From positions 1 to 63,059 of the forward strand of contig NZ_QKYN01000185.1 of assembly GCF_003258295.1 (NCBI RefSeq): a DNA stretch of 63,059 bases, written 5' to 3'. Positions 1 to 63,059 of the stretch are shown here, in pieces. Position numbers and translations under genes: made by a program. How positions within the stretch are numbered: the first letter of the stretch is position 1; the number at the start of each line of letters is the position of its first letter. The DNA is from Streptacidiphilus pinicola (GTDB lineage Bacteria > Actinomycetota > Actinomycetes > Streptomycetales > Streptomycetaceae). The notes under the pieces are model-generated. The model had not been told where the DNA came from, ran no database searches, and worked only from the letters and a program-made list of their open reading frames with translations.

Positions 1-1239
1 CCTCGGCTGGCTCCGCCTCCCGCCCGGGGCGAGGGGGTGGGGTGGCAGGTCCGGCAGGTGACGCGCCAGGGCCGCGCCGAGGGCGATCCGGCGCTCGGCC
101 AACGCTGCGGCGAGCGCCCGCAGATGACGGGACCAGGCCGGGGAGGAGACCAGCGCGAGGGTGGCCTCCTGCAGGGCTCGGGGCACGAAGAAGCTGTCCA
201 CGGCCTGCGTGGCGCGCAGGCGCTCGAACGCGGGGCCACGCGCGGTCAGCGCGGCGATGCGCAGGTTCGGGGAGGCGGCCTTGGTGAGCGAGCGGACGTG
301 GACCACGACGCCGTCGGGGTCGTCCGCGGCCAGCGGCCGCGGCAGCCGCGGCGCGTCAGCGTGGGCGAGGAGCCGGGCGTAGTCGTCCTCGACGACGAAC
401 GCGCCCGCCGCGCGGGCCAGTCGGAGCACCTCGGCGCGCCGGCCCGGGGCGAGCGTCGCGCCCGTGGGGTTCTGGAAGAGTGGCTGGCAGACCAGCAGCC
501 GGGCGCCGGTCACGGCGAACGCGTCGGCGAGGAGATCCGTGCGCAGCCCGTCGGCGTCGACGGGGACGGGGAACGGGCGCAGGCCCGCCGCGCGGGCGAC
601 GGCGAGGATCCCTGGGTAGGTCGGGGACTCGACCAGCACCGGCGCACCCGCCGGCGCGAGCGCGCGCAGCGCGGTCGTCAGCGCGCTCTGGCCGCCCGCC
701 GTGATCAGCACGTCCGCCGTCGACAGGACCGCCTCCGGGCCGCCCACCTCGCGGGCGAACCAGGAGCGCAGTTCCGGCAGGCCCTCCACCGGCGGGCGGC
801 TCCACGCCTCGGGACGCCGCGCCGCGCGGGCGAGCGCGTCGGCGAGGGCGCGTTCGGGCTGCAGCGAGGCGTGCGAATAGCCGCTGTTGAGGTCCACGAC
901 GTCGACCGGCGGCACGCTCAGCGTGGCCAGCAGTCCGCTCGCGTCCGCACGCGGCGCGGCGAGCGCGTCGTGGGCGCCGAGGGTGACCTCCTGCCAGGAC
1001 AGGTCCCCGCCGTCCGCGCGCGGGGCGGGCCGCTCGGCCCGGAAGACCCCGGCACCGGGACGGCTCACGACCAGCCCCTCCGCCGCGAGCGCCCCGATCA
1101 CCCGGGAGACCGTCACCGGGCTCACCCGGTACCGCTCCATCAGCGCCCGACTGGACGGCAGCTTCTCCCCACTCGGATAGCGCTCCCACTCCTGGCGCAG
1201 GCTTTCCACCAACTCGGCGACACTGCTACCGTCATTCAT
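1..1239 (-). CDS. MocR/GntR-type regulator with aminotransferase fold, 3' end cut by window
   Basis: The readable part is 413 codons and lacks its C-terminus because the window begins inside it. The first ~70 residues form a GntR winged helix-turn-helix (SSRALMERYRVSPVTVSRVI). The rest is a type I PLP aminotransferase fold with the internal-aldimine lysine in SLTKAASPNLRIA (Lys320). MocR proteins are one-component regulators that sense PLP or amine ligands and often control a divergent transporter or PLP-related gene. Here the divergent neighbour is an EamA exporter, so control of that exporter is the simple inference. The ATG at 1239 has no obvious Shine-Dalgarno, so the transcript may be leaderless. 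Confidence 0.9.
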   Translation of the reverse strand, partial: MNDGSSVAELVESLRQEWERYPSGEKLPSSRALMERYRVSPVTVSRVIGALAAEGLVVSRPGAGVFRAERPAPRADGGDLSWQEVTLGAHDALAAPRADASGLLATLSVPPVDVVDLNSGYSHASLQPERALADALARAARRPEAWSRPPVEGLPELRSWFAREVGGPEAVLSTADVLITAGGQSALTTALRALAPAGAPVLVESPTYPGILAVARAAGLRPFPVPVDADGLRTDLLADAFAVTGARLLVCQPLFQNPTGATLAPGRRAEVLRLARAAGAFVVEDDYARLLAHADAPRLPRPLAADDPDGVVVHVRSLTKAASPNLRIAALTARGPAFERLRATQAVDSFFVPRALQEATLALVSSPAWSRHLRALAAALAERRIALGAALARHLPDLPPHPLAPGGRRSQPR

Positions 1240-1248
1240 GAAGACACA

Positions 1249-1282
1249 CGATAGCGCTACTCTTCCCCGACCGATAGCGGTC
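1249..1282. promoter_or_regulatory. Candidate MocR operator between divergent genes
   Basis: The octamer CGATAGCG occurs twice, at 1249-1256 and 1272-1279, 23 bp apart. Each copy sits in a small palindrome: TAGCGCTA at 1252-1259 and GACCG-ATAG-CGGTC at 1269-1282. Direct repeats about two helical turns apart suit a dimeric MocR regulator. Binding is inferred. Confidence 0.4.
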
Positions 1283-1318
1283 GACCGCGGTGGCGACGGC
1301 CGCGGCGCAGGACGGGGC

Positions 1319-2164
1319 ATGCTGTGGGCGGGATCCGGGGTCGGCCTGTTCTCGCTCTCCTTCGCGGCGACGGAGTGGTCGCTCCGCGGCTTCGGCCCCT
1401 GGAGCACGGTCGGCGTACGCGGTGCGCTCGCCGCACTCGTCGCCGCGGCCTGCCTCGCGCTGCGCCGGGCGCCCCGGCCCGAGCGCCGGCACTGGGCCGG
1501 GTTGCTCACCGTCGGCCTCGGCTGCGTCGTCGGCTTCCCCGCCCTCACCACGCTCGCGCTGCGCACGGCCACCACCGCGCACTCGGCCGTCGTCATCGGC
1601 CTGATGCCGCTCGCGACCTCCTGCTACTCCGCCGTGCGCACCCGCAGCCGCCAGCCCCGCGCGTTCTGGGCCGCGGCCGTCGTCGGCGCGGCGACGGTGG
1701 TCGGCTTCACGCTGCTGGAGCACGGCGGCGCGCCGAGCGGCGCGGACCTCTATCTCTTCGCCGCGCTGCTGGTCTGCTCCGCCGGCTACGCCGAGGGCGG
1801 CCGGCTGGCGCGCGAGATGCCGGGCTGGCAGGTGATCGCCTGGGCACTGGTCGCCGTGCTGCCCGTGACCGCGACCATGGCGGCCCTGGCGCTGCACGGG
1901 GAACCGGTGCGTCTCGGAGCCGTGGCACTGACCGGGGTGGTCTTCCTGGGCCTGTCGCAGTTCGTCAGCTACATCCCCTGGTACCAGGGGATGGCCCTGA
2001 TCGGCGTGCAGCGCGCCGCACAGCTGCAGCTCGCGCAGCCACTGCTCAACCTGCTCTGGGCGGCCCTGTTGCTCCACGAGCGCATCCCCGCCGCGGCGCC
2101 CGTCGCCGCCCTCCTCGTCCTCGTCTGCATCGCCGCCACCCAGCGTTCGGCGGCGCGAAGCTGA
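1319..2164 (+). CDS. EamA-family (DMT superfamily) transporter
   Basis: An integral membrane protein of 281 residues with about ten hydrophobic segments in two EamA repeats, the usual size for drug/metabolite exporters of this superfamily. The ATG at 1319 is chosen because AGGACGGGG lies just upstream and the first membrane segment starts immediately. An in-frame ATG at 1238 would add 27 non-hydrophobic residues and would cover the putative operator. The gene is divergent from a MocR regulator, a very common pairing for amino-acid or metabolite exporters. The substrate cannot be read from sequence. Confidence 0.82.
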   Translation: MLWAGSGVGLFSLSFAATEWSLRGFGPWSTVGVRGALAALVAAACLALRRAPRPERRHWAGLLTVGLGCVVGFPALTTLALRTATTAHSAVVIGLMPLATSCYSAVRTRSRQPRAFWAAAVVGAATVVGFTLLEHGGAPSGADLYLFAALLVCSAGYAEGGRLAREMPGWQVIAWALVAVLPVTATMAALALHGEPVRLGAVALTGVVFLGLSQFVSYIPWYQGMALIGVQRAAQLQLAQPLLNLLWAALLLHERIPAAAPVAALLVLVCIAATQRSAARS

Positions 2165-2206
2165 ATCATCGTCATATCTCTTCACCCTTCGCGAGGTTCG
2201 GAGTAA

Positions 2207-2219
2207 GTAACACCGTTAC
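2207..2219. promoter_or_regulatory. GTAAC-N3-GTTAC operator-like palindrome
   Basis: GTAACACCGTTAC is a perfect inverted repeat with a 3-bp centre, 39 bp before the start of the acetoacetate-decarboxylase-like gene and the only striking element in that gap. It resembles small dimeric-repressor sites of the TetR or GntR kind. No regulator gene is adjacent to the operon on its left. Confidence 0.4.
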
Positions 2220-2258
2220 AGAGCAAACACGCGAACCCGAGCGAAGGGACGGCACGCC

Positions 2259-3068
2259 ATGGCACGCGTACGCTACGGCCCGCGCACCGACGAGGAGATC
2301 CGCGCGGCCAAGCAGGCCCGTTCGGTCCTGCCGGACATCTGGTCCACCGGAGTGGTCGCCGTGTGGGAGAGCGACCCCGACGCGGTCGCCCAGGTGCTGC
2401 CCGCGCCACTGAAGCCCGCGGAGCGACCGCTGGTGCGGGTGAACATCAGTCAGGTCGACATCTTCGGCAGCCCATTGGGCGCCGGCTCCTTCGCCGTGGC
2501 CGCGCAGCACGGGGTCCAGGCGGGCTGGTACCCGTTGGTGATGCCGATGACCACCGAGCGGGCGCTGATCGGCGGCCGCGAGGTCTTCGGCGAGCCGAAG
2601 AAGCTGGGCGAGGTGTCCGTCGTCCGCGACGGCGACGCGGTCACCGCCCGGCTGGGCCGCCACGGCGTGGACTTCGTCGAGGTCCGGGGGCGGGCGAGCG
2701 GCGAACTGCCGGCGCCGGAGCCCGCGGAGAAGGTGGACTTCTACTTCAAGTTCCTGCCCGCCGTGGACGGCGAGGGCTTCGACCTCGACCCGGTCCTGGT
2801 GTACTGCACCCGCCTGGAACGCGTCCGCAGGCTGGAGGCGGTGACCGGCGAGGTGATCCTGCGCGAGTCGGCCTTCGACCCGGTCGCGGACCTGCCGGTA
2901 CGGCGGCTGCTGGAGATCACCGTCGGCGAGAAGACCTCCGACCAGCGCGGCCGCGTCGTCGAGCGGGTGAGCGCGGAGGCGCTGTTGCCGTTCGTGCACC
3001 AGCGCTACGACGACCCGGCCCAGGTCCTCGACTCGGTCACGCCGCCGACCTCGGCGCAGGGGGCCTGA
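2259..3068 (+). CDS. Acetoacetate decarboxylase family protein
   Basis: The product is 269 aa. The ADC-family signature REVFGEPKKLGEV carries consecutive lysines Lys114 and Lys115, matching the Schiff-base lysine pair of clostridial acetoacetate decarboxylase (Lys115/Lys116). Family members outside solventogenic clostridia act on varied keto acids or catalyse aldol-type reactions through the same lysine, so the substrate is open. It is the first gene of a tight operon with an SDR and two amidohydrolases (2-bp gap to the SDR), which points to a catabolic or detoxification pathway rather than acetone formation. The start is an ATG after CGAAGGGACGG. Confidence 0.82.
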   Translation: MARVRYGPRTDEEIRAAKQARSVLPDIWSTGVVAVWESDPDAVAQVLPAPLKPAERPLVRVNISQVDIFGSPLGAGSFAVAAQHGVQAGWYPLVMPMTTERALIGGREVFGEPKKLGEVSVVRDGDAVTARLGRHGVDFVEVRGRASGELPAPEPAEKVDFYFKFLPAVDGEGFDLDPVLVYCTRLERVRRLEAVTGEVILRESAFDPVADLPVRRLLEITVGEKTSDQRGRVVERVSAEALLPFVHQRYDDPAQVLDSVTPPTSAQGA

Positions 3069-3070
3069 GC

Positions 3071-3958
3071 GTGGAACTGACGCAGGGACAGGTCGCCGTC
3101 GTCACGGGCGCGGCCAGTGGCATCGGCCTGGCGATGGCGCGGCGCTTCGCCGCCGACGGGCTGAGGGTGGTTCTCGCGGACGTCGAGGAGGCGGCCCTGG
3201 ACCAGGCCGTCGCCGGCCTGCGCGAGCGGGGCGTGGATGCCGTCGGGCAGTTGACGGACGTCTCCGAGCGGGACAGCGTCGAGGAGTTGGCGGAAGCCGC
3301 GTACCGCGCCTACGGCGCGGTCCACGTGCTGTGCAACAACGCGGGCGTCGGCTCGGGCGCCGAGGGCCGCATGTGGGAACACGAGCCGAACGACTGGAAG
3401 TGGGCCTTCGCGGTCAACGTCTGGGGCGTCTTCCACGGCGTCCAGGCCTTCCTGCCGCGCATGCTGGCGGCCGGTGAGCCCGGCCACGTCGTCAACACCT
3501 CCTCCGGCGACGGCGGAATCGCCCCGCTGCCGACGGCGTCCGTCTACGCGGTCACCAAGTCCGCGGTGGTCACCATGTCCGAGTCCCTCTACGCCCACCT
3601 CCGCGCCGAGGGCGCGCCGATCGGCGCCTCCGTCCTCTTCCCCGGCCCGCACATGCTCCGCACCGGCCTGTGGGAGTCCCACCGCAACCGCCCCGACCGC
3701 TTCGCGAAGGAGCGGCCGCGCCGCAGTCCGTACCGGTCGCTCGCGCAGTGGGAAGCGGCGATGGACGCGGCGGGCCAGAAGGTGGAGTTCACGCCGGTGG
3801 AGGAGGTCGCGGACTTCGTGGCCGAGGGCATCCGCGCGAACCGCTTCTGGCTGCTGCCGCCGAGCGAACACAGTGACCGCCAGATCCGCGCACGGTCGCA
3901 GTCCATGCTCGACCGGGAAAACCCCGGCTACCTCGAACGGTTCATTCTCGACGAGTAG
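3071..3958 (+). CDS. Short-chain dehydrogenase/reductase (classical SDR)
   Basis: The product is 295 aa starting at GTG 3071, two bases after the stop of the preceding gene, so the two are translationally coupled. It has the glycine-rich cofactor motif TGAASGIG near the N-terminus, the NNAG motif, and the catalytic Tyr159-x3-Lys163 (VYAVTKSAV). The C-terminal tail of about 50 residues is longer than in minimal SDRs. It presumably oxidises or reduces a hydroxyl/keto intermediate that is also handled by the flanking ADC-like and amidohydrolase proteins; the substrate is unknown. Confidence 0.85.
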   Translation: MELTQGQVAVVTGAASGIGLAMARRFAADGLRVVLADVEEAALDQAVAGLRERGVDAVGQLTDVSERDSVEELAEAAYRAYGAVHVLCNNAGVGSGAEGRMWEHEPNDWKWAFAVNVWGVFHGVQAFLPRMLAAGEPGHVVNTSSGDGGIAPLPTASVYAVTKSAVVTMSESLYAHLRAEGAPIGASVLFPGPHMLRTGLWESHRNRPDRFAKERPRRSPYRSLAQWEAAMDAAGQKVEFTPVEEVADFVAEGIRANRFWLLPPSEHSDRQIRARSQSMLDRENPGYLERFILDE

Positions 3959-3994
3959 CCCCATGAGGGGGATGGCAACGAAAGGAGGGAAAGA

Positions 3995-5305
3995 ATGTCC
4001 TACGAAGATCCGTATCTCGTCGTCTCCTCCGACTGCCACGCCGGTCTGCCGACCGAGGAGTACCGGCCGTACCTGGAGGCGGCCCAGCACCGGGCGTTCG
4101 ACGAGTTCCTCGCGCAGGCCGAGGCGCGGCGGCAGGAGGCGACGCGGCTCGGTGTCAGGAACGAAGCCTTCGCGCGCAAGTGGTTCGAGGACCACGAGGA
4201 GGGGCTGCGCGGCGGCTGGGACGCCGCCCAGCGGGACAAGGAGCTGGACGGGGACGGCGTCGCCGCCGAGGTCGTGTTCCCGGACGCCGACGCCGTCGAC
4301 TCGCGGACCGCCGCGCCCTTCGGCGTGGGCCTCGGTCTGAGCGGGGACCAGGATCCCGTGCTCGGGATGGCGGGGGCCCGCGCGCACAACCGGTGGCTCG
4401 CGGAGTTCATCCGCTCCGGGGGGAGTCCGGAGCGACGCTGTGGCGTCGCCCTGCTGCCGATCACGGCGGAGCCGGAGCTCGTCGTCGCGGAGGTGCGGCG
4501 CGCGCACGCGGACGGGCTCGGCGCGGTGATGATCCCCTCGATGTGGGTGGACAAGGAGCCGTACCACGACCGTCGTTACGACCCGGTCTGGGCGGTCTGC
4601 GAGGAGCTGCGGATGCCGGTGGTCACGCACTCGGGCGCGGCCCCGCGCCACGAGTACGGGGACCACCTCGGTATCTACGTCACCGAGGTGACCTTCTGGC
4701 CGGCCCGGCCGCTCTGGTTCCTGCTCTGGTCCGGGGTGTTCGAGCGGTTCCCCGGCCTGCGCTTCGGCGTCGCCGAGTCCGGGTGCTGGTGGCTGCCGAA
4801 CCTGCTGTGGTTCATGGACCGGCTCTACCTCGGTGCGCACGGCGGCAAGAAGCTCTCGCCGTTCAGCGAGCTGACCATGCCGCCGAGTTCGTACGTGGAC
4901 CGCAACTGCTTCATCGCCGCGACCAACACCAAGCGGCGCGAGCTGGCCCACCGTTACGAGATCGGCGTCGGCACGATCTGCTGGGGCAGCGACTACCCGC
5001 ACCCCGAGGGCACGTGGCCCAACACCCGGCAGTGGATGGCGACCACCTTCCACGACATCCCGATCGACGAGACCCGCCGCATGCTCGGCCTCAACTGCGC
5101 GGATGTCTTCGGCTTCGACACTGACAAGCTGGCGCCGATCGCCGAGCGGATCGGCCCGCGTCCGGCGGACCTCGGGCAGCCGGAGGACCAGCGGGCCGTC
5201 GAGGCTGCCTGGGCGCCGGCGCGGGAGGTGGGCCGCCACTGGCTGACGGGCCACGACTTCCCGTTCATCGGCACCGCCGCGCCGACGGAGGGGACGACGC
5301 TGTGA
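3995..5305 (+). CDS. Amidohydrolase-2 family metal-dependent hydrolase (copy 1)
   Basis: The product is 436 aa with a TIM-barrel amidohydrolase fold of the ACMSD/LigY-like type. Metal-site elements are visible: SSDCHAG (Asp13, His15) at the N-terminus, VTHSG near residue 209 and GSDYPHPEG near residue 331. This family hydrolyses C-C or C-N bonds or decarboxylates. AAAGGAGGGAAAG precedes the ATG. It overlaps the next gene, a paralogue of similar length with the same three motifs, by four bases (GTGA), suggesting that the two act together, perhaps as a hetero-oligomer or on successive intermediates. Confidence 0.83.
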   Translation: MSYEDPYLVVSSDCHAGLPTEEYRPYLEAAQHRAFDEFLAQAEARRQEATRLGVRNEAFARKWFEDHEEGLRGGWDAAQRDKELDGDGVAAEVVFPDADAVDSRTAAPFGVGLGLSGDQDPVLGMAGARAHNRWLAEFIRSGGSPERRCGVALLPITAEPELVVAEVRRAHADGLGAVMIPSMWVDKEPYHDRRYDPVWAVCEELRMPVVTHSGAAPRHEYGDHLGIYVTEVTFWPARPLWFLLWSGVFERFPGLRFGVAESGCWWLPNLLWFMDRLYLGAHGGKKLSPFSELTMPPSSYVDRNCFIAATNTKRRELAHRYEIGVGTICWGSDYPHPEGTWPNTRQWMATTFHDIPIDETRRMLGLNCADVFGFDTDKLAPIAERIGPRPADLGQPEDQRAVEAAWAPAREVGRHWLTGHDFPFIGTAAPTEGTTL

Positions 5306-6564
5306 GCACCCCGAACGCTGTGAGCATTCCCGACGAGACGCCCGAGAGATACACCGTCGTCTCCGCCGACTGCCATGCCGGCGCGGACCTGCTCGACTAC
5401 CGCCCCTATCTGCCGAGCCGTCACCACGAGGCCTTCGACGCCTGGGCCGCCGCGTTCGTCCACCCCTTCGCCGACCTGCTGGCCCCGGAGGCCACCCGCA
5501 ACTGGGACTCCGACCGGCGGGTGGCCGAACTGGAGGAGGACGGCATCGTCGCCGAGGTCGTCTTCCCCAACACCGTGCCGCCGTTCTTCCCCAGCGCCTC
5601 GCTGAGCGCCGTGCAGCCCACGGCCGAGGAGTTCGAGCTGCGTTGGGCGGGGCTGCAGGCGCACAACCGCTGGATGGAGGACTTCTGCTCCCGGGCGCCG
5701 GGGCGGCGGGCGGGGACCTTCCAAATCCTGCTCAACGACGTGGACGCCGCCGTGGCCGAAGTGCGCCGCTGTCACGCGGCCGGGCTGACGGGCGGACTGG
5801 TGCTGCCGGGCGCGCCGCCCGGGGCGCCCGTGCCGGAGCTCTGGTCGAGCGTCTACGAGCCGCTGTGGGCGGTCTGCGCGGAGCTGGGCGTGCCGGTCAA
5901 CCACCACGCGGGATCGGCGAGCCCGGTCCTGGGCGAGGAACCGGCCGCGCGGGCGGTCTTCATGGTGGAGACCACCTGGTTCTCGCACCGGGCCCTGTGG
6001 CACCTCGCCTTCGCCGGGGTCTTCCACCGGCACCCGGGGCTCAAGCTGGTCCTCACCGAGCAGGGTTCGGGCTGGATCCCGGGCGTGCTCGACATGCTGG
6101 ACTACTACCACCAGCGCCTGGTCGGCGCGGCGACACGGGCGGCCACGGCGGAGTCGAAGTTCGGCGCGGGCCTGGCCGAGCTGATGGGCGAGGGGCCGCG
6201 CGCGGCGTGGGAGCGCAACTGCTTCGTCGGCGCGAGCTTCATGCGCGCCCACGAGGTGCTGCTGCGCGACCGCATCGGCCTCGACAAGATCATGTGGGGC
6301 AGCGACTTCCCGCACGACGAGGGCACCTACCCGTTCACCATCGAGGCGCTGCGGACATCCTTCGCCGACGTCCCGTACGACGAGGTGGCCGCGATGGTCG
6401 GCGGCAACGCCGCCCGCGTCTACGGCTTCGACCTTGGGGCGCTGGACCCGATCGCGGCGAAGGTCGGCCCGCTGGTGGCGGACGTGGCCCGGCCCCTTGC
6501 GGAGCCCCCCGTCGGCGCGACCAGCCCGGTCTTCGCCAAGGGCTCGTCCGTGCGGGTCTGGTGA
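5302..6564 (+). CDS. Amidohydrolase-2 family metal-dependent hydrolase (copy 2)
   Basis: The product is 420 aa with a GTG start inside the stop of the preceding paralogue. The same family motifs are present: VVSADCHAG (Asp23, His25), VNHHAG near residue 199 and MWGSDFPHDEG near residue 332. It is clearly homologous to copy 1 (shared RNCF and GSDxPHxEG blocks) but divergent, so the duplication is old. It is the last gene of the ADC-SDR-amidohydrolase operon. Substrate unknown; ring-cleavage product hydrolysis or decarboxylation is a family-based guess. Confidence 0.83.
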   Translation: MSTPNAVSIPDETPERYTVVSADCHAGADLLDYRPYLPSRHHEAFDAWAAAFVHPFADLLAPEATRNWDSDRRVAELEEDGIVAEVVFPNTVPPFFPSASLSAVQPTAEEFELRWAGLQAHNRWMEDFCSRAPGRRAGTFQILLNDVDAAVAEVRRCHAAGLTGGLVLPGAPPGAPVPELWSSVYEPLWAVCAELGVPVNHHAGSASPVLGEEPAARAVFMVETTWFSHRALWHLAFAGVFHRHPGLKLVLTEQGSGWIPGVLDMLDYYHQRLVGAATRAATAESKFGAGLAELMGEGPRAAWERNCFVGASFMRAHEVLLRDRIGLDKIMWGSDFPHDEGTYPFTIEALRTSFADVPYDEVAAMVGGNAARVYGFDLGALDPIAAKVGPLVADVARPLAEPPVGATSPVFAKGSSVRVW

Positions 6565-6633
6565 GGCGACCGGGCTGACGGGCCCGCACCGGGACGCGAC
6601 CGGCCGCGCGCCGTCCGGGTGAAACCGGAAGGC

Positions 6634-6650
6634 GCGGGGCCGGTCCCCGC
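6634..6650. terminator. GC hairpin after the amidohydrolase operon
   Basis: GCGGGG-CCGGT-CCCCGC forms a 6-bp all-GC stem about 70 bp after the operon. There is no T-run, so this is only a weak terminator candidate. Confidence 0.3.
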
Positions 6651-6766
6651 CGGGCTTCCGCACTCACGGAGCGTCACCAACCCCCTGACTGCGTGGCGAC
6701 GGTCCCTCAGCTCCCCTAGCGTGACTCGCGTCAGTCATCCAGGGGGGCTCTTCGAGGAGAACGACG

Positions 6767-7546
6767 TTGTTCCGTAGCTTTGTTCGGTCGGCCCCCGTGG
6801 CCCTCGCCGCCGCCTCCGCCCTCGCCTTCGCCGTCGCGCCCACCGCCCATGCCAGCCATCGCACCGTCACGGAGTGCAGCGGCGGCATGCTGGCCTCCGG
6901 CGACTACTACGAGGTCGTCGTCCACGGCACCTGCCACGTCCCCGACGGCGCGTCCGTCACCGTCGAGACGCAGCTGTACGTCACCCCGGGCTCGACCCTC
7001 GACGCCGTCAGCACGGCAAAGGTGCACGTCAAGGGGAACCTTCAGGTGGGCCGCGACGCCGTGCTCGGCCTCGGCTGCAACTCGGAGACCAACTGCGCCT
7101 CGCCCACCACCGACGAGGTGGACGGCAACATCAACAGCGCCTACTCCACGGCGGTGATCCTCCACAGCGACACCGTCAAGGGCGACATCACCACGTTGAA
7201 CGACGGGCCGGGTCTCAACTGCGCGCCCTCGTCGCAGGTGAGTGCCATCACCAGGCTGGGCAAAACGCCGGCCTACGACGCCTTCGAGGACAACTGGGTC
7301 GGCGGCTACATCACCTCCAGCGGACTGCGTTCCTGCTGGATGGGCATGGAACGCAACCACGTCGGCACGAACATCCTCGTCTCCGACAACAGCACCGCGG
7401 ACCCGGACGGGAACGAGGTCGCGGCCAACCACGCCAACGGCGACCTGGGGTGCTACGGCAACAGCCCGGAGGCGCAGTTCGGCGACGGACCGCACATCCC
7501 GAACTCCGTCAACGGCACCAAGCTCGGCGAGTGCTCGTCCCTCTGA
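6767..7546 (+). CDS. Secreted cysteine-rich protein of unknown function
   Basis: The product is 259 aa. A TTG start is indicated by GAGGAGA six bases upstream; no ATG or GTG fits as well. A Sec signal peptide (positive n-region, hydrophobic core, APTAHA cleavage area) is followed by a mature domain with eight cysteines, enough for four disulfides. The mature part is rich in Asn, Asp, Gly and Val, with short beta-like repeats such as NLQVGRDAVLGLG and NINSAYSTAVILHSD that suggest a right-handed beta-helix. No enzyme motif was recognised. It probably acts in the extracellular matrix or envelope. It stands alone ahead of the desaturase-like gene. Confidence 0.7.
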   Translation: MFRSFVRSAPVALAAASALAFAVAPTAHASHRTVTECSGGMLASGDYYEVVVHGTCHVPDGASVTVETQLYVTPGSTLDAVSTAKVHVKGNLQVGRDAVLGLGCNSETNCASPTTDEVDGNINSAYSTAVILHSDTVKGDITTLNDGPGLNCAPSSQVSAITRLGKTPAYDAFEDNWVGGYITSSGLRSCWMGMERNHVGTNILVSDNSTADPDGNEVAANHANGDLGCYGNSPEAQFGDGPHIPNSVNGTKLGECSSL

Positions 7547-7590
7547 CGGGCCCCTAGCCGACGCGTTCCCGCGCGCCTACGCTGCTGGCC

Positions 7591-8469
<879 letters not shown>

Positions 8470-8483
8470 TCGACGGAGTGTCA

Positions 8484-8511
8484 GGGGAACGTCGGGTGAA
8501 CGTCGTTCCCC
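8484..8511. terminator. Hairpin after the desaturase-like gene
   Basis: GGGGAACG (8484-8491) pairs with CGTTCCCC (8504-8511) across a 12-nt loop, 15 bp after the stop. It lacks a U-tract, as is common in high-GC actinomycetes. Confidence 0.5.
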
Positions 8512-8605
8512 GGATGATCGTGGACGGGCAAGCTGCTCTGTGCCAGCGAACAAAGGCTCCACCACCCGCACTCGCGGGCCCAAGAATCTCGGGGGAACAA
8601 GCACT

Positions 8606-9010
8606 ATGAGTCGTGCAATCAAGTCACTGGCCGCGCTCGCCCTGACCGGGGCGTCCGTCCTCGGCGTGACCTCGCAGGCGTCCGCCGACCCGAACCCGAA
8701 CAACTACGGCGACCGTCCGACGACGATCCAGCTGCGCACCAGCGACCACGTGGGCGTCTACACCGCCGCCGATCCGGGATCCGGAAAGGTCAACGGCAAT
8801 CTCACCCTCTCGCCGGGCGACTACATCGTGGCGACCTGCTGGGTGGTCGGGGCGAACGTCGGCAGTGCCGGCGACGTGTGGTACCGCACCGCGCAGGTGC
8901 ACATCAACGGCGGCGGGGACATCTACACGGGGGCTGCCTACACCTTCGCACCGTATGTGGACTACGCGGCGGCGTTCCACAACGTGCCCGGCGTGCCCCA
9001 CTGCCTCTGA
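8606..9010 (+). CDS. Small secreted SH3-like domain protein
   Basis: The product is 134 aa. The ATG at 8606 follows GGGGGA at good spacing and starts directly into a Sec signal peptide (SLAALALTGASVLGVTSQASA). The mature ~105 residues (PTTIQLRTSDHVGVYTAADP, then SPGDYIVATCWVVG) resemble bacterial SH3-like domains that bind cell-wall peptides; two cysteines could form one disulfide. No catalytic domain is attached. The role in the envelope is unknown. Confidence 0.65.
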   Translation: MSRAIKSLAALALTGASVLGVTSQASADPNPNNYGDRPTTIQLRTSDHVGVYTAADPGSGKVNGNLTLSPGDYIVATCWVVGANVGSAGDVWYRTAQVHINGGGDIYTGAAYTFAPYVDYAAAFHNVPGVPHCL

Positions 9011-9031
9011 ACCTGCCGATGGACAGGCGGA

Positions 9032-9484
9032 TCATCCGCGACTGCGCTGTGGCCATCCCTGCGCGTCGAACACCGCGATGGGGTCGAGGTAGTCGCGCCA
9101 GTGCGTGACCTTGCCGTCCTCGACGGTCACCACGGAGACGAACCGGTTGTCGTAGGGGCGCCCCGTCGGGACCGAGGTGCCGTGGACCTCGTACTCCAGG
9201 ACGACGACCGAGGTCGCCGGGTCCCGGTGGACGCGGAGTTTGTCCGCGCTGTGCAGCGCGACGTAGTCGCCGTAGTCGCGGTACAGCTCGACGACCGCCT
9301 GCTTCCCCTCGACCCGGCGGGGGTACCCGGGCACGGTGATCACGAACTCGAAGACCACGTCGTCGGCGAGCAGGTCGTAGTAGTCCTCGCCGTCGACCAG
9401 GCCGTCCAGACCTCGCTGGATGATGCGGAAGAACGGACTGTCCGCCCCGACCAGGGGCGTGTCGTCACTGACTGTCTTGCTCAT
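9032..9484 (-). CDS. SnoaL-like/NTF2-fold protein
   Basis: The product is 150 aa with a cystatin-like alpha+beta NTF2 fold. The ATG at 9484 is preceded by GGAGG, and its first bases overlap the stop of an NmrA-type gene remnant (ATGA at 9481-9484), so it was once the second gene of an operon. SnoaL-like proteins are small cyclases, isomerases or ligand-binding proteins. With its partner destroyed, its present function is doubtful, though the reading frame is intact. Confidence 0.75.
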   Translation of the reverse strand: MSKTVSDDTPLVGADSPFFRIIQRGLDGLVDGEDYYDLLADDVVFEFVITVPGYPRRVEGKQAVVELYRDYGDYVALHSADKLRVHRDPATSVVVLEYEVHGTSVPTGRPYDNRFVSVVTVEDGKVTHWRDYLDPIAVFDAQGWPQRSRG

Positions 9485-9585
9485 GCTGCCTCCGTCGTCC
9501 ACACGTGGGTGTTGCGCTCGGCGAACGCCCGGAAGGTCGTCGCAGGCCTGCCGGTGACCTTCTCGACGTCGCCGGTGGGCGTGGA
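9481..9585 (-). pseudogene. C-terminal remnant of an NmrA-like NAD(P)-binding protein
   Basis: About 34 codons ending at 9481 read as the typical tail of NmrA/atypical-SDR proteins (TGDVEKVTGRPATTFRAFAE, followed by an RNTHVW-like end). Upstream of about 9586 the sequence switches abruptly to an AraC-family gene on the opposite strand, so the Rossmann domain has been deleted. This is recognised from family pattern; the exact junction lies within about 15 bp. Confidence 0.65.
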
Positions 9586-9597
9586 GCCGTTGCCAGC

Positions 9598-10008
9598 GCC
9601 GGACTGCTGGCCGCACTGCCCCAGGTCATGACCCTCTCCTCGGCCGACGACGACCCCCTGCGAGAGGTGATCACCATGCTCTCGCGCGAGCTGGTCCGCA
9701 CTGAGCCCGCCCAACAGCTGGTGCTCGACCGCCTGCTGGACCTGCTCCTCGTGCTGACCATCCGCAGCGAATTCCGCCGCAGTACGACCGCGCCGCGCTG
9801 GTACCGGGCGGCGGCGGACCCGCGACTGGGCGACCTGCGCGCCGACGACCTGACGCTGCCCCAGGTTGCCGACGCCGTCGGCTACAGCTCGCCCTTCGCC
9901 TTCGCCGCGGCCTTCCGCCGCCACCACGGCGAACCCCCCGGCGCCTGGCGGCAGGGAGAACGAGCAGCCGCGGACACCCGACTGTTGACCACGCACGCGG
10001 GCACGTGA
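9598..10008 (+). pseudogene. AraC-family regulator remnant, double deletion
   Basis: From about 9598 the frame reads as the second half of a cupin-type AraC N-domain (GLLAALPQVMTLSSADDDPL, later WYRAAADPRLG). It then jumps straight to the last helix-turn-helix of the AraC domain (LTLPQVADAVGYSSPFAFAA, then FRRHHGEPPG). The roughly 60 residues that normally hold the first HTH between DPRLG and DDLTL are missing in frame, and the N-terminal half is missing where it abuts the NmrA remnant. A DNA-binding dimer is unlikely. Confidence 0.7.
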
Positions 10009-10037
10009 GCCCAGGCCGTCACCGCCGGCCGCTCAGG

Positions 10038-10865
10038 TCACAGCGCGAGGTCGACCACGACCGGGGCGTGGTCGGAGGTGCCCTTGCCCTTGCGGGCCTC
10101 GCGGTCCACGTAGGAGTCGGAGACGGCCTCGGTGAACGGCTTGTTGCCGTAGACCAGGTCGATCCTTATCCCGTAGTTCTTCGGGAAGCTCAGCTGGCGG
10201 TAGTCCCAGTAGGTGTAGGGGTGGTCGTACTTGAGCGGGCGCGGGAAGACGTCGGCCAGACCGGCCGCCTGCAGATCCGCCAACGCGGCGCGCTCCGCCT
10301 CCGTCACGTGCGTGGCGCCCTCGAACTTGGCGACGTCCCAGACGTCGGTGTCCGTCGGCGCGATGTTGAAGTCGCCGAGGACGGCGAAGGGACGCTCGCC
10401 CGCCGCGTCGGCGACCACCGCGTCGCGCAGGGTGGAGAGCCAGTCCAGCTTGTACGCGTAGTGGGCGTGCCCGACCTCGCGCCCGTTCGGCACGTAGACC
10501 GACCAGACGCGCACCGGCCCGCAGGTCGCCGCGACGGCGCGCGGCTCGATCTCCGGCTCGGCCGGCAGCAGCGTGCCCTCGTCGGCGGTGGCCGGGTCGA
10601 GGTAGCCCGGCTGGCCGGGAAGATCGCGGACGACGTCCGCCAGCCCGATCTTGGAGAGGATCGCCACGCCGTTCCACCGGCCGGTGCCGTGCGCGGCGGT
10701 CTCGTAGCCGAGCTCGCGGACGGCCTCGAAGGGGAAGGCGTCCGTGGTGGACTTCAGCTCCTGCAGGCACAGCACGTCCGGCTGCGCGGAGCGGAGCCAC
10801 TCCAGCAGCTTCTCCAGCCGGGCGTTCACGGAGTTGATGTTCCAGGTGGCGATGCGAACCGTCAT
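10038..10865 (-). CDS. xth: Exodeoxyribonuclease III (Xth/ExoA family)
   Basis: The product is 275 aa from ATG 10865. The exonuclease/endonuclease/phosphatase fold is evident: MTVRIATWNINSVNARLEK at the N-terminus, the metal-binding glutamate in LCLQELKS, the YVPNG motif, GDFNIAPTD, and the terminal catalytic GTSDHAPVVVDL. It cleaves abasic sites in base-excision repair and degrades duplex 3' ends. It is monocistronic, divergent from ctaG. Confidence 0.93.
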   Translation of the reverse strand: MTVRIATWNINSVNARLEKLLEWLRSAQPDVLCLQELKSTTDAFPFEAVRELGYETAAHGTGRWNGVAILSKIGLADVVRDLPGQPGYLDPATADEGTLLPAEPEIEPRAVAATCGPVRVWSVYVPNGREVGHAHYAYKLDWLSTLRDAVVADAAGERPFAVLGDFNIAPTDTDVWDVAKFEGATHVTEAERAALADLQAAGLADVFPRPLKYDHPYTYWDYRQLSFPKNYGIRIDLVYGNKPFTEAVSDSYVDREARKGKGTSDHAPVVVDLAL

Positions 10866-11014
10866 GCGCCCCAACCTACCGCCCACCACCGACAGCGACG
10901 TGTCCCTCACACCTTCGGGGGGTCGGTGCGTCCGCTTCGTCCACCGTCCGTCATGATGGTCTGCGCCGGAGAAGGCGCGGGACGAGCGAGCACGGGCAGA
11001 GGCAGGCGAGGAGC

Positions 11015-12052
11015 ATGGCGGGAACGACACTCGCGGCGGGCTACAGCGGTCCCCCGGCCTGGCAGTGGTCGGACCTGGTCACCAGCTGGCAGCTCGAGCC
11101 GGTGGTCCTCGCGGTCTCCGTCGTCCTGGCCGCGCTCTACGCGCTCGGCCTGGTCCGCGTCCGCGCCAAGGACGGCAAGTGGCCCGTCGGCCGCACCGCC
11201 GCGTGGTTCGGCGGCCTGGCCCTGTGGGTCTGGTCGACGATGTCCGGCGTCGGCGTCTACGAGCGGATCCTGTTCACCGACCGCGCGGCGCAGGTCGTCA
11301 CACTGCTGATGATCGTCCCGCTGCTGCTCGGCATGGGCGGCCCGGTCTCCCTCCTCGCGGACGCGGTGAGCGAGCGCGGCCGCGAGCGCCTGCTGAAGGT
11401 GCTGCGCAGCTGGCCGTCCCGGATCCTGATGTTCCCCGCCGTCTCGACCGCGCTGCTGATGCTGCCGCCGTGGCTGCTCTACTTCACGCCGCTCTACGAG
11501 CACACGCTCACCAGCCAGAGCTGGAACATGGGCCTGCACGTGGTCCTGGTGGTGCTGGGCCTGTCCTACTTCTGGCCGCGCCTGCAGATCGACCCGGTCG
11601 CGCACGAGTACCCGCAGCTGGTCGGCCTCTTCATCACCATGGCCGAGGTGGTCTTCGACGCGGGCCTCGGCATCCTGCTGGTCTACGGTCACACGACCAT
11701 CGCCGAGCACTACTACGACGCACTGAACCGCCCCTGGGGCCCCTCGGTCCGGCAGGATCAGGTCTGGGGCGGCTGCACGCTCTGGGCGCTGGGCGACATG
11801 GCCGGCCTCCCCTTCATCGCCGCGCTGGTCCGCCGCTGGATGGTCAAGGGCCGCGCCGAGACGGCGGCGGTCGACGCCGCCATCGACGCCCAGATCGCCC
11901 GCCAACGCGAGGCCGCCGCCTCCGCCAAGGCCACCGCCCCCGAAGGCGCTCCGCTGGTCACCGCGACGGACGACGACCCGGAGATGCTCCGCCCCTGGTG
12001 GCTCGACGACCCGAACCTGGCCCACCGCTTCGGCGGCGGCGAGAAGGCGTAG
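11015..12052 (+). CDS. CtaG-type cytochrome c oxidase assembly protein
   Basis: The product is 345 aa and matches the caa3-type CtaG family: about seven membrane segments with the characteristic WVWSTMSGVGVYE and LLGMGGPVSLLADAV blocks and a charged C-terminal tail of about 60 residues. This family assists copper insertion or maturation of haem-copper oxidases in the cytoplasmic membrane. The ATG follows AGGCGAGGAGC. No oxidase structural genes are nearby. Confidence 0.85.
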   Translation: MAGTTLAAGYSGPPAWQWSDLVTSWQLEPVVLAVSVVLAALYALGLVRVRAKDGKWPVGRTAAWFGGLALWVWSTMSGVGVYERILFTDRAAQVVTLLMIVPLLLGMGGPVSLLADAVSERGRERLLKVLRSWPSRILMFPAVSTALLMLPPWLLYFTPLYEHTLTSQSWNMGLHVVLVVLGLSYFWPRLQIDPVAHEYPQLVGLFITMAEVVFDAGLGILLVYGHTTIAEHYYDALNRPWGPSVRQDQVWGGCTLWALGDMAGLPFIAALVRRWMVKGRAETAAVDAAIDAQIARQREAAASAKATAPEGAPLVTATDDDPEMLRPWWLDDPNLAHRFGGGEKA

Positions 12053-12079
12053 CGTCCGCATCCGCGGCCGCCGGCGGGC

Positions 12080-12985
12080 TCAGCCGCGTCCGTACTGCTC
12101 CTCGGCGCGCCAGAAGTGGACGTAGCCGATGGCGCCGGCGACGACGGCCCAGCCGACGGCGGTGGCCCAGATGTGGGGGCTGAGGCTGCTGGCCGGGACG
12201 GAGGCCATGAGGGCGTAGCGCATCAGCTCGTTGAAGATCAGGGCCGGGTTGAGGTAGAGCAGCGTCCGGATCGACGACGGGATGTGGGCGCTGAGGGACT
12301 GGACGCTCCAGAAGACCCCGGACATGTACATCCAGGTGCGGATGATGAACGGCATCAGCTGCGCCAGGTCCGTCGTCTTCGAGCCCCAGCGGGCCAGCAG
12401 CATCGCGGCGCCGGCGTTGAAGACCGTCTGCAGCAGCAGTGTCGGGACGATCAGCAGCCAGCGGGCCGTCAGCGGCTCGCCGGTGGCGAGGATGATCGCG
12501 CCGAGCACCGACATCGACACCAGCAGCTCCTGCAGCTGCAGGATCGTCATCGACACCGGCAGGCACGCCCGCGGGAAGTGCAGGGCGCGGATCAGTCCGA
12601 GGTTGCCGGAGATGGAGCGCGTGCCCGCCAGCACCGCGGACTGGGTGAACTGGAAGGTGAAGATGCCCGTGCACAGGTACGCGATGTAGTTCGGGATGCC
12701 CCGGTTCTGCTGCAGCAGCAGACCGAAGACCAGGTAGTAGACGGCCGCGTTCAGCAGCGGTGTCATCACCTGCCAGATCTGCCCCAGCCGCGCCGAGCTG
12801 TAGTTCGCGGTGAGCCGCGCCGTGGCGAACGCCAGGACGAAGTGGCGCCGTGCCCACAGCTCGACGCTGTACCGGGCGAGGCTCGGGCGTCGCCCGCTCA
12901 GGGTCAGGCCATACTTCGCCGCGAGGTCGGCCGGGGCGAGCCCCGCGTCGGCACGGTCGGCGACGTCGGCGACAGGTGCGGTCAC
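12080..12985 (-). CDS. ABC-2 type permease, TagG/Wzm-like, orphan
   Basis: The product is 301 aa with six predicted membrane segments in the ABC-2 membrane domain, typical of polysaccharide or teichoic-acid exporters (RLGQIWQVMTPLLNAAVYYL near the N-terminus). Such permeases need a TagH/Wzt-type ATPase, normally encoded next door. Here neither neighbour is an ATPase, so the partner must lie elsewhere. A glycosyltransferase/CDP-alcohol operon at 36.4-39.9 kb is the kind of locus that often carries TagGH pairs, so a functional link is possible but inferred. Confidence 0.82.
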   Translation of the reverse strand: MTAPVADVADRADAGLAPADLAAKYGLTLSGRRPSLARYSVELWARRHFVLAFATARLTANYSSARLGQIWQVMTPLLNAAVYYLVFGLLLQQNRGIPNYIAYLCTGIFTFQFTQSAVLAGTRSISGNLGLIRALHFPRACLPVSMTILQLQELLVSMSVLGAIILATGEPLTARWLLIVPTLLLQTVFNAGAAMLLARWGSKTTDLAQLMPFIIRTWMYMSGVFWSVQSLSAHIPSSIRTLLYLNPALIFNELMRYALMASVPASSLSPHIWATAVGWAVVAGAIGYVHFWRAEEQYGRG

Positions 12986-13104
12986 TCCCCGACGTTCTCA
13001 CGCCACCCCCGCACCCGCGCGCGGCCACACGCGCGGGCTCACCCTGACGGGTGGCGGACCGTCGGGTACGACCCCGTCGGTGCGGATCCGGCGGTACGGA
13101 TCCG

Positions 13105-14124
13105 TCAGATGCGGACGGCCGACAGGTCGAAGGTGGCGACGGCGGGTTCGGTGAGGGTGCCGAGCCAGAGGCGGCCTTCGTGTTCGGCGACGCCGGTGAC
13201 CGCGCGGAAGGCGGCGCTGGGGCCCTGGAGGTCGTGGACCACGCGGCCCGCCGTGTCGATCGCGATGACCCAAACCGTCGGCTTCGGGCCCGGCAGGAGG
13301 CGTTCCGGGACGCGCCAGAGCGCCTGGCGCGCGAGGGGGTGGGAGCGGTGCAGGAGGTCGAGGAAGGGGTCGCGGGGGGCGACCATCGCGATCCAGAGGA
13401 GGCCGTGTGCGCCCGCGCCGAGGTTGTCGGGGAAGCCTGGGAGGTCGACGAAGGTCTCCGTGGTGCCGGCGCGGGCGCCGGAGAGCCAGTGGCGCAGGAC
13501 GCGGTAGCTGCCGGTCTCGGCGACCGCCAGGTAGGAGTCGTCCGGTCCGAGCGCGAGGCCGTTGGCGAACTGCAGGCCGTCGAGCAGGACCTCGGGCTCG
13601 CCGCCGTCGCGGGGCAGCCGCAGCAGTCGGCCGGTGCCGGAGTGTTCGAGGATGTCGGCGCGCCAGTCGTCGATGCTGAAGCGCCGGCTTGACTCGGTGA
13701 AGTAGACGGTCCCGTCGGCCGTGGCGACGACGTTGCTGACGAGCCGCAGCGGCTCGCCGCCGACGCGGTCGGCGAGGGTCTCGACGGTGCCGGCGTCCGG
13801 GTCGACGCGCAGCAGGCGTCCGGCGCGCGCGTCGCAGACGAGCACCCGCCCGTCCGGCAGGACCTCCAGGCCGGCCGGGCGTCCGGGCGCGATGTCGGCC
13901 AGCGTCACGGCCTCGCGCCCGTCCGGGCTGAGGCGCAGCAGGCGCCCGTCCTCCACCCCGCACAGGACGCGCCCGAGCGCGTCGACGACGACGTCCTCCG
14001 GGCCGAGACCGGAGAGCGGCACCAGCGTCAGCTCGGGCAGCGAACGGTAGCCTCGCCACGCCCGCGCGCGCCCGCCTCGCCTGGGCGGAGTCCACACCTG
14101 CGGCCGGAGCCTCTGCCGGGCCAT
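13105..14124 (-). CDS. SMP-30/strictosidine-synthase-like beta-propeller protein
   Basis: The product is 339 aa. The strictosidine-synthase-like block (YFTESSRRFSIDDWRADILE, then GRLLR) and repeated blades (LEVLPDGRVLVCDA, FANGLALGPDDSYLAVAETG) mark a six-bladed calcium-dependent propeller of the gluconolactonase/strictosidine synthase superfamily. Bacterial members are mostly lactonases or hydrolases of unknown substrate. No signal peptide is seen. GAGGGACAG precedes the ATG. It is transcribed toward the TagG-like gene but separated from it by about 120 bp. Confidence 0.8.
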   Translation of the reverse strand: MARQRLRPQVWTPPRRGGRARAWRGYRSLPELTLVPLSGLGPEDVVVDALGRVLCGVEDGRLLRLSPDGREAVTLADIAPGRPAGLEVLPDGRVLVCDARAGRLLRVDPDAGTVETLADRVGGEPLRLVSNVVATADGTVYFTESSRRFSIDDWRADILEHSGTGRLLRLPRDGGEPEVLLDGLQFANGLALGPDDSYLAVAETGSYRVLRHWLSGARAGTTETFVDLPGFPDNLGAGAHGLLWIAMVAPRDPFLDLLHRSHPLARQALWRVPERLLPGPKPTVWVIAIDTAGRVVHDLQGPSAAFRAVTGVAEHEGRLWLGTLTEPAVATFDLSAVRI

Positions 14125-14505
14125 GCCTGTCCCTCGCTGACCTAGGGGATTCGCTGCCTCGGGCCACATCATGCCGTGACGCCCGGCCCGGGGCGAGCCC
14201 CGGGGGTGTGCGTCGTCGGAGTGGATGCGGAAGTGTCCTGCGCCGTTTTCCGGAACGCGCCGCGGACCTGGTGGGTCATGACTCGTGAGCGAACCGCACT
14301 GCTGTGCGGCGCCGCTCTCCTCCGCCCCGCTCCTCGCGGGCACCCCGCGCCCGCCGACGCGACCGCGCGCCGCGGGCCCGGCTGCGTCGCCTCCCCGACC
14401 CGACCGGTGGCCGGGCCCGCGCGATCCTCGACAAGGGCCTGCACCTGCAGGCCGTCATCGGGCGGGTGACCGACCACGGCCGGGACGCTGGTGGTGAGCC
14501 CCCGC
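14125..14505. other. Gene-free gap before ptsI
   Basis: About 380 bp between the beta-propeller gene and ptsI. Both strands have short open frames typical of 75% GC DNA, but none has a ribosome-binding site plus a recognisable protein. A phrase RALRARLRRLPDPTGG near 14370 on the plus strand might be a gene remnant, but it could not be placed in a family. Confidence 0.4.
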
Positions 14506-16173
14506 TCAGCCGCCCACCCGCTCCCGCACCAGGTCGCGGGCGGTCGTCGCGTCCGGGGCGTTCAGGGCGAGGGCCGCGAGGTCCTCGCAGCGCGCCCGTG
14601 TGTGTGCGGTCAGCGCTGCCCGCACCTCGGGGAGGCAGGCGGGCGCGGCGGAGAGGCTGGTGATGCCCAAGCCGACCAGGACCAGGGCGAGTTCGGGATC
14701 GGCCGCGGCCTCACCGCAGACGCCCACGGGCTTGCCGGCGGCCGCGCCCGCGCGGGCGGTGGCGGCGACGAGGGAGAGCAGGGCGGGCTGCCACGGGTCG
14801 AGCAGCTCCGCGAGCTCGCCGAGCCCGCGGTCGGCCGCGAAGGTGTACTGGGCCAGGTCGTTGGTGCCGATGCTGAGGAAGTCGCAGGCGGCGGCGAGTT
14901 CTTCGGCGCGCAGCGCGGCGGCCGGGACCTCGACCATGGAGCCGGCCGAGGCCAGCCCGTGCGATCGAGCCCGCCCGGCGAACCACGCCGCCTCGGCCGG
15001 CAAGGCGACCATCGGCGCCATCACCCGTACGTCCGCGTCGAGTTCACGGGCGGCCGCGGCGATCGCGGCGAGCTGCGTGTCGAGCAGCTCCGGTGCGCGC
15101 CGGGCGGTGCGCAGGCCGCGGATCCCCAGGGCCGGGTTCTCCTCGTCGGCGCTGCTCACGAACGGCAACGGCTTGTCGGCACCGGCGTCCAGTGTGCGCA
15201 CGACCACCCGGCGACCGGCGAACGCGGTGAACACCCGCCGGTACGCCGCGCGTTGCTCCTCGAAGGACGGGGCCTCGGCGCGGTCGAGGTAGAGGAACTC
15301 GGTGCGGAACAGGCCGACGCCCTCCGCGTCGGCCGCGGCCGCGCCGTCCAGCTCGGCGAGGCCGCCGAGGTTGACCAGCAGGGCAACCGGGTGGCCGTCC
15401 GCAGTCCGCCCGGGACCGTGCGCCGCACTGGCGCGTGCCAGCCGCGCCCGCTCGCGCTCCTGCGCCCGCGCGACCGCGTCGTCGGAGGGTGTGAGCTCGA
15501 CACTGCCCGCCGCGGCGTCGACCAGCACGGGCCGGCCGTCCGTCAGGCCCGCCGCCCCGGCGCAGCCGACGACCGCCGGGAGGCCGAGGGCCTTGGCGAG
15601 GATCGCGGTGTGGCTGGTCGGGCCGCCGCGCTCGGTGACGACGGCGAGGACGCGGGCCGGATCGAGCAGCGCGGTGTCGGCCGGGGCCAGCTCCTCGGCG
15701 ACAAGGACGTGCGGGTGGCCGGGGTCGGGCAGGCCGGGCGCCGGGACGCCGAGGAGGTGGCACAGCGCCCGGTCGCGGATGTCGGCGAGGTCGGCGGCGC
15801 GCTCGGCGAAGTAACCGCCTGCGGCGAGCAGGGACTGCCGGAAGGTCGCGCAGGCCCGGTCGAGGGCGTGCGGGGCGTCGAGTCCGTCGTCGCGGACCGC
15901 CACGACGGCGGTGTCGGCGAGGGCGGGGTCCTCGGCCATCATCGCCTGCGCGGCCAGCACCTCGGCGGCGGCGCCGGTGACGCGGGCCGCGCGGGTGCTC
16001 AGCTCGGCCGCGACGGCGGCGAGGGCCGCGCGGACGGCGGCCGTCTCCGCCTCCGGGTCGGCGACGGCGCGCGGAGCCGGCAGCGCGGGCACGGGCGCCA
16101 TCCGGGCGACGGGCCCGGACGCGGAGCCGGTGCCGACGCCGATGCCGGAGAGCAGCGTCTCGGCAGGGCTCAT
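14506..16173 (-). CDS. ptsI: PTS enzyme I (phosphoenolpyruvate-protein phosphotransferase)
   Basis: The product is 555 aa, the standard enzyme I length. It has the N-terminal HPr-binding and phosphohistidine domains with the active histidine in GGPTSHTAILAKALGLPAVV (about His186), the PEP-binding TIM barrel (SIGTNDLAQYTFAADRG) and the catalytic cysteine motif GVCGEAAADPEL. It transfers phosphate from PEP to HPr in the cytoplasm. It overlaps ptsH by four bases and lies divergent from the fructose operon, so this locus encodes a full phosphorelay down to fructose-specific EIIABC. Confidence 0.95.
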   Translation of the reverse strand: MSPAETLLSGIGVGTGSASGPVARMAPVPALPAPRAVADPEAETAAVRAALAAVAAELSTRAARVTGAAAEVLAAQAMMAEDPALADTAVVAVRDDGLDAPHALDRACATFRQSLLAAGGYFAERAADLADIRDRALCHLLGVPAPGLPDPGHPHVLVAEELAPADTALLDPARVLAVVTERGGPTSHTAILAKALGLPAVVGCAGAAGLTDGRPVLVDAAAGSVELTPSDDAVARAQERERARLARASAAHGPGRTADGHPVALLVNLGGLAELDGAAAADAEGVGLFRTEFLYLDRAEAPSFEEQRAAYRRVFTAFAGRRVVVRTLDAGADKPLPFVSSADEENPALGIRGLRTARRAPELLDTQLAAIAAAARELDADVRVMAPMVALPAEAAWFAGRARSHGLASAGSMVEVPAAALRAEELAAACDFLSIGTNDLAQYTFAADRGLGELAELLDPWQPALLSLVAATARAGAAAGKPVGVCGEAAADPELALVLVGLGITSLSAAPACLPEVRAALTAHTRARCEDLAALALNAPDATTARDLVRERVGG

Positions 16174-16478
16174 CGGGCGACCTGCCCGGCGGCGTCGAGG
16201 TCCTGCCGCAGCAGCGCGGCGAGCTCGTCGAGGGCGGCACGGGCTCCGTCCTCCGCTCCCTCCGCGAGGGTGAGCTCCAGCTCCTCCCCGTGCCGGGCGG
16301 CCAGCGACATCACCGACAGCAGGCTGCGCGCGTCCACCGCCGCCTCGCCCGGGCGACCGATCCGGACCGGCGCCGCCGCGCGGACGGCGGCCTGGACGAA
16401 GAGGGAGGCCGGTCGGGCGTGCAGCCCGGAGGCGGAGCCGACGGTGGTGCGCACGGTCACGGTGGCGGGCAGGGTCAC
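16170..16478 (-). CDS. ptsH: Phosphocarrier protein HPr
   Basis: The product is 102 aa. The GTG at 16478 is favoured by AGGAG seven bases upstream; a longer in-frame extension adds unrelated sequence. The phosphorylatable histidine lies in SGLHARPASLF (His20 in this numbering), and the regulatory-serine helix region DARSLLSVMSLAARHG is present, though Gram-positive HPr kinase is generally absent in streptomycetes. It is slightly longer than the usual 85-95 aa because of its C-terminal tail. ATGA overlap couples it to ptsI. Confidence 0.93.
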   Translation of the reverse strand: MTLPATVTVRTTVGSASGLHARPASLFVQAAVRAAAPVRIGRPGEAAVDARSLLSVMSLAARHGEELELTLAEGAEDGARAALDELAALLRQDLDAAGQVAR

Positions 16479-16585
16479 GGGAGGCTCCTTGATCAGTACC
16501 GTTCGCCGGGCGCTTCGTGGTGGGTCCGGATCCCGCGCCCGGGGGCGTCGCGCGGGATCCGGAGGCTGTTGTTTCACGCCCGTTT

Positions 16586-16602
16586 CAACTTTGATTGGGT
16601 TG
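16586..16602. promoter_or_regulatory. Candidate FruR (DeoR-type) operator
   Basis: The divergent ptsH/fruR gap contains an AT-richer stretch with CAAC-TTTGATTGG-GTTG, a short inverted repeat around a TTTGATTG core like the sites of DeoR-family sugar regulators. It is positioned to affect both directions. Assigned by position and pattern only. Confidence 0.28.
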
Positions 16603-16727
16603 GTTCTACGCCCGAGCCCGGGAGATGTCAACACATTCGGGCTTCGTTACCCCTTGATTCTCCGGCCGGACGGCGTACTCTCGGAGAAATCCAGGCGTAA
16701 ACAAGCATGAAACGGAAGCGTTCCCAC

Positions 16728-17501
16728 ATGTATGCCCCAGAGCGGCAGCAGCAGATCCTGGTCCTCGCCCAGGAGCAGGGCCGGGTCGATGTCCCGACCC
16801 TCGCCGAGGAGTTCGGCGTCACGCAGGAGACGATCCGGCGTGACCTGAGCGCCCTGGACAAGGCCGGGCTGCTGCACAGAGTGCACGGCGGCGCGCTGCC
16901 CGCCGGCACGCTGCACCTGGAGCCGGGGCTCGCCGAGCGGGACTCGACCGCCGCCGCCGAGAAGGAGCGGATCGCCCGCGCCGCGCTCGGCGTGCTGCCG
17001 AGCCTGCTGCCCGAGGAGGGCACGCTGCTGCTGGACGCCGGCACCACCGTCTCCCGGCTCGCCGCGCTGCTGCCGCAGGACAGCCGCTACACCGTCGCCA
17101 CCAACGCGCTGCCCGTCGCGGCGCGGCTGGCCGACCACCCCTCGCTGACGCTGCATCTGATCGGCGGCCGGCTGCGCCACCGCACCCACGCCGCCGTCGA
17201 CGCCTGGGCGTTGCGCGACCTCGCCGACATGCACGCCGACCTGGCGATCGTCGCCACCAACGGCTTCTCCGCCGAGGGCGGCCTCAGCACGCCCGACCTG
17301 GCCGAGGCCGCGGTCAAGCGCGCCATGGTCACCGGCGCGCGCCGGGTGCTGCTGGTGGCGGACTCGTCCAAGTACGGTGCCCGCCATTTCGCCCGCTTCG
17401 CCGACCTGCGGCAGATCGATCTGCTCGTCACCGACACCGGGCTCGACGACGCGCAGGCCGCCGAGATCCAGGGCCTGGGCCCGGAGGTGATCCGCGCATG
17501 A
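16728..17501 (+). CDS. fruR: DeoR/GlpR-family regulator of the fructose operon
   Basis: The product is 257 aa from ATG 16728 (MYAPERQQQIL, the usual family start); an ATG 21 bases earlier lacks a ribosome-binding site. The N-terminal DeoR helix-turn-helix (VPTLAEEFGVTQETIRRDLS, then HGGA) is followed by a sugar-phosphate sensor domain (LLDAGTTVSRLAALLP, VADSSKYG). FruR proteins repress fruKA and are relieved by fructose 1-phosphate or a related sugar phosphate. Its stop overlaps the start of fruK by four bases. Confidence 0.9.
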   Translation: MYAPERQQQILVLAQEQGRVDVPTLAEEFGVTQETIRRDLSALDKAGLLHRVHGGALPAGTLHLEPGLAERDSTAAAEKERIARAALGVLPSLLPEEGTLLLDAGTTVSRLAALLPQDSRYTVATNALPVAARLADHPSLTLHLIGGRLRHRTHAAVDAWALRDLADMHADLAIVATNGFSAEGGLSTPDLAEAAVKRAMVTGARRVLLVADSSKYGARHFARFADLRQIDLLVTDTGLDDAQAAEIQGLGPEVIRA

Positions 17502-18448
17502 TCGTCACGATCACGCCCAATCCCAGCCTGGACCGGACCTACGAGCTGCCTGGCTCCTCCCTGCGCCTCGGCGAGGTCAACCGCGCCGAGTCCGACCGCG
17601 TCGATCCGGGCGGCAAGGGCGTCAACGTCTCCCGCGCGCTGACCGCCGCCGGGCACCGGACCACCGCGGTCCTGCCGCTCGGCGGGCTCTCCGGCGAGCT
17701 GCTGGCGCGGCTGCTGCGCGAGCAGGGCATCGACGTGGCGAGCGTGCCGGTCGCGGGCGAGTCCCGCATCAACGTCTCCGTGGTGACCGGCGACGGCGCG
17801 CTGACGAAGATCAACGCGCCCGGTCCCGAGCTGAGCGCCGCCGAGTCGGCGGCCCTGCTGGCCACCGTCCGGCGGGACTTCACCGGTCCCGGCGTCGACT
17901 GGCTTGCCTGCTGCGGCTCGCTGCCGCGCGGACTGACACCCGCGTGGTACGCCGAGCTGGTCGGCCAGGTCCACTCCGGCGGCGCGCGCATCGCCCTCGA
18001 CACCTCCGGCCCGGCGCTGCTGGCCGCGCTGGCCGCCCGGCCCGACGTGGTGAAGCCCAACGCGGAGGAGCTGGCCGAGGCCGTCGGCCGCCCGCTCGCC
18101 ACCGTCGGCGACGCCCTCGACGCGGCCGGCGAGCTGCGCAAGCGCGGCGCGCGCCAGGTGCTGGCCAGCCTCGGCGCGGACGGCATGCTGCTCGCCGCCG
18201 AGGAGGGCAACTGGTTCGGCACGGCCTCGGTGGACGTGGTCCGCAGCGACGTCGGCGCGGGCGACGCCTCGCTCGCGGGCTTCCTCGGCGCCGGCGGCGC
18301 CGGGCCCGAGGCGCTGGCCTCGGCTCTCGCCCACGGCGCGGCGGCGGTGCAGTTGCCCGGCAGCGTCATGCCCTCTCCCGCCGACCTGCGGCCGCTGGCC
18401 GTGCGGGTGACCGCCGACATCCCGTTGGAGCGGCCCCTGGGACGCTGA
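17498..18448 (+). CDS. fruK: 1-phosphofructokinase (PfkB family)
   Basis: The product is 316 aa. PfkB signatures are ITPNPSLDRTYEL at the N-terminus, GGKGVNVSRAL for substrate binding, and VGAGDASLAGFL with the catalytic aspartate. It phosphorylates fructose 1-phosphate to fructose 1,6-bisphosphate with ATP, linking fructose PTS uptake to glycolysis. It is translationally coupled to fruR (ATGA) and followed after 80 bp by fruA. Confidence 0.93.
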   Translation: MIVTITPNPSLDRTYELPGSSLRLGEVNRAESDRVDPGGKGVNVSRALTAAGHRTTAVLPLGGLSGELLARLLREQGIDVASVPVAGESRINVSVVTGDGALTKINAPGPELSAAESAALLATVRRDFTGPGVDWLACCGSLPRGLTPAWYAELVGQVHSGGARIALDTSGPALLAALAARPDVVKPNAEELAEAVGRPLATVGDALDAAGELRKRGARQVLASLGADGMLLAAEEGNWFGTASVDVVRSDVGAGDASLAGFLGAGGAGPEALASALAHGAAAVQLPGSVMPSPADLRPLAVRVTADIPLERPLGR

Positions 18449-18528
18449 CGCCAGCTCACTCCGCGCAAGGAACCCGGGGGCAAGGGATCCGCAGCACGAG
18501 CCGCACCACCGAGAAGGACTGACACGCC

Positions 18529-20610
18529 ATGAGCGACGACACCACTCCGCGTCTGACCACGCCACCCCTGGTGGACCTGTACCTCGCCCCCACCGACAAG
18601 TCCGAGGCCCTGCGCGCGCTCGCGCAGCGGCTGGTCGCCGAGGGCCGGGTCACCGACCTCGACGGCTTCCTCGCCGACGTCCACGCCCGTGAGGCCCAGG
18701 CCCCGACCGGCCTGGGCGACGGCATCGGCATCCCCCACTGCCGCTCCGCCCACGTGACGGCGCCCAGCGTCGTCTTCGGCCGCAGCTCCCACGGCATCGA
18801 CTTCGCCGCTCCGGACGACCGCCCGGCCGACCTCGTCTTCCTGATCGCCGCCCCGGACGGCGCGGACGACACCCACCTCGCGATCCTGGCCTCGCTGGCC
18901 CGCCGCCTGATGGACCCGCAGTTCACGGACGCACTCCGCTCGGCGACGGACCCGATGAAGGTCGCGGCCCTGGTCTCCGGCGACGAGCCGGCGCGCCCCG
19001 AGGACGCGGCCACGACCGGGAGCGCGGGCACGGCCAGGGGCGGGGGCGCCGGCGGAGCCGGGGCGGCCCAGGCCCGTGCGGCCGAGGCTGCTTCCGCGCC
19101 GGTCACCAACCCCGCCGTGCGTGGCGGGCTGCGGCTTGTCGCCGTCACGTCCTGTCCGACCGGGATCGCCCACACCTATATGGCGGCCAAGTCGCTGGAG
19201 TCGGCCGCCGAGCGGGCGGGGGTGGAGATCCGGGTGGAGACGCAGGGTTCGGCCGGGTTCGAGCCGCTGGCGCCTGAGGTGATCGCGGCGGCCGACGCGG
19301 TGATCTTCGCGCATGATGTGGAGGTCCGCGACCGAGACCGCTTCGCGGGGAAGCCGACGGTCGACGTGGGGGTCAAGGCGGGCGTGAACCGCGCGGACGA
19401 ACTCGTCGCGGAGGCGGCCCGGCTGGCGGAGGGTCACCAGCCCTCGCCCACAGGTCCGGTGGCCGCCAGGGCGTCGAGGCCGGACGAGCACTGGGCCAAG
19501 CGCCTGCGCACCTACCTGATGTCCGGCGTCAGTTACATGATCCCGTTCGTCGCGGCGGGCGGTCTGCTGATCGCGCTGGGCTTCGCCATCGGCGGCTACC
19601 AGATCAAGTCCGCTCCCTCGGTCGTCGGCCACTTCGACTGGTCCTCGAAGGAGAGCTGGGCTGCTCTGCTGTTCCAGACCGGCGCGGCCTCCTTCGGCTT
19701 CCTGGTCCCGATCCTGGCGGGCTTCATCGCCTACGCGATCGGCGACCGCGCCGCGCTCGCGGCGGGCATCGTCGGCGGCGCGATCTCGGTGACGGTCGGG
19801 GCCGGCTTCCTCGGCGGCATCATCGCCGGTCTGATCGCCGGCTTCCTGGTGCGCTGGATGGTCCGCTGGAAGGTCCCGCAGGCGGTCGCCGGGATCATGC
19901 CCGTGGTGGTGATCCCCTTGCTGTCGGTGCTGGCCGTCGGCCTGTTGATGTTCGTCGTGCTGGGCTCCCCAATCGCCTCGCTGATGCAGGCGCTCACCAC
20001 CTGGCTCAACGGGCTGAACGGCACCAACGCGATCCTGCTCGGCCTGCTGCTGGGCGGCATGATGGCCGTGGACATGGGCGGCCCGATCAACAAGGTCGCC
20101 TACACCTTCGCGGCCGGCGCGCTCACCACCGCCGGCACCGTGCCGGACGCGGGCAGCCTCAAGGTGATGGCCGCCGTCATGGCGGGCGGTATGACGCCGC
20201 CGCTCGGCCTGGCCCTGGCCACGACGCTGCGCAGGCGCTTCTTCACTCCCGAGGAGCGCGAGAACGGCAAGGCCGCCTGGGTGCTGGGAGCGTCCTTCAT
20301 CACCGAGGGCGCGATCCCGTTCGCCGCCGCCGATCCGCTGCGCGTCATCCCCTCATGCATCCTGGGCAGCATGACCGCGGGCGGCCTCTCCATGGCCTTC
20401 GGCTGCACGCTGCGCGCTCCGCACGGGGGCATCTGGGTGCTCCCCCTGATCGGCGGGCCGCTCCTCTACCTCCTGGCCATCGCCGCCGGCACGGCCGTCA
20501 CCGCCCTCACGGTGATCACCCTCAAGTCCCGCCGGCGGGTCCCGGGCACCGGCCTCGCCCCGGAGCCCGACACCGTCGTCAGCCCCGAACCCGCCGCCCT
20601 CGCGGCCTGA
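18529..20610 (+). CDS. fruA: Fructose-specific PTS enzyme IIABC
   Basis: The product is 693 aa with domains in the order EIIA, EIIB, EIIC. EIIA carries its phosphohistidine in GIGIPHCRSAH (about residue 70). An Ala/Gly-rich linker leads to EIIB with the phosphocysteine in VTSCPTGIAHTYMAAKS (about Cys208). EIIC has about eight to ten membrane segments with GGMMAVDMGGPINKVAY and ITEGAIPFAAADPLRV. It takes up fructose as fructose 1-phosphate. It ends just before a perfect 12-bp-stem terminator. Confidence 0.94.
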   Translation: MSDDTTPRLTTPPLVDLYLAPTDKSEALRALAQRLVAEGRVTDLDGFLADVHAREAQAPTGLGDGIGIPHCRSAHVTAPSVVFGRSSHGIDFAAPDDRPADLVFLIAAPDGADDTHLAILASLARRLMDPQFTDALRSATDPMKVAALVSGDEPARPEDAATTGSAGTARGGGAGGAGAAQARAAEAASAPVTNPAVRGGLRLVAVTSCPTGIAHTYMAAKSLESAAERAGVEIRVETQGSAGFEPLAPEVIAAADAVIFAHDVEVRDRDRFAGKPTVDVGVKAGVNRADELVAEAARLAEGHQPSPTGPVAARASRPDEHWAKRLRTYLMSGVSYMIPFVAAGGLLIALGFAIGGYQIKSAPSVVGHFDWSSKESWAALLFQTGAASFGFLVPILAGFIAYAIGDRAALAAGIVGGAISVTVGAGFLGGIIAGLIAGFLVRWMVRWKVPQAVAGIMPVVVIPLLSVLAVGLLMFVVLGSPIASLMQALTTWLNGLNGTNAILLGLLLGGMMAVDMGGPINKVAYTFAAGALTTAGTVPDAGSLKVMAAVMAGGMTPPLGLALATTLRRRFFTPEERENGKAAWVLGASFITEGAIPFAAADPLRVIPSCILGSMTAGGLSMAFGCTLRAPHGGIWVLPLIGGPLLYLLAIAAGTAVTALTVITLKSRRRVPGTGLAPEPDTVVSPEPAALAA

Positions 20611-20624
20611 ACCCGACCCCGCTG

Positions 20625-20652
20625 GGCGCCCCCTCCGGTGGGAGGGGGCGCC
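20625..20652. terminator. Bidirectional terminator, fruA / collagenase
   Basis: GGCGCCCCCTCC (20625-20636), loop GGTG, then the perfect complement GGAGGGGGCGCC (20641-20652). It lies between two convergent genes and can serve both. Confidence 0.8.
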
Positions 20653-20659
20653 TCGGTGT

Positions 20660-22849
20660 CTACCGGGAGGCGACCGTGACGCGACGGCTCACGGTGGCGG
20701 TGTGCCCGTGGCTGTCGGTGACGGTCAGGATGACGGTGTAGGAGCCGGGCTTGCGGAACGTCTTCGTCGGGGACGGCGCGGTGGATGCCGTGCCGTCGCC
20801 GAACTTCCACGACCACGCGGCGATGCTGCCGCCGCCCGTCTCCGCGGACCGGTCGGTCAGCCGGACCGTGAGGCCGGAGGCGGCCGCGGCGAAGGCCGCG
20901 TGCGGGGTGCCGGGCGTGAGGGTGCACGCCCCGGCGGCACAGCGGTCCAGCCAGGCGGCGAAGTCGGCGTCGTAGGAGGTGCCGAGGGAGTGGTACACCG
21001 CGTAGCCGCCGGTGTAGTCGCCGGAGCGGAAGTGGGCGAGCATGGCCTGGACGACGTCCGGGTGCCGCTCCACCATGTAGCGGACGGCCAGGTAGCCCCA
21101 CGGGTAGGTGCGGGTGACGTCGCTGTTGTCGTAGGTGTTCTGGAACAGCGTGCTCAGCGCGTAGGTGTGTTTGGCCGCCTCGGTCATCGCCTCGGTGTCG
21201 GTGACGCCGCGGTAGGTGTAGGAGACGTACTCCGCGACGCCTTCGATCCACCACACGTCGGGCACGGTGATCTCGTCCGCGAAGCTGCCCTTCATGTCGT
21301 AGCGGCCGTCGAGGGCGTGGGTGTACTCGTGGTTGAGGTTCCAGATCCGCGCCACGAAGCCGTCGTCGTGGATCTGGCGGTAGGTGATCGACAGGGGCTG
21401 GTTGGCCGGGTCCGCCGGGTCACCGGTCAGCGTGATGCCGCCGTTGTTCGTGTCGACGCCGAAGATGGGCCCGGCGTAGGTCTGGTAGTCCGACAGGCTC
21501 GCGAAGTTGACGATCCGCACGGACGCCTCGTGCTGGCCCGGAATCGGCCCGTGGTCCTTGACCAGCCGGTGGACGAACGGATCCTGGCCCTGGAGGCTGG
21601 CGCAGACGGCGGCGAGATCGGCCGCGGTCAGGTTCTGCGCCTCGACGGAGTGCGTGGCGTCGCAGGTGTGCCGGATCGGGAGGGCGGCCGCCCGCAGCCG
21701 CGCCGGCAGGTCGCAGACGCCGTAGGAGGAGCACCGGGCCTCGTCGTAGGCGGCGACCTGGCTCGCGACGCCGACCCACAGCGCCGCGGTCCGGCCGGTG
21801 ATCTTCGAGGCCGCGAGCAGGCCCTTGATCAGCGGCTGCACCTTGCCGTACAGGGCCGGGTGTTGGACGAAGCGGGCCGTCTCGATGCCCGCGTTGGAGT
21901 CCAGGAAGGCGTTCGGCCCGCCGAGCAGGTCCCGGTGCGCGAGCGCGAAGGCGTCGAGGGTGTCGACGATGCCCGGGTCGGCGGTGACGGCGCTGACGAA
22001 GTCCGGGTTCTGGTGGCCGCGGAACAGCGGCGTGAAGACGTCGTTGACGAGGTTGACCATGTACCAGGAGTGCTCGTACGCGTTGGTGTAGCCGCTCAGG
22101 ATCCGCTGGTAGGTGCGCAGGTAGCGGGCCTGCAGGCCGGCACTGTCGGTGAGGGTGACCACCTCCCCCGCGACCTGGCCGTTCGCGTCCGTGACGTCGG
22201 CGAGGTGCGGGCTCGCGACGAAGGCGTCGACGCCGCCCGCGACCGCGCCGGTGAGTGCCGCGTCGTAGCCCCCGACGTCCCCGGGGTCGTAGAACTGCAC
22301 GTAGTAGCCGGCCCGGAGGAACAGGGCGAGCTGCTCCAGGCCGGTCGAGTCGTCGCCGGAGTAGCTCGCCGACGCGGCGCGGAACGCGTCGGCCACGGCG
22401 CGCATCTGGCTCTCCCGGAACACCCCGGAGGCGTTCGGACCGGTGACGGCGAAGAGCGTGTTGACGCAGTCGGTGCTCGCCGACGTGACGAAGGAGACCA
22501 GCGCGGCTCCGGTCCGGCTGCTGAAGTCGGCCGGGGTGCACGAGGCGGAGGGGTGACCGGGCGCGGTCGCGGCGGCCGTCTGCGGGTCGGTCGTGGGAGC
22601 GGTGCTCGGGCTGTGCGGGGGTAGTTGACCGGCCGTCAGGCGCTGGGCCTGGACGACCGGTCGGTCGGCGGCGGCGCCGGTCCGACTACCGGTCGGCGGC
22701 AGCGACCGGCTGCTCTGCGCGGCGGCCGGCCGCACGTCGGCGGCATGGCCCGGCGTCACGGACAGGCCGACGAGGGCTGTGCTCGCGGCAACGAGCCCGG
22801 CCAGAAGGGGAGCGGGCAGGGATATGGACGTGCGGAAGCGCCGACGCAT
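20660..22849 (-). CDS. Secreted M9-family collagenase with C-terminal PKD domain
   Basis: The product is 729 aa. A signal peptide with an Arg-rich n-region leads into an N-terminal activator domain of the M9 type. The gluzincin zinc site H507-E-Y-T-H511 (LNHEYTHALDGRYD) follows, with the third ligand in the helix WWIEGVAEYVSY (about residue 533). The last ~85 residues are a PKD domain (SWKFGDGTAST) that helps bind or swell collagen fibrils. Start ATG 22849 follows GAGGAACGAGG. It is smaller than clostridial collagenases, with a single PKD and no further binding domain. Confidence 0.88.
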   Translation of the reverse strand: MRRRFRTSISLPAPLLAGLVAASTALVGLSVTPGHAADVRPAAAQSSRSLPPTGSRTGAAADRPVVQAQRLTAGQLPPHSPSTAPTTDPQTAAATAPGHPSASCTPADFSSRTGAALVSFVTSASTDCVNTLFAVTGPNASGVFRESQMRAVADAFRAASASYSGDDSTGLEQLALFLRAGYYVQFYDPGDVGGYDAALTGAVAGGVDAFVASPHLADVTDANGQVAGEVVTLTDSAGLQARYLRTYQRILSGYTNAYEHSWYMVNLVNDVFTPLFRGHQNPDFVSAVTADPGIVDTLDAFALAHRDLLGGPNAFLDSNAGIETARFVQHPALYGKVQPLIKGLLAASKITGRTAALWVGVASQVAAYDEARCSSYGVCDLPARLRAAALPIRHTCDATHSVEAQNLTAADLAAVCASLQGQDPFVHRLVKDHGPIPGQHEASVRIVNFASLSDYQTYAGPIFGVDTNNGGITLTGDPADPANQPLSITYRQIHDDGFVARIWNLNHEYTHALDGRYDMKGSFADEITVPDVWWIEGVAEYVSYTYRGVTDTEAMTEAAKHTYALSTLFQNTYDNSDVTRTYPWGYLAVRYMVERHPDVVQAMLAHFRSGDYTGGYAVYHSLGTSYDADFAAWLDRCAAGACTLTPGTPHAAFAAAASGLTVRLTDRSAETGGGSIAAWSWKFGDGTASTAPSPTKTFRKPGSYTVILTVTDSHGHTATVSRRVTVASR

Positions 22850-22998
22850 CCTCGTTCCTCGGGTGGTGGTGGACAGGGAGCCCCAACAGGTGGGTGGCCC
22901 GGGGGATGTGACGCACCGTCTCACGCGTGAACGGACAGCGACAATAGGGTGTGACATAGCATATTGCTTTGCCGGGTCATAACAACGCCCGCCGGCCG

Positions 22999-23907
22999 TC
23001 AGCGAACGACGAGATCCCGGTACGCGGCCGACGCGGCGGCGAACAGGTGCTCCGCCACCTCCCCGCTCACGCCCGCAGGCCGCCAGGCCAGCAGGTACCG
23101 GCACCACAGCGGGGTCCCGGTCAGCGGTTTCACCAGCACACCGGGTATCGGACGCAGGGTGGCCTGCACGACGGAGACGCCGAGCCCCTCGCCGATCATG
23201 TGCTGCAACTGCGACGCGTCGCCGAGGAACTCGTGGACCGTACCCGGCGTGAAACCCGCCCCCGCGCAGGCGCGGTAGAAGACGCCGGGCCAACCCGCCC
23301 CGTCGTCTGGGGTCACGAACCACGCCTCCGCGGACAGGTCGCCGAGCGCGATCTCGGTCCGGTGGCGCAGCGGATGCCGGGCGCTCATGGCGAGCGAGCA
23401 CGGCTCGGTGACCAGGCCGCGCACCGCGACGGCGTCGGAGTGCCGCAGTTCCATCCCGGGATAGTCCACGGCGATCGCCGCGTCCAACTCGCCCTGCTCC
23501 AACAGGTCCACGATGGTCGAGGAGGCGTAGACGCTGCTCACCCGGAGCGTCAGTCCCGGCAGCCGGCCGCGCAGCCGGGCCACCATCCCGGGCAGCACCG
23601 GGGAGTTGGTGGCCGCCAGGCGCAACGGCGGACGTGCCGCCGCGGCGTCCGCCGCCGGGCGGCGCCCGATCGCGGCCACGCGCACCAGCGTGTCGCGCGC
23701 CTGGGCGAGTACCTCCGCGCCGTACGGGGTCGGCTCCACTCCGGAAGGGGCGCGTTCGAACAGCGGCTCCCCGAAGAACTGCTCGATCCGCCGCAGCTGT
23801 GTGCTCATCGCCGGCTGCGAGCAGCCGAGCGCCACGGCCGCCCCGCTGACGCTCCCGGCGTCGGCGATCGCGCACAGCGCCCGCAGATGCCGAAGCTCCA
23901 GCTCCAT
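22999..23907 (-). CDS. LysR-family transcriptional regulator
   Basis: The product is 302 aa from ATG 23907, preceded by GGGGGAGGCG. The N-terminal winged HTH (ELRHLRALCAIADAGSVSGA) is followed by the usual periplasmic-binding-like effector domain. The target is unclear: downstream is the collagenase gene in the same direction, about 150 bp away, and upstream the osmoprotectant transporter is divergent. LysR regulators usually act on a divergent gene, so the transporter is the better guess. Confidence 0.85.
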   Translation of the reverse strand: MELELRHLRALCAIADAGSVSGAAVALGCSQPAMSTQLRRIEQFFGEPLFERAPSGVEPTPYGAEVLAQARDTLVRVAAIGRRPAADAAAARPPLRLAATNSPVLPGMVARLRGRLPGLTLRVSSVYASSTIVDLLEQGELDAAIAVDYPGMELRHSDAVAVRGLVTEPCSLAMSARHPLRHRTEIALGDLSAEAWFVTPDDGAGWPGVFYRACAGAGFTPGTVHEFLGDASQLQHMIGEGLGVSVVQATLRPIPGVLVKPLTGTPLWCRYLLAWRPAGVSGEVAEHLFAAASAAYRDLVVR

Positions 23908-24013
23908 CAGCGCCTCCCCCTGATTTCCCGTTGATCGGGGGAACGCATGATAGCCAGCGGTCAGACCCGCCTCGCCGGACACGCGCGCCGATCCCGACCA
24001 CGGGCGGAGCCGG

Positions 24014-24051
24014 CACCCCCGAGCGGGGGTGTGGGCACCCCCGCCGGGGGT
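24014..24051. repeat. Two tandem GC hairpins between lysR and the ABC operon
   Basis: CACCCCC-GAGC-GGGGGTG (24014-24031) is followed at once by ACCCCC-GCC-GGGGGT (24037-24051). They could form alternative or stacked stem-loops in the 296-bp divergent gap. A role in the leader of either transcript is possible but unproven. Confidence 0.5.
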
Positions 24052-24204
24052 AGCGGCAGCCGCCCGCGCGACCCCGCGAGCGCTCGCCACGGCCACCACC
24101 TCACCCGTTCGGCCTACGCCTTAGAGCGCGTCGCCCGGCGTCGCGGGGTCGGTGACAGTTCGATGGTGATCGCACCTGTCTCCGGCCGAAAGGGGAGCGG
24201 CCTC

Positions 24205-25356
24205 GTGATCCGGTTCGAGTCCGTGAGCAAGAAGTACCCCGACGGGACGCTCGCCGTCGACGAGCTCGACCTGGTCGCGCCCTCGGGCCGGATCACCGTG
24301 CTGGTCGGACCGTCGGGCTGCGGCAAGACCACCAGCTTGCGGATGATCAACCGGATGATCGAGCCGACCGACGGGCGGATCTGGCTGGACGACCGGGACA
24401 CCGCGAGCGTGCCCACGCACGAGCTGCGGCGCGGGATCGGCTATGTGATCCAGCACGCGGGGCTGTTCCCGCACCGCACCGTGGTGGACAACATCACGAC
24501 CGTGCCCGAGTTGCTGGGGCAGGACAAGAAGCGGGCGCGCGCCCGGGCGATGGAGCTGATGGAGCGGGTCGGGCTGCCGGCGCAGCTGGCCAAGCGGTAT
24601 CCGGCGCAGCTTTCCGGCGGACAGCAGCAGCGCGTGGGCGTCGCCCGCGCCCTGGCCGCCGACCCGCCGGTGATGCTGATGGACGAGCCGTTCAGCGCCG
24701 TCGACCCGGTGGTGCGGGCGCAGCTGCAGAACGAGTTCCTGCGGCTGCAGGGCGAGCTCGGCAAGACGATCGTGTTCGTCACCCACGACATCGACGAGGC
24801 CATCAAGCTGGGCGACCAGGTCGCCGTGCTGCGGGTCGGCGGACATCTGGCGCAGCTCGCGTCGCCCGCCGACCTGCTGGCGGCGCCCGCGGACACCTTC
24901 GTGGCCGAGTTCGTCGGACGCGACCGCGGCTACCGCGCGCTCGGCTTCGCCGGGGCCGGACGGCTGCCGCTGCACCACGAGCACTCCGTCGCGCTCGGGA
25001 GCGGGCTGGGCGAGGCCCGGGAGGCGGGGGTGGACGGCTGGGTGCTGGTGACCGACGCCGAGGAGCGTCCGCAGGGCTGGCTGCGCACCGACCGGCTCGC
25101 GGACGCGGCCAGCGGGGAGACGGTGGTCCAGGAGCAGCTCAACCTCGGCGGCACGCTCGCCTCCGAGAACGCCACGCTGCGCGAGGCGTTGGACTCCGCG
25201 CTCTCCTCCCCCAGCGGCCGCGGCGTCATCGTCGACGGCTCGGGCCTGCTGCTCGGCACGGTGACGGCCTCCGAGGTACTCGCGCGGATCGAGCAGCAGC
25301 GCGTCGCGGCTGACGGACCATCAGTGCGGCGCACCGGGGCGGGTGAGGCCTCCTGA
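24205..25356 (+). CDS. QAT-family (OpuC/ProV-like) osmoprotectant ABC ATPase
   Basis: The product is 383 aa. The GTG at 24205 is supported by AGGGGAG seven bases upstream. It has Walker A GPSGCGKTT, signature LSGGQQQRVGVARAL, Walker B VMLMDEPFSAVDP and the H-loop FVTHDID. The C-terminal ~130 residues resemble a CBS-type module (GWVLVTDAEERPQGWLRTD, later GRGVIVDGSGLLLGTV), which in this family senses ionic strength or nucleotides. It energises import of betaine, choline or related osmolytes with the three following genes. Confidence 0.88.
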   Translation: MIRFESVSKKYPDGTLAVDELDLVAPSGRITVLVGPSGCGKTTSLRMINRMIEPTDGRIWLDDRDTASVPTHELRRGIGYVIQHAGLFPHRTVVDNITTVPELLGQDKKRARARAMELMERVGLPAQLAKRYPAQLSGGQQQRVGVARALAADPPVMLMDEPFSAVDPVVRAQLQNEFLRLQGELGKTIVFVTHDIDEAIKLGDQVAVLRVGGHLAQLASPADLLAAPADTFVAEFVGRDRGYRALGFAGAGRLPLHHEHSVALGSGLGEAREAGVDGWVLVTDAEERPQGWLRTDRLADAASGETVVQEQLNLGGTLASENATLREALDSALSSPSGRGVIVDGSGLLLGTVTASEVLARIEQQRVAADGPSVRRTGAGEAS

Positions 25357-26102
25357 TGACCCCGCCCGGGCTCACCGCCCCTCCCGTTCTCCTCCACCAC
25401 GCCCCGACGGCCGGGCTCGCCGTCGACTCCTCGCCCGGAGGCATGTTCTCCTACTTCAGCGACCACCGTGACGAGGTGCTGAACTGGCTCGGCTACCACG
25501 CCTGGCTCTCCGCCGTCCCGGTGCTGGCGGGCCTGCTGATCGCGCTGCCGCTGGGCTGGCTGGCGCGCCGCTACCGCTGGACCTACCCGCCGCTGGTCAC
25601 CGCGGCCGGGGTCCTCTACACGATCCCCTCGATCGCGCTGTTCGTGGCCATGCCGGAGCTCATCGGCACGCAGATCCTCGACCCGATCAACGTGGCGGTC
25701 GCGCTCACCGTCTACACCGTCGCGCTGCTCGTCCGCGTCGTCGCGGACGGGCTCGCGGCGGTGCCGGAGGACGTCGCCCAGGCGGCGACGGCGATGGGGC
25801 TGACCCGCCGTCAACGGCTGCTCAAGGTGGAACTGCCGCTGGCCGTGCCGGTGATCGCCGCGGGCGTGCGGGTCGCGGTCGTCGCCAACGTCAGCCTGGT
25901 GGCCGTGGCGGGAACCATCGGCGTCCCCAACCTCGGCCAGCTGTTCACCACCGGCTTCCAGCTCTCGGTCGGCAATCCCTACTACCCGCCGATCACGCTC
26001 GGCATCGTGCTGTGCGTGCTGCTCGCGCTGGTCCTGGACCTGCTGGTGGTCGGCGCGACCCGGCTGGTGACGCCGTGGCGCAGGGCGGTGGGCGGCTCGT
26101 GA
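25356..26102 (+). CDS. Osmoprotectant ABC permease 1
   Basis: The product is 248 aa from ATG 25356, sharing one base with the ATPase stop (TGATG). The BPD inner-membrane domain has about five to six helices and the EAA-like loop VPEDVAQAATAMGLTRRQ that docks the ATPase. An internal ATG at 25443 (MFSYFSDHRDEV) matches the usual family start and could be the true one. It pairs with the next permease. Confidence 0.87.
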   Translation: MTPPGLTAPPVLLHHAPTAGLAVDSSPGGMFSYFSDHRDEVLNWLGYHAWLSAVPVLAGLLIALPLGWLARRYRWTYPPLVTAAGVLYTIPSIALFVAMPELIGTQILDPINVAVALTVYTVALLVRVVADGLAAVPEDVAQAATAMGLTRRQRLLKVELPLAVPVIAAGVRVAVVANVSLVAVAGTIGVPNLGQLFTTGFQLSVGNPYYPPITLGIVLCVLLALVLDLLVVGATRLVTPWRRAVGGS

Positions 26103-26851
26103 TCCAGTGGCTCAACGACCCCGGCAACTGGACCGCCCAGGGCGGCATCTTCGACCAGCTCTGGGCGCACCTGCAGTACGCGCTGATCGCCCTGGTGGTC
26201 GCCATCGTCCTGGCGCTGCCGCTGGGCCTGCTGATCGGGCACACCGGTCGCGGCCGGTGGCTGGTGACCGTCGCCAACGCCGTGCGCTCGCTGCCCGTCC
26301 TCGGCCTGCTGATCCTGCTGTACGTGATGCTGGCCCCGCACATCCACGGCCGCGGCGACACCGTCTACCTGCTGCCGACCGAGATCGTGCTCATCCTGCT
26401 GGCCGTCCCGCCGCTCCTGGCCAGCACCGTCGCCGGCGTCGAGAACGTCGATCCGGCGGTGCGGGACGCGGCCGCCGGCATGGGCATGCGCGGCGGCCAG
26501 GTGGTCCGCAAGGTGGAGCTGCCGAACGCCCTGCCGCTGGTCTTCTCCGGCCTGCGCAGCGCGACGCTGCAGGTGATCGCGACGGCCACCGTCGCCGCCT
26601 ACCTGGGTCTGGGCGGTCTCGGCCGTTTCGTCTACGACGGCCAGGCCAGCCAGAACTTCGCCGAGCGGAACGCGGGCGCGCTGCTGGTCGCGCTGCTCGC
26701 CGTCGTCGCCGACCTGCTGCTCGCCGTCGCCCAGCGCTACACCGTCTCGCGCGGCGTCTCCGGCCGCTTCTCGAGCCGCCCCGACGCGAGCACCAGCGCC
26801 GAGGGTGGCCCTCCCGAGCTCCCCGCTCCGCCTGCCACGCACACCGCTTGA
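26099..26851 (+). CDS. Osmoprotectant ABC permease 2
   Basis: The product is 250 aa starting at GTG 26099, overlapping the previous stop by four bases. The BPD permease domain has the EAA-like motif DPAVRDAAAGMGMRGGQ and an Asn/Glu-containing central helix. The C-terminal 35 residues are Ser/Pro-rich and probably cytoplasmic. It forms the heterodimeric channel with permease 1. Confidence 0.87.
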   Translation: MIQWLNDPGNWTAQGGIFDQLWAHLQYALIALVVAIVLALPLGLLIGHTGRGRWLVTVANAVRSLPVLGLLILLYVMLAPHIHGRGDTVYLLPTEIVLILLAVPPLLASTVAGVENVDPAVRDAAAGMGMRGGQVVRKVELPNALPLVFSGLRSATLQVIATATVAAYLGLGGLGRFVYDGQASQNFAERNAGALLVALLAVVADLLLAVAQRYTVSRGVSGRFSSRPDASTSAEGGPPELPAPPATHTA

Positions 26852-26885
26852 CCCCTCGCATCCCCACTCCCAGGAGACACGCATC

Positions 26886-27848
26886 ATGAAGAAGGCACTC
26901 ACGTCGGCCCTCGTCGCCGCCTGCGCGACGGTCCTCGCGGCCTGCGGCAGCAGTGGCAGCAGCGGCTCGAACGGGCTGTCGGGCGGCAGCAGCGCCTCCG
27001 CCGGCGGGGGCGCGACCGTCGCCTCCAAGCTCGTCCTCGGCGGCTCGCCGGAGTTCAAGACCCGCACGGACGGCGTGCCCGGCCTCCAGCGCGTCTACGG
27101 CGTGACCTTCGGCTCCTACAAGACGCTCGACGCCGGCGGCCCGTTGACCATCAACGCGCTGAAGAACGGTCAGATCGACGCGGGCGACATCTTCACCACC
27201 GACCCGTCGATCCCCGCGAACGGCTTCGTGGTGCTGCAGGACCCGAAGAACCTCTACGCGGCGCAGAACGTGCTGCCGCTGATCAACAAGGCGAAGGCGA
27301 CCCCGGGCGTCAGCTCCACGCTCAACGCGGTCTCCGCCAAGCTGGACACCAACACCCTGGCCCAGCTGGACGTCCACGTCATCACCGACAAGCAGGACCC
27401 GGACGCGGTCGCCAAGGGCTGGCTCGCCTCGGTCGGTCTCAACAAGACCGGCACGGCGGCCCAGGGCGCCTCGATCAAGATCGGCTCCGCCAACTTCCAG
27501 GAGAGCGTGCTGCTCGCCGAGATCTACGCGGAGGCGCTGCGCGCCCAGGGCGCCAACATCACCACCCGACTGAACATCGGCAGCCGGGAGACCTACATCC
27601 CGGGCCTCAAGGACGGTTCGATCGACCTGATCCCCGAGTACAGCGGCGTGCTGCTGCAGTTCTTCGACCCGAAGGCCACCGCGGTCTCCTCGGCCGACGT
27701 CTACGCGGCGCTGCAGAAGGCCGTTCCGGCGCCGCTCACCGTGCTCGACCAGTCGAGCGCCGAGGACAAGGACGCGATCGTGGTCACCAAGACCACGGCG
27801 GACAAGTACCACCTGACCTCGATCGCCGACCTCGCCAAGAACGGCTGA
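26886..27848 (+). CDS. Circularly permuted osmoprotectant-binding lipoprotein (OpuAC/ProX-type)
   Basis: The product is 320 aa. ATG 26886 opens a lipoprotein signal (lipobox LAAC) and a Ser/Gly linker. Residues ~48-190 (LVLGGSPEFKTRTDGVPGL, later DAGDIFTTDPSI) correspond to the C-terminal half of OpuBC/OpuCC-type binding proteins. Residues ~196-320 (SIKIGSANFQESVLLAEIY, then DGSIDLIPEYSG and IADLAKNG) correspond to the N-terminal half. The native termini are joined through a short TGTAAQGA-type linker. Both lobes are complete, so the fold should be intact. It is the last gene of the transporter operon and ends at a strong terminator. Confidence 0.85.
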   Translation: MKKALTSALVAACATVLAACGSSGSSGSNGLSGGSSASAGGGATVASKLVLGGSPEFKTRTDGVPGLQRVYGVTFGSYKTLDAGGPLTINALKNGQIDAGDIFTTDPSIPANGFVVLQDPKNLYAAQNVLPLINKAKATPGVSSTLNAVSAKLDTNTLAQLDVHVITDKQDPDAVAKGWLASVGLNKTGTAAQGASIKIGSANFQESVLLAEIYAEALRAQGANITTRLNIGSRETYIPGLKDGSIDLIPEYSGVLLQFFDPKATAVSSADVYAALQKAVPAPLTVLDQSSAEDKDAIVVTKTTADKYHLTSIADLAKNG

Positions 27849-27869
27849 CCGCCTTCGCACGCGGCGTGC

Positions 27870-27902
27870 GTCCGGCCCGGCGCGGGGAGCGCCGGGCCGG
27901 AC
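27870..27902. terminator. Bidirectional terminator, binding lipoprotein / SRPBCC gene
   Basis: A perfect 14-bp stem: GTCCGGCCCGGCGC (27870-27883), loop GGGGA, GCGCCGGGCCGGAC (27889-27902), between convergent genes. Confidence 0.85.
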
Positions 27903-27915
27903 GGGTGACGCCCGC

Positions 27916-28407
27916 TCAGTGGAGCGTCGCCAGCAGCGCGTCCAACCGCTCGTAGCCCTCGCGCACGCCGCGGTCCATGCCGCTGGCGAGGATCATGTCG
28001 CGGGCGACGAGGGAGTCGACCAGGGAGAGCACGGTGACGCGGGTGCGTCCGTCGCCGAGGTCCTCGAAGGTGGCGGTGTCGAGGCTGACCCCGTCCGGGA
28101 AGCCCTCGTAGGTGAAGGTCTGCACGAGGCGGGCGTCGGGGCGCACCTCGTGGAAGGAGCCGTAGAAGGCGGCGACCTGCCGGCCGTCCCGGAACTGGCG
28201 GTAGCGGTAGTGCCCGCCGGTGCGCAGCTCCCAGGCGTCGAACTCGGTGGTGAGGTCCTTGGGGCCGAGCCACTGGCCCGCCAGCTCCTGCTCCGTCCAG
28301 GCACGGAAGACCTTGGCGACGGGCGCGTCGAACTCGCGCGTGATGCGGATGGTGGGCAGTTGGGGGTCGGCCTCGATGGCGGTCTCGTGGACCGGTCGGG
28401 TGGTCAT
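27916..28407 (-). CDS. SRPBCC (AHSA1-like) protein
   Basis: The product is 163 aa with the START/SRPBCC helix-grip fold of AHSA1-type proteins (TREFDAPVAKVFRAWTEQE, later QTFTYEGFPDGVSLDTATFE). Members bind hydrophobic ligands, and many are co-transcribed with an ArsR regulator, as here: the start overlaps the ArsR stop by four bases. Ligand and reaction are unknown. Confidence 0.85.
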   Translation of the reverse strand: MTTRPVHETAIEADPQLPTIRITREFDAPVAKVFRAWTEQELAGQWLGPKDLTTEFDAWELRTGGHYRYRQFRDGRQVAAFYGSFHEVRPDARLVQTFTYEGFPDGVSLDTATFEDLGDGRTRVTVLSLVDSLVARDMILASGMDRGVREGYERLDALLATLH

Positions 28408-28778
28408 GGCGATGCAACTCCTTCGTGCTGCGGGTCTTCGTCTTCCGTCGATTCGTCCTCGTCCATCGACGCCAGCACGGCGTCCAGGCGGCGGAACCGC
28501 TCCTCGGCGGTGCGCCGGTAGCGGTCCACCCAGGCGGTCATCTCGTCGAGCACGGCCGTCTCCAGATGACAGGGGCGGCGCTGCGCCTCGCGGCTCCGGC
28601 TGATCAGCCCGGCCTCCTCCAGCACCTTGAGGTGCTTGGAGACCGCCTGGAGCGACATCGCGAACGGCTCGGCCAGCTGGCCCGGCGTGGCGTCCCCGAG
28701 CGACAGCCGGGCGACGATGTCCCGCCTGGTCGGATCGGCGAGCGCGGTGAACGCCCGGGAGAGCTGGTCCTCGGCCAC
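28404..28778 (-). CDS. ArsR-family winged-helix repressor
   Basis: The product is 124 aa. The GTG at 28778 is chosen because GGAGG lies five bases upstream. The core FTALADPTRRDIVARLSLGD and recognition helix MSLQAVSKHLKVLEEAGL are typical of non-metal ArsR repressors paired with SRPBCC proteins. No cysteine metal-site motif is visible. It probably represses its own operon at the paired CAACC-N4-GGTTG boxes just upstream. Confidence 0.87.
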   Translation of the reverse strand: MAEDQLSRAFTALADPTRRDIVARLSLGDATPGQLAEPFAMSLQAVSKHLKVLEEAGLISRSREAQRRPCHLETAVLDEMTAWVDRYRRTAEERFRRLDAVLASMDEDESTEDEDPQHEGVASP

Positions 28779-28787
28779 GGTGTCCTC

Positions 28788-28870
28788 CGACGGCTTTCTC
28801 AACCGATTGGTTGACAACAACGCTACACCGATCCCCGATGTTGTCAACCGCCAGGTTGAGAAAGCCGTCG
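28788..28870. promoter_or_regulatory. Long inverted duplication carrying two ArsR-type operator boxes
   Basis: Two 32-nt arms (28788-28819 and 28839-28870) are inverted copies differing only at four central bases, separated by 19 bp. Each arm contains CAACC-N4-GGTTG (28800-28813 and 28845-28858). One box lies just upstream of the arsR ribosome-binding site, so autoregulation is likely. The arms are longer than an operator needs, which suggests an inverted duplication. Confidence 0.6.
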
Positions 28871-29013
28871 AGGTTCAGCCGTCGCGCGGGGCTCCGCAGC
28901 ACCGGCAGCAGCAGGCGCAGGGTGAGGATCGAGGCGGTCACCAGCAGGCAGTACCCGAAGAACTGGTAGAGCAGGACCGCCGCCGTGGCTCTGACCTGCA
29001 TCTGACGACTCAT
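28870..29013 (-). pseudogene. Possible fragment of a small membrane protein
   Basis: From ATG 29013 about 48 codons read as a basic N-terminus and a strong hydrophobic stretch (AAVLLYQFFGYCLLVTASIL). The frame then runs into the ArsR operator without a natural stop. A related start (MLYQFFGNWLMLA, then stop) occurs on the same strand at 33974-34046. The two may be halves of one gene split by the accessory segment between them. No ribosome-binding site is seen. Confidence 0.3.
28954..28973. repeat. Left copy of 20-bp direct repeat bounding the accessory segment
   Basis: CCCGAAGAACTGGTAGAGCA, identical to 33980-33999 and followed by an imperfect extension (28 of 31 bases match overall). The 5.03 kb between the copies differ in gene content from the flanks, as expected of an integrated element or its remnant. 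Confidence 0.55.
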
Positions 29014-29143
29014 CTCAGGCCTCAAAACCGGTCCTGGGGAGTCTCAGCGCCTCGCGACATCACAGGCTAGGCGGAACGCCCCGAAGCCACGCATCCATGG
29101 CAGCCATGCCCTTGCGGCGTGCACGAGCGAAAGATCCTCGCCC

Positions 29144-29377
29144 GCGAGGGCTTTCATCGGGGTGCCGTACTCCGCAGCCGACTATCTGGCCTTGGCCTTG
29201 TGGCACTTCCGGCTGCGGATCCCGTGGGCACGGAAGGTCATGGCGTCCCGGGCCAGCATGATCTGCAGCGAACTCTGCGACTTCGCCTACGAGGCCGCGG
29301 GCGTCCACCTGTTCACCGACGGCCGCGCACCGGGCGACGTCACACCAGCGGACCTCGCCGCGCTCATTGGCGCGTAA
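29144..29377 (+). pseudogene. C-terminal fragment of a papain-like (NlpC/P60 or YiiX-type) protein
   Basis: About 78 codons read FIGVPYSAADYLALALW, then SRASMICSELCDFAYEAAGV and GDVTPADLAALI. This is the usual C-terminal pattern of short phage or integrative-element NlpC/P60/YiiX-like amidases (the ICSEL-type block and the VTPxDL tail). The N-terminal half with the catalytic cysteine region is absent; the homology begins near the left repeat. A GTG at 29162 could start a peptide, but function is unlikely. Confidence 0.5.
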
Positions 29378-29540
29378 CGCGTAGTGTGGTGATCGCGGCG
29401 GCGTGTGCTTCGGTCTACTGCCGCCGTGAGCGTTCGGCCTGGTCTGCTTCGGCAGGCCGGGCCGTTCTGCTGTTCAAGGAACAAGCAGCCCCATCGCGCC
29501 GCTAACCTCAGAGCACACTTCGTGCATCTCTGGGGGATAC

Positions 29541-30125
29541 GTGTCTCTCGGCCTAACACTCGCCGCTGACTGGGGCAGCGGCCCAGATCAGACGACGCTC
29601 CTGGCGGCCATCGTTAGCACGGTCGCCACAGTCGGCGGTGCCGCGGGAACCACACGGTTGCGCTCAATACCGATGACGCAGACTCAACGCTCCAGATGAC
29701 GCGCCTCACCATGCTGGTTGCGTCGATCCTCGCAATGCTCGCCTTCGTTGGCGGCTTCGTGACGCTGCTCCTCGGCTACGACCAGAGCGTCGCGGTCCCC
29801 GTCACGCTCGCCGGCGGCACCGTGTCCGGGTGACCTACTGGGTCAGCAACACCGCAGCCCGAACCCGCGCCCACGTTGCCGCACTGGACTCGCGCGAGAT
29901 GCAGGAACGCCGCGAGATCCGGGCGCGGCGAGATGCCCTGGAGGCCATTCGCCTGAGGACGACGGCGAGGCTAAGGATGAGGCTTTGGCTGACTACGCTC
30001 GTACCACACTGAAGTTGGCGCACAAGCCACTACCCGACGGCCCGTACCGCAAGCAGATCGACATCCCAGTTCAAGAGCCGCCGTCGGCGATCGAGTCGGG
30101 CGACAAGGAAGCAGCCGAGCCCTAG
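29541..30125 (+). pseudogene. Membrane-anchored coiled-coil protein broken by three -1 frameshifts
   Basis: A GTG at 29541 after GGGGGA opens MSLGLTLAADWGSGPDQTTL. Coding character then passes to a second frame near 29645 (NTDDADSTLQMTRLTMLVAS), to a third near 29830 (TYWVSNTAARTRAHVAALDS), and back to the first near 29952 (DDGEAKDEALADYARTTLKL, ending EAAEP at 30125). Each step equals one missing base. Rejoined, it would be a ~190-aa protein with two or three membrane helices and a charged tail. Read literally, it is a chain of tiny ORFs (52, 45 and 60 aa) overlapping by four bases. No family recognised. Confidence 0.55.
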
Positions 30126-30137
30126 CCTTGCGCGCCA

Positions 30138-30169
30138 AGCCCCGCCCCTGCTTTGGCAGGAGCGGGGCT
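30138..30169 (+). terminator. Rho-independent-like terminator
   Basis: AGCCCCGC (30138-30145) pairs with GCGGGGCT (30162-30169), with an inner CCTG/CAGG stem, followed by CTCTTTGCG. It follows the frameshifted gene by 12 bases, which supports 30125 as that gene's real end. Confidence 0.7.
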
Positions 30170-30246
30170 CTCTTTGCGTTCCCGGACGGGTTGTCAGTGG
30201 CAAGTGAGACGCTGCGAGATACCCCAAAGGAGAGGAGGTACAGGGG

Positions 30247-30401
30247 ATGAGCAAGATGGAGAAGCGCCTCGCGGTCTGGGCTGCGACGCAGGCGCTCGAC
30301 AAGGCGATCAACCGGGAGGCCCAGCGTGAAGGCTGGGGCTGGCTGCAGATCGAGCTGCTGAAGCTCGGTGCTGCGTGGCTGGTCGCGGGATGCTGTAGTA
30401 G
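30247..30401 (+). CDS. Small protein of unknown function, probably frameshifted at its end
   Basis: ATG 30247 has a strong upstream GGAGAGGAGGT. It reads MSKMEKRLAVWAATQALDKA, then a Trp-rich amphipathic stretch. As given, the frame runs on to 30576 through a hairpin and an opposing gene. One missing base near 30387 would instead end it as LVAGML at tandem TAG codons (30396-30401), right before the 30407 terminator. About 50 aa; no homology recognised. Confidence 0.45.
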
Positions 30402-30406
30402 CAGTT

Positions 30407-30439
30407 CCGCCCGGCCACGCGCTCATCGCGGCCGGGCGG
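30407..30439. terminator. Bidirectional hairpin between convergent small genes
   Basis: CCGCCCGGCC (30407-30416) and GGCCGGGCGG (30430-30439) form a perfect 10-bp stem with a 13-nt loop, flanked by TT on each strand. Confidence 0.7.
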
Positions 30440-30460
30440 TTCGCCGTGTTCAGTATGCCG

Positions 30461-30661
30461 TCAGGCGGCGAGTCTCGGAGGTTCGGGCTCATCCGCGCGC
30501 TGCTCGTCTCGGTGCTTCACCGCGGCGAAGTAGTCCCGGACGAGCTGCTCGTACTCCGGGCGTACCGCCGGGGTGATTCGGCCGCCGGGAAGCGACTCGA
30601 TGAAGCGACGGATCGCGGAGTTGGCCTGGGCTATCGGGTCGTTCTGGTGCAGGTAGGCCAC
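30461..30661 (-). CDS. Small hypothetical protein
   Basis: The product is 66 aa (MAYLHQNDPIAQANSAIRRF start, RPEYEQLVRDYFAAVKHRDE near the end). It is charged and helical-looking, without cysteines or a signal peptide. It ends just after a convergent terminator and lies 9 bp downstream of the next minus-strand gene, so the two are likely co-transcribed. Function unknown. Confidence 0.5.
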   Translation of the reverse strand: MAYLHQNDPIAQANSAIRRFIESLPGGRITPAVRPEYEQLVRDYFAAVKHRDEQRADEPEPPRLAA

Positions 30662-30670
30662 ACGATCATT

Positions 30671-30925
30671 CTAGTAGTTGTCGCCCTCACGCTTCGCCGC
30701 CTCGCGAGCCCTGTGCAGCTCGACGACCAGCTCTGTGGCCACGTCCTGCAACCTGGCGAGTTCGGCCCGCTCGTCGTCCGTCCACGCTCGAGCCCGGGCG
30801 AGAATCGTGGCGTCGTCCGTGCCGGGCATCTCCTGCCGGTACTTCTCGGTGATGCTCGCGGAGTACGCCTCAGTGGCGGCCTGGGCTTCCTTGAACTGAA
30901 CTTCGAGGTCTTGAATCGTTGGCAC
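30671..30925 (-). CDS. Small helical hypothetical protein
   Basis: The product is 84 aa from GTG 30925. The whole protein is helical and highly charged, with coiled-coil character (TIQDLEVQFKEAQAATEAYS, later DDERAELARLQDVATELVVE). A longer frame upstream overlaps the divergent HAD gene and is rejected. No convincing ribosome-binding site, so the message may be leaderless. Function unknown. Confidence 0.5.
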   Translation of the reverse strand: MPTIQDLEVQFKEAQAATEAYSASITEKYRQEMPGTDDATILARARAWTDDERAELARLQDVATELVVELHRAREAAKREGDNY

Positions 30926-30974
30926 GGGCAGATCGTAGAACGCGGGTACGACAGCGACCGGTAGGCTCCGCGGT

Positions 30975-31616
30975 ATGCCTCCCATCAGCGCGGTCGTGTT
31001 CGACGTCGGCGAGACCATCACCTCCGACCGGCGCTTCTGGGCTGACTGGGCCGATTGGCTCGAGGTCCCCCACCACACCCTCTCCGCGCTCGTCGGCGCC
31101 GTCGTCGCCCAGGGCCGCGACAATGCCGACGCGCTCCGCTTGATCAAGCCGGACCTGGATCTGTGGGCCGAGTACGAGAAGCGCGAGAAGTGGGGCCGCG
31201 GCGAGTACCTCGACGAGTCGGACCTCTACCCGGACGTCCGCACGGGCCTGCAGGCGCTGCGAGACGCCGGCCTCAAGGTGTACGTCGCCGGCAACCAGAC
31301 CGCCCGCGTTGCCGGCCTCCTGCGAACCCTGGAGCTGCCCGTCGACGGCATCGGGACGTCCGGCGAGTGGGGCGCCGCGAAACCGCACCGCGGGTTCTTC
31401 GACTGCGTCCTGAAGTGGACTGGCCTGCCCGCCGAGCAGATCCTCTATGTCGGCGACCACCCCGCCAACGACATCGCCCCCGCCCAAGCCGCCGGCCTGA
31501 AGGTCTGCCACATCCGCCGCGGCCCCTGGGGCTACCTGTGGGCCGACCAGCCCGAGGCCGCCGCCGCGGACTACCGCATCAACAACATCCAAGAGCTCCC
31601 GGCGTTGCTGGCCTGA
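30975..31616 (+). CDS. HAD-superfamily hydrolase
   Basis: The product is 213 aa. Motif I is VVFDVGETIT: nucleophile Asp10 is present, but the +2 position is Gly rather than the Asp usual in HAD phosphatases, a variant seen in some HAD subgroups. Motif III lysine lies in GAAKPHRGFF and the motif IV acidic pair in YVGDHPANDI. A cap domain of about 80 residues lies between motifs I and II. Probably a small-molecule phosphatase, or a dehalogenase-like hydrolase given the variant motif. It precedes an XRE regulator. Confidence 0.82.
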   Translation: MPPISAVVFDVGETITSDRRFWADWADWLEVPHHTLSALVGAVVAQGRDNADALRLIKPDLDLWAEYEKREKWGRGEYLDESDLYPDVRTGLQALRDAGLKVYVAGNQTARVAGLLRTLELPVDGIGTSGEWGAAKPHRGFFDCVLKWTGLPAEQILYVGDHPANDIAPAQAAGLKVCHIRRGPWGYLWADQPEAAAADYRINNIQELPALLA

Positions 31617-31721
31617 CAGCAGTCGCGCCCAGCCCCTGGAGGACAGGCTGGGCGCTTCACCTGCACAGCAATCAAGTGCACCGGTACCGTTCCAGATGGT
31701 GAGTCAGGAACGGAGTCCAGC

Positions 31722-32897
31722 ATGCCACCGCGCAACCCGGACACGGTAGGGGCGCGTATCGCCGCCGCCCGCCGCCTCAAGCGCCTCGACCAAGCCCAGC
31801 TTGCGGCAGCCGCCCACGTGTCGACCAGCACCATCAAGAAGATCGAGCAGGGCAGTCGCCAGCCCGGCGACCTCGTCCTTGAGGCGATCGCTGACGCGCT
31901 CGACGTCGACCCTGAGCAGCTCCTCGGGAACGGCAGCCTGACCAGCAGCCGTGTCCATGCGACGATCCCCGCGCTGCGGGCCGCGATCGACGCCTATGAC
32001 CTTCCTGACGACGGCCCGGTCCGGTCGCTGCGGGAGCTTCGCGACGCCGCTGCAGGCCTGGAGCAGCAGCGACTCGACTCCCAGTACGCGCAGCTCACCC
32101 GCACCCTCGCGGAGCTGTCCCGCGCCGTCCACACCCTCCAGGGCCTGGAGCGCCAGCAGGCCGCGGCGCTCCTCGCCTCCGCGTACCGCTCCGCCGCCGA
32201 CGCCGTCGTCTACAAGTTCAGGTACCACGACCTTTCTGTGCGCCTCATCGAACTCATGCGTTGGGCTGCCCGCCTCGCCGAGGACCCGGCGCTCGACGCC
32301 ACCGCAGCGTACGTGCGCATGGAGACGTTCTTCGCCGCTGGCCAGCCCCAGAGCCTCGCCACCGGGCTGCGGACGCTGGAGGCCGCAATCGACGCCGCCC
32401 CCGCAGACGCGACCCGCCAGGTCACGGCCGCGGTCGGAGCCCTGCACATGCGCGCCGCCGTCGCAGCCGGCCGCGTCCGTGACGACGACCGCGCCCGCAC
32501 CCACCTCGCCGGCGCGACGCGCTGCGCCGAGGCGGTCCCCGAGGGCGTGTACGCCGGGACGGCGTTCGGCGCGGACAGCTTCCACGTCCATCAGGTCGCC
32601 GTCGCCGTCGAGCTCGGCGACGCCACCACCGTCCTGAACGCCGCCAGGACCTGGAAGCCCCCCTTTCGACTCCCGGCGGAACGCCGCTCGCACTTCTACA
32701 TCGACATCGCCCGCGCCCAGCTGTGGCAGAACCTGCAAGACGACGCCTTCGAGTCGCTGCAGGTGGCCCGCCGAATCGCGCCGCAGCACGTCCGCGAGCA
32801 CGGCCTGGTGCATCAGACCCTGAAGTCGCTGCTCCGCACCAAGCGCTCGGGCCGCGACTCGCTGATCGGGTTCGCGGAGTGGGCCCACGTCGTCTGA
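31722..32897 (+). CDS. XRE-type regulator with TPR-like C-terminal domain
   Basis: The product is 391 aa. An N-terminal Cro/CI helix-turn-helix (residues ~10-65, QLAAAAHVSTSTIKKIEQGS) is followed by a ~300-residue alpha-helical domain with TPR-like repeats. This layout is frequent among Streptomyces accessory-island and signalling regulators, where the C-terminal part may bind a peptide or small ligand. The likely targets are the three small downstream genes, which start 94 bp later after a hairpin. Confidence 0.8.
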   Translation: MPPRNPDTVGARIAAARRLKRLDQAQLAAAAHVSTSTIKKIEQGSRQPGDLVLEAIADALDVDPEQLLGNGSLTSSRVHATIPALRAAIDAYDLPDDGPVRSLRELRDAAAGLEQQRLDSQYAQLTRTLAELSRAVHTLQGLERQQAAALLASAYRSAADAVVYKFRYHDLSVRLIELMRWAARLAEDPALDATAAYVRMETFFAAGQPQSLATGLRTLEAAIDAAPADATRQVTAAVGALHMRAAVAAGRVRDDDRARTHLAGATRCAEAVPEGVYAGTAFGADSFHVHQVAVAVELGDATTVLNAARTWKPPFRLPAERRSHFYIDIARAQLWQNLQDDAFESLQVARRIAPQHVREHGLVHQTLKSLLRTKRSGRDSLIGFAEWAHVV

Positions 32898-32900
32898 TCC

Positions 32901-32921
32901 AGGGACACAAGGTGTGTCCCT
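32901..32921. terminator. Hairpin after the XRE gene
   Basis: AGGGACACA-AGG-TGTGTCCCT is a perfect 9-bp stem four bases after the XRE stop. It could terminate that transcript or act as an operator for the following small genes. Confidence 0.5.
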
Positions 32922-32990
32922 AGGTGCCCTTGCAGGTCGCCAGCATAAGTGGTGTCAGAGATCGCTCACCGAGAGCGGAGGACACCACCC

Positions 32991-33200
32991 ATGGCGTACG
33001 TACTCGAGCGACGCCTGCCGCTGCCCGAGCAGGTGAGCATCGCCCGCCTACACGGTGAGGCGTGTATCGGCTGCGGCCGGACCGCCGCGAAAGACCGCCC
33101 CCTCGCGTTGGCCGGGACCATAGCCGTCCCCGACGCCGAGGGAATCGAGCGGCCCTGGCAGGTGGTCACGTGCCCCGACTGCACCCTGCGGGAGACGTGA
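32991..33200 (+). CDS. Small zinc-ribbon-like protein 1
   Basis: The product is 69 aa from ATG 32991 (CGGAG upstream). Two cysteine knuckles, EACIGCGRTAAKD and TCPDCTLRET, suggest one structural zinc. Such proteins are common companions of XRE regulators in streptomycete accessory DNA, without a known function. It shares one base with the next gene (TGATG), indicating translational coupling. Confidence 0.65.
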   Translation: MAYVLERRLPLPEQVSIARLHGEACIGCGRTAAKDRPLALAGTIAVPDAEGIERPWQVVTCPDCTLRET

Positions 33201-33430
33201 TGGCCACCCTGCACCCCACCCTCGTCGACTGGGAGCCCCCATCGGGTCCACCCGAGCGGATCGAGGTCAGCGGCGAGCAGCTCTACGGACGCGTCTGCGT
33301 CCGCTGCGGCAGCCACCTCGACGGCCTCATGGACTGCGGCTACGTCTACACGGCCACCAGCTCCGGCGACCGGCTGCCCTGGCCCGTGAAGGCGTGCCCG
33401 CATCACGCCGGACAGGAGGCCGCCGCATGA
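33200..33430 (+). CDS. Small zinc-ribbon-like protein 2
   Basis: The product is 76 aa. Cysteine/histidine ligands lie in RVCVRCGSHLDGLMDCGYVY and KACPHHAG. Coupled to the genes on both sides by TGATG and ATGA overlaps, so the three form one operon. Function unknown; a DNA- or protein-binding adaptor is a guess. Confidence 0.6.
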   Translation: MATLHPTLVDWEPPSGPPERIEVSGEQLYGRVCVRCGSHLDGLMDCGYVYTATSSGDRLPWPVKACPHHAGQEAAA

Positions 33431-33755
33431 GCGCCATTCAGGAGCCGACGCCCGTCCTGAAGCCAACGGACGCCGGGGACCGCGCGCAGTGGCTGACGCT
33501 CCGCCGCGCGGCCCGCCTGGGGCACCTGCAACCCGAAGGCTTCAAGCTCGTCGACCGAATCCACGACCGGCACCCGGCATGGCGTCAGGAGTGGGACACC
33601 GGATCTGCCCCGGCACGTTCACGCAGAGCGCCGGGGAGATGGAGCACAGCCGGCACCTCACCTGTCACTGCGACTGCCACCGGCCTGGGACAACGCTCCA
33701 CCGGCTCGTGCGCGAGCGTGGGCGGCGGTCCGGTGCGCCGGTTGGTCGTTTGTGA
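33427..33755 (+). pseudogene. Small Cys/His-rich protein gene with a probable -1 frameshift
   Basis: ATG 33427 (ATGA overlap with the previous gene) reads MSAIQEPTPVLKPTDAGDRA, then LRRAARLGHLQPEGFKLVDR up to EWDT near 33600. Coding character then continues in the -1 frame as ICPGTFTQSAGEMEHSRHLT and CHCDCHRPG to a stop at 33755. Without the shift the first frame becomes Arg/Ser-rich nonsense running to 34002. One missing base near 33600 would restore a ~109-aa protein with a Cys-His cluster. Confidence 0.5.
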
Positions 33756-34099
33756 AGTATGCGGCACCGGATCTTCAAGGCTCGTATGTCGTTCCTGTGA
33801 TGTGTGTAGGTGCAACATACTGGGCGTTGCGGAACGCTACTTGCCAGTTACGTTACGAGTCCTTACCAGGAGAAGGGGCACACAAGCCCATGCTTCACGA
33901 CGCTCAAATACGCCGTGCAGTACAGGCCAAGTTCTTCAAGGGAGAAGCACCCCCTGTCCTAGGCCAGCATCAACCAGTTCCCGAAGAACTGGTAGAGCAT
34001 GACCACCGCGGACAGGCGTGGACCGTCCGCCATGCCGAGCAGCCGGACCACCACTAAGCCGCGGGCGCACCCGCGAACGGACGGGTGACCCCCGCGGGT
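33756..34099. other. AT-richer gene-poor stretch at the right edge of the accessory segment
   Basis: 33756-33960 is clearly less GC-rich than the surroundings, with motifs such as TTGCCAGTTACGTTACGAG. A short ORF from an ATG near 33890 after AGGAGAAGGGG reads MLHDAQIRRAVQAKFFKGEA, but no family was recognised. The right copy of the 20-bp repeat lies at 33980-33999. CCGCGGG (34059-34065) and CCCGCGG (34091-34097) may form a terminator for the minus-strand marR gene. Confidence 0.45.
33980..33999. repeat. Right copy of 20-bp direct repeat
   Basis: CCCGAAGAACTGGTAGAGCA, the same orientation as 28954-28973 and 5,026 bp from it. On the minus strand both copies encode LYQFFG after hydrophobic residues, so homology of a coding segment is an alternative to an attachment core. 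Confidence 0.55.
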
Positions 34100-34576
34100 T
34101 CAGCCCTCCGCGAGGCCCGCCCAGGGAGGCGTGCCCGCCCCGGGACCGCCGCCGGCATTGGACGCCAGGCGTGTCAGCAGGTCGGCGAGGAGGGCGCGCT
34201 CCACGTCCGTCAGACCGTCGTTGAGCCGCTCGTCGAAGGCCATGGCGGCGTCGCGCATCTCCAGGAACGCGGCCTCGCCCGCCTCGGTGAGCGTGACGAC
34301 GTGGATGCGGCGGTTGTCGGGGTCGCGCTGACGGGAGATCAGGCCCCGCTTGTCGAGGGCGTTGAGGTGGTGGGTGAGGGTTGCCTCGCGCAGTCCGACC
34401 GCCTGCGCCAGCTCACGCTGGGTGCCGGGGCGGCCGATCTTGAGATTGAGCAGGATCAGCCAGACCGGCAGCGAGCCGCCGGCCTGCTCCAGGGCGTCGT
34501 CGAAGGCCCGGCTGACCACGCGGGCGGCCTGGCCCAGCTGGAGACCGGTCGGCTGGCGCATCGGCGGCATCTGCAT
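34100..34576 (-). CDS. MarR-family regulator
   Basis: The product is 158 aa. It is a winged-helix MarR protein with recognition region QRELAQAVGLREATLTHHLN and wing SRQRDPDNRRIHVVTLTEAG. Divergent from a SnoaL-like/SDR operon whose promoter contains a symmetric site, so it very likely represses that operon. The start overlaps no ribosome-binding site of note. Confidence 0.88.
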   Translation of the reverse strand: MQMPPMRQPTGLQLGQAARVVSRAFDDALEQAGGSLPVWLILLNLKIGRPGTQRELAQAVGLREATLTHHLNALDKRGLISRQRDPDNRRIHVVTLTEAGEAAFLEMRDAAMAFDERLNDGLTDVERALLADLLTRLASNAGGGPGAGTPPWAGLAEG

Positions 34577-34613
34577 GGCGCGAGCCTACCAGGATCCATA
34601 GATGCCTAACCCT

Positions 34614-34642
34614 TTGACATCGAAGCTTTCGAGGTCTATGTT
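34614..34642 (+). promoter_or_regulatory. Sigma-70-type promoter with MarR-type operator in its spacer
   Basis: TTGACA (34614-34619), a 17-bp spacer, then TATGTT (34637-34642). The spacer holds the imperfect palindrome GAC-A-TCGAA-GCT-TTCGA-G-GTC (34616-34636). Transcription would begin at about 34649-34650, the A of the ATG, giving a leaderless message. Confidence 0.65.
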
Positions 34643-34649
34643 TCCGAGT

Positions 34650-35045
34650 ATGAGCAGCGATCTCTCCACCACCGACAGCTTTCTCGACGCCTGGGCGTCC
34701 GCGGAGCTCGCGGGCGACGCCGCCGCGCTGGAGCCGCTCCTGCACGAGCGGTTCCGCGCGGTCGGCCCGTTCGGCTTCCTGCTCGACCGCGAGCAGTGGC
34801 TGAAGCGCTTCGCCGACGGCCTCGCCTACTCGGCCTTCTCCTTCTCCGCGGATGAGGAGGCACGGGAGGTCGGGGGCGTCACCTTCGTCATCGGCACCCA
34901 GCAGCAGCAGGGCACGTACCAGGGGCATCGGACCGACGGCGCGTTCCGCGTCAGCCTGGCGCTGACCGGCGGTCCGCAGTGGCGGCTGGTCGGCATCCAT
35001 CTGAGCCTGCGCACCCCGCCCACTTCACCCGAGAGGCAGCCGTGA
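34650..35045 (+). CDS. SnoaL-like/DUF4440 NTF2-fold protein
   Basis: The product is 131 aa from ATG 34650, which coincides with the predicted transcription start. The fold is recognisable from SFLDAWASAELAGDAAALEP, later RTDGAFRVSLALTGGPQWRL. Such proteins bind or isomerise small hydrophobic compounds. Its stop overlaps the GTG of the following SDR gene, so the two form an operon repressed by the divergent MarR protein. Confidence 0.75.
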   Translation: MSSDLSTTDSFLDAWASAELAGDAAALEPLLHERFRAVGPFGFLLDREQWLKRFADGLAYSAFSFSADEEAREVGGVTFVIGTQQQQGTYQGHRTDGAFRVSLALTGGPQWRLVGIHLSLRTPPTSPERQP

Positions 35046-35800
35046 ACGCGTTGCAGCACCGCGTCGTCCTGGTCACCGGCAGTTCCCGTGGCATCGGCGC
35101 CGCCATCGCCGAGCTCTTCGCCGCCGAGGGCGCGCGCGTCGTCGTGCACGGCCGCGACGCCGAGGCCCTCGAGTCGGTTCGCGCCAAGATCGCCGCGACC
35201 GGGGCGGAGGTGTTGGCCGCGACCGCCGATCTGACCCGCTTCGACGAGATCGAGGCCCTGCGCACCCGCGTGGAGGCCGAGTTCGGCCCGGTCGAGGTGC
35301 TGGTCGCCAACGCCGGCGGCAACCCGGTGCCGCCCGGCCCGATCGAGCTGATCAGCGAGGAGGGTTGGCGCGCCGCGGTGGACGCCAACCTCACCAGCAC
35401 CTTCCTGACGATCAAGAGCTTTCTGCCGGGCATGAAGGAGCGCGGCTACGGCAGCATCGTGACGGTCTCCTCCGCCGCGTCCCGGCGTCCCACGGCGCAG
35501 ACGCCCGCCGCCTACGCGGCGGCCAAGGCCGGGATCGAGGTGCTCACCAGGCAACTGGCCGTCCAGGCCGGGCCGCAGGGCGTCCGCGTCAACTGCGTCG
35601 CCCCGGAGACCATCCTGACGGAGCGCAACCAGCGCATGATCCCGGCGGAGATACAGCGCGGCCTGGTCGAGGCCCATCCCGTGCGCCGCCTCGGCACCCC
35701 GGAGGACGTGGCCCAGGCCGCGCTCTTCCTCGCCGCCGAGTCGGCGTCGTGGGTCAGCGGGGTGGTGCTGGACGTGGCCGGCGGCTCCGTGCTGGCCTGA
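35042..35800 (+). CDS. Short-chain dehydrogenase/reductase (FabG-like)
   Basis: The product is 252 aa starting at GTG 35042. It has TGSSRGIGAAIAELF, NAGGNPVPP, the catalytic Ser-Tyr-Lys region VSSAASRR and YAAAKAGIEV, and the end ASWVSGVVLDVAGGSVLA, a classical SDR of FabG length. Substrate unknown. MarR control together with an NTF2-fold partner suggests a response to a phenolic or quinone-like compound (inference). Confidence 0.87.
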   Translation: MNALQHRVVLVTGSSRGIGAAIAELFAAEGARVVVHGRDAEALESVRAKIAATGAEVLAATADLTRFDEIEALRTRVEAEFGPVEVLVANAGGNPVPPGPIELISEEGWRAAVDANLTSTFLTIKSFLPGMKERGYGSIVTVSSAASRRPTAQTPAAYAAAKAGIEVLTRQLAVQAGPQGVRVNCVAPETILTERNQRMIPAEIQRGLVEAHPVRRLGTPEDVAQAALFLAAESASWVSGVVLDVAGGSVLA

Positions 35801-35824
35801 GGGGGCCGGCCCCGCGCCAACGCA

Positions 35825-36370
35825 TCAGCTCAGCGCGGCGTACTCCTCGCGCGTGATCGCGTCGACGAGGACCCGGCCACCGTGGGAGGGGACGGTGGCC
35901 TCCTCGGCGAAGCGCAGGCCGAGCTTCTCCATGACCCGCCCCGAGGCGTCGTTGTCGGGGTGACGGATGCTCACGACGCGGTCGAGGCCCGCCTTCTCGA
36001 AGCCGTAGGCCAGCAGGGGCCGCGCCGCCTCCGTCGCATAGCCCCGCCCCCAGAAGGAGCGGCGAAAGCGCCAGCCGATCTCGACGGCGGGCAGGATCTG
36101 CGGCAGGAACCGCGGGACCGTGAGGGTGACCCAGCCGGCGTATTCACCGCCGTCCCGGGTGAGCACGGAGAGCATGCCGTAGCCGCTCTCGTCCCACGCC
36201 TGCCGCGCCCGCGCGACGATCCCGGCGGTCGACTCCCGGTCCAGCGGCCCGGGAGTGCCGTCCCCGATGTACCGCATCACCTCGGGGTCGGCGTTCATCC
36301 CCAGCAGCGGCTCGACATCCGCCACGGACGGAACGCGGAGCAGCAGCCGGTCGGTCGTCAGCGAGATCAT
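35825..36370 (-). CDS. GNAT-family acetyltransferase (RimJ/RimL-like)
   Basis: The product is 181 aa from ATG 36370. Typical RimJ/RimL features are TTDRLLLRVPSVADVEPLL, WRFRRSFWGRGYATEAARP (acetyl-CoA loop) and RHPDNDASGRVMEKLGLRF. Probably N-acetylates a protein terminus or small amine. Convergent with the SDR gene across the palindrome GGGGCCGGCCCC (35802-35813). Confidence 0.85.
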   Translation of the reverse strand: MISLTTDRLLLRVPSVADVEPLLGMNADPEVMRYIGDGTPGPLDRESTAGIVARARQAWDESGYGMLSVLTRDGGEYAGWVTLTVPRFLPQILPAVEIGWRFRRSFWGRGYATEAARPLLAYGFEKAGLDRVVSIRHPDNDASGRVMEKLGLRFAEEATVPSHGGRVLVDAITREEYAALS

Positions 36371-36423
36371 GGCCGCCACTGTGTCACAGCGGCGGCCATG
36401 AGACGGCTTCACATCACAGGGAC

Positions 36424-37305
36424 TCAAATGACGGGCGGGCGGCCCAGCTTCGTCATGCGCCAGACCGTGCTCCACCGGATCGGGCGGCGCGGGCCCGCCG
36501 GCTCGCGCCAGCCGGCGGCGAAGCCGCCGAGCCAGGCGCGCAGCGCCTCGCCGGAGGGGCGACGCGCCAGCGTGAGCAGGAACCAGACACCGAGGTAGAG
36601 CGGCACCAGCACCGCGGGCAGGTTCCGGCGGGCGAGCCAGACGCGGTTCCGCGCGATGTTGTGGTGGTAGGTCGCGTGCCGCGAGGGCAGCGTGCGCGGG
36701 TGGCGCAGCACGACGTCCGAGCGGTACTCGATCTCCCAGCCGGCGTCGAGCGCCCGCCAGGCGAGATCGGTCTCCTCGTGGCCGTAGAAGAACTCGGCCG
36801 GCAACTGCCCCGACGTCGCGAAGACCTGGGAGCGCACCGCGCTCGCGCCGCCGAGGAAGGTGGTCACCCGCGAGGAGCGCATCGGGTCGGAGGCCCGCAG
36901 GCGCGGCACGTGGCGGCGCTGCGACTCGCCCTCCTCGTCGACGATCCGGAAGGAGACGACGCCCAGCTTCGGGTCGGCGGCGAAGGCCTCGCGCAGCTTC
37001 TCGGCGGTGTCCCGCAGCGGCAGCAGGCCGTCGTCGTCGAGGAAGAGCACGACGTCGACGTCGCGGCCGTCGGGCCCGAAGGCCTCGATGCCGACGTTGC
37101 GGCCCCCGGGGATGCCGAGGTTCTCGGGCTCCGCGACACCGCGCACGCCCTCGGGTAGCTCCGGCAGGGGCGCGCCGTTGGCGACCACGACGACCTCGAC
37201 GGCCGGTCCCTCCTGCGCGGCGACGGAGTCGAGCAGGGCCTGCAGCTCCACCGGGCGGTTGCCCATGGTGATGATGACGGCGCCGAGTTTGAGTTCAGAC
37301 ATCAC
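36424..37305 (-). CDS. Family 2 glycosyltransferase
   Basis: The product is 293 aa: GT-A fold with AVIITMGNRPVELQALLDSV, the metal/nucleotide motif VVLFLDDDGLL and the acceptor-side FFYGHEETDLAWRALDAGWE. The C-terminal ~50 residues contain a hydrophobic segment that may anchor it to the membrane. It is the last gene of a four-gene operon, four bases after the CDP-alcohol phosphotransferase gene, so it probably glycosylates the phospholipid-type product of that enzyme. Confidence 0.87.
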   Translation of the reverse strand: MMSELKLGAVIITMGNRPVELQALLDSVAAQEGPAVEVVVVANGAPLPELPEGVRGVAEPENLGIPGGRNVGIEAFGPDGRDVDVVLFLDDDGLLPLRDTAEKLREAFAADPKLGVVSFRIVDEEGESQRRHVPRLRASDPMRSSRVTTFLGGASAVRSQVFATSGQLPAEFFYGHEETDLAWRALDAGWEIEYRSDVVLRHPRTLPSRHATYHHNIARNRVWLARRNLPAVLVPLYLGVWFLLTLARRPSGEALRAWLGGFAAGWREPAGPRRPIRWSTVWRMTKLGRPPVI

Positions 37306-37309
37306 ACGT

Positions 37310-38098
37310 TCACCTGAGCCGGCTGGAGAGGACGATGCTGAGCAGGTGGAGCACGGTCTGCAGCAGCGCGATCGCCGCGAGCACCACCACCGCGAGGCGG
37401 GTGAAGAACAGGTCGCCGTGGACGGCGTCGGCGACGCCGGCCGCCAGCATCAGCAGCGAGGCTTCCACGCCGCCGATGAGGCGGTGGAACTTCAGCGCCG
37501 ACGCGAGCTTGCGCGCCTTGGCGACGCCCGCCGCCCGCGGCACCGAGGCGGAGTCCTCGACGGCGGTCAGACCGCGACGGATCCGGGCGACGTCGACGAG
37601 ATCGGTCTCGGCCTTGATCAGGATCGCGCCGAGCGCGGCCAGCGTGCCGAGGAAGGCCCAGAGCCAGGCGCGGGCGCCGTGCTGCTGGAACAGGTCCGCC
37701 GCACGCAGGCCGAAGCCGGTCAGCAGCGCCGCCTCGGAGAGGTAGTGGCCGATCCGGTCCAGGTAGACGCCGGTGGTGGAGGTCTGCCGGCGCCAGCGGG
37801 CGAGCTCGCCGTCGACGCAGTCCAGGCCGAGGTAGACCTGGATCAGCAGCGCGCCGAGGATCGCGCCCCAGAGGCCGGGGACCAGCAGCGCGGCCCCGGC
37901 CGCCACACCGGCGACCATCATCAGCCAGGTCAGCTGGTTGGGGGTGACCGGTGCGTCGACCAGGTGCCGGGTGATCCGGGAGGAGATCCGGCGCATGTAG
38001 AGGCGGCCGGCCCAGTGCTCGCCGGAGCGGCGGTCGAGCAGCCCCTCGGGGTGCGCGACCGCGCGGAACTCGGCCAGCGTCGGCTTGCTCGTGTTCAT
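37310..38098 (-). CDS. CDP-alcohol phosphatidyltransferase family protein, variant active site
   Basis: The product is 262 aa from ATG 38098, with about six membrane helices. The family motif D-G-x2-A-R-x8-G-x3-D-x3-D is present as VDGELARWRRQTSTTGVYLD followed by RIGH, so the last Asp, the proposed catalytic base of the superfamily, is His here. The enzyme would condense a CDP-activated alcohol with a second alcohol. Within the operon its donor is presumably made by the nucleotidyltransferase and dehydrogenase-like proteins. Confidence 0.85.
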   Translation of the reverse strand: MNTSKPTLAEFRAVAHPEGLLDRRSGEHWAGRLYMRRISSRITRHLVDAPVTPNQLTWLMMVAGVAAGAALLVPGLWGAILGALLIQVYLGLDCVDGELARWRRQTSTTGVYLDRIGHYLSEAALLTGFGLRAADLFQQHGARAWLWAFLGTLAALGAILIKAETDLVDVARIRRGLTAVEDSASVPRAAGVAKARKLASALKFHRLIGGVEASLLMLAAGVADAVHGDLFFTRLAVVVLAAIALLQTVLHLLSIVLSSRLR

Positions 38099-38111
38099 CG
38101 CGGTGCCCCGC

Positions 38112-39173
38112 TCAGGAGCAGACGTCTTTGACATAGGAGTTGTACGCGTCCCGGATGGCGGAGGGGGTGAGCGAGAGGTGTTCCAGGATGGTGTAGCGGC
38201 CCGGCCGGGTCTCCGGCGCGTAGTGCACGGCCTTGACGAACTCCTCGTCGGAGAAGCCGATCTGGTCCGCCGTCACCGGGAGCCCGTGGCGGGTCAGCGC
38301 CTCGACCATCTGCCCGGCCACGGGCAGGTCGCCGCGCAGGTAGGTGGCGAAGGCCGCGCCGAGGCCGCACTGCTCGCCGTGCTGCGCCTTGCGGTTCGGG
38401 TAGAGGATGTCGAGCGCGTGGTTGATCTCGTGGCAGGCGCCGCTGGCGGGCCGGCTGCTACCGGCCACGTTCATCGAGATACCGGTCAGCACCAGCGCCT
38501 CGGCGAGGGCGACCAGGAAGTCGTTGTCCGCGATCGTGCCCGGGTGGCGCAGGATGGTCTCGCCCGCGGTGCGGGACATGGCCGCCGCGAGTCCGTCCAC
38601 GGCCTCGCCGGTCTCGCGCTGGGAGAGCTCCCAGTCGGCGATGCAGGAGATGTTGGAGACGGCGTCGCCGATGCCCGCGGCGACGTAGCGGGCGGGGGCC
38701 TGCCGGATCACGTCGAGGTCGACGACCATCGCGATCGGGCTGGGCACGCCGTAGGAGCCGCGGCCGGCGTCGTTGTCGAGGGTGGAGACCGGCGAGCAGA
38801 GACCGTCGTGGGCGAGGTTGGTCGCGACCGCGACGACCGGCAGGCCGACGCGGGCCGCGGCGTACTTCGCCACATCGATGATCTTGCCGCCGCCGAGGCC
38901 GACGAGCGCGTCGTAGTGGCCGCCCTTGATCTGGTCGGCCAGCGTCACCGCCGCGTCGAGCGTGCCGTCCGCGACCGTGAACCAGGTCGCGCCGGGCAGC
39001 TGCGGCGCGAGGCGCTCGCGCATGGCGGCGCCGGAGCCGCCGCTGACGGCGACGGCGATCCGCCCGGTGGAGGCGATGCCGGGGTTGGCCAGCACCTCAC
39101 CGAGGTGGTCGAGGGCGCCGCAGCGCACGTCGACCACCAGCGGCGAGGGGACCAGTCGGGTCAGTACCGGCAC
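38112..39173 (-). CDS. Iron-containing alcohol dehydrogenase, glycerol-1-phosphate dehydrogenase-like
   Basis: The product is 353 aa from GTG 39173 (GGAG upstream), overlapping the end of the nucleotidyltransferase gene by 13 bases. It has the NAD(P) loop VGLGGGKIIDVAKYAA and metal ligands GIGDAVSNI (Asp), CHEINHALD (His) and KAQHGEQCG (His), the pattern of the EgsA/AraM-type glycerol-1-phosphate dehydrogenase group. It may reduce dihydroxyacetone phosphate to a polyol phosphate that is then activated with CTP. 3-dehydroquinate-synthase-like activity is less likely. Confidence 0.8.
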   Translation of the reverse strand: MPVLTRLVPSPLVVDVRCGALDHLGEVLANPGIASTGRIAVAVSGGSGAAMRERLAPQLPGATWFTVADGTLDAAVTLADQIKGGHYDALVGLGGGKIIDVAKYAAARVGLPVVAVATNLAHDGLCSPVSTLDNDAGRGSYGVPSPIAMVVDLDVIRQAPARYVAAGIGDAVSNISCIADWELSQRETGEAVDGLAAAMSRTAGETILRHPGTIADNDFLVALAEALVLTGISMNVAGSSRPASGACHEINHALDILYPNRKAQHGEQCGLGAAFATYLRGDLPVAGQMVEALTRHGLPVTADQIGFSDEEFVKAVHYAPETRPGRYTILEHLSLTPSAIRDAYNSYVKDVCS

Positions 39174-39916
39174 GCGAGCTCCCGGCCCCGGGCGAGGTCG
39201 TCGTGGTTGTCGACCTCGACCCAGTCCACCTGGCCGATCGGCTGGACGTCGATCCGCAGGCCGCGGTCGATCATCTCCTGGTAGCCGTCCTCGTAGTACA
39301 GCTGCGGGTCGCGCTCGAAGGTGGCCTGCAGCGCGGAGGCCAGGTCGTCGGCGGCGGAGGGGTTGATCAGCGTGACGCCGATGTACTCGCCGGTCGCGTC
39401 GGCCGGGTCCATCAGCTTGGTGATGCGGCGGGCGCCCAGCTCCGGGTCGACCGTGACCTTCATCTCCTCGTCGGCGAGCTTCTTCACCGTGTCGAGGGCG
39501 AGCAGCACGCCCGGCTGACGGCCCTCGGCGGCCAGCTTGGCGTTGGCCTCCAGCAGCGTCCGCTCGACCGAGGCCGGGTGGATGGTGTCGCTGTTGGCGA
39601 GGATCACGCCCTCCTTGAAGAGGTCGCGGGCGCACCAGACCGTGTAGCAGTTGTTCCAGGTCTCGGCCTTGGGGTTGTCGACCAGGTGCAGGGTGACGCC
39701 GTGGCGGCGCTCCAGCGCCGTCTTCCGCTCCCGGATGGCGTCCGCGCAGTACCCCACGATGATCGCCACATCACGCATCTCCACCTCGGCGAAGTTGCGC
39801 AGCGTGATGTCGAGGATGGTCCGCTCGTCGTCGACCGGCACCAGCGCCTTGGGCAGGGTGTCGGTGTAGGGACGGAGGCGGCTGCCAGCGCCTGCGGCCG
39901 GAACAAGGCCGATCAT
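39161..39916 (-). CDS. Sugar/polyol-phosphate nucleotidyltransferase
   Basis: The product is 251 aa. The nucleotide-binding start IGLVPAAGAGSRLRPYTDTL with lysine PKALVP, the metal site LANSDT, and the C-terminal WVEVDNHDDLARGRELACRY resemble LicC and inositol-phosphate cytidylyltransferases. It likely makes a CDP-activated alcohol for the downstream CDP-alcohol phosphotransferase. It is the first gene of the operon and is divergent from idi across 208 bp. Confidence 0.83.
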   Translation of the reverse strand: MIGLVPAAGAGSRLRPYTDTLPKALVPVDDERTILDITLRNFAEVEMRDVAIIVGYCADAIRERKTALERRHGVTLHLVDNPKAETWNNCYTVWCARDLFKEGVILANSDTIHPASVERTLLEANAKLAAEGRQPGVLLALDTVKKLADEEMKVTVDPELGARRITKLMDPADATGEYIGVTLINPSAADDLASALQATFERDPQLYYEDGYQEMIDRGLRIDVQPIGQVDWVEVDNHDDLARGRELACRY

Positions 39917-40124
39917 GAGGAGTCTCCAGGGATTGCCGGTGTGCAGTTTCGCGTACGTTCACGAAGGGTTCGCCCCCACCCCATCGTGCCGATCATCATT
40001 GCGGACCGTGCCGTGGCGGGACAAGCCGCAGCAGATCCGGGGGGCTTTTGGGGCAGACTGTACCTGGCCCGGGAGGGCCGCTGTTGCTGGCGCAGACCCG
40101 CGCGACCGACGCGAAAGGTGATCC

Positions 40125-40691
40125 ATGACCACCACCACCGTGACGACGACGGACGAGATCCTGCTCGAACTTGTCGACGAGCAGGGCCGGACGATCGGCA
40201 CGGCCGAGAAGCTCTCCGCGCACCAGGCCCCCGGCCGGCTGCACCGGGCCTTCTCCGTTTTCCTCTTCGACGCGCAGGGGCGGATGCTGCTGCAGCAGCG
40301 TGCGCTGGGCAAGTACCACTCCCCCGGTGTGTGGTCGAACACGTGCTGCGGGCACCCGTACCCGGCGGAGCCGCCGTTCGTCGCCGCGGCGCGCCGCACG
40401 GCCGAGGAGCTGGGCGAGGCGCCGGTGCGGCTGGAAGCCGCAGGGACGGTGACCTACGACCTGCCCGACGAGGCCTCCGGCCTGGTGGAGAAGGAGTACA
40501 ACCACCTGTTCGTGGGCGTGGCCGCGAACGCCTTCACCCCGAACCCGGAGGAGGTCGCGGACACCGCGTTCGTGACCCCCGCGGAGCTGGCCGCGCGGCG
40601 CGCGGAGAAGCCGTTCTCGGTGTGGTTCGGCACCGTGCTGGACGCTGCGCTCCCGACGATCCGCGCCACCTTCCCGAACGCGGGCTGGTAG
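40125..40691 (+). CDS. idi: Isopentenyl-diphosphate delta-isomerase, type I
   Basis: The product is 188 aa of Nudix fold. Catalytic Cys75 lies in WSNTCCGHP and the catalytic Glu region in LVEKEYNHLFVG; RLHRAFSVFLFDAQGRMLLQ is the usual strand block. It interconverts IPP and DMAPP for isoprenoid synthesis. Divergent from the nucleotidyltransferase operon. No other isoprenoid genes lie in the window. Confidence 0.94.
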   Translation: MTTTTVTTTDEILLELVDEQGRTIGTAEKLSAHQAPGRLHRAFSVFLFDAQGRMLLQQRALGKYHSPGVWSNTCCGHPYPAEPPFVAAARRTAEELGEAPVRLEAAGTVTYDLPDEASGLVEKEYNHLFVGVAANAFTPNPEEVADTAFVTPAELAARRAEKPFSVWFGTVLDAALPTIRATFPNAGW

Positions 40692-40714
40692 CGGCCCCGC
40701 GCCTTTACGCGTCG

Positions 40715-40745
40715 AGCCCCGGCCTGCTTCGAGCGGGCCGGGGCT
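40715..40745. terminator. Terminator after idi
   Basis: AGCCCCGGCC (40715-40724) pairs with GGCCGGGGCT (40736-40745) across an 11-nt loop, followed by CCTTTCC. Confidence 0.75.
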
Positions 40746-40884
40746 CCTTTCCTGCGCCGCGGCCCGCTCCGGACACTCCCCCGAGTGCGCCCGGTCACCA
40801 CCGCCCCTCCAGTCTTCGCGCCGGGGGCGCACGGCGGCAAACGATTTGATGGGAGTCGAATCGAGGCGGGCCGGCCGCACCACC

Positions 40885-41985
40885 TCACGGGTTCGCGGCC
40901 AGCACGAGGTAGGCGGCGAGGATGGAGAGGTGGACGCCGCCCTGCAAGGGCGTGCTGCGGCCGGGGACGACGGTGAGGGTGCCGACGATCATCGTGAGGG
41001 CCAGCAGGACCATGTGGGTCGGGTCGAGGCCGAGGACCAGGGGACCGCTCAGCCAGATCGAGGCGATGGCGACGGCCGGGATGGTGAGGCCGATGCTGGC
41101 CATCGCCGAACCGAGGGCCAGGTTGAGGCTGGTCTGGACGCGGTCGCGGCGCGCGGCGCGAACCGCCGCGATGGTCTCCGGGAGGAGGACCAGCAGCGCG
41201 ATCACCACGCCGACGACGGAGGCGGGCAGGCCGGCCGCCGCCACGCCCTTCTCGATCGTCGGGGACTCCACCTTGGCCAGGCCCACCACAGCGACCAGGG
41301 CCACGCCCAGCAGGCCCAAGCTGGTCAGCGCCGCGCGCCGGCTCGGCGGGTCGGCGTGGTCCTCGGACTCGATGACGACTCCGCCGCGTGTCATCGGCAG
41401 GAAGTAGTCGCGGTGCCGGACCGTCTGGGTCACCACGAAGAGGCCGTAGAGGACGACGGAGGCGACGGCCGCGAAGATCAGCTGGGTGGTGTTGAACTGC
41501 GGGCCCGGCTTGCTGGTGGTGAACCTGGGCAGCACCAGGCTCAGCGTGGCGAGCGTCGCCACGGTCGCGAGCGCCGCTCCCGTTCCCTCGCTGTTGTAGA
41601 TCGCGACACGGTGCCGCAGTGAGGTGACCAGCAGCGAGACGCCGACGATGCCGTTGCAGGCGATCATGACGGCGGCGAAGACGGTGTCCCGGGCCAGCGT
41701 GGCGTTCTTCGCCGGGCCGTCGGCCATGAGCGTGACGATCAGCGCGACCTCGATCGCGGTGACGGCGACGGCGAGGACGAGTGAGCCGAAGGGCTCGCCG
41801 ACCCTGTGGGCGATCACCTCGGCGTGGTGGACCGCGGCGAGCACCGCCGCGGCGAGGCAGACGGCGACGATCGCGACCAGCACCGCGGGGATCGAACGAC
41901 CCCAGGTGGCGATGAGCAGGAGCAACGCGAGCGCCGGGACGAGAGTGGTCCATTGTCGGGCGAAACGGCGCAAACGATCACTCAT
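40885..41985 (-). CDS. ChaA-like calcium/proton (cation) antiporter
   Basis: The product is 366 aa from ATG 41985, with about eleven membrane helices. It has the two acidic motif regions of the cation/Ca2+ exchanger family: AVAVTAIEVALIVTLMADG in the first half and LLVLLPETIAAVRAARRDRV in the second. It exports Ca2+ or Na+/K+ in exchange for protons. Monocistronic. Confidence 0.85.
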   Translation of the reverse strand: MSDRLRRFARQWTTLVPALALLLLIATWGRSIPAVLVAIVAVCLAAAVLAAVHHAEVIAHRVGEPFGSLVLAVAVTAIEVALIVTLMADGPAKNATLARDTVFAAVMIACNGIVGVSLLVTSLRHRVAIYNSEGTGAALATVATLATLSLVLPRFTTSKPGPQFNTTQLIFAAVASVVLYGLFVVTQTVRHRDYFLPMTRGGVVIESEDHADPPSRRAALTSLGLLGVALVAVVGLAKVESPTIEKGVAAAGLPASVVGVVIALLVLLPETIAAVRAARRDRVQTSLNLALGSAMASIGLTIPAVAIASIWLSGPLVLGLDPTHMVLLALTMIVGTLTVVPGRSTPLQGGVHLSILAAYLVLAANP

Positions 41986-42068
41986 GACCCGAGCTTGCCA
42001 TAGCGGAACCTTCCGCCCCGCGCGACGGGCCGCGGCCGGGTGGCCAGGAGAATCGACAGGGAAACTCA

Positions 42069-42094
42069 ACAGGCAACCTTGCCATATTGCCTGT
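42069..42094. promoter_or_regulatory. MarR-type operator
   Basis: ACAGGCAA (42069-42076) and TTGCCTGT (42087-42094) form a perfect 8-bp inverted repeat with a 10-bp spacer and 18-bp centre-to-centre distance, 19 bp before the marR start. Autoregulation of the marR-MFS-isochorismatase operon is the likely role. Confidence 0.65.
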
Positions 42095-42113
42095 CCTGTC
42101 CTACGGTTGCGGT

Positions 42114-42782
42114 ATGCCACCGACTGATGCCGCCGACCCCGCCGAGCTCGCGGTGGAGCTGCACGCCGTGCTCGGTCTGCTGTCACGCCGAGCGCGAGCC
42201 GCGACCGCGGCCACCGAGCTCACCGCCTCGCAGCGCTCCGTCGCCGCCCGCCTGCTGCGTGAGGGGCCCGCCACCACGGCGGATCTGGCGCGGGCCGAGT
42301 TCGTCCGGCCGCAGTCGATGCGGTTGACGCTCGGCGCGCTGGAGGAGCGCGGGCTGATCGCCCGCACGCCGCACCCCACCGACGGCCGCCAGGTGCTGGT
42401 GGAGCTGTCGGAGGCGGGCCGGGCCACCGTCGCCGGGATCATGCAGACCAAGCAGGGCTGGCTCTCCTCCGCCATCGCGGGCGACCTCGACGCAGGCCAG
42501 CGCGCGGCGCTCGCCGCCGCGCTGCCGGTGCTCCGCGCCCTCGCCGGCACGGACACCCCCGTCGGCGACGCCGCCACGGGGGCTTCCGGAGCCCCCATCG
42601 CTGGGCCCGCCGGTGCGACCACGGCCACCGGTCCCGCCGGAACCCCGGCACCCGCCCGACCCCTGGCCAAGACCGGCCCAGCGCCGGAACCCCGCAGACC
42701 CAGGACCGGCCCCGCCGACACCCCGGCGCCCGCCCGGGCTGCCGCCGCGCGCGCCGCCGGGGCCTCCGGGGCGCAGGAGTGA
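42114..42782 (+). CDS. MarR-family regulator with long Pro/Ala tail
   Basis: The product is 222 aa. The first ~145 residues are a standard MarR dimer (TTADLARAEFVRPQSMRLTL, then RTPHPTDGRQVLVELSEAG). The last ~70 residues are low-complexity Pro, Ala, Thr and Gly, unusual for the family. Its stop overlaps the GTG of the MFS gene, so it is co-transcribed with the exporter it probably represses; the operator lies just upstream. Confidence 0.86.
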   Translation: MPPTDAADPAELAVELHAVLGLLSRRARAATAATELTASQRSVAARLLREGPATTADLARAEFVRPQSMRLTLGALEERGLIARTPHPTDGRQVLVELSEAGRATVAGIMQTKQGWLSSAIAGDLDAGQRAALAAALPVLRALAGTDTPVGDAATGASGAPIAGPAGATTATGPAGTPAPARPLAKTGPAPEPRRPRTGPADTPAPARAAAARAAGASGAQE

Positions 42783-44191
42783 GCACGGCGGCCGAGGCAC
42801 CCGGCGCGAAGACCGCCACCGCCCTAGCTCCCGGCATACGCAAGGCCTTCAGCGGCACGATGATGGCGCCGCTGCTGCTCGGCGTGGCCCTCAACCCGAT
42901 CAACTCGACGATGATCGCCACCGCGCTCGTCGCCGTGGGCCACGCCTTCGGCGTCGGGGTCGCCCAGACGGCGTGGCTGGTGGCCTCGCTCTACCTCGCC
43001 AGCGCGGTCGGGCAGCCGACGATGGGCCGCCTGGCGGACCTGGTCGGACCCCGCAAGGTCTTTCTCAGCGGTCTCGTGGTCGTCCTCGCCGCCGGGCTGG
43101 TCGGCGCGCTCGCCCCCGCCTTCGGCTGGCTGATCGCCTCGCGCGTGCTGCTCGGCGTCGGCACCTCGGCCGCCTACCCGTCCGCGATGGCCATGCTCCG
43201 CGCGGAGTCGCGGCGCACCGGGGTCGAGGCGCCGCGCACGGTGCTGGGCCGGCTCTCGCTGGCCTCGCTGGCCAGCGCCGCGGTCGGTCCGGTGCTGGGC
43301 GGCGCGCTGGCGGCCACGCTGGGCTGGCGGGCGGTGTTCGCGGTCAACATCCCTGCCGCCGCCGTCGGTCTGCTGCTGGCCCTGCGCTGGGCTCCGGCGG
43401 ACCCGCCGCGCACGGCCGAGCGCGCCAAGGTCAGCCTGGACCCGCCGGGCCTGCTGCTCTTCGCGGCGACCATCGCCACGACCATGCTCTTCCTGATGAA
43501 CCTGGCCCACCCGGACTGGCTGCTGCTGGCGCTCGCGCTGCTGCTCGGCGCGGCCCTGGTGGCCTTGGAGCTGCGCGCCGGGCAGCCCTTCCTCGACCTG
43601 CGCCTGCTGGGCCGAAGCCCCGGCCTGACCAGGACGTTCGCCCGCAGTGGGATGACCTACCTGGTGCTGTACTGCATGCTCTACGGCTTCTCGCAGTGGA
43701 TGCAGGAGTCCCACGGCCTGAGCGCCTTCCACGCGGGCCTGATCGCGCTGCCGATGTCCGTGACGGCGGGCGTCTTCTCGCTGCTCGGCGCGCGGACCAG
43801 AACGCTGCGCGCGCCGCTGGTGGCGCTGACGCTGCTGCTGGGCGCGGGCTCCGCGCTGCTGCTCCTGCTCGACGGCCACACCCCGGTCGCCGTGCTGGTG
43901 CTGGCGAGCACCGTCTTCGGGGTCGGCCAGGGCCTCGCCTCCAGCTGCAACCAGGCCGCCGTCTACGCCCAGGCGCCCGCCGACGGCACCGGTTCGGCGG
44001 CAGGACTGCAGCGCACCTCGATCTACCTGGGGGCGATCCTGTCCTCCTCCGTCCTCGCGCTGCTCTACGGCACTCGCGCCACCGACGCCGGACTGCACGG
44101 CATCGCCGCCGTGATGGGCGTGCTCTGCGCCGTCCTGTTGCTCTTCACCACCGCGGACCGCGCCCTGCGCGCCGGCCGCCGATCCAGCTGA
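42779..44191 (+). CDS. MFS efflux transporter (DHA2/14-helix type)
   Basis: The product is 470 aa starting at GTG 42779. About 14 membrane helices; NPINSTMIATALVAVGHAFG and GRLADLVGPRKVFLSGLVVV are the usual DHA2 motif A/D1 regions. The family exports drugs or metabolites with proton antiport. Control by the upstream MarR and the co-transcribed isochorismatase-like gene suggest a toxic aromatic or chorismate-derived compound as substrate (inference). Confidence 0.87.
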   Translation: MSTAAEAPGAKTATALAPGIRKAFSGTMMAPLLLGVALNPINSTMIATALVAVGHAFGVGVAQTAWLVASLYLASAVGQPTMGRLADLVGPRKVFLSGLVVVLAAGLVGALAPAFGWLIASRVLLGVGTSAAYPSAMAMLRAESRRTGVEAPRTVLGRLSLASLASAAVGPVLGGALAATLGWRAVFAVNIPAAAVGLLLALRWAPADPPRTAERAKVSLDPPGLLLFAATIATTMLFLMNLAHPDWLLLALALLLGAALVALELRAGQPFLDLRLLGRSPGLTRTFARSGMTYLVLYCMLYGFSQWMQESHGLSAFHAGLIALPMSVTAGVFSLLGARTRTLRAPLVALTLLLGAGSALLLLLDGHTPVAVLVLASTVFGVGQGLASSCNQAAVYAQAPADGTGSAAGLQRTSIYLGAILSSSVLALLYGTRATDAGLHGIAAVMGVLCAVLLLFTTADRALRAGRRSS

Positions 44192-44214
44192 CACCCCGTT
44201 CCGGAAGGTTCCCG

Positions 44215-44760
44215 ATGACCGCCACCACCCTCGACGCGACCACCGCCCTGATCATGATCGACCTGCAGAAGGGCATCACCGCCTTCGCCGCCGAGCACGG
44301 CATCGAGGAGGTGCTCGACAACTCCGGGCAGCTCGCCGCCGCGTTCCGCGAGCGCGGCCTGCCCGTCGTGCACGTCAACGTCACCGGCGGCGCGCCCGGC
44401 CGTACCGCCTTCTCCCGTCCGGCGCGCGAACTGCCCGCCGACTGGGCCGAGTTGGTGCTGCCCGTCGTCGACGGCGACGTCACCGTCACCAAGCGGACCT
44501 GGGGCGCGTTCCACGGCACCGACCTGGACGCGGAGCTGCGCGAGCGCGGCGTCACCCAGGTCGTCGTGACCGGCGTCGCCACCAGCATGGGCGTGGAGTC
44601 CACCGCGCGCGCCGCGCACGAGCACGGCTACCACGTGACCGTCGCCTCGGACGCGATCACCGACCCCGACCGCGTCTCGCACGAGCACAGCCTCACCCGC
44701 GTCTTCCCGAAGCTCGGCGAGACCGGCACCACGGCGGAGCTGATCGCCCTGCTGGGCTGA
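44215..44760 (+). CDS. Isochorismatase-family hydrolase without the nucleophilic cysteine
   Basis: The product is 181 aa of Rossmann-like isochorismatase fold: catalytic Asp in LIMIDLQKG and Lys in VTVTKRTWGAF. Where cysteine hydrolases of the family have Cys, the motif reads GVATSMGVESTAR with Gly126. The same loss is seen in true isochorismatases, which use Asp/Lys only, so vinyl-ether hydrolysis is more likely than amide hydrolysis. Third gene of the marR operon; ends at a strong terminator. Confidence 0.83.
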   Translation: MTATTLDATTALIMIDLQKGITAFAAEHGIEEVLDNSGQLAAAFRERGLPVVHVNVTGGAPGRTAFSRPARELPADWAELVLPVVDGDVTVTKRTWGAFHGTDLDAELRERGVTQVVVTGVATSMGVESTARAAHEHGYHVTVASDAITDPDRVSHEHSLTRVFPKLGETGTTAELIALLG

Positions 44761-44765
44761 CCGGA

Positions 44766-44804
44766 ACGCACCCGGCAACGCCTCTGGGGCGTTGCCGGGT
44801 GCGT
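44766..44804. terminator. Bidirectional terminator, isochorismatase / SDR
   Basis: A perfect 17-bp stem, ACGCACCCGGCAACGCC (44766-44782) with GGCGTTGCCGGGTGCGT (44788-44804) and a 5-nt loop, between convergent genes. Confidence 0.85.
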
Positions 44805-44810
44805 CCGGAG

Positions 44811-45584
44811 TCAGCCGCGGCCGAGGAAGGGCATCCCCGTGGCCATGATCGTCATGAACGGGACGTTCACGTCGAGGGGCAGCGAGGCGATGTGCACGAT
44901 GGTCGACGCGACGTGCGCCGCGTCCATGACCGGCTCGACGGCGATCCGGCCGTCCGCCTGGAGGATGCCCTGGGTCATCCGCTCGGTCATCTCGGTCGCG
45001 GCGTTGCCGATGTCGATCTGCCCGACCGCGATGCGGTGGGTGCGGCCCTCCAGGGCAAGCGACTTGGTGAGACCGGTCATCGCGTGCTTGGTCGCCGTGT
45101 AGGCGACGCTGTTCGGGCGGGGCACCTGGGCCGAGACCGAGCCGTTGTTGATGATCCGACCGCCGACCGGGTCCTGATCGCGCATCAGCGCGAAGGCGCG
45201 CTGGGCGACGAGGAAGGCACCGGTGAGGTTGACGTCCACGATCGAGCGCCAGCGCTCGGTCGGGAGCTCGGCCGCGGGGGCGGGGGTGCCGAAGGAGCCG
45301 GCGTTGTTGAAGAGCAGGTCCAGGCGGCCGTAACGCTCGGCGATCTGCTCGAAGAGCGCGGCGACCGCGGCCTCGTCGGTGACGTCGGCGGGCAGCACCC
45401 AGGCCTGGGCGATCTCCGCCGCGGTCTCCTTGAGCGCCTCCTCCCGACGCCCCGTCAGCACGACCGTCCAGCCGGCCCGGCCGAGCGCCCGCGCGGTGAT
45501 TCTCCCGATGCCGGAACCGGCACCCGTCACCAGGGCGATCCGGCCTGCCGACCGCGGCTCTTCCTCGTTGAACTCCTGCGTCAT
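44811..45584 (-). CDS. Short-chain dehydrogenase/reductase
   Basis: The product is 257 aa from ATG 45584 (GGGAGGAG upstream). Classical [31 protein letters not shown], catalytic [15 protein letters not shown]. Monocistronic; substrate unknown. It ends just after a shared terminator. Confidence 0.87.
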
Positions 45585-45746
45585 GCAGCTCCTCCCGTTG
45601 ATCCACACGCTACCGCTTTCGGGCGAAACTCCGTCGTGCCGTTCGCGTGGCGGGACAGTGATCAAGACCATAGGTTGTGCGGGATTCGAACGGTGTTGCC
45701 ACACGTGGCGCACCGCAGGCGGCTCGGCTCAGGAGGCACGGTCACC

Positions 45747-46496
45747 ATGTCGGACACGTCCCCACCGCTGCGCGCCCGTCGCCGGCTGCTCACCGGCGCA
45801 GCCTCGCTGCTGGCCGCGAGCGCCCTGCTCCTCGTGCCGGCCACCGCGCTGGCTGCCGGGCGGACGACCGGCCCGGCCGACGGCCCGGGCTTCCCCGTAC
45901 CGGTGCGTGTGGGCGACGCCCGGCAGGTGATCACTGTTCAGGCGCACGGCACCCACGCCACGGTGACGGCCTGGCAGCTGACGCCGGCGGGCTGGCGGCG
46001 GGTCCTGGCCACCACGGCCGCCCGGATCGGCGCCCACGGCCTGGCGGACGGCGCGACGCGCGTGCAGAACACGCTCACCACGCCGACCGGCACCTACACG
46101 ATCACCCAGGGCTTCGGGAACGGCCCGGCCCCGCAGGGCACCCTGATCCCGTACCACCGGGTCACGCCGCACGACTGGTGGGTCGAGGACCCCCAGTCGC
46201 CGTACTACAACACGCTGCGCACCGCGGAGCAGGGCGGCTTCCCGCTCACCGCGGCCGGGGCGCGCGGCAGCGAGCACCTGGCGGACTACCCCGTCCAGTA
46301 CCACAACGCGCTGGTCGTCGACTTCAACATGCACCCCGCCGTCCCGGGCCGCGGTGCGGGCATCTTCCTCCACGACCTCAGCCCCTCCGCCGGCCCGACG
46401 GCGGGTTGCGTCGCCGTCCCGGCGGCCGTGATGACCGCCATCCTCCGCTGGATCACCCCGGCCGCCCACCCCGTGATCGCCATCGGTGGCAAGTGA
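45747..46496 (+). CDS. Secreted L,D-transpeptidase-like (YkuD family) protein
   Basis: The product is 249 aa. ATG 45747 follows AGGAGG. The signal has a twin-arginine look (RARRRLLTGAASLLAASALL), then an ALAA-like cleavage area. The catalytic block FLHDLSPSAGPTAGCVAVP contains His209 and Cys221, the His/Cys pair of the YkuD fold. It would cross-link or remodel peptidoglycan outside the membrane. Confidence 0.82.
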   Translation: MSDTSPPLRARRRLLTGAASLLAASALLLVPATALAAGRTTGPADGPGFPVPVRVGDARQVITVQAHGTHATVTAWQLTPAGWRRVLATTAARIGAHGLADGATRVQNTLTTPTGTYTITQGFGNGPAPQGTLIPYHRVTPHDWWVEDPQSPYYNTLRTAEQGGFPLTAAGARGSEHLADYPVQYHNALVVDFNMHPAVPGRGAGIFLHDLSPSAGPTAGCVAVPAAVMTAILRWITPAAHPVIAIGGK

Positions 46497-46527
46497 CCGG
46501 CGCCGGGCGTGTCCGGCGCGGCGTGCG

Positions 46528-46575
46528 CCCGGCCGCTCAGCCGCTCAGCCGCCCGGCCGCTCAGCCGCTCAGCCG
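46528..46575. repeat. Perfect tandem duplication of a 24-bp unit
   Basis: A 24-bp unit beginning CCCGGCCGCTCAG occurs twice without a gap (46528-46551, 46552-46575). On the minus strand each unit contains CGGCTGAG, and the copy nearest the enoyl-reductase-like gene supplies that gene's TGA stop (46569-46571). It lies between convergent genes. Confidence 0.7.
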
Positions 46576-47795
46576 CCGAAGCGGGACGGGGGCTCGGTGG
46601 GCTGGGAGTCGAGGACGCGGAAGGTGATGCCCGCGGCGCGGAGGCGGTCGATGAGGGCGGAGCCGCAGGCGGAAGCGGTGGTCTGCTGGCCGGCGGTCTT
46701 GGGCAGGTCGTCGTAGGCGAGGCAGAGGGCGGTCTCGGCCAGCATCTTGGCCGTCTCGCCGTAGCCCGGGTCACCGCCGGAGACCTCGGTCCAGACGTGG
46801 TGGTCGCCCGCGGTGGCGGAGAACCTGACGGTGAACCAGCTGCGGGCGCGCTGGGCCTCGTCGGGGCCGGCGCCGGAGGGGCGCAGGCTCTCGAGCTTGC
46901 GGCGCAGCGGCGGGATCTGGGCGCCGACGGCGATCCCGACCACCGCGGCGATGCCGGCCAGGGCGATCGGCAGGCGCTTGACCGCCGCGTAGTGGCCGTA
47001 GCGGAAGTCCGGCCCGTAGGCGGGCAGTGCGGCGGCGCTGCGCAGGATGACCTGCTGGTCGATCGCGGGCATCGGCACCGCCCAGGCGCGCGCGTCCTTC
47101 GACCAGCGCGGGCCGACCGCGAGGCCGTGCACCTTGCGACCGGCCGGCGGCGGCTCGAGCAGGCGGCGGGCCTTGGCCGCCTGGCTCATCTGGACCGGAC
47201 GGGAGAAGGCCGTCAGCGTCGAGGCGAAGGTGCCGCCGGAGAAGGTGCCGGAGACGCGGACGTAACCCTCGACGCCGACCGGGCCGTCCAGTTCCTCCCG
47301 GCCCGTGACGCGGCCAAGCTCGCCGACGGTGAAGAGCACGCCGAGGTCGTGCGGGACGGAGTCGAAGCCGCAGGCGTGCACCATGCGGGCGCCGCTGGCC
47401 ACCGCGCGGGCGTGGTAGCGGTTGTACATGGTGTCGACGAACTCCGGCTCACCGGTGAGGTCGACGTAGTCGGTGCCGGCGTCGGCGCACGCAGCGACCA
47501 GGGGCTCGCCGTAGCGCTGGTACGGGCCGACGGTGGTGACGACGACCCGCGCCGCGCGCGCGACCTCGGCGAGGGCGGCCGGATCCGCGCTGTCGGCGAC
47601 CAGCACCGGCAGCTCGGGCAGCCCCAGCCGCTCGCGCAGTGCCTCCAGCTTGGCGCGGTTGCGGCCGGCGACAGCCCACCGGCAGCCCTCCGGCACCTGC
47701 CGGGCCAGATACTCGGCGGTCAGTCCCCCGGTGAAACCGGTGGCTCCGAACAGGACCAGGTCGTACTCACGATCCGCTGCACCCTCAGACACCAT
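46569..47795 (-). CDS. Trans-acting-enoyl-reductase-like/saccharopine dehydrogenase family protein
   Basis: The product is 408 aa from ATG 47795. The NAD(P)-binding start DLVLFGATGFTGGLTAEYLA, then TTVGPYQRYGEPLVAACADA and HACGFDSVPHDLGVLFT, match the actinobacterial family typified by the mycobacterial trans-acting enoyl reductase of lipid synthesis. A hydrophobic segment lies near residue 295 (LPIALAGIAAVVGIAVGA). No polyketide synthase is nearby, so a house-keeping lipid role is more likely. A 20-bp perfect palindrome sits just upstream. Confidence 0.8.
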   Translation of the reverse strand: MVSEGAADREYDLVLFGATGFTGGLTAEYLARQVPEGCRWAVAGRNRAKLEALRERLGLPELPVLVADSADPAALAEVARAARVVVTTVGPYQRYGEPLVAACADAGTDYVDLTGEPEFVDTMYNRYHARAVASGARMVHACGFDSVPHDLGVLFTVGELGRVTGREELDGPVGVEGYVRVSGTFSGGTFASTLTAFSRPVQMSQAAKARRLLEPPPAGRKVHGLAVGPRWSKDARAWAVPMPAIDQQVILRSAAALPAYGPDFRYGHYAAVKRLPIALAGIAAVVGIAVGAQIPPLRRKLESLRPSGAGPDEAQRARSWFTVRFSATAGDHHVWTEVSGGDPGYGETAKMLAETALCLAYDDLPKTAGQQTTASACGSALIDRLRAAGITFRVLDSQPTEPPSRFGG

Positions 47796-47808
47796 GGGCA
47801 GCACTCTA

Positions 47809-47828
47809 GCGCTACCGATCGGTAGCGC
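47809..47828. promoter_or_regulatory. 20-bp perfect palindrome, TetR-type operator candidate
   Basis: GCGCTACCGATCGGTAGCGC lies 13 bp upstream of the enoyl-reductase-like gene's start codon. Length and symmetry fit a TetR-family dimer site; no TetR gene is adjacent. Confidence 0.55.
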
Positions 47829-48009
47829 CCGGGGATTCCGCGGCCTTGCGGACCAGCAGACAGGCCTGCTCACGCCGCCCGCCCGGGCGCAGCGTCAGCG
47901 CCTCCCTGCAAAAGCCCACCGCCGCCAACTCGGCGGTGACCACGTCGGGTTGCATCAGCTCGATGGTGTGGGCGACACAGTCCTGCGCAGGCCGCGCGGA
48001 CAGCTTGAC
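47812..48009 (-). other. Possible coding remnant upstream of the palindrome
   Basis: On the minus strand one frame reads DCVAHTIELMQPDVVTAELA and GRREQACLLVRKAAESPG up to a TAG inside the palindrome. It looks protein-like but has no start codon before the iron box at 48014. It could be the tail of a deleted gene, perhaps a methyltransferase. Otherwise the gap between 47796 and 48041 holds only the palindrome and the iron box. Confidence 0.25.
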
Positions 48010-48013
48010 ATAC

Positions 48014-48032
48014 TTAGGTTAGGCAACCCTAA
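48014..48032. promoter_or_regulatory. Iron box (DmdR/IdeR-type) upstream of the siderophore ATPase gene
   Basis: TTAGGTTAGGCAACCCTAA, close to the actinobacterial consensus, 9 bp before the ATG. TTGACA at 48005-48010 gives a promoter overlapping the box. Fe2+-bound DmdR/IdeR would repress the ATPase gene. Confidence 0.85.
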
Positions 48033-48041
48033 GTTAATCGC

Positions 48042-48899
48042 ATGCTTGAGACCCACTCCCTCCGCCTCTCCTACGACCGCTCCCGCGCGGCCGCGGCCGC
48101 GCCCGTGGTTGACGGGCTGGACCTCGCGCTGCCGCGCGGCGCCGTGACCGCGATCGTCGGGCCCAACGGCTGCGGCAAGTCGACGCTGCTGCGCGGGCTC
48201 GCGCGGCTGCTGCGGCCGGCCGCGGGCACGGTGCTGCTGGAGGGCGACGACCTGCACCGGCTGCCCTCGCGGGAGGTGGCGCGGCGGCTCGGGCTGCTGC
48301 CGCAGCAGCCCGTCGCGCCGGAGGGGATCACCGTCGAGGGACTGGTCCGGCTCGGGCGGCATCCGCACCAGGGGCTGTTCGGGGCGTGGAGCGCCGCCGA
48401 CCAGGACGCCGTGGAGCGGGCACTGGCGCGCACCGGGACGGCCCAGCTGCGCGACCGCCCGGTGGACCGGCTCAGCGGTGGGCAGCGCCAGCGCGCCTGG
48501 ATCGCGCTGACGCTCGCCCAGGAGACGGAGCTGCTGCTCCTCGACGAGCCCACCACCTTCCTCGACCTGCGCCACCAGCTGGACGTACTGGACCTCGTGG
48601 TGCGGCTGCAGCGCGAGGCCGCGCGGACGGTCGTGATGGTCCTGCACGACCTGGGCCAGGCCGCCCGCTACGCGGACCACCTGGTGGTGCTGCGCGCGGG
48701 CCGCCTGGTCGCGGCGGGCGCGCCCCGCGAGGTGCTGGACGCGGAGCTGGTGGCGGAGGTGTTCGAGGTGGAGTGCCGGATCGTGCCGGACCCGGAGACC
48801 GGCACTCCCCTCGTCGTCCCCGCCGCCCGGCACGGCGGCGCGGCGGTCCGGACCTCCGAGGTCGCCGCCGTCACACCGTCGCCGAGCGCCGCTCCCTGA
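48042..48899 (+). CDS. Ferric-siderophore ABC transporter ATPase (FecE/FepC-like)
   Basis: The product is 285 aa: Walker [19 protein letters not shown], signature [13 protein letters not shown], Walker [20 protein letters not shown]-loop [13 protein letters not shown]. It powers import of ferric siderophores through the FecCD pair encoded on the opposite strand. Its 3' end overlaps that permease gene by 29 bp, an unusual convergent arrangement within one transporter. Iron-box controlled. Confidence 0.92.
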
Positions 48900-49947
48900 C
48901 AAGCAGTCGCACCAGGTAGCCGCCGCCGAGCAGGCCCGTCACCACCCCGACGGGCAGCTGGTGCCCGGGCACGGCCCGCTGCGCGGCCCAGTCCGCGAGG
49001 ACGAGCAGCAGCGCGCCCATCGCCGCGGAGGGCAGCAGGTTCGGCCCCGGCGCGCGGGTCAGCCGCCGGGCCAGCTGCGGCGCCGTCAGCGCGACGAAGG
49101 CCACCGGCCCGGCCGCCGACGCGGCCGCCGCGGCCAACAACAGCGCGGCGAGCAGCAGCATCCGCCGGGTGCGGGCCACCGGGACGCCGAGGGCCGTTGC
49201 CGCGTCCTCGCCGAGTTCGAGCAGCCGCAGCGCGCGGGCCTGACCGAGGGTCAGGGGCACCAGAACCGCCAGCGCCACGGCGAGCACCGCGGCGGCCGAC
49301 CAGTCGACGCCGTCGAGGCTGCCGGTCAGCCAGAGCACCGCGCGGGCGGCGTCGGTGAGTTGGCCGCGCGTCAGCAGGTAGCCGTTGACGCCGGTCAGCA
49401 CCGCGCCGACGGCGATGCCGACCAGGACGAGCTGCTGCCGTCCGCCCCGGGCGAGCAGCAGCACCGCTCCCCCGGCGAGCAGCGCGCCGGCGACCGCGCC
49501 GACCGGAACCGCCACCGCGCCGCCGACTCCCCCGAGCAGCACAATCGCCGTGAGCGCGCCGGTGGCCGCGCCCTGGGTGAAACCGAGCACGTCGGGGCTG
49601 CCGAGCGGGTTGCGCAGCAGGGCCTGGAACACCGCGCCGGACAGGGCCAGCGCCGCGCCCGCGAGCAGTCCCGTCACCACGCGCGGCAGCCGCAGCTCCC
49701 AGACGACGAAATGGGTGGCCGGGTCGGCGGTCGCGGCGTTCGGGTCGACCAGGGCACGCACGACGCCGGCCGGAGCAAGGGCCAGGTCGCCGCCGCCCGC
49801 GAGAGCGAGCACCGCCGCCGCCGCGGCGGCGAACAGGAGCAGCAGCGTCACCAGGCGCGCCCGGCGCGCGGACCGGTCCGCGGCGCGAGCGGCGGTCGCG
49901 GCCGCGCGCCCCCGGGAGAGCACACGAGAGAGAACGAGAGCCTTCAT
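48871..49947 (-). CDS. FecCD-family siderophore permease 2
   Basis: The product is 358 aa with about ten membrane helices. Family blocks: [38 protein letters not shown], and the C-terminal [20 protein letters not shown]. The basic N-terminal ~30 residues are longer than usual. ATGA overlap with permease 1, with which it forms the import channel. Confidence 0.91.
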
Positions 49948-50957
49948 GCCGGACCGCCCCGACGGCACACCAGCGCGAGCAGCAGCAGGCCGCCCACCAC
50001 CGCCGTCACCACGCCGACCTGCACCTCGCCGGGACGGGCCACCAGCCGGCCGAGCACGTCCGCGCCGAGCAGCAGGACGGGCCCGAACACGGCGCAGTAC
50101 GGCAGTTGGTGCCGCGGGTCCGGCCCGGTGAGCCGGGCGACGAGATGCGGGGTGAGCAAGCCGACGAAGACCAGCGGCCCGCAGGCGGCCGTGGCCGCGC
50201 CGCAGAGCAGCGTCACGGCGAGGGTCGCGCCCGCGCGGGTCACCGGCAGGCGGGAGCCGAGCGCGCGGGCGGAGTCCTCGCCGAGCGCCAGGGCGCCCAG
50301 CGGGCGGGCAAGCGCGAGCGCGAGCGCCAAGCCGGCGAGGACGAACGGCGTCATCGCGGCGACGGTGCCGAGCTGCGCGGAGGCGAGCGATCCGACGGTC
50401 CAGAACCGCATCCGGTCCAGCGCGTCCGTGTCGACCAGCTCGACGGCGCTGACGTACGAGAAGAGAGCGGCGTTGACGGCGGTTCCGGCGAGCACGAGGC
50501 GCGCGGGCGTGGCCGTGCGCCCGCCGCCGACGGCGTGCACCAGCACGGCGACCAGTGCCGCGCCCGCGAAGGCGAACCACACCGCCCCGCCGAAGCCGGA
50601 GAGTCCGAGGAGGGCGGAGGCGGTGACGACGGCGGCCGAGGCGCCCGCGTTGACGCCGAGCAGCCCGGGATCGGCGAGCGGATTGCGGGTCAGTGCCCGC
50701 ATCACGCCGCCCGCGAGGCCGAGGGCGGACCCGGCGAGCAGGCCGAGCAGGGTACGCGGCAGCCGCATGCCGTGCACGACGTCCCAGGCGGGCGCGGCGG
50801 GATCGGTGAGGCCCTGCCAGACGGCGCCGGGCGCGAGCGGCTTCGCGCCGAGCGCGAGCGAGAGCCCGAGCACGGCGAGCAGCAGCGCGGCCGAGGCCAG
50901 CGGCAGACGCCACCCCCGCAGGGTGAGTGAGGGCGGATCAGCGGTGAGCGCGGTCAT
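49944..50957 (-). CDS. FecCD-family siderophore permease 1
   Basis: The product is 337 aa. MRLPRTLLGLLAGSALGLAG, LTRNPLADPGLLGVNAGAS and ACGPLVFVGLLTPHLVARL are the standard FecCD signatures. Transcribed from the divergent region that holds the 51035 iron box, so it is expected to respond to iron together with the binding lipoprotein on the other side. Confidence 0.91.
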   Translation of the reverse strand: MTALTADPPSLTLRGWRLPLASAALLLAVLGLSLALGAKPLAPGAVWQGLTDPAAPAWDVVHGMRLPRTLLGLLAGSALGLAGGVMRALTRNPLADPGLLGVNAGASAAVVTASALLGLSGFGGAVWFAFAGAALVAVLVHAVGGGRTATPARLVLAGTAVNAALFSYVSAVELVDTDALDRMRFWTVGSLASAQLGTVAAMTPFVLAGLALALALARPLGALALGEDSARALGSRLPVTRAGATLAVTLLCGAATAACGPLVFVGLLTPHLVARLTGPDPRHQLPYCAVFGPVLLLGADVLGRLVARPGEVQVGVVTAVVGGLLLLALVCRRGGPA

Positions 50958-51034
50958 GGGCGCGGGGCCTCCGACGGGATGGACGCCGAGGTGGACGGCG
51001 GGGTGAGCAGGGCGGTGGACAGCGGGCGGAATAC

Positions 51035-51053
51035 TTAGGTTAGGCTACCCTAA
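51035..51053. promoter_or_regulatory. Iron box between the permease operon and the binding-protein operon
   Basis: TTAGGTTAGGCTACCCTAA differs from an ideal palindrome at one position. It is placed between divergent iron genes, 77 bp from one start and 82 bp from the other, so it can repress both. Confidence 0.88.
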
Positions 51054-51135
51054 GTTGACCTTGCCCGACGGGCCCACAGGTCACCTGTGCCGGCCTCTCC
51101 CCTGCCCGCCCTCCCTCCGAGAAAGCGTTCTGCGC

Positions 51136-52167
51136 ATGCGCGTTCAGCCCTCCCGCCGTACCTTCCTCGCCGCCGGCGGCGTCGCCGGTCTCGGCGCGCT
51201 CCTCGCCGCCTGCGGCGCCGGCGCCGGTTCCGGCTCCGGTTCAAGCGGCGGAGACGCGGCCGCCTCCCGAGGAACGTGGCGCTTCACGGACGACCGCGGC
51301 GCCACCGTCTCCCTCCCCCACGCCCCGACCCGCGTCGTCGCCTACACCGGCACCGCCGCCGCCCTGCACGACTTCGGCGCCGCCGACCGCGTCGTCGGCG
51401 TCTTCGGCCCAACGAAGCTGGCCGACGGGAGGACCGACCCGATGGCCGGTCAGCTCGACGTCGCAAAACTGACCGTGCTCGGCAACGCGTGGGGCGAGTT
51501 CGACCTGGAGAAGTACGCCGCCCTACGGCCGCAGCTGCTCGTCACCGACATGTGGCAGCCCAAGCAGCTCTGGTACGTGCCGGACGCGACCAAGGACAAG
51601 ATCGCGGCACTCGCGCCCACGGCCGGGATCAGCATCGCCCACGTCCAACTACCCGAACCGCTGCGCCGCCACGAGGAGTTGGCCCGACTGCTGGGTGCGG
51701 ACCTCACCGCCGCATCCGTCGTCGCCGCCAAACAGCGCTTCCAGCAGGCCGTCGAGACGCTGCGCCGCACGGCGAAGGCGCGGGGCGGGCTGAAGGTGCT
51801 GGCCGCCTCCGCCGGCGCGGACCTGCTCTACGTCTCCGACCCGGCCGTCTACCCGGACCTGGCCTACTACCGCAGTCTCGGCGTCGAGCTGATCGCCCCC
51901 GACAAGGTGCAGGGCGGCTTCTTCGAGTCGCTCAGCTGGGAGAACGCCGACAAGTACGGCGCGGACCTGATCCTGCTCGACAGCCGCAGCTCCGCGCTGC
52001 AGCCGAAGGACCTGACGGGCAAGCCCACCTGGCGACAACTCCCGGCCGTGAAGGCGGGTCAGGTCGTGCCGTGGCTGAGCGAGGTGCGCTTCTCCTACGC
52101 CGGATGCGCGCCACTGGTCGAGCAGTTGGCGGGCGCGCTGGACCGCGCGAGGCAGGTGGCCCGATGA
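51136..52167 (+). CDS. Ferric-siderophore-binding lipoprotein (DesE-like)
   Basis: The product is 343 aa from ATG 51136. Twin-arginine signal SRRTFLAAGGVAGLGALLAA with a lipobox cysteine, then a class III periplasmic-binding fold (TWRFTDDRGATVSLPHAPTR, later WENADKYGADLILLDSRSS). It captures the ferric siderophore outside the membrane for the FecCD permeases. By position ahead of the desA-D genes it is most likely the ferrioxamine receptor DesE. The start codon of the next gene overlaps its stop. Confidence 0.88.
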   Translation: MRVQPSRRTFLAAGGVAGLGALLAACGAGAGSGSGSSGGDAAASRGTWRFTDDRGATVSLPHAPTRVVAYTGTAAALHDFGAADRVVGVFGPTKLADGRTDPMAGQLDVAKLTVLGNAWGEFDLEKYAALRPQLLVTDMWQPKQLWYVPDATKDKIAALAPTAGISIAHVQLPEPLRRHEELARLLGADLTAASVVAAKQRFQQAVETLRRTAKARGGLKVLAASAGADLLYVSDPAVYPDLAYYRSLGVELIAPDKVQGGFFESLSWENADKYGADLILLDSRSSALQPKDLTGKPTWRQLPAVKAGQVVPWLSEVRFSYAGCAPLVEQLAGALDRARQVAR

Positions 52168-52988
52168 CGGCCGCGTCCCCGTCCCCGTGGGAGTTCCTCG
52201 ACCTGCGCGTGCTGCGCGCCCAGACGCTCGGACCCTCCATGCGCCGGATCGTCCTCGGCGGCCCCGACGTCGACCGTTTCCGCTCCGGCGGGCGGGACCA
52301 GCGGTTCAAGCTCTTCCTGCCACAGCCGGGCGAGTCGACGCCGCTGGTGCCGACCGAGGCGGGCGTGGACTGGTACGCGGCGTGGCGCGGCCTCGACCCG
52401 GCGCGCCGCGCGCTGATGCGGAGCTACACCGTGCGGGCGCAGCGGCCGGGCGAGCTCGCCGTCGACTTCGCCCTCCACGACGGCACCGGCCCGGCCGGAC
52501 GCTGGGCCGCCACGGCCGCGCCCGGGGACCACGTGCTCGTCCTCGGGCCGACGGACGCCGACAACGCGGGCGTCGACTTCCGTCCGCCGGCCGGTACCGA
52601 CTGGGTGCTGCTGACGGCGGACCTGACGGCGCTGCCCGCCGTCGCGGGCATCGTCGCCTGGCTCGGCGCGGAGCGCCCCGAACTGCCGGTCCGCGCCTGG
52701 ATCGAGGTGCCGTTCGAGCGCGACCGGCAGGCCCTCGCGTCGGCGGGCGCCGATCTGGACGTGCGCTGGGTCGCCCGCGGCGGCCTGCCGGGCGCGGTGC
52801 TGAACGCTCCGGCGCTCCCGTCCGGCACCCCCTACGCCTGGCTCGCCGGCGAGGCGGGCTGCGTCCGCGCACTCCGTCGCCACCTGGTCAACGACCGCGG
52901 CGTCGACCGCACGCGCATCACCTTCACCGGCTACTGGCGCCGTGGCGCCACCGAAGAAGACCTCCTCGCCGAGGCCGCCACGGCATAG
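52164..52988 (+). CDS. Siderophore-interacting protein (ViuB-type ferric reductase)
   Basis: The product is 274 aa. FAD-binding beta-barrel with RSYTVRAQRPGELAVDFALH and the NAD(P)H domain ending AWLAGEAGCVRALRRHLVND and FTGYWRRGATEEDLL, typical of SIP-family reductases. It releases iron from the imported siderophore in the cytoplasm. Coupled to the lipoprotein gene by ATGA. Its stop codon lies inside an inverted repeat. Confidence 0.9.
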   Translation: MTAASPSPWEFLDLRVLRAQTLGPSMRRIVLGGPDVDRFRSGGRDQRFKLFLPQPGESTPLVPTEAGVDWYAAWRGLDPARRALMRSYTVRAQRPGELAVDFALHDGTGPAGRWAATAAPGDHVLVLGPTDADNAGVDFRPPAGTDWVLLTADLTALPAVAGIVAWLGAERPELPVRAWIEVPFERDRQALASAGADLDVRWVARGGLPGAVLNAPALPSGTPYAWLAGEAGCVRALRRHLVNDRGVDRTRITFTGYWRRGATEEDLLAEAATA

Positions 52989-53089
52989 GGGCGCGAGGAA
53001 CTGCGCGACGGGCCACCCGCCCAGGTAGAGCTCCGAACGCGCAGGGCCCTCCTCCCAGGGTGGCTGTTCGCGCAGCTCCCCGCGCCCCT
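52987..53089. repeat. Streptomyces-type long inverted repeat between the SIP gene and desA
   Basis: A 22-nt arm beginning AGGGGCGCGAGGAACTGCGC (52987-53008) and its inverted partner (53068-53089) match at 20 of 22 positions. Repeats of this kind are scattered between genes in Streptomyces. It may terminate or attenuate transcription between the uptake genes and the biosynthetic genes. Confidence 0.7.
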
Positions 53090-53123
53090 CGCGAAGTTGC
53101 CACTTCCCTACGAGAGGAACCTC

Positions 53124-54584
53124 ATGCGGTCACTCCCCCAGACCCAGCTGTTCAATGCCCAGTCGATCGATTCGTACCGCGAACTCGTCTGCCAAGGTGC
53201 CGCGCTCGTCGCGAGGCACGTCGCCGCCGCGCAAGCGCCCTTCACGGGCGTCAGCCCGCGCGCGTTGGCGCGCGAGTTCGCGCCCGTCGATCTCGACGCG
53301 CCGCTCGGCGACGCGGACGCCGCGCTCGACGAGCTGGACCGGCTCTACCTGCGCGACGCGGTCTGGTTCCACCACCCGCGCTACCTCGCCCACCTCAACT
53401 GCCCCGTGGTGCTGCCGGCGCTCCTCGGCGAGACGGTCCTCGCCGCCGTCAACTCCTCGCTCGACACCTGGGACCAGAGCGCCGGCGGCACGCTCGTCGA
53501 GCGCCGGCTGATCGAGTGGACCGCCGGACGGATCGGCCTCGGGCCGCTCGCGGACGGGGTGTTCACCAGCGGAGGGACCCAGTCGAACCTCCACGCCCTG
53601 CTGCTCGCCCGGGACGAGACGCTCGGCGGCGACCTCACCCGCCTGCCGCGCCTGCGGATCCTCGCCTCCGAGGCCGCGCACTTCAGCGTCGTGAAGTCGG
53701 CGCGGCTGCTCGGGCTCGGCGCGGGCGCCGCGGTCGCGATCCCCGCCGACGAACGGCGCCGGATGGACCCGGAGGCGCTGGAACGGGAGCTGGAGGCCTG
53801 CCGCCGCGCGGGCGAGCTGCCGATGGCCGTGGTCGCCACCGCGGGGACCACCGACTTCGGCAGCATCGACCCGCTGCCCGCGATCGCGGACGTCTGCGCA
53901 CGCCACGGCGTGTGGCTGCACGTCGACGCCGCCTACGGGTGCGGGCTGCTGGTCTCCCCCACCCGGCGCGACCGCCTCACCGGCATCGAGCACGCGGACT
54001 CGGTGACCGTCGACTTCCACAAGTCCTTCTTCCAGCCCGTCAGTTCGAGCGCCCTTCTGGTCCGGGACGCGGCGACGCTGCGCCACGCGGGACACCACGC
54101 CGACTACCTCAACCCGAAGCGACTGGCGGACCGTGGCATCCCCAACCAGGTCGACAAGAGCCTGCAGACCACGCGCCGCTTCGACGCGCTCAAGCTCTGG
54201 CTCACTCTCCGGATCATGGGCGCGGACGGCGTCGGCGCGCTCTTCGACTCCGTGCTCGACCTGGCCGCCGAAGGCCACGCGCTGCTCGCCCGCGACCCGC
54301 GCTTCCAGGTGGTCGTCGAACCGCAGCTCAGCACGCTGGTCTTCCGCTGGCAGCCACCGCACGCGCCCGGGGACCCGGCGCTGGTGGACGCGGCCAACCT
54401 GCACGCCCGCGAGGCGCTCGCGGCCGACGGCGCGGCGGTCGTGGCCGGGACGGTCGTGGACGGGCGGCACCACCTGAAGTTCACCCTGCTCAACCCGGCG
54501 ACCACCCGCGGGGACCTGGCCGCCGTCCTGGACCTGCTCGACGCCCACGCCACCGCCTACCTCGCCGCCGACCAGGCCGCCTGA
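53124..54584 (+). CDS. desA: PLP-dependent lysine decarboxylase of desferrioxamine synthesis
   Basis: The product is 486 aa from ATG 53124 (GAGAGGA upstream). Group II PLP decarboxylase: VFTSGGTQSNLHALLLARDE, PLP-binding WLHVDAAYGCGLL, and the Schiff-base Lys300 in VDFHKSFFQPVSSSALL. It converts lysine to cadaverine, the first step of desferrioxamine synthesis. Followed after 12 bp by desB. No iron box is seen directly upstream, so iron control must come from 51035 or be absent. Confidence 0.9.
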   Translation: MRSLPQTQLFNAQSIDSYRELVCQGAALVARHVAAAQAPFTGVSPRALAREFAPVDLDAPLGDADAALDELDRLYLRDAVWFHHPRYLAHLNCPVVLPALLGETVLAAVNSSLDTWDQSAGGTLVERRLIEWTAGRIGLGPLADGVFTSGGTQSNLHALLLARDETLGGDLTRLPRLRILASEAAHFSVVKSARLLGLGAGAAVAIPADERRRMDPEALERELEACRRAGELPMAVVATAGTTDFGSIDPLPAIADVCARHGVWLHVDAAYGCGLLVSPTRRDRLTGIEHADSVTVDFHKSFFQPVSSSALLVRDAATLRHAGHHADYLNPKRLADRGIPNQVDKSLQTTRRFDALKLWLTLRIMGADGVGALFDSVLDLAAEGHALLARDPRFQVVVEPQLSTLVFRWQPPHAPGDPALVDAANLHAREALAADGAAVVAGTVVDGRHHLKFTLLNPATTRGDLAAVLDLLDAHATAYLAADQAA

Positions 54585-54596
54585 CGGGGAACCACC

Positions 54597-55877
54597 ATGA
54601 CAGACAACATCACCTACGACTTCGTCGCCATCGGCCTCGGCCCGTTCAACCTCGGGCTCGCCTGCCTGAGCGAGCCCGTCGCCGACCTGCGCGGCGTCTT
54701 CCTGGAGCGCAAGCAGGAGTTCGACTGGCACCCCGGCATGATGCTGGAGCAGGCGAGCCTGCAAACGCCGTTCCTCGCCGACCTGGTGACGCTGGCCGAC
54801 CCGGCCTCGCCCTACTCGTTCCTCAACTACCTGAAGCAGCAGGGCCGGCTCTACTCCTTCTACATCCGGGAGAACTTCTTCCCGCTGCGCAGCGAGTACG
54901 TGGACTACTGCCGCTGGGCCGCCTCCCGGCTGCGCTCGGTGCGCTTCGGACGCGACGTCACCGCCGTCGAACACGACGAGAGCGCGGAGCTCTACCTCGT
55001 GCGCTGCGCGAGCGGCGAGACCTACCGGGCCCGGCGGCTCGTCCTCGGCACCGGCACGCCGCCGCATCTCCCCGCCGCGCTCGACGGGGTGGGCGGACCG
55101 GTCGTGCACAGCTCCCGCTATCTCGACCACGCGGAGGAGCTGCGCAAGCGCCGCCGGATCACCGTCGTCGGCAGCGGGCAGAGCGCGGCCGAGATCTACC
55201 TGGACCTGCTCGGTGACATCGACCGCTACGGCTACGAACTGGTCTGGGCGACGCGCTCGCCGCGCTTCTTCCCGCTGGAGTACACCAAGCTGACGCTGGA
55301 GCTGACCTCCCCGGAGTACATGGACTACTTCCACGCTCTGCCCGGCCCTGTCCGCGACCGGCTCGGCGCCTCGCAGAAGGCCCTCTACAAGGGCATCAGC
55401 GCCGACACCGTCAACGCCGTCCACGAGCTGCTCTACGTCAAGTCGCTGCGCGGCCCGGTGCCGACCCGCCTGCTGACCAACACCGCCCTTACCGCCGCTC
55501 GCCGCGACGAGGCCGCCGACACCTACGAGCTGACGCTGCACCAGCGCGAGCAGGAGGTGACGCACACGCTGCGCTCCGACGGGCTCGTGCTGGCCACCGG
55601 ATACCGCTATCGCGAGCCGGCCTTCCTGGCCGGCATCGCCGACCGGATCGCCCGCGACGCGCACGGACGGCTCGCGGTGCGCCGCGACTGGTCCGTGGAC
55701 GCGGCCGGACATGGCGAGATCTTCGTGCAGAACGCCGCCCTGCACACCCACAGCCTCTCCGACCCTGACCTCGGCATGGGCGCCCACCGCAACTCCGTCC
55801 TGCTCCGCCGCCTCACCGGCCGCGAGGTCTACCCCGTCGAGCGCCGCATCGCCTTCCAGGAGTTCTCCGCAGCATGA
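54597..55877 (+). CDS. desB: FAD-dependent cadaverine/lysine N-hydroxylase
   Basis: The product is 426 aa of the IucD/SidA/PvdA N-hydroxylase family: FAD site [19 protein letters not shown], active-site region [25 protein letters not shown] site [17 protein letters not shown]-terminal [15 protein letters not shown]. It hydroxylates cadaverine. Coupled to the next gene by ATGA. Confidence 0.92.
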
Positions 55878-58147
55878 ACCGGACCGTGACCCCAATGACC
55901 GCCACCCCCGACGAGTTCACCTGCCGCCCCGTCGACCCGGAGGGCGACGCCGCGCTGCTGCACGGCTGGGTGACCCACCCCAAGGCCGTCTTCTGGCTGA
56001 TGCAGGAGGCCACGCCCGACCGGGTCGCCGAGGAGTACGCGAAGCTGGACGCCTGGATCGGCAGCTTCCGCGGCGAGCCGGCCGTACTGATGGAGCGCTA
56101 CGACCCGGCCGCGACCGAGGTGGGCGCCGTGCACCGCGCCGCGCCGGGCGATCTCGGCATGCACTTCCTCACCGCGCCGACCGAGCGGCCCGTCCCCGGC
56201 TTCACCCGGGCCGCGCTGACGGCCGTCATGCGGCAACTGTTCACCGACCCGGAGGTGCGGCGCGTCGTGGTCGAGCCGGACGTGCGCAACCGCGCCGTGC
56301 ACCGACTCAACGCCGCCGTCGGCTTCCGGCCGGTGCGGGCGGTGACGCTGCCGGATTCGGGCAAGCGGGCGCTGTTGAGCACCTGCACCCGCGAGCAGTT
56401 CCGGGCGGCGAGCGGGGCGCGCGAGCAGGCTCCGCTCGCGCACCTGACGCCGGAGCTGTGGGCGGCGGCCAACCGGCGGCTGGTACGCAAGGCGCTCGCC
56501 GAGTTCGCCCACGAGCGGCTGGTCACTCCACTTCCGTTGCCGGAGAGCGGTGGCTGGTTCGGCGTGGCGAGCGACGACGACCAGGTGGCGTACCGCTTCC
56601 GCGCCGAACTGCTGGCGCTGGACCACTGGCGGATCGAGGCAGGCAGCATCCTGCGGCTGCGTGCCGCGGACGGCGTCGAACTGCCGCTGGACGCGGCCGA
56701 GCTGGTGCTGGAGCTGCGCCGTAGCCTGGGTCTGTCGGACGAGGTGCTGCCGCTCTACCTGGAGGAGATCACCAGCACCCTGGCCGCTACCGCCTTCAAG
56801 CTCTCGCTCCCGCCGGTCAGCGCGGCCGAGCTCGCGGCGGCCGACTTCCAGTCGGTGGAGGCAGGCATGACGGAGGGCCACCCCTGCTTCGTCGCCAACA
56901 GCGGCCGACTCGGCTTCGACACCGTCGACCACCTGCGCTACGCGCCGGAGGCGGGCACGCCGGTGCGGCTGCTCTGGGTCGCCGTCCACCCGGAGCACGC
57001 CGTGCGGGCGTTCGGCCGGTCCGTCGACCCGGCCGCGCTCGGCGCGCCGGAGCTGCCGCCGGCGCTCGCGGACTACGTGCCGATCCCCGTGCACCCGTGG
57101 CAGTGGGAGCAGCGGCTCGCCGTCTCCTACGCGGACGAGATCGCGCGCGGGCGCATCGTGCTGCTGGGCGAGGGACGCGACAGCCACCTGCCGCAGCAGT
57201 CGATCCGCACCTTCTTCAACACCGCCGCGCCCGAGCGGCCGTACGTGAAGACGGCGCTCTCCGTCCTCAACATGGGCTTCACCCGCGGTCTCTCGGCCGA
57301 CTACATGGAGCACACCCCGGCCATCAACGACTGGCTGGCCGACCTCGTCGCCGCCGATCCGACGCTGACCGGCTGCGGCTTCGCGATCCTGCGCGAGCAG
57401 GCGGCCGTGGGCTACCGGCACCCGCACTACCCCAAGGGCACGCCACAGCAGAAGCAGCTCGCCGCGCTGTGGCGGGAGAGCCCCGTCCCGTTCCTCGGCG
57501 CGGGCGAGCGCACGGTGACGATGGCGGCGCTGCTGCACACCGACCACGACGGCGCCCCGCTCGCGGCGGCGCTCGTCGCCTCCTCGGGCCTGGCTCCCGA
57601 GGAGTGGCTGCGCCGCTACCTCACCGCCTATCTCACCCCGGTGGTGCACGCGTTGTGCGCCTACGGGCTCACCTTCATGCCGCACGGCGAGAACGTCATC
57701 CTGGTGCTGGACGACGACGGCGCGCCGCTGCGGGTCTTCTTCAAGGACATAGCCGAGGAGATCGCCGTGCTGGAACCGGCGACCCCGCTGCCGCCGCAGG
57801 TGGCGCGGATCCGCGCCCGGGTGCCGCGCGAGCAGTGGGCGCTCTCGCTGCACACGGACGTCTTCGACTGCTTCCTGCGCTTTCTCTCCGCCGAGCTGCA
57901 CGCCTCCGGCACCCTGCCGCAGGACGCCTTCTGGGCCGTGGTCGCCCGGGTGCTGCGCGACTACGAGGCCGCCCACCCGCACCTGGCCGACCGCTTCGCC
58001 GCGCTGGACCTCTTCACGGAGCGCTTCGCGCTCTCCTGCCTCAACCGGCTGCAGCTGCGCAACAACCGGCAGATGGTCGACCTGACCGACCCGGCCGGAG
58101 CCCTTCAGTTCGCCGGGACACTGTCCAATCCCATCACAGGCCACTGA
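55874..58147 (+). CDS. Fused acyltransferase-NIS synthetase (DesC-DesD fusion)
   Basis: The product is 757 aa. Residues ~10-180 are a GNAT-type siderophore acyltransferase ([20 protein letters not shown], later [20 protein letters not shown]) equivalent to DesC. Residues ~190-757 are an IucA/IucC-type NIS synthetase ([68 protein letters not shown]) equivalent to DesD. In Streptomyces these are separate genes. The fused enzyme should acylate N-hydroxycadaverine and then oligomerise and cyclise it. ATGA-coupled to desB. Confidence 0.9.
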
Positions 58148-58264
58148 CGGCGACCGGATCCGCCGGCGCCGGCGCCCACCACCCCTCCTCGACCGCCTTG
58201 ATCTGACGCCGCGCCAACCACAGCGGCAGCCCGCGCAGCGGTCCGACGAAGGCGACGGCGATCG

Positions 58265-59509
58265 TCAGAACCGCCAGCGCCCGAGCAGGGTGACCAGGAC
58301 GGCCGCGGCTACGCAGAGAAGGATCAGGAAGAGCCAGGGCAGGGCCGGACTCCCGGTCAGGAGGAGGGTGAACAGCCCCGGGGCCGCCGTCTGCCCGGCC
58401 GTCCAGGAGAGCTGGTAGACCGCCAGGTAGCGGCCGCGGAGGTGCTCGGGGGCGATCGCGACGCTCAGCTCCTCCTGGAACGGCGTCGTCACCGTCTCCG
58501 CGAGGTTGTAGAGCGCGACGGCGCCGAGCAGCCCGGCCGTCAGCATCCAGCCCGACACCCGCGGCAGCGCCGCGAACAGGGCGAAGGACGCGGCATAGAC
58601 CCCCGCACCCCAGGCCACCACCCGGGTCGGACGGTGGCGGGCGAGCCGCCTGGTCACCACCGTCTGCGTCAGCACCACCTGCACGCCGTTGGCGACCAGC
58701 AGCCCACCGGCGATCCAGGCGGAGCGGTGCAGACCCTCCGTCACGTACACGGCGAGCAGCAGACTCAGCACGAGCGAGGGGAAGACGAAGGTGAGATTGA
58801 CGCCGATCAGCAGCAGATAGCGACGGTCACGCAGGACGGAGCGGTAGCCGCCCGCGTCGACCGCGGAAAGGGCGGGGGCGGGAGGCACGGTCGCGTGTGC
58901 GCACGCGGGCCGCCACCGCGCGAGCAGCGCGGCGGCCAGGACGTAGCTCACGGCGTTGGCCACGACCACCGCGCGCAGCCCGGCCGTCCCGCCTGCGCCC
59001 ACGGCGAACGCGCCGAGCGCCCCGCCCGCCGCGAGCCCGGCGTTGCGGAGCGTGTGCAGCAGCGCGAACCAGCGCGGTCGGGCGTCCGGCTCGGCGGCGA
59101 GGGCGACCAACCCGGTGCTCGAGGTCCAGTAACCCGCCGCGCCGACCTGCGCCAGCCAGGCGACCAGCACGATCTCCCAGAACCGGCCGCTGACCAGGAA
59201 TCCGGCGTAGGCGACGGCGGAGACGGCGTTGCCGCACAGGGCCACCCGCCGGGCGCCGAAGCGGTCGATCAGCGGCCCGACGGCGACGGCCGTGGGCGCG
59301 GCGAGCAGCCGCGCGAGGGTGAGCGCGGTGCCGACCGCGGTGAGCGGCAGCGCGGTGGTCACGGCGAAGTACACCAGCACGAAGGCGAGCACGAGGCCGG
59401 TGCCGAGGCTGTCGACGGTGGCCGCGCCGAGCAGGCCGCGGTTGCCGCGGATGGCGGGCAAACCGAGCCGCTCCTCGAGGGGAACGCGTGGGAGCGTGAG
59501 GGTGGGCAT
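58265..59509 (-). CDS. MFS transporter beside the siderophore genes
   Basis: The product is 414 aa from ATG 59509, with twelve membrane helices. VGPLIDRFGARRVALCGNAV is the loop 2-3 motif, and LRNAGLAAGGALGAFAVGAG and the end VTLLGRWRF are typical of 12-helix drug/siderophore exporters. Convergent with desCD and divergent from an ArsR-type regulator with an operator between them. Desferrioxamine export is plausible from position only. Confidence 0.82.
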   Translation of the reverse strand: MPTLTLPRVPLEERLGLPAIRGNRGLLGAATVDSLGTGLVLAFVLVYFAVTTALPLTAVGTALTLARLLAAPTAVAVGPLIDRFGARRVALCGNAVSAVAYAGFLVSGRFWEIVLVAWLAQVGAAGYWTSSTGLVALAAEPDARPRWFALLHTLRNAGLAAGGALGAFAVGAGGTAGLRAVVVANAVSYVLAAALLARWRPACAHATVPPAPALSAVDAGGYRSVLRDRRYLLLIGVNLTFVFPSLVLSLLLAVYVTEGLHRSAWIAGGLLVANGVQVVLTQTVVTRRLARHRPTRVVAWGAGVYAASFALFAALPRVSGWMLTAGLLGAVALYNLAETVTTPFQEELSVAIAPEHLRGRYLAVYQLSWTAGQTAAPGLFTLLLTGSPALPWLFLILLCVAAAVLVTLLGRWRF

Positions 59510-59588
59510 GACGAAACGGACCCTTCCGGGCACAGGAGACGGTGAGTTCGCCCACGAGTCTTCCGGCGGGTAGCGTGCGCGCCCAGAG

Positions 59589-59606
59589 ATTCCACCGTGA
59601 TGGAAT
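59589..59606. promoter_or_regulatory. ArsR-type operator between MFS and regulator genes
   Basis: ATTCCA-CCGTGA-TGGAAT is a perfect 6-bp inverted repeat with a 6-bp centre, in the 111-bp divergent gap just ahead of the regulator start. Confidence 0.5.
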
Positions 59607-59620
59607 TCGAGGGGGAAGCG

Positions 59621-60601
59621 ATGCTCACACTGCAGTTCTCGGCGCAGGATCTCGCCCGGATCCGGTTCGCCCGCTCCCCCCTGAGCGAGGCCGTGCACAG
59701 CGTGCGCGCGCTGAAGGATCCGGGCGGCCACGCCGTGCACCTGCCGTGGGCGCGACGCACCCGCGCCCTGCTGACGGACCGGCAGCCCGGCTTCGCACTG
59801 TTGTCCGCGCTCGTCCAGGTCCCCGGGTCGTACATCCCGGACTTCCTGACGCCGGTGCCCGAGAGCGGCAGCCCCAGCCTCGACGAACAGGTGGACGCGC
59901 TGGTCCGGACGCCGGCCGCGATCGTCCGCGCGGATCTGGAGCGCCTGGCCGGGCCCCGGGCCACGCCGGTCGAGGCCCTGCACCGCGACCCCACCGCGGG
60001 CCTGGAGCGGCTCGCCGACGAGCTCCACGGCTACTGGGAGCTGGCCGTCGCCCCGCACTGGCCGCGCCTCGCGCGCCTGTTGGACGGTGAGATCCTGCGG
60101 CGGGCCCGCCTGATGGCGGACGGCGGCGCGGCCGCGCTCTTCGCCGACCTGCACCCGATGGTGCGCTGGGAGGGCGGACTGCTCCACGTCGACCACCGCC
60201 GCTACCACCACGACCGCACGCTGGCGGCGGGCCAGGGCTTGGTGCTGATCCCCTCGGTCTTCGTCTGGCCCGAGTGCTTCTCGCAGACGAACCCGCCGCG
60301 CCAGCCGGGGCTGATCCACCCGGCGCGCGGCGTCGCCTGTCTGTGGGAGTCCGACTCCGCCACCGCCCCCGACGGCCTGGCCCGCGTCCTGGGCCGCTCG
60401 CGGGCCGTCCTGCTGGCCGCGTTGGACACACCGCGCTCCACCAGCGAACTGGCCACACGCGTCGGCATGCCGGCGCCGACGGTCTCCCACCACCTCAAGG
60501 CCCTCCACGCCGCCGGCCTCACCACGGCCGACCGCGTCGGCCGCAGCGTCCTCTACCTCCGCACCCCGGCGGCGGACCTGCTCTTCGCGCAGCAGCCCTG
60601 A
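59621..60601 (+). CDS. ArsR-like winged-helix regulator with N-terminal DUF5937-type domain
   Basis: The product is 326 aa from ATG 59621 (GGGGGAAG upstream). The first ~240 residues match the actinobacterial domain often found ahead of an ArsR HTH (FSAQDLARIRFARSPLSEAV, later LIPSVFVWPECF). The C-terminal ~75 residues are the winged helix (STSELATRVGMPAPTVSHHL). Probably represses the divergent MFS gene. The ligand is unknown. Confidence 0.82.
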   Translation: MLTLQFSAQDLARIRFARSPLSEAVHSVRALKDPGGHAVHLPWARRTRALLTDRQPGFALLSALVQVPGSYIPDFLTPVPESGSPSLDEQVDALVRTPAAIVRADLERLAGPRATPVEALHRDPTAGLERLADELHGYWELAVAPHWPRLARLLDGEILRRARLMADGGAAALFADLHPMVRWEGGLLHVDHRRYHHDRTLAAGQGLVLIPSVFVWPECFSQTNPPRQPGLIHPARGVACLWESDSATAPDGLARVLGRSRAVLLAALDTPRSTSELATRVGMPAPTVSHHLKALHAAGLTTADRVGRSVLYLRTPAADLLFAQQP

Positions 60602-60612
60602 GCCCGCGAGAA

Positions 60613-60654
60613 GGGGCGGACGGCGCGCGGGTGGGGCCGCGCGCCGTCCGCCCC
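60613..60654. terminator. Bidirectional terminator, regulator / S53 peptidase
   Basis: A perfect 18-bp GC stem: GGGGCGGACGGCGCGCGG (60613-60630) with CCGCGCGCCGTCCGCCCC (60637-60654), loop GTGGGG. Lies between convergent genes. Confidence 0.85.
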
Positions 60655-60678
60655 GGGGTCACCGGTGGCGGCGGAGGA

Positions 60679-61959
60679 TCAGCCCGCGGTGAAGGCCGTC
60701 AGGCCGTTCGGGGTACCCAGGCCGGTGGGGCCGTCGTAACCGACCTCGGCGGTGCAGAGGTAGGCCGGGTCGCAGGTGCCGTTGCTGCCGGTGGTGACGT
60801 CATTGAGGGCGCTGGTGTGCAGGTACGGGTACTTCGACGGGTAGTCGCTGCTGCCCGCGGTGCCCGCGTCCGCGTAGACGCCCGCGATGATCGGCGACGA
60901 GGCGCTGGTGCCGCCGTAGACGTTCCAGCCGCTGGCCTGGTAGCTGTCGTAGACCGCGACGCCGGTGGCCGGGTCGGCGACGGCGGAGACGTCGGCGACG
61001 GTGCGGTTGGAGCAGCCGGTGTCGGTCTGCCAGCTGGGCTTGGGCTCGTAGGCCGAGCAGCCGGAGCCGGTGCCCTCGGTGCTGGAGGTCGACCAGACGC
61101 TCTCGCTCCAACCGCGGCTGCTGGAGTCCTTGGTGAGCGAGGTGCCACCGACGGCGGTGACGTACTGGCTCGACGCCGGGTACTCCGCGCCGTAGGCCGA
61201 GTCGCCGGCCGAGACGGTGATGGCGACGCCGGGGTGGTTGAAGTAGCTGTTGTCGGCGCTGGTGTCGCTCGAGTCCTCGGAGCCGCCGTAGCTGTTGGAG
61301 ACCTGGGTGGCGCCCAGCGAGACCGCCTCGTTGACGGCGGTGCCCAGGTCGCTCATGTTCGCCGAGCTGGCCTCGACCAGGATGATGTGGGCCTGCGGCG
61401 CGATCGCGGAGACCATGTCCAGGTCGAGCGAGATCTCGCCCGCCCAACCGGAGTCGGCGGTCGGGTAGTTGCTGCCGCCGGTCTGGTCGACCTTGCTGAA
61501 GCAGCCGTTGGCCGTGGTGCAGTCCGGCAGGCCGTACTGGCTGCGGTAGGTGGCGAGGTCGGACTCCGCGTTCGGGTCGTCCTGCGCGTCGACGATCGCG
61601 ATGGTCTGGCCCGCACCGCCGTTGGCCGGCAGGTTGTAGGCACTGAGCAGATCGCTGGGACCGTAGCCGGAGGGGGTGGCGGCGGCGGTCACGGCGTGCG
61701 CGGCGAAGGCGTGCGGCTGGGTGACGTCGGTGCGCATCTCGGCGAGGCAGGACATCATCCGGTGGTGCTTGGGCGCGGCGCAGAGGTGCCGGGTGTGCAC
61801 CTGGTGCTTGGCGGCGACGGCCTGTGCGGCGTTCGCCTTGCTCGCGCTCACCGGGCTCGCGGTCGCCGGTGCGGCCACCGCGACGGCGCCGCCGAGCAGC
61901 GCGGCGACGGCGAAGCCGATGGCCACGGGCTTCCGGTGCGATATGGAGGCCTTACCCAT
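60679..61959 (-). CDS. Secreted S53-family (sedolisin-like) peptidase
   Basis: The product is 426 aa from ATG 61959. Sec signal (AIGFAVAALLGGAVAVAAPA), then a short Ala/His-rich region and the S53 catalytic core: Glu175 and Asp179 in WAGEISLDLDM, oxyanion region VSAGDSAYG, catalytic Ser352 in GGTSASSPIIAG. The usual ~180-residue activation pro-domain is missing; only ~75 residues precede the core, as in other small actinobacterial S53-like proteins. The core has six cysteines. Secreted endopeptidase, likely acid-active by family. Confidence 0.88.
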   Translation of the reverse strand: MGKASISHRKPVAIGFAVAALLGGAVAVAAPATASPVSASKANAAQAVAAKHQVHTRHLCAAPKHHRMMSCLAEMRTDVTQPHAFAAHAVTAAATPSGYGPSDLLSAYNLPANGGAGQTIAIVDAQDDPNAESDLATYRSQYGLPDCTTANGCFSKVDQTGGSNYPTADSGWAGEISLDLDMVSAIAPQAHIILVEASSANMSDLGTAVNEAVSLGATQVSNSYGGSEDSSDTSADNSYFNHPGVAITVSAGDSAYGAEYPASSQYVTAVGGTSLTKDSSSRGWSESVWSTSSTEGTGSGCSAYEPKPSWQTDTGCSNRTVADVSAVADPATGVAVYDSYQASGWNVYGGTSASSPIIAGVYADAGTAGSSDYPSKYPYLHTSALNDVTTGSNGTCDPAYLCTAEVGYDGPTGLGTPNGLTAFTAG

Positions 61960-62116
61960 GAGGGTGGAGGTCCTTTCGGGGTCGGCCGCCCTGCGGCCGG
62001 TGGGCCGAATGTCCTGAGCATGCCAATCGTGCCTACGCACGTCGGCATGGAGGACCAGGGCGGGTGGGGATGACACCACAAGGTGGGGTGTGCCTTGTTG
62101 GGTCCAAGACAAGCAG

Positions 62117-62223
62117 CGCGTCATCTGACGCGTCAACAAGAGTTCAGAGGATTTTCAGAGGAGAACCGCCACCGGTCGGTTACCGTCAGGTAAAGCTCCA
62201 GCTGAGGGGGCGTCACCTGACGC
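62117..62223. promoter_or_regulatory. Pair of GCGTCA-N2-TGACGC boxes upstream of the S53 gene
   Basis: CGCGTCA-TC-TGACGCG (62117-62132) and GCGTCA-CC-TGACGC (62210-62223) are near-identical palindromes 92 bp apart. Between them TTACC-GTCA-GGTAA (62180-62193) is a further palindrome, and TTCAGAGGA is directly repeated near 62142 and 62154. The whole 61960-62254 gap holds no gene. It appears to be a complex regulatory region for the secreted peptidase. Confidence 0.5.
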
Positions 62224-62254
62224 GGCACGATTCCCAGAAAATTTTCAGGAATCC

Positions 62255-62995
62255 TCAGCGGAGTGTCGCCAGCACCGCCTCGGCCATGCCCTGCTCGCCG
62301 CGCGCGTTGGGGTGGAGCGAGGCGGCCTGGGTGGCCGGCAGCAGTGGCTCGATCCAGCGGTTCTCGGGAGCCTGGCAGGCGTCGTGGCCGAGCGAGGGCG
62401 TCCAAGTGTCGACGAAGCGCGCGCCCGCGGCGCCGGCCCGCGCTCGCAGCATCGTGTTCAGCTGCTGCTCCTTGAGCCGCAGGTAGGCCACATCGCTCGC
62501 GGTCATGGCCAGCCCGGAGGCGCAGGCCGCGCCGTCGGCGGGCAGGATCGCCGGATAGCCGACGACGTAGACGTGGGCATGCGGGGCGCGGCGACGGATT
62601 TCAGCCAGGGCCGTGGTCAGCCGCTCCCCCGCCGTGCGGATCCGGGCCGCGACACTGTCCTCGCCGCCGGCGGTCAACTGCTCGCGGCAGGGCGTCTGCC
62701 GCAGCAGGCCCGCGGTGACGCAGCGTTGGATCAGGTCCGCGAAGCCGATGTCGTTGCCGCCGATGCCGAGTGTCACCAGGCGGGTGGCCGGGGAGAGCAC
62801 GGAGAGCTGCGAAGGATTGACGCCGTTCGCGGTGCTCTGGCCACGGCTGAGGTCCGCTATCCGCGCGCCGCTGCAGCTGACGTCGCGGAACTGACCGCCG
62901 GCCAGGTGCAGGCGTGCGGCGAGCAGCGCCGGGTAGGCGCGGCTGGAACGGCCGCAGCCGGCCGGGAGGCCGGTCTGCTCGGGGATGCCGGGCCC
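62255..62995 (-). CDS. SGNH/GDSL hydrolase, N-terminus missing at a fold-back
   Basis: The coherent coding frame covers about 246 codons: GPGIPEQTGLPAGCGRSSRA, VTLGIGGNDIGFADL (block III), and SLHPNARGEQGMAEAVL with the Asp/His-type C-terminal block V. This is a secreted-lipase-type SGNH hydrolase. Block I with the nucleophile (YVALGDSYT) should lie just upstream but instead is found on the opposite strand at 62996-63020, inside the loop of a terminal inverted repeat. The gene is therefore interrupted or mis-assembled here. Confidence 0.8.
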   Translation of the reverse strand, partial: GPGIPEQTGLPAGCGRSSRAYPALLAARLHLAGGQFRDVSCSGARIADLSRGQSTANGVNPSQLSVLSPATRLVTLGIGGNDIGFADLIQRCVTAGLLRQTPCREQLTAGGEDSVAARIRTAGERLTTALAEIRRRAPHAHVYVVGYPAILPADGAACASGLAMTASDVAYLRLKEQQLNTMLRARAGAAGARFVDTWTPSLGHDACQAPENRWIEPLLPATQAASLHPNARGEQGMAEAVLATLR

Positions 62996-63059
62996 TATGT
63001 CGCGCTCGGTGACTCCTACACGACACAGGGCCCGGCATCCCCGAGCAGACCGGCCTCCC
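62964..63059. repeat. Terminal inverted repeat (fold-back) reaching the window end
   Basis: Arms 62964-62995 and 63028-63059 are perfect 32-nt reverse complements around a 32-nt loop. The right arm ends exactly at the last base. The loop encodes the SGNH block I in the plus orientation. Confidence 0.9.

What the first reader, a model, noticed from the sequence alone, without database searches (positions are those of the whole stretch)
26886..27848. Circularly permuted osmolyte-binding lipoprotein
In OpuBC/OpuCC/ProX-like binding proteins the mature chain starts with the block seen here as SIKIGSANFQESVLLAEIY and ends with the block seen as PDAVAKGWLASVGL. In this gene the order is reversed. 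The C-terminal half comes first (residues ~48-190), then a short linker, then the N-terminal half (~196-320), and the chain ends at IADLAKNG, exactly where the usual protein would continue into KLVLGGSPEF. Both halves are complete and the signal peptide is normal, so a working permuted fold is likely. Domain-order swaps are known between distant betaine-binding families; a swap within this QAT-type subgroup may be a lineage trait or new.
Basis: partly seen in the sequence, partly recalled or inferred. Interest (0 to 1): 0.75.

Follow-up and report, generated by a model that had tools for sequence, protein, structure and literature searches.

The report
Recurrently permuted ABC-importer binding protein
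A membrane-tethered nutrient-binding protein of soil actinobacteria has its two halves in swapped order compared with its usual relatives, and the same kind of swap appears to have arisen several separate times in this protein family.

Summary
Confirmed. The 320-aa lipoprotein at 26886-27848 is an OpuAC-family (PF04069) binding protein in circularly permuted order: residues 46-181 match profile positions 112-256 of 257, and residues 196-319 match 2-111. It ends an ATPase-permease-permease-SBP gene set in a Streptacidiphilus genome. It is not an assembly fault: 5 of 14 genus genomes and other actinomycetes have the same order, with dN/dS 0.08-0.40. Its nearest canonical relative fetched has the usual order beside a 73%-identical ATPase.

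Deep Actinomycetota carry the same cut, and another order carries a cut about 30 residues further on. On trees with the halves put in canonical order, all six pairings of four permuted groups are rejected as one clade, so at least four origins unless recombination swapped whole halves. Recombination is not excluded. One group is a single sequence.

Mapped pocket residues match canonical kin. "Osmolyte" is unverified. Both structure predictions were too poor to use. Permutation between distant betaine-binding families is published (PMC2395249); my searches found no report of this one.

The parts
26886..27848 (+). Circularly permuted PF04069 substrate-binding lipoprotein, 320 aa
26872..26877 (+). 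AGGAGA, ribosome-binding-like, 8 bases before the ATG
   Evidence: read from sequence
26886..26942 (+). Lipoprotein signal peptide (residues 1-19), lipobox LAA|C
   Evidence: read from translation; no signal-peptide program was run
26943..27020 (+). Lipid-anchor Cys20 and Ser/Gly-rich tether (residues 20-45)
   Evidence: read from translation
27021..27443 (+). Canonical C-terminal half, here first (residues 46-186; PF04069 112-256)
27444..27470 (+). New linker joining old C terminus to old N terminus (residues 187-195, NKTGTAAQG-like)
   Evidence: comparison with canonical relatives
27471..27845 (+). Canonical N-terminal half, here last (residues 196-320; PF04069 2-111)
24205..25356 (+). ABC ATPase with C-terminal extension; GTG start chosen by eye (ORF opens at 23947)
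   Evidence: PF00005; homologue beside 22 of 25 permuted loci
25356..26102 (+). Permease 1 (BPD_transp_1)
   Evidence: PF00528
26099..26851 (+). Permease 2 (BPD_transp_1); GTG start chosen by eye (longest ORF opens at 26012)
   Evidence: PF00528
27869..27903 (+). 15-bp inverted repeat with 5-base loop just after the stop codon; no T run, so not a classical intrinsic terminator
   Evidence: z -3.13 for 27849-27925; one search reports no + strand terminator

Best explanation
The gene encodes the lipid-anchored substrate-binding protein of a complete ABC importer of the OpuB/OpuC/OsmF-ProX kind (PF04069, ProX-type). Its chain is circularly permuted: the order became [C-half][new linker][N-half], with a cut inside lobe 2, between that lobe's first strand-helix unit (...TSIADLAK) and its next strand (KLVLGG). 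By analogy with EgtUC, canonical chains run lobe1-lobe2-lobe1; this one would run lobe2-lobe1-lobe2, so lobe 1 is continuous, lobe 2 is split, two hinge crossings remain and the lipid anchor moves from lobe 1 to lobe 2. It should still clamp a ligand between the lobes and hand it to the permeases. The likely route is in-place tandem duplication of the SBP gene, fusion, and trimming of the first copy's front half (behind the signal peptide) and the second copy's back half. The same change occurred at least four times in Actinomycetota: at this cut in the window's group, in a deep group and in one further protein, and at a cut about 30 residues further on in another order. Shown: order, complementarity, conservation, gene neighbourhood, tree conflict with single origin. 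Inferred: lobe mapping, duplication route, transport function. Unknown: ligand.
For: Complementary Pfam halves; order against the PDB. Same order in independent assemblies. dN/dS 0.08-0.40. ATPase plus at least one permease beside 22 of 25 permuted loci, and one SBP per stretch held in 25 of 25; the other 3 lie near contig ends. Recurrence: A+B with L060 on 101 rows, dlnL 273, p 3e-40. All six pairings on 82 rows: A+B10 p 4.7e-7, A+L060 p 3.3e-4, A+type2 p 3.9e-52, B10+L060 p 3.4e-6, B10+type2 p 5e-5, L060+type2 p 1.6e-3. N-half and C-half trees each place A and B with different canonical kin. The ATPase tree puts A operons among canonical operons of their own lineage and B operons among theirs. 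Second cut point seen directly in protein ends. End overlap suits trimming of a duplication. Mapped pocket residues equal those of canonical kin.
Against: The same-cut groups break within a few residues of each other, and 24 of 24 type-1 starts have [VIL]A[SGA] at one register against 15 of 71 canonical rows scored (4 of 75 canonical rows not scored). That could mean shared ancestry of the junction with later replacement of the halves, rather than separate origins. B10 as one clade (p 0.23-0.45) and type 2 as one clade (p 0.13) are not rejected, so the count above four in the trees is not established. L060 is one long-branched sequence, and the groups were named after the tree was seen. No tandem-duplicate intermediate was found in the stretches held. 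Both structure models were poor. L037 is canonical yet falls inside or beside group A.
Confidence: 0.8

Rival explanations
1. Single origin plus recombination: the permuted gene arose once, spread by transfer, and its halves were later replaced piecewise by resident canonical genes, which leaves the junction but erases ancestry and mimics several origins.
For: Near-identical cut position in A, B and L060 and the conserved [VIL]A[SGA] start.
Against: Both halves separately group with local canonical kin, so replacement would have to be almost complete in each lineage. Linkers between the halves differ by group. The type-2 cut cannot come from the same junction. The partner ATPases also follow the local lineage.
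Confidence: 0.13
2. Assembly or sequencing artefact: a misjoin swapped two halves of a normal gene.
For: None found; the window's genome is a draft of 281 contigs.
Against: Same order at 80-90% identity in 5 other family genomes, including named strains of S. melanogenes, S. neutrinimicus and S. jiangxiensis, and at 38-67% in further lineages.
Confidence: 0.005
3. Decaying or non-functional SBP, with transport served by another binding protein.
For: The genome has a canonical-order paralogue elsewhere, with ATPase and permease homologues on the same contig stretch.
Against: dN/dS well below 1, intact frame in the permuted homologues examined, mapped pocket residues as in canonical kin, and no second SBP in the permuted gene sets held.
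Confidence: 0.03
4. Reverse polarity: the permuted order is ancestral and the canonical relatives reverted.
For: L037 is canonical but sits inside group A in the ATPase tree and beside or inside it in the SBP trees, so one local reversion is possible. Counts of changes do not give direction.
Against: Canonical order is shared with archaeal ProX, OsmF, EgtUC and OpuCC, to which canonical kin align end to end or nearly so, and with 75 of 101 distinct family members compared.
Confidence: 0.03

Closest known systems
ProX of Archaeoglobus fulgidus, OpuBC/OpuCC, OsmF, EgtUC (PF04069, SBP cluster F-III per PMC9732360 for EgtUC)
   Same: Sequence family and, via canonical kin, full-length alignment; gene set ATPase-permease-permease-SBP.
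   Different: Half order reversed; most recalled betaine-cage residues replaced in the window's group.
Circular permutation among glycine-betaine-binding proteins: B. subtilis OpuAC (2B4L), E. coli ProX (1R9L), A. fulgidus ProX (1SW1), reported with CPSARST (PMC2395249; passages and section 11 read)
   Same: Permutation within the same broad protein class.
   Different: Those pairs share under 24% identity and were found by structure. Here it lies between proteins 64-75% identical by half, and recurs. I could not test whether the cut equals that of OpuAC or E. coli ProX.
TpMglB-2 (Tp0684) of Treponema pallidum, circularly permuted sugar-binding lipoprotein (PMC4990184; passages and Discussion read)
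   Same: Natural permuted, membrane-tethered SBP of an ABC importer; its authors suggest that anchoring may favour the new topology.
   Different: Cluster B sugar binder with a fourth hinge crossing; different family and cut; one family described.

Membership tests
PF04069 OpuAC substrate-binding domain | Profile match above gathering score | tested here: met
   173.5 bits against 21.2, in two stretches
PF04069 OpuAC substrate-binding domain | Canonical N-to-C order of the domain | tested here: not met
   Residues 46-181 match positions 112-256 and 196-319 match 2-111
PF04069 OpuAC substrate-binding domain | Genetic link to PF00528 permease(s) and PF00005 ATPase | tested here: met
Glycine-betaine-binding OsmF (NCBIfam NF049931 equivalog) | Score at or above curated cut-off 400 | tested here: not met
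   89.7 bits; canonical kin L037 scores 102, also below
ProX/OpuC-type quaternary-amine binders | Aromatic cage (A. fulgidus ProX Y63, Y111, Y190, Y214; positions recalled, not from a call) | tested here: not met
   Window group has Y, D, F, Q at these positions; two of four aromatic. Same in close canonical kin.
Lipoprotein | Signal peptide with lipobox cysteine | tested here: met
   LAAC at residues 17-20, by eye; no predictor run
Circular permutant of a ProX-type SBP | Both halves present once, complementary, swapped, joined by a linker | tested here: met
Circular permutant of a ProX-type SBP | Same three-dimensional fold | tested here: inconclusive
   AlphaFold2 mean pLDDT 47.8 and 51.3 with 9-row alignments
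Circular permutant of a ProX-type SBP | Ligand binding retained | not testable with these tools
   -

The most novel reading that the evidence does not exclude
One family of lipid-anchored binding proteins has been circularly permuted again and again in Actinomycetota (at least four times, at two cut sites that both lie in lobe 2), because moving the lipid anchor and tether from lobe 1 to lobe 2 is advantageous in tethered SBPs. It would be a natural replicated experiment on how anchor position and hinge connectivity shape ABC import.
Probability: 0.3. Interest if true: 0.78.

Novelty: new variant of a known kind. Interest (0 to 1): 0.6.

Why it matters
Natural circular permutation is usually inferred from pairs of remote structures. 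Here permuted and canonical versions are 64-75% identical by half, sit beside orthologous transporter genes, and seem to have arisen repeatedly, so the route (duplication, fusion, trimming) and the consequence (where the lipid anchor attaches, which lobe is split) can be tested directly with matched natural pairs. It also warns that halves-only profile hits in genome annotation may be intact permuted proteins rather than fragments.

Tried and rejected
Structure prediction: two AlphaFold2 jobs, full length and mature chain, each on 9 rows of window and the search for related loci sequence; both too poor for a fold search, so no fold search was run. A viral-contig scan for more rows found no relative.

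Assembly artefact: rejected. Chimera of two unlike paralogues: half trees place both halves of group A in the same broad clade; the nearest canonical clade differs somewhat between halves, with low resolution. Transfer of one permuted operon: the ATPase tree does not support it. Single origin: rejected as one clade, but recombination is not excluded. An earlier test of B+type2 (p 8.7e-11) included L060 and is superseded.

Plasmid collection: 395 of 72,556 records match P0001; the 30 listed all match in two or three pieces, so none listed is collinear with the permuted order; the other 365 were not seen.

Rows dropped: near-copy and long-branched rows were left out of the 71-row and 82-row sets. 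L177 was not put in the tree because the contig cuts it. L170 was not put in either; it too is cut by a contig end.

Full report
WHAT IS THERE. The window is contig 128 of a draft genome. At 26886-27848 (+) lies a 320-aa lipoprotein. It is the last gene of a set of four: ABC ATPase (PF00005), two permeases (PF00528) and the binding protein (PF04069). A strong 15-bp hairpin follows the stop codon but has no T run.

THE PERMUTATION. Residues 46-181 match PF04069 positions 112-256 and residues 196-319 match positions 2-111, while the canonical relative L037 matches 2-256 in one stretch. PDB comparison gives the same order. A 9-residue linker joins the old C terminus to the old N terminus. The ends overlap a little: canonical chains read ...DLAPVASQLVLGG..., while permuted chains begin ...VASKLVLGG and end ...DLAKPAS or ...DLAKNG. 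That suits trimming of a tandem duplication, but no duplicated intermediate was found in the stretches held.

IT IS REAL AND KEPT. Full-length permuted homologues occur in 5 of 14 genus genomes, 6 of 101 family genomes, 3 of 391 order genomes at E up to 1e-50, 5 of 394 class genomes (9 matched at E up to 1e-45; 4 of the 9 are canonical) and 13 of 396 phylum genomes (14 matched; one canonical). The own genome is counted in each of these. dN/dS among six permuted genes is 0.08-0.40 in 15 pairs over 268 codons. Of 25 permuted loci with wider flanks, 22 have an ATPase and at least one permease beside the SBP; in one of them (L079) the ATPase lies on the other strand. The other three (L078, L081, L082) lie near contig ends. 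Each of the 25 stretches shows a single SBP.

CANONICAL NEIGHBOURS. L037, from a Pseudonocardiales MAG, has canonical order with 64% (C-half) and 75% (N-half) identity, beside a 73%-identical ATPase. G656, G462, Knoellia koreensis and others are also canonical. The own genome has a canonical paralogue (43% and 50%), with ATPase and permease homologues 4-6 kb away on the same stretch. At eight mapped positions, five permuted group-A proteins and five canonical kin share one signature, and the other eight group-A proteins differ from it only at the T66 position.

RECURRENCE. Deep Actinomycetota carry the same cut: 6 of 24 genomes of one class and 4 of 27 of another, with canonical relatives nearby. 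In the order of G1162, 7 of 99 genomes carry a second cut, about 30 residues further on: the chain ends ...VYGLKF and starts ...F.PLD. One of the seven is truncated by its contig, so only its end is seen. I put the halves in canonical order and built trees. On 101 rows, the 24 same-cut permuted rows need 4 changes and all 26 permuted rows need 5. On 82 rows all permuted rows need 7, and starred branches alone force 4. One clade is rejected for every pairing of four groups: A (12 rows), B (10), L060 (1) and type 2 (6); the p values run from 3.9e-52 to 1.6e-3. B alone and type 2 alone are not rejected as clades. Group A is one side of a branch with weak bootstrap (56/92). N-half and C-half trees need 5 and 6 changes and keep A and B with different canonical kin. 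The ATPase tree (45 of 50 loci, quick method) agrees.

WHAT SPEAKS AGAINST SEVERAL ORIGINS. The type-1 cut is nearly the same in all lineages, and 24 of 24 starts carry [VIL]A[SGA] against 15 of 71 canonical rows scored. A shared junction followed by replacement of the halves would explain this too. L060 is one long-branched sequence. The groups were named after the first tree was seen.

HOW IT SHOULD WORK. EgtUC, a relative, has lobe 1 at residues 233-331 and 445-506 and lobe 2 at 341-432 (PMC9732360, passages). Aligning through L037, and assuming the PDB chain numbering offset, both cuts fall in lobe 2. So the window protein should run lobe2-lobe1-lobe2, with two hinge crossings kept and the lipid anchor on lobe 2. 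This is inference; the two predictions were too poor to check it. The ligand is unknown: the ProX aromatic cage is largely replaced (positions recalled), and the OsmF equivalog model is far below cut-off. Plasmid-borne canonical relatives lie beside histidine or aromatic amino acid ammonia-lyase genes, a weak hint towards a histidine-like ligand.

LITERATURE. Permutation between remote betaine-binding proteins was reported in 2008 (PMC2395249, passages and section 11). A permuted, tethered sugar-binding lipoprotein with an anchoring hypothesis was reported in 2016 (PMC4990184, passages and Discussion). The ten paper searches listed no report of a permuted ProX-type lipoprotein in Actinomycetota; the library lacks most subscription papers.

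VERDICT. A real, conserved, circularly permuted member of a known family: a new variant of a known kind. Its apparent recurrence is the most interesting part.

Noticed in passing
L112, L113, L173-L177: Second permutation type with the cut about 30 residues downstream, 7 of 99 genomes in one order of Actinomycetota; one is contig-truncated.
   Followed up: yes
L037:5138-5932: Canonical SBP whose ATPase falls inside the permuted group's ATPase clade: local reversion, second origin in group A, or low resolution.
   Followed up: partly
L142; plasmid hits H1, H27, H29, H30: Canonical relatives in Neorhizobium, Sodalis and Klebsiella plasmids sit next to histidine or aromatic amino acid ammonia-lyase genes: a possible clue to the ligand.
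   Followed up: no
window 20660-22541 (-): ORF that looks by eye like a secreted collagenase-like metallopeptidase (HEYTHALDG) with a PKD-like tail.
   Followed up: no
window 27869-27903: 15-bp inverted repeat with 5-base loop right after the SBP stop codon, without a T run.
   Followed up: partly
type-1 permuted starts: [VIL]A[SGA] conserved in 24 of 24 permuted starts against 15 of 71 canonical rows at the same register; unexplained.
   Followed up: partly
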